From an uncultured Flavobacteriales bacterium (GTDB taxonomy: Bacteria > Bacteroidota > Bacteroidia > Flavobacteriales > Vicingaceae), in the NCBI GenBank assembly GCA_946886085.1, contig CAMPHX010000068.1, positions 1 to 6,876 on the forward strand: DNA of 6,876 nucleotides, given 5' to 3'. The position numbers and the translations under genes are program-made. The notes beneath the pieces are model-generated. The model made no database searches. It had not been told where the DNA came from and saw nothing but the letters and a program-made list of their open reading frames with translations. Below, piece by piece: positions 1-6,876 of this stretch (position 1 is its first letter; each line of letters begins with the position of its first letter).

Positions 1-2
1 GT

Positions 3-1010
3 ATTGTTTTAGTTATAAGCAGCATAATGCTGTTTATGGCAGATTTAGCGTTGGGTTCTGTGCATATTCCTCTTGCTTCTATTGTAGATATTTTATTGGG
101 AAATGAAGCGGAAAAAGAAAGTTGGAACATTATATTATTATCTTCTAGGTTACCGAGAGCTTTAGCAGCAATTTTGGCAGGAAGTGCATTGGCTGTTAGC
201 GGATTACAAATGCAAACCTTGTTTAGAAATCCGCTGGCAGGGCCATATATTTTAGGAATAAGTTCAGGAGCAGGGTTGGGGGTAGCTGTTTTTATTATGG
301 GTTTTTCTGTGTTGGGAATTTCTTTAAGTAGTTCGGTTTGGTTTGCTAATTATGGGATTGTTATCAGTGCCATTTTGGGTGCTGTTTTAGTATTGTTGCT
401 TTTAATGGCGGCTATTGCTAAGCTAAAAGATATTATGACGGTTTTAATATTGGGAATAATGATAGGCAGTATTGCTACCGCATTCATTAGTATTTTAGAA
501 TATTTTTCTCAAGAAGATAGTTTAAAATCTTTTGTTTTATGGACTATGGGAGATTTAAGCAGTGTAGCTCCGGATAGTTTAAAAATGTTGTTTTTTATTG
601 TAATGATAGGCTTGACAGCTGCTTTTGCTATTTCCAAACAATTAAATGCCTATTTATTGGGTGAAGATTATGCTCAGTCGCTGGGGACAAATGTAAATGT
701 TACCAGGTATTTGGTGATTTTAGTTACCGCTTTATTAGCAGGAAGTATCACTGCTTTTTGTGGACCAATAGGTTTTGTGGGAATTATCACACCACATATT
801 GCCAGAATGTTTTTAAAATCTGCCAATCATTTTTATTTAGTGCCTTTGTGTATGCTGTTAGGTATTAACATTATGTTGTTAGCAGACATTATTGCTCAAC
901 TACCAGGAAGCGATAAAACGTTCCCTATAAATGCAGTTACTTCATTAATTGGTATTCCATTTATTTTTTGGATAATTTTTAGGAATAAAAAAATTGCAGC
1001 ATTAAATTGA
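3..1010 (+). CDS. FecCD/BtuC-family ABC transporter permease (5' end cut by window edge)
   Basis: Inner-membrane permease of a type II ABC importer for iron-siderophore, heme or vitamin B12, expected to work as a dimer with the ATPase that follows. The first ATG is at 27, but the frame is open to the window edge and the codons before it (I-V-L-V-I-S-S-I) continue the first hydrophobic helix, so the ATG is probably internal and a short N-terminal piece is missing. Numbering from that ATG (327 residues), family hallmarks are AGSALAVSGLQMQ at 51-63, the RNPLAGPYILGISSGAG block at 67-83, LWTMGDLSS at 171-179, LLGEDYAQSLG at 210-220, and the GPIGFVGIITPHIAR block at 246-260, which lies near the coupling region that contacts the ATPase. 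Most of the remainder is hydrophobic helices. The C-terminal SLIGIPFIFWIIFR is also typical. The substrate cannot be told from the permease; heme, ferric siderophore and cobalamin are all possible. Its stop codon overlaps the next gene's start, implying co-translation. Confidence 0.93.
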   Translation: MVLVISSIMLFMADLALGSVHIPLASIVDILLGNEAEKESWNIILLSSRLPRALAAILAGSALAVSGLQMQTLFRNPLAGPYILGISSGAGLGVAVFIMGFSVLGISLSSSVWFANYGIVISAILGAVLVLLLLMAAIAKLKDIMTVLILGIMIGSIATAFISILEYFSQEDSLKSFVLWTMGDLSSVAPDSLKMLFFIVMIGLTAAFAISKQLNAYLLGEDYAQSLGTNVNVTRYLVILVTALLAGSITAFCGPIGFVGIITPHIARMFLKSANHFYLVPLCMLLGINIMLLADIIAQLPGSDKTFPINAVTSLIGIPFIFWIIFRNKKIAALN

Positions 1011-1744
1011 AAAATATCCTCTCCATATCATCATTATGTATTGGCTATGACAAGAACAACGTGTTGAGCAATATTAATGTGGTTGTAGATCAACCCAAAC
1101 TCATTACGCTTATAGGAAGAAACGGGCAAGGAAAATCTACGCTATTAAAAACGCTTACTGGCTTAATTCCGGCAATTGACGGGGAAATATTTTTTGGAGA
1201 TAAAATCAACAAAGAATTAACACACAAAGAAAAATCAAAATTGTTTAGCGTGGTACTTACTTCGCCACCGACAATTAACAATATTACAGTTAAAGATTTT
1301 GTTGCTTATGGCAGATACCCTTATACCAATTGGTTAGCGGTAAAAAAAGAAGAAGATAATTGGCAAATTAATCAAGCAATGGAGCTTTGTGGAATTACCA
1401 ATTTTGCAGCTACAAACATTGCTAATTTAAGCGATGGAGAGAGACAAAAAGTTGCGTTGGCAAGAGCTATCGCTCAAAACACACCTATTATATTTTTAGA
1501 TGAACCTACTTCGCACCTTGACTTAGTAAATCAATCTGAATTATTTGATTTGCTTCATCAATTGGTTGAAAAACAAGCAAAAACTATAATTATCTCTTCG
1601 CATCAACTAAACTTAGCATTAAATTATGCTGATGAAATTTGGTTGATAAATAATGGAGAATTAGAAGCAAATACGCCTGATTTTTTTATGAAATCGGGAA
1701 AAATTGAAGCACTTTTTGGTGGATTAAAATTGAAGTATTTTTAA
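1007..1744 (+). CDS. FecE/BtuD/HmuV-type ABC transporter ATP-binding protein
   Basis: Cytoplasmic ATPase that drives the FecCD-type permease encoded just before it. In 245 residues it has Walker A GRNGQGKST (37-45), the GRYPYTNW block (102-109) typical of the iron/heme/B12 importer ATPases, signature LSDGERQ (141-147), Walker B IIFLDEP (161-167), D-loop SHLD (169-172) and H-loop His199. The Q-loop position reads VVLT with Thr85 where most ABC ATPases have Gln; from memory this is seen in related Bacteroidota proteins, so it need not mean inactivity. The start is a TTG at 1007 that shares TTGA with the permease stop. It is accepted because no ATG lies before the Walker A region and the N-terminal strand ILSISSLCIGY is what the family needs. 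Tight coupling and family match point to one transport operon. Substrate is unresolved (Fe-siderophore, heme or cobalamin). Confidence 0.93.
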   Translation: MKNILSISSLCIGYDKNNVLSNINVVVDQPKLITLIGRNGQGKSTLLKTLTGLIPAIDGEIFFGDKINKELTHKEKSKLFSVVLTSPPTINNITVKDFVAYGRYPYTNWLAVKKEEDNWQINQAMELCGITNFAATNIANLSDGERQKVALARAIAQNTPIIFLDEPTSHLDLVNQSELFDLLHQLVEKQAKTIIISSHQLNLALNYADEIWLINNGELEANTPDFFMKSGKIEALFGGLKLKYF

Positions 1745-1765
1745 TGCCTTTCAAGCTAAAATCAA

Positions 1766-1773
1766 TATATTTG
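1766..1773 (+). promoter_or_regulatory. Candidate Bacteroidota -7 promoter element upstream of the PBP1A gene
   Basis: TATATTTG matches the Bacteroidota -7 consensus TAnnTTTG exactly and lies in the 62-bp gap between the ATPase and PBP1A genes, 33 bases before the TTG start. No clear TTTG -33 box was found at the usual spacing, and such an A+T-rich octamer can occur by chance, so this is only a candidate. If real, PBP1A is transcribed separately from the importer genes. Confidence 0.27.
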
Positions 1774-1806
1774 CCACTATTATAAATCATTTTATTTTCA
1801 TAACAC

Positions 1807-4278
1807 TTGAAAACAGACAAAAAAACATCCAAACAGCAAGAGCCAAATAAAATGAAGAAAGTACTAATATTTTGGTTAATTGTCTTGCTTCCTTTTCTAT
1901 TTCTGTATGTTTTATTCTTAGGTGCTAAACATGGTACGCTTAGCTTTGATCCTTTGCCTGACTTAACCGAGCTAGAAAATCCTACAAGCAATTTGGCTTC
2001 AGAAATTATAACTGCTGATGGAAAAGTAATAGGAAAATATTTTAAAGAAAATAGAACTAACATTACTTATGAGGAGCTTTCTCCACATATAATTGATGCG
2101 CTAATTGCTACCGAAGATGAACGTTTTCACGACCATTCGGGAATAGATTTTAAAGGTTTAGTGCGAGCTGTTGCTAAATTAGGTCAAGCCGGAGGTGCTA
2201 GTACCATTACTCAGCAGTTGGCTAAAATGATGTTTGAGCATACAGCTGACAACATTGTAGAGCGTATCAAACAAAAACTTCAGGAACAAATTATAGCGGT
2301 AGAGATAGAAAAAAGATATACCAAGGAAGACATTATTGTGATGTATCTAAACAAGTTCGACTTTATCTATAATGCCGTTGGAATTAAGTCTGCTAGCAAC
2401 GTTTATTTCAATAAAGAACCTTTTGAATTAAAAGTTGAAGAAGCTGCTATTTTAGTAGGGATGGCTAAAAATCCATCATTATACAATCCTAAAAGATTTC
2501 CCGAAAATGCTATGAAAAGAAGAGAAGTGGTACTCTCTCAGATGAAAAAAAATGAATTGCTAACGCAAGAGACTTATGATTCATTAAGGGTTTTACCAAT
2601 TGAGTTGGATTACAAAGTGGTTGACCATAAAGAAGGTATAGCACCTTATTTTCGAGAAACATTGAGGTTAGAATTACAAGAAAAACTACAAGAAAAAGAC
2701 AGTGAAGGTAATTACGTCTACACCAAAAAAGATGGAACCCCTTATAACATTTATAAAGACGGATTAAAAATTTATACGACTATAGACTCCAGAATGCAAA
2801 GATATGCTGAATATGCTGTTCAGGAACATATTGGCAACCATTTACAAGCCGAATTTGATAAACATCTTAAGAAATACAGAATAGCTAAATATCCTTACGA
2901 TAATAAAATTTCTACAAGCCAATATGAACAATTATTGGATAATATGAAAAAAGGTTCTCCGAGATACAGAATAATGACAGGACAAGAATGTGCTAATTGC
3001 GGAAGAAGAGGAGATTTTGTGAAGAAGGTAGGAAAATTGTTTGTTTGTCAGGCGGAAGATTGTGGACACGAAAGCCGTGCTGTAACCAAGGATTCTATTG
3101 ATATAATTTTTGCTGCACCTACCAAAATGACCATTTTTACTCACCAAGGAGATAAAGATACTACGATGAGTCCTTTAGACTCATTAAAATATTACAAAAC
3201 ATTTTTGCATGCAGGCTTAATGTCTATGGATCCTCACACAGGTTATATTAAAGCATGGGTTGGTGGAGTAAACTACCAAAACTTTGCTTACGACCACGTA
3301 AAAACAGCAAAACGTCAGGTAGGTTCTACTTTTAAACCTTTTGTTTATGCCGCAGCCGTTCAAAATGGTTATTCGCCTTGTTATGAAGTGCCCGATGTGG
3401 CTTATACTTTTCAAAAAGGAGAATATGGTATTTTAAAAAGTTGGACGCCTAAAAACTCTGATGGTTATAATACAGGTTGTAAAGTTTCTATGAAATACGC
3501 ATTAGCTAACTCTATGAATTCTATTACCGCTTATATTATGAAACAATTTGGACCTGCAGCTGTTGTTGACCAAGCGAGAGCAATGGGAATTACCAGCACA
3601 CTAGAGCCTGTACCTTCTTTATGTTTGGGAGTTGCTGATTTATCGGTTTATGAAATGGTGGGAGCCAATGCCACTTTTGCTAACAAAGGTGTTTTTATTG
3701 AACCAACTATGTACACGCGTGTGGAAGATAAATTTGGTAATGTAATTATCGATTTTCAGCCTAAAACAAACGAAGCGATGAGTGAAGAAACAGCTTACGT
3801 TATGCTAGATTTAATGAAAGGAGTAGTGGATGGTGAGTATAATAAATGTGTTGGAGATTACCGTAAAGCAAGAGGAAAAAGTCCAATGTACCACTCAGGA
3901 ACAGGTATGAGATTAAGAGGAAGTGTTTCGGAGTCTCGCCCTTATGTCGGACATCGTTACCCAATAGCAGGAAAAACAGGAACAACACAAAACAACTCTG
4001 ATGGTTGGTTTATGGGGATAACTCCTGATTTGGTTACCGGAGTTTGGGTTGGTGCTGATGAGCGTAGTATTCGTTTTGCAACAACTGCTATGGGACAGGG
4101 AGCAAATACTGCTTTACCAATTTGGGGCTATTACATGCAGAAAGTACATGCCGATCCAACAATAAAAATTTCAAGTGGCGATTTTGAGCGACCTCAAACA
4201 CCTTTAGCTATTGAGTTAGATTGCAATCAATATAACCTTAATAATAATTTTAATTCAAGTTCAAATTCAACTTGGTAA
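1807..4278 (+). CDS. mrcA: Class A penicillin-binding protein 1A (GT51 transglycosylase / transpeptidase) with a four-Cys insert
   Basis: Bifunctional peptidoglycan synthase, anchored in the inner membrane with both enzymatic domains in the periplasm. Of 823 residues, one N-terminal membrane helix spans about 19-39. The GT51 domain shows EDERFHDHSG (103-112, catalytic Glu103), GGASTITQQLAK (129-140), KLQE (157-160, Glu160 the second acidic residue) and EDIIVMYLNK (174-183). The transpeptidase domain shows the SxxK motif S507-T-F-K510 (acylated Ser507), SxN S569-M-N571 and KTGT 723-726. All catalytic motifs are intact and the length is normal. Between the domain start (DGLKIYTTIDSRMQ) and the SxxK motif is C395-x2-C398-x15-C414-x4-C419, a zinc-ribbon-like pattern where, from memory, Bacteroidota relatives carry a helical segment. 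The start is uncertain: a TTG at 1807 directly after an in-frame TAA, or an ATG at 1852 (residue 16) just before the membrane helix. The C-terminus is an Asn/Ser-rich tail. scoA follows after 22 bp. Confidence 0.95.
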   Translation: MKTDKKTSKQQEPNKMKKVLIFWLIVLLPFLFLYVLFLGAKHGTLSFDPLPDLTELENPTSNLASEIITADGKVIGKYFKENRTNITYEELSPHIIDALIATEDERFHDHSGIDFKGLVRAVAKLGQAGGASTITQQLAKMMFEHTADNIVERIKQKLQEQIIAVEIEKRYTKEDIIVMYLNKFDFIYNAVGIKSASNVYFNKEPFELKVEEAAILVGMAKNPSLYNPKRFPENAMKRREVVLSQMKKNELLTQETYDSLRVLPIELDYKVVDHKEGIAPYFRETLRLELQEKLQEKDSEGNYVYTKKDGTPYNIYKDGLKIYTTIDSRMQRYAEYAVQEHIGNHLQAEFDKHLKKYRIAKYPYDNKISTSQYEQLLDNMKKGSPRYRIMTGQECANCGRRGDFVKKVGKLFVCQAEDCGHESRAVTKDSIDIIFAAPTKMTIFTHQGDKDTTMSPLDSLKYYKTFLHAGLMSMDPHTGYIKAWVGGVNYQNFAYDHVKTAKRQVGSTFKPFVYAAAVQNGYSPCYEVPDVAYTFQKGEYGILKSWTPKNSDGYNTGCKVSMKYALANSMNSITAYIMKQFGPAAVVDQARAMGITSTLEPVPSLCLGVADLSVYEMVGANATFANKGVFIEPTMYTRVEDKFGNVIIDFQPKTNEAMSEETAYVMLDLMKGVVDGEYNKCVGDYRKARGKSPMYHSGTGMRLRGSVSESRPYVGHRYPIAGKTGTTQNNSDGWFMGITPDLVTGVWVGADERSIRFATTAMGQGANTALPIWGYYMQKVHADPTIKISSGDFERPQTPLAIELDCNQYNLNNNFNSSSNSTW

Positions 4279-4300
4279 GAAAAATTTAAAAATATAGAAC

Positions 4301-5005
4301 ATGGCTATTAATAAAGTGGTAAAAAATGCTGAAGAAGCTGTAAAAGGAATAGAAAGTGGAATGACATTAATGGTTGGAGGCTTTGGTTTGTGTGGTATTC
4401 CAGAAAATTGTATTGCAGAGTTGGTAAAATCTAATGTAAAGGAGTTAAACTGTATTTCAAACAATGCTGGTGTAGATGATTTTGGATTAGGACTATTGTT
4501 GCAAAAGAAACAAATTAAAAAGATGATTTCTTCTTATGTTGGTGAAAATGATGAATTTGAAAGACAAATGCTTAGCGGAGAACTTGAAGTAGATTTAATT
4601 CCACAAGGTTCGTTAGCAGAAAGGTGCAGAGCAGGAGGAGCTGGAATTCCTGCATTTTTTACTCCCGCAGGTTATGGAACAGAAGTAGCCGAAGGAAAAG
4701 AAGTAAGAGTTTTTAATGGTAAACCACATATTTTAGAAACCGCATTAACAGCCGATTTTGCAATTGTTAAAGCGTGGAAAGGCGATACCGCAGGAAATTT
4801 AGTTTTTAAATACACTGCTTTAAATTTTAATCATGTAATGGCAACAGCAGGTAAAGTTACCATTGCGGAAGTAGAAGAATTAGTACCTGAAGGAGAATTA
4901 AACCCTAATCATATTCATACCCCAGGAATTTTTGTACAACGAATTTTCCAAGGGAAAGACTACGAAAAACGTATTGAACAACGAACTACTCGCTCTCGCT
5001 CATAG
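4301..5005 (+). CDS. scoA: 3-oxoacid CoA-transferase (succinyl-CoA:acetoacetate) subunit A
   Basis: Subunit A of the two-subunit CoA-transferase that transfers CoA between succinyl-CoA and acetoacetate, a cytoplasmic step of ketone-body and branched-chain amino-acid use. The 234 residues match the usual length. The N-terminus carries the family signature [19 protein letters not shown] (19-37), with the glycine-rich CoA-binding loop, and then a long stretch typical of flavobacterial ScoA, including [20 protein letters not shown] and [21 protein letters not shown]. The C-terminal [19 protein letters not shown] is also conserved. The ATG has an A-rich leader and no Shine-Dalgarno. The catalytic Glu is in subunit B. 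The last residues, TTRSRS, are encoded by a CTCGCTCTCGCTCATAG stretch that ends exactly at the left arm of the inverted repeat, so the tail may have been altered when the element arrived. A broader-specificity acetate/acetoacetate (AtoD-like) role is possible but less likely. Confidence 0.95.
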
Positions 5006-5042
5006 ATAATGTAACAATTCACTAATTTACCAATGTAACAAT
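5006..5042 (+). repeat. Left arm of 37-bp inverted repeat
   Basis: Pairs with 5417-5453. Base-by-base comparison with the reverse complement of the right arm gives 14 matches (ATAATGTAACAATT), 3 mismatches at 5020-5022, 15 matches (TAATTTACCAATGTA), 1 mismatch at 5038, then CAAT, for 33 of 37. Pairing stops at 5043, five bases before the ATG of the enclosed gene. The arm also contains the 11-mer AATGTAACAAT twice, at 5008-5018 and 5032-5042. Confidence 0.93.
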
Positions 5043-5047
5043 GTTTT

Positions 5048-5398
5048 ATGGAGATAAGAGACAACTTAATTGTAACTAAGACCATCAATTTTTCATTATT
5101 AATCATTGAATTTTGTGAGGAGTTAGAATCAAAAAGAAAGTTTGTTATAGCAAATCAATTACTTCGTTCAGGAACATCTATTGGTGCAAATGTTCACGAA
5201 GCTCAAAATGCAGAAAGTAAAGCAGAGTTTATACATAAAATAAAGATAGCCGCTAAAGAATTAGATGAAACTAAATATTGGTTAATTTTATGCAAAAAAG
5301 CGAAAACGTATCTTTTTAATTTAGAATTGGAAAATCAGATTAAAGAAATAGGATTAATTATATACAAAATACTAAGTACAAGTAAAAAACTAAAATAA
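5048..5398 (+). CDS. Four-helix-bundle protein (23S rRNA intervening-sequence protein / S23 family)
   Basis: A 116-residue protein of the family first found encoded in intervening sequences of 23S rRNA genes and related to the Avd accessory protein of diversity-generating retroelements. The core motif LLRSGTSIGANVHEAQNAESKAEF (38-61) matches the family pattern of SxSIGxNxxEAxxxxSxxEF, followed by KIKIAAKELDETKYWL (64-79). Four predicted helices lie at about 7-27, 29-53, 56-85 and 90-113, and the length is normal. Family members form oligomeric bundles; nucleic-acid binding is suspected, but the cellular role is not established. Here it is not inside an rRNA gene: it lies alone in an inverted repeat between scoA and scoB, and has no part in CoA transfer. 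The ATG at 5048 is the first in frame, five bases after the left arm; an ATG at 5041 is out of frame. No reverse transcriptase is present in the window. Confidence 0.92.
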   Translation: MEIRDNLIVTKTINFSLLIIEFCEELESKRKFVIANQLLRSGTSIGANVHEAQNAESKAEFIHKIKIAAKELDETKYWLILCKKAKTYLFNLELENQIKEIGLIIYKILSTSKKLK

Positions 5399-5416
5399 TA
5401 AGTAGTAGTTATCATA

Positions 5417-5453
5417 ATTGCTACATTGGTAAATTAACAAATTGTTACATTAT
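5417..5453 (-). repeat. Right arm of 37-bp inverted repeat
   Basis: Reverse complement matches 5006-5042 at 33 of 37 positions. The arm begins 18 bases after the stop codon of the four-helix-bundle gene and ends at 5453, with only AAAGT between it and the scoB ATG. It therefore covers positions -42 to -6 of scoB, the region where a ribosome would load; pairing with the left arm in the transcript would put that region in a stem. Confidence 0.93.
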
Positions 5454-5458
5454 AAAGT

Positions 5459-6112
5459 ATGTTAGATAAAAACGGAATAGCACAACGAATAGCACAAGAA
5501 TTAAGAGACGGATGGTATGTAAACTTAGGGATAGGAATTCCCACATTGGTAGCGAATTACATTCCCAAAGGCATAACCGTAGAGTTTCAATCTGAAAACG
5601 GTATTTTAGGTATGGGGCCATTTCCTTTTGAAGGGGAAGAAGATGCAGATTTGATTAATGCAGGAAAGCAAACCGTTACCTTACAACCGGGAGCTTCCAT
5701 ATTCGATTCGTCAACGAGTTTTTCTATGATTAGAGGTCAGCATGTGCAATTGACTGTTTTAGGAGCAATGGAAGTAGCTCAAAATGGAGATATTGCCAAT
5801 TGGAAAATACCGGGCGTTATGGTAAAAGGAATGGGAGGAGCTATGGATTTAGTAGCTTCAGCAGAAAATATTATTGTTGCCATGATGCACACTAACAAAA
5901 AAGGTGAAAGCAAGTTATTGGAAAAATGTACACTTCCTTTAACAGGAGTAGGGTGTGTTACTAAAGTAGTGACCAACATGGCTTATTTAGAAATAAAAGA
6001 TGGTGCTTTTCACCTAAAAGAAAGAGCTCCTGGTGTTAGTGTAGAAGAAATAAAAGCTGCTACAGCTGGAAAACTAATTATTGAAGGCAATATTCCTGAA
6101 ATGAAGTTGTGA
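5459..6112 (+). CDS. scoB: 3-oxoacid CoA-transferase (succinyl-CoA:acetoacetate) subunit B
   Basis: Catalytic subunit partner of ScoA. In 217 residues, the usual length, the N-terminus has the VNLGIGIPTLVANYIP stretch (21-36) and then QSENGILGMGP (44-54), where Glu46 in the SENG motif is the residue that forms the enzyme-CoA thioester in this family. GAMEVAQNGDIANWKIPG and KGMGGAMDLV are further conserved blocks, and the C-terminus is complete. The ATG at 5459 gives the expected MLDKNGIAQRIAQELRDG start; there is no Shine-Dalgarno and the leader TATAAAGT is A+T-rich. scoA and scoB are commonly adjacent in one operon; here 453 bp of inverted repeat plus an unrelated gene lie between them, which could affect coupling and subunit balance. 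Both reading frames are intact, so the enzyme should still be made. Confidence 0.95.
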   Translation: MLDKNGIAQRIAQELRDGWYVNLGIGIPTLVANYIPKGITVEFQSENGILGMGPFPFEGEEDADLINAGKQTVTLQPGASIFDSSTSFSMIRGQHVQLTVLGAMEVAQNGDIANWKIPGVMVKGMGGAMDLVASAENIIVAMMHTNKKGESKLLEKCTLPLTGVGCVTKVVTNMAYLEIKDGAFHLKERAPGVSVEEIKAATAGKLIIEGNIPEMKL

Positions 6113-6180
6113 TAGAGGTTTAAGGTTTGATAGTATGTTGTATCTTGTCGCTTTTATTTAATCTTATAAACCTAAAATTA

Positions 6181-6209
6181 CCACAAGTTACACTGCGTTA
6201 AACTTGCGG
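6181..6209 (-). terminator. Hairpin in the convergent intergenic region, possible terminator of the minus-strand gene
   Basis: CCACAAGTT (6181-6189) and AACTTGCGG (6201-6209) form a 9-bp stem with an 11-nt loop. In minus-strand RNA all nine positions pair, one as G-U; in plus-strand RNA that position is an A-C mismatch. On the minus strand the stem is followed by TAATTTTAGG, a short T-rich tail, and lies about 90-120 nt past the stop of the gene at 6300-6876. The tail is weak for an intrinsic terminator, and the hairpin could instead be part of a dispersed repeat. Confidence 0.33.
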
Positions 6210-6299
6210 GAGCGAGGGTTGGTGATTACGGATTAAATAATTTACAACAAACATAAGCTTTTTTTGAAAATTCTTAGTCGCTATCGCACAAGCATCGCT

Positions 6300-6876
6300 T
6301 TAGTTTGAGGATAGTGGGGAAGGAGCATAATTTTTAAATTCATATCCGACTTTTTTCAGCCAATCAAGTAAAAAACTCCATTGAGGTTCAGTCCATTGTG
6401 AAGTCAAATAATAATTATCACAAAAAATTTCTCGTGCATAATATCTTGTTCTTCCGTATTCGTCTTTAATTGGTCGGCTTTTGTGTTTTAAAACTTCATA
6501 ATTCGAGTTGAAAACCCTTTTAGAATATTCTAGTTTTTGTAATTCATTTATTTCACTTGCTGACAAAAGATTTAATTCAAATAATTTTCTAAAACTATGT
6601 TGAGCAAATTGTCCAATTTTCATCCCGTTTATTTCTCTTTTTTTACTCGAATTTCTCGAAATAACAAATTTAGTATTTATTTCGGTTGATTTTGCTTTTC
6701 GATTATCAAGTTTCATTAATTTAATTGTTCTTGAAAAAAGTTCAGTTGTATCATGTTCTTCGTCTATATTTTCCAAAAGTGAATCTACAATGTTAGAATA
6801 GAATTTTTCATTCGAGATAAAGTCAATCGTAATATTTTCATCATTAATTACTTCTTTTGCTTTAATCATTAAATCC
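6300..6876 (-). CDS. Hypothetical protein, probably 5'-partial
   Basis: I do not recognise this gene. It reads leftward, converges on scoB, and stops with TAA at 6300-6302. An ATG at 6869-6867 gives 189 residues, but the two codons before it are open to the window edge (D-L-M-I-K), so the real start may lie outside. The first 60 residues are acidic and probably helical. Then come a basic stretch KFVISRNSSKKREINGMKIG (67-86), a likely helical pair FAQHSFRKLFELN and ASEINELQKLEYSKRVF (88-120), and a C-terminal aromatic-rich segment GRTRYYAREIFCDNYYLTSQW (139-159) followed by a WSFLLDWLKKVGYEF helix. The C-terminal part loosely recalls small domains at the ends of Bacteroidota nuclease or restriction-type proteins, but this is a memory-based impression. 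There is no signal peptide or membrane segment. Sampled lines are about 20-35% G+C, lower than scoB, which suggests accessory DNA. Confidence 0.7.
   Translation of the reverse strand, partial: DLMIKAKEVINDENITIDFISNEKFYSNIVDSLLENIDEEHDTTELFSRTIKLMKLDNRKAKSTEINTKFVISRNSSKKREINGMKIGQFAQHSFRKLFELNLLSASEINELQKLEYSKRVFNSNYEVLKHKSRPIKDEYGRTRYYAREIFCDNYYLTSQWTEPQWSFLLDWLKKVGYEFKNYAPSPLSSN

What the first reader, a model, noticed from the sequence alone, without database searches (positions are those of the whole stretch)
5006..5453. Four-helix-bundle gene enclosed by a 37-bp inverted repeat inserted exactly between scoA and scoB
The left arm starts at the base after the scoA stop and the right arm ends 5 bases before the scoB ATG; the arms match at 33 of 37 positions. 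The enclosed gene belongs to the family known from 23S rRNA intervening sequences, which also have an ORF in the loop of a long stem. A free-standing copy in a metabolic operon, A+T-richer than its neighbours and without a transposase, suggests a small element that moves or is maintained by an unknown route, perhaps as structured RNA. Seen: repeat, gene, position. Known: family and its rRNA context. Inferred: mobility.
Basis: partly seen in the sequence, partly recalled or inferred. Interest (0 to 1): 0.78.

Follow-up and report, generated by a model that had tools for sequence, protein, structure and literature searches.

The report
Gene bracketed by mirrored short repeats
A small gene of unknown function sits between two mirror-image strings of 7-8-letter DNA words, an arrangement that recurs in distant bacteria; such words are scattered through genomes that carry the gene and look rare where it is absent, so the gene may drive, or at least depend on, an unexplained class of bacterial repeat.

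Summary
In detail: a PF05635 four-helix-bundle (FHB) gene lies between inverted arms (33/37) exactly at the scoA-scoB junction. The arms are not an ordinary 37-bp terminal repeat but degenerate arrays of an 8-nt word (AATGTAAC type). This is one case of a wider, apparently undescribed arrangement. FHB genes are flanked by inverted 7-8-nt word arrays far more often than other genes: 70/135 versus 3.2% of 463 in Bacteroidota, 16/21 versus 2/85 on plasmids (mostly cyanobacterial). Words differ between copies; two of three tested recur in dozens of positions of their own genome. Arrays are scarce in five FHB-free genomes (1 in 683 kb), common in three FHB-rich ones (105 in 1.2 Mb), and their density rises with FHB number in 79 genomes. 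The protein is under purifying selection. The site is empty in many relatives, but FHBs at least 70% alike share their site in 99/100 pairs (92 at this very site), so jumping is rare or old. Reverse transcriptase is not required, and no G-U wobble signature supports an RNA stem. Best reading: a REP-RAYT-like pairing of gene and dispersed repeats with an unrelated protein. That FHB drives the arrays is inferred, not shown.

The parts
4301..5005 (+). scoA, 3-oxoacid CoA-transferase subunit A; upstream operon neighbour
   Evidence: TIGR02429, E 4e-77; PF01144
5006..5042 (+). left arm: degenerate array of an 8-nt word (AATGTAAC type), starting at the base after the scoA stop
   Evidence: inverted repeat of 37 nt, 33/37; lag-8 identity 0.69
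5048..5398 (+). [quoted passage not shown]
   Evidence: AlphaFold2 model with four helices, mean pLDDT 93.7; best PDB matches 2rld (3.2e-6) and 2gsc (4.7e-3); dN/dS 0.04-0.16 in the 12 orthologue pairs tested
5417..5453 (+). right arm: the same kind of word array in inverted orientation, ending 5 nt before the scoB ATG
   Evidence: lag-8 identity 0.66
5459..6112 (+). scoB, 3-oxoacid CoA-transferase subunit B; downstream operon neighbour
   Evidence: TIGR02428, E 6.2e-97

Best explanation
The feature is one copy of a recurrent genomic arrangement: an FHB (IVP-family) gene placed between two inverted, degenerate arrays of 7-8-nt words, often at stop-start junctions inside operons and in the direction of the operon. 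In Bacteroidota genomes such word arrays are also dispersed in intergenic regions, some as short FHB-less hairpins with the same word polarity, and arm words can recur many times in their own genome. I propose that the FHB protein is the trans-acting partner of these arrays, binding them as DNA (or their transcripts) and promoting their copying, spread or upkeep. The gene with its arms would be the complete unit, and solo arrays and hairpins the non-autonomous derivatives, much as RAYT genes relate to REPs. At scoA|scoB the unit arrived before the divergence of the window's clade, has mostly been inherited vertically since, and has decayed or been lost several times. Shown: the arrangement, its inversion, the 7/8-nt period, word sharing for some copies, co-occurrence with FHB copy number, and purifying selection on the protein. 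Inferred: that the protein acts on the arrays, and how.
For: Own flanks match better than swapped ones: mean 16.2 versus 9.9, maximum of 2000 permutations 10.6, n=135. Inverted score >15 in 70/135 FHBs versus 3.2% of 463 ORF-called control genes; direct orientation reaches >15 in 17/135. On plasmids 16/21 FHBs with 150-nt flanks (a 22nd, broken gene left out) versus 2/85 control genes score >=20; in a later viral-contig set 7/9 FHBs (two near-duplicate pairs) versus 4/30 control ORFs. Period: 66 arms, lag-7 identity 0.51 versus 0.32 shuffled, z 19.5; lag 8 z 6.6. Word sharing: of three arm words tested in 40 genomes, the GTATTGA pattern gives 41 positions in its own genome G089 (next 12) and the GTTATTA pattern 96 in G099 (next 10), overlapping positions and own arms included; own-genome solo arrays are the best match for 7/9 arms among three genomes. 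Arrays: 105 in 1.2 Mb of three FHB-rich genomes, 1 in 683 kb of five FHB-free ones; lag-10/11 control 4 versus 2. In 79 genomes array density at scoA loci rises with FHB count: 0, 0, 11.9, 25.6 and 76 per Mb; Spearman 0.41, p 1.5e-4. Solo arrays with an inverted partner within 160 nt: 18 of 98, versus 1 of 106 in the null; polarity 16:2, like FHB arms 56:9. Purifying selection.
Against: No movement or array copying was observed, and no nuclease or polymerase family was found in the protein. About half of the Bacteroidota FHBs (65/135) have no inverted flank above the threshold. Both Chloroflexota plasmid genes fail at 150 nt (one passes at 250 nt) and the one Bacillota gene is broken and fails when its true frame end is used. 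The third word (GTTACAG, G111) gave 2 positions in its own genome and 2 in another; 2 of 9 arms did not match their own genome best. In the window's closest relatives (G018, G019, G023) the word pattern is found at only a few places besides the scoA|scoB arms (5, 6 and 8 positions in all; backward control 0, 1, 3). The backward-read control, 0 in G089, hit 41 positions in G097 and 39 in G152, so array words of one genome can resemble a mirror of another's. Genomes with exactly one FHB had no array in 107 kb, and array density also follows genome size (Spearman 0.30, p 0.007). The trend was not corrected for shared ancestry. Most arrays are far from any FHB. The window's own left arm is C-richer (G 2, C 6), against the majority polarity. 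Published TAACTGA arrays of one Beggiatoaceae genome are direct, with one indirect repeat (PMC4679880, abstract passage).
Confidence: 0.52

Rival explanations
1. Messenger-RNA intervening sequence: the operon transcript folds into a stem with the FHB ORF in the loop, RNase III cuts the stem as it does rRNA intervening sequences, and the arms are kept because RNA pairing makes the insertion harmless. The gene needs no promoter because it rides on the operon.
For: Long stem with the ORF in the loop, MFE z -4.26, 0 of 100 shuffles as good; both neighbours codirectional in 107/130 FHBs versus 278/463 control genes; arms at the scoA|scoB site pair better with their own partner than with those of orthologues (20.2 versus 16.8, p 1e-4); RNase III excision is known for rRNA intervening sequences (PMC4990558, passages).
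Against: No excess of G-U-compatible mismatches in 2857 aligned arm positions (83 versus 111 of the opposite kind). It does not predict dispersed solo arrays of the same word or the dependence of array density on FHB number. In two cyanobacterial plasmids the gene is antisense to its cas neighbours.
Confidence: 0.2
2. Passenger: 7/8-mer arrays arise by slippage or another unknown process and sometimes form inverted pairs; FHB genes arrive by some other route and are retained or targeted at such pairs, without acting on the arrays.
For: Arrays greatly outnumber FHB genes (38 arrays and 4 FHBs in 400 kb of G008); slippage has been proposed for heptamer repeats (PMC4692102, passage).
Against: Arrays are scarce in the FHB-free genomes sampled; the inverted arrangement with its polarity is seen in FHB arms and hairpins, whereas solo arrays in codirectional gaps show no polarity (22 versus 30).
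Confidence: 0.18
3. Domesticated operon gene: at this site the FHB protein serves a local role (for example tuning the scoA/scoB ratio) and the arms are ordinary intercistronic hairpins.
For: Retention at the site with dN/dS 0.04-0.16; same site in 99/100 pairs at >=70% identity, 92 of them here.
Against: Many relatives run a tight scoA-scoB junction without it; decayed copies at the same site (stop codon in G012, two frames in G043); the same architecture occurs at many other junctions.
Confidence: 0.1

Closest known systems
REP-RAYT systems (REP-associated tyrosine transposases)
   Same: A gene flanked by two inverted copies of a repeat that is also dispersed and partly arranged as inverted doublets (PMC2817692, abstract and passages)
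   Different: Protein is a four-helix bundle, not a Pfam01797 transposase; repeats are tandem degenerate 7/8-mers, not GC-rich palindromes with a GT(A/G)G head; often several FHB copies per genome, with differing words
23S rRNA intervening sequences (IVS) with the S23/IVP ORF
   Same: Same protein family; ORF in the loop of a long terminal stem; lower GC than the host (PMC4990558, passages)
   Different: Lies in a metabolic operon, not in an rRNA gene; arms are word arrays; cleavage by RNase III not shown
Heptamer tandem repeats: STRR of cyanobacteria (recalled), GGGAATC of Xanthomonas, GGGGA(C/T)T of Nostoc, TAACTGA of Beggiatoaceae
   Same: Arrays of 7-nt words, over-represented in non-coding DNA; 70 and 75 cases of two convergent sites close together in two Xanthomonas genomes (PMC4692102, passage)
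   Different: No FHB gene was linked to them in the passages seen ('four helix', '23S', 'S23' and 'helix bundle' gave no occurrences there); here they bracket and co-occur with FHB genes
Avd of diversity-generating retroelements
   Same: Related fold: 4dwl and 8ub7/8ube among PDB matches, at weak E-values 0.2-1.3; a paper notes that PF05635 resembles Avd (PMC10053308, passage)
   Different: DivGenRetAVD model 19.6 bits against a cut-off of 80; no RVT_1 match in five of 13 FHB-bearing genomes tested

Membership tests
PF05635 / TIGR02436 (IVP, four helix bundle) | profile score above the curated cut-off | tested here: met
   78.9 bits against 33.8, and 89.6 against 24
PF05635 / TIGR02436 (IVP, four helix bundle) | four-helix-bundle fold of solved members | tested here: met
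   model pLDDT 93.7, matches 2rld at 3.2e-6
rRNA intervening sequence | located within an rRNA gene | tested here: not met
   lies between scoA and scoB
rRNA intervening sequence | terminal stem enclosing the ORF | tested here: met
rRNA intervening sequence | excision by RNase III | not testable with these tools
   needs RNA data
REP-RAYT | IS200/IS605-type transposase (Pfam01797) | tested here: not met
   only PF05635 found
REP-RAYT | gene flanked by inverted copies of a repeat | tested here: met
   for this copy; for the group
REP-RAYT | the same repeat dispersed in intergenic regions of the genome | tested here: inconclusive
   the window's genome is not held. In its closest relatives the word pattern has few places besides the arms, in G020, G021 and G022 many (17, 24 and 53 positions; control 2, 3 and 19). 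In other genomes two of three words are widely dispersed
REP-RAYT | palindromic REP with GT(A/G)G head | tested here: not met
   arms are tandem 7/8-nt words
insertion sequence or MITE | transposase, or near-identical multicopy ends | tested here: not met
   no transposase in 5006-5453; arms differ between copies and between orthologues
insertion sequence or MITE | target-site duplication | tested here: inconclusive
   empty junctions seen but too diverged to place ends
DGR Avd | Avd equivalog score and an RT partner | tested here: not met
   19.6 bits against 80; no RT gene called in the window; no RVT_1 match in G008, G010, G022, G023 or G111

The most novel reading that the evidence does not exclude
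FHB (IVP/S23-family) proteins are the missing trans-acting partner of bacterial heptamer-type tandem repeats. Gene plus inverted word arrays is the complete unit of a repeat-driver system found at least in Bacteroidota and Cyanobacteriota, in which copies maintain and spread words through intergenic regions of their host without a recognised nuclease, transposase or reverse transcriptase.
Probability: 0.42. Interest if true: 0.92.

Novelty: categorically new. Interest (0 to 1): 0.8.

Why it matters
Intergenic heptamer repeats have been reported in cyanobacteria, Xanthomonas and Beggiatoaceae, and in the passages I saw their origin is left open or put down to slippage. IVP proteins are called functionally uncharacterized (PMC11270868, passage). 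A close, copy-number-dependent association between the two gives both a concrete hypothesis that can be tested by gene deletion, binding assays and a corrected genome survey. If right, it adds a repeat-driver system built on a protein fold that I do not know to move DNA (recalled).

Tried and rejected
Ordinary IS, MITE or composite transposon: no transposase, and arms differ between copies. Recent transposition: among fetched copies the closest FHB lies in the same genome for 9 of 101, and the highest within-genome identity is 57.6% apart from one copy fetched twice. Direct rather than inverted relation of the flanks: 17/135 over threshold. RNA-wobble signature: none. Reverse-transcriptase dependence: RVT_1 found in 8 of 13 FHB-bearing and 4 of 7 FHB-free genomes. 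Rfam: two weak chance-level matches outside the element at 4900-5600. Ungapped inverted-repeat scan of 400 kb of G008: 7 pairs, none counted as enclosing an FHB; the FHB arms there needed gaps. Scan of viral contigs for the published Xanthomonas word: 3 stretches, no PF05635 match in those records. Rows dropped: of 158 unique FHBs, 157 had 110-nt flanks, reduced to 135 by 70% clustering. The control genes are my own ORF calls in the FHB loci and in 400 kb of G008; those were a hand-typed selection of annotated genes from 12 of the 22 plasmid loci. One search counted 17/22 and 19/22 (150 and 250 nt) with the Bacillota gene L323 bounded by its match; one search showed that its frame is broken and that it fails with the true frame end, so I give 16/21 and 18/21. 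In one search the site test left out L271 and L149 and kept the decayed L144. In one search, 79 of 80 loci were used (L005 left out; its record title names the same isolate as L019) and the FHB region was masked in five. Ten literature searches listed no paper that I could see tying IVP/FHB genes to heptamer arrays; subscription journals and preprints are largely not in that library, and eight papers were seen in passages only.

Full report
Observation. The window carries a 116-aa ORF (5048-5398) of the PF05635/TIGR02436 family between arms 5006-5042 and 5417-5453 that match at 33 of 37 positions. The left arm starts right after the scoA stop and the right arm ends 5 nt before the scoB ATG. 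No shuffle in 10,000 reached the observed pairing score (29 against a maximum of 21). The element is AT-richer than its neighbours (GC 0.250 against 0.357 and 0.381). The arms are arrays of a degenerate 8-nt word: lag-8 identity is 0.69 and 0.66.

The site in relatives. In 80 named loci found with scoA, the gene sits between scoA and scoB in 6 (L001, L004, L005, L006, L047, L052). In 8 no scoB was found, and in 66 the gene is missing; 17 of these 66 have a gap of 13 nt or less. In the 46-genome family of G001, 43 genomes had a scoA match and 30 loci were fetched: 13 have the gene, 13 have scoB but no gene (7 of these with a gap of 8 nt or less) and 4 have no scoB. A few genomes appear in both sets (for example G001, G002, G004). 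Decayed copies sit at the same junction in G012 (a stop codon) and G043 (two frames). In G021 a left word array remains but the gene is gone, and the gap is 974 nt. Arms differ strongly between orthologues, up to a tandem triplication in L135. At this site own arms pair better than swapped ones (20.2 against 16.8, permutation p 1e-4, n=19; reduced set n=15, p 0.00125). The protein evolves under purifying selection (dN/dS 0.04-0.16 in the 12 pairs tested).

The general pattern. PF05635 genes are often multicopy: 12 matches in G001, 9 in G007 and 8 in G010; 95 of 119 genomes drawn from the class of G008 have at least one, up to 23 in G111. Of 158 unique FHBs in my loci, 157 had 110-nt flanks and 135 remained after 70% clustering. 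Own flanks paired far better than swapped ones (mean 16.2 against 9.9; maximum of 2000 permutations 10.6); 70/135 exceeded the 95th percentile of swapped pairs and 46/135 the 99th. ORF-called control genes exceeded the same threshold in 3.2% of 463. Direct orientation gave 17/135. Both neighbours are codirectional in 107 of 130 FHBs with both neighbours called, against 278 of 463 control genes. Arms have period 7 or 8: dominant lag 7 in 37 and lag 8 in 22 of 66 arms; lag-7 z-score 19.5.

Other phyla. A protein search of the plasmid collection gave 25 records; 22 were fetched. One of these, in Monoglobus (Bacillota), has a broken frame and is left out. With 150-nt flanks, 16 of 21 scored 20 or more, against 2 of 85 control genes; with 250-nt flanks, 18 of 21 against 3 of 84. 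By phylum at 150 nt: Cyanobacteriota 14/17, Bacteroidota 1/1, Spirochaetota 1/1, Chloroflexota 0/2 (1/2 at 250 nt). Several Nostoc cases look like the same site in related plasmids, so they are not all independent. In a later set of nine viral contigs (two near-duplicate pairs), 7 of 9 passed, against 4 of 30 control ORFs.

Link to dispersed repeats. In 400 kb of each of three Bacteroidota genomes there are 38, 28 and 40 degenerate 7/8-mer arrays, mostly intergenic (38/38, 23/28 and 32/40) although non-coding DNA is only 13-18% of the stretches; 5 of 8 FHBs have an array within 150 nt, against 137 of 1042 genes. Three block shuffles of the G008 stretch gave 0-1 arrays. Of three FHB arm words tested across 40 genomes, the GTATTGA pattern had 41 positions in its own genome (next 12) and the GTTATTA/GTTGTTA pattern 96 (next 10); positions overlap within arrays and include the FHB's own arms. 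GTTACAG had only 2, tied with another genome. Backward-read controls were 0 in the own genomes but not everywhere: 41 in G097, 39 in G152 and 22 in G135 for the first pattern. In a three-genome comparison the own genome's solo arrays were the best match for 7 of 9 arms. The window clade's word pattern is abundant in G020, G021 and G022 (17, 24 and 53 positions; control 2, 3 and 19) but sparse in the closest relatives G018, G019 and G023 (5, 6 and 8, arms included; control 0, 1 and 3). Some solo arrays form short hairpins without FHB (18 of 98, against 1 of 106 in the null, summed over the three genomes), with G-rich strands facing inward in 16 of 18, as in FHB arms (left arm G>C in 56, G<C in 9 of 70); solo arrays in codirectional gaps show no such polarity (22 against 30). 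The window itself is an exception to this polarity.

Dependence on FHB. Five FHB-free genomes gave 1 array in 683 kb, three FHB-rich genomes 105 in 1.2 Mb, while the lag-10/11 control was 2 against 4; one FHB-free genome differs in GC (0.60). In scoA loci of 79 genomes, chosen without regard to FHB and with FHB regions masked, array density was 0 (23 genomes, no FHB), 0 (12 genomes, one FHB), 11.9, 25.6 and 76 per Mb with rising copy number. At least one array was seen in 0 of 23 FHB-free and 10 of 56 FHB-bearing genomes (Fisher p 0.03). Spearman was 0.41 (p 1.5e-4), and the partial correlation given genome size and GC was 0.37 (p 7e-4). The absolute counts are small (13 arrays in all), genome size also correlates (0.30, p 0.007), and shared ancestry was not corrected for.

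Mobility. FHBs at least 70% identical in different genomes share their site in 99 of 100 pairs, 92 of them at scoA|scoB, the site that guided the search; outside that site the counts are 7 of 8 at >=70%, 9 of 43 at 60-70% and 39 of 358 at 50-60%. Site changes therefore seem to happen, but slowly. Among the copies fetched no recent duplicate was seen within a genome.

Mechanism. The protein is a confident four-helix bundle matching 2rld and 2gsc and, weakly, Avd structures. Reverse transcriptase seems not to be needed: no RVT_1 match in G008, G010, G022, G023 and G111, all FHB-bearing, though draft genomes can miss genes. Arm mismatches show no G-U bias (83 against 111), which argues against selection for an RNA stem, although the sense RNA folds better than shuffles. 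I therefore favour a DNA-level or transcript-level partner role for the FHB protein in keeping and spreading word arrays, analogous to RAYT genes, described as always flanked by two inverted REPs (PMC2817692, abstract and passages). This role is inferred.

Known work. Heptamer arrays are described in Xanthomonas and Nostoc, with 70 and 75 cases of close convergent sites in two Xanthomonas genomes (PMC4692102, passages), and in Beggiatoaceae, some Cyanobacteria and Bacteroidetes (PMC4679880, passages). IVP ORFs are described in rRNA insertions (PMC4990558; PMC11270868; passages only). None of the ten literature searches listed in Tried and rejected showed me a paper connecting the two. The novelty label rests on that limited library.

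Noticed in passing
L314, L319, L326, L316, L322, L332, L323: On cyanobacterial, Chloroflexota and Bacillota plasmids the FHB gene (broken in L323) lies inside defence-type loci: between cas2 and cas1 (antisense, two cases), csx2 and cas1, drmD and MmeI, DUF1156 and Swt1-HEPN (in two phyla), and the S and R subunit genes of a type I system.
   Followed up: partly
L048:5697-5774, L056:3892-4136, L075:5697-5914, L076, L176 (scoA-scoB gaps): FHB-less hairpins or inverted word arrays (by eye) occupy the same scoA-scoB junction in other Bacteroidota; L176 carries a CGTCATTGCGAGGAACGAAGCAATCTC-type hairpin.
   Followed up: partly
L008, L010, L019, L022, L032, L041, L044, L045 (gaps of 1.2-1.9 kb); L020, L024, L034, L069 (2.8 kb); L031, L080 (3.6-3.7 kb): Long sequences, probably other genes, lie between scoA and scoB in many of the 80 loci, so this junction seems to accept insertions repeatedly.
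   Followed up: no
G021, L167:524-1497: A left word array is kept next to scoA but no FHB gene is found; the 974-nt gap seems by eye to hold another ORF.
   Followed up: no
G008:C8:120414-121317: The right arm of an FHB between sdhA-like and sdhB-like genes (identified by eye) pairs with a further array about 0.85 kb downstream, so the same word occurs at a neighbouring junction.
   Followed up: no
PMC5524665 (passages): Both Flavobacterium columnare strains in that paper list an FHB gene between guanylate kinase and nicotinate-nucleotide adenylyltransferase genes, in regions the authors call phage elements.
   Followed up: no
window 6300-6869 (-): 189-aa ORF with no Pfam or NCBIfam match at 0.001 and low GC (0.274).
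   Followed up: no
L015 (CP034120.1): Record titled Glaciecola amylolytica carries a scoA 86% identical to the query, which otherwise matches Bacteroidota records; the name may not fit the sequence.
   Followed up: no
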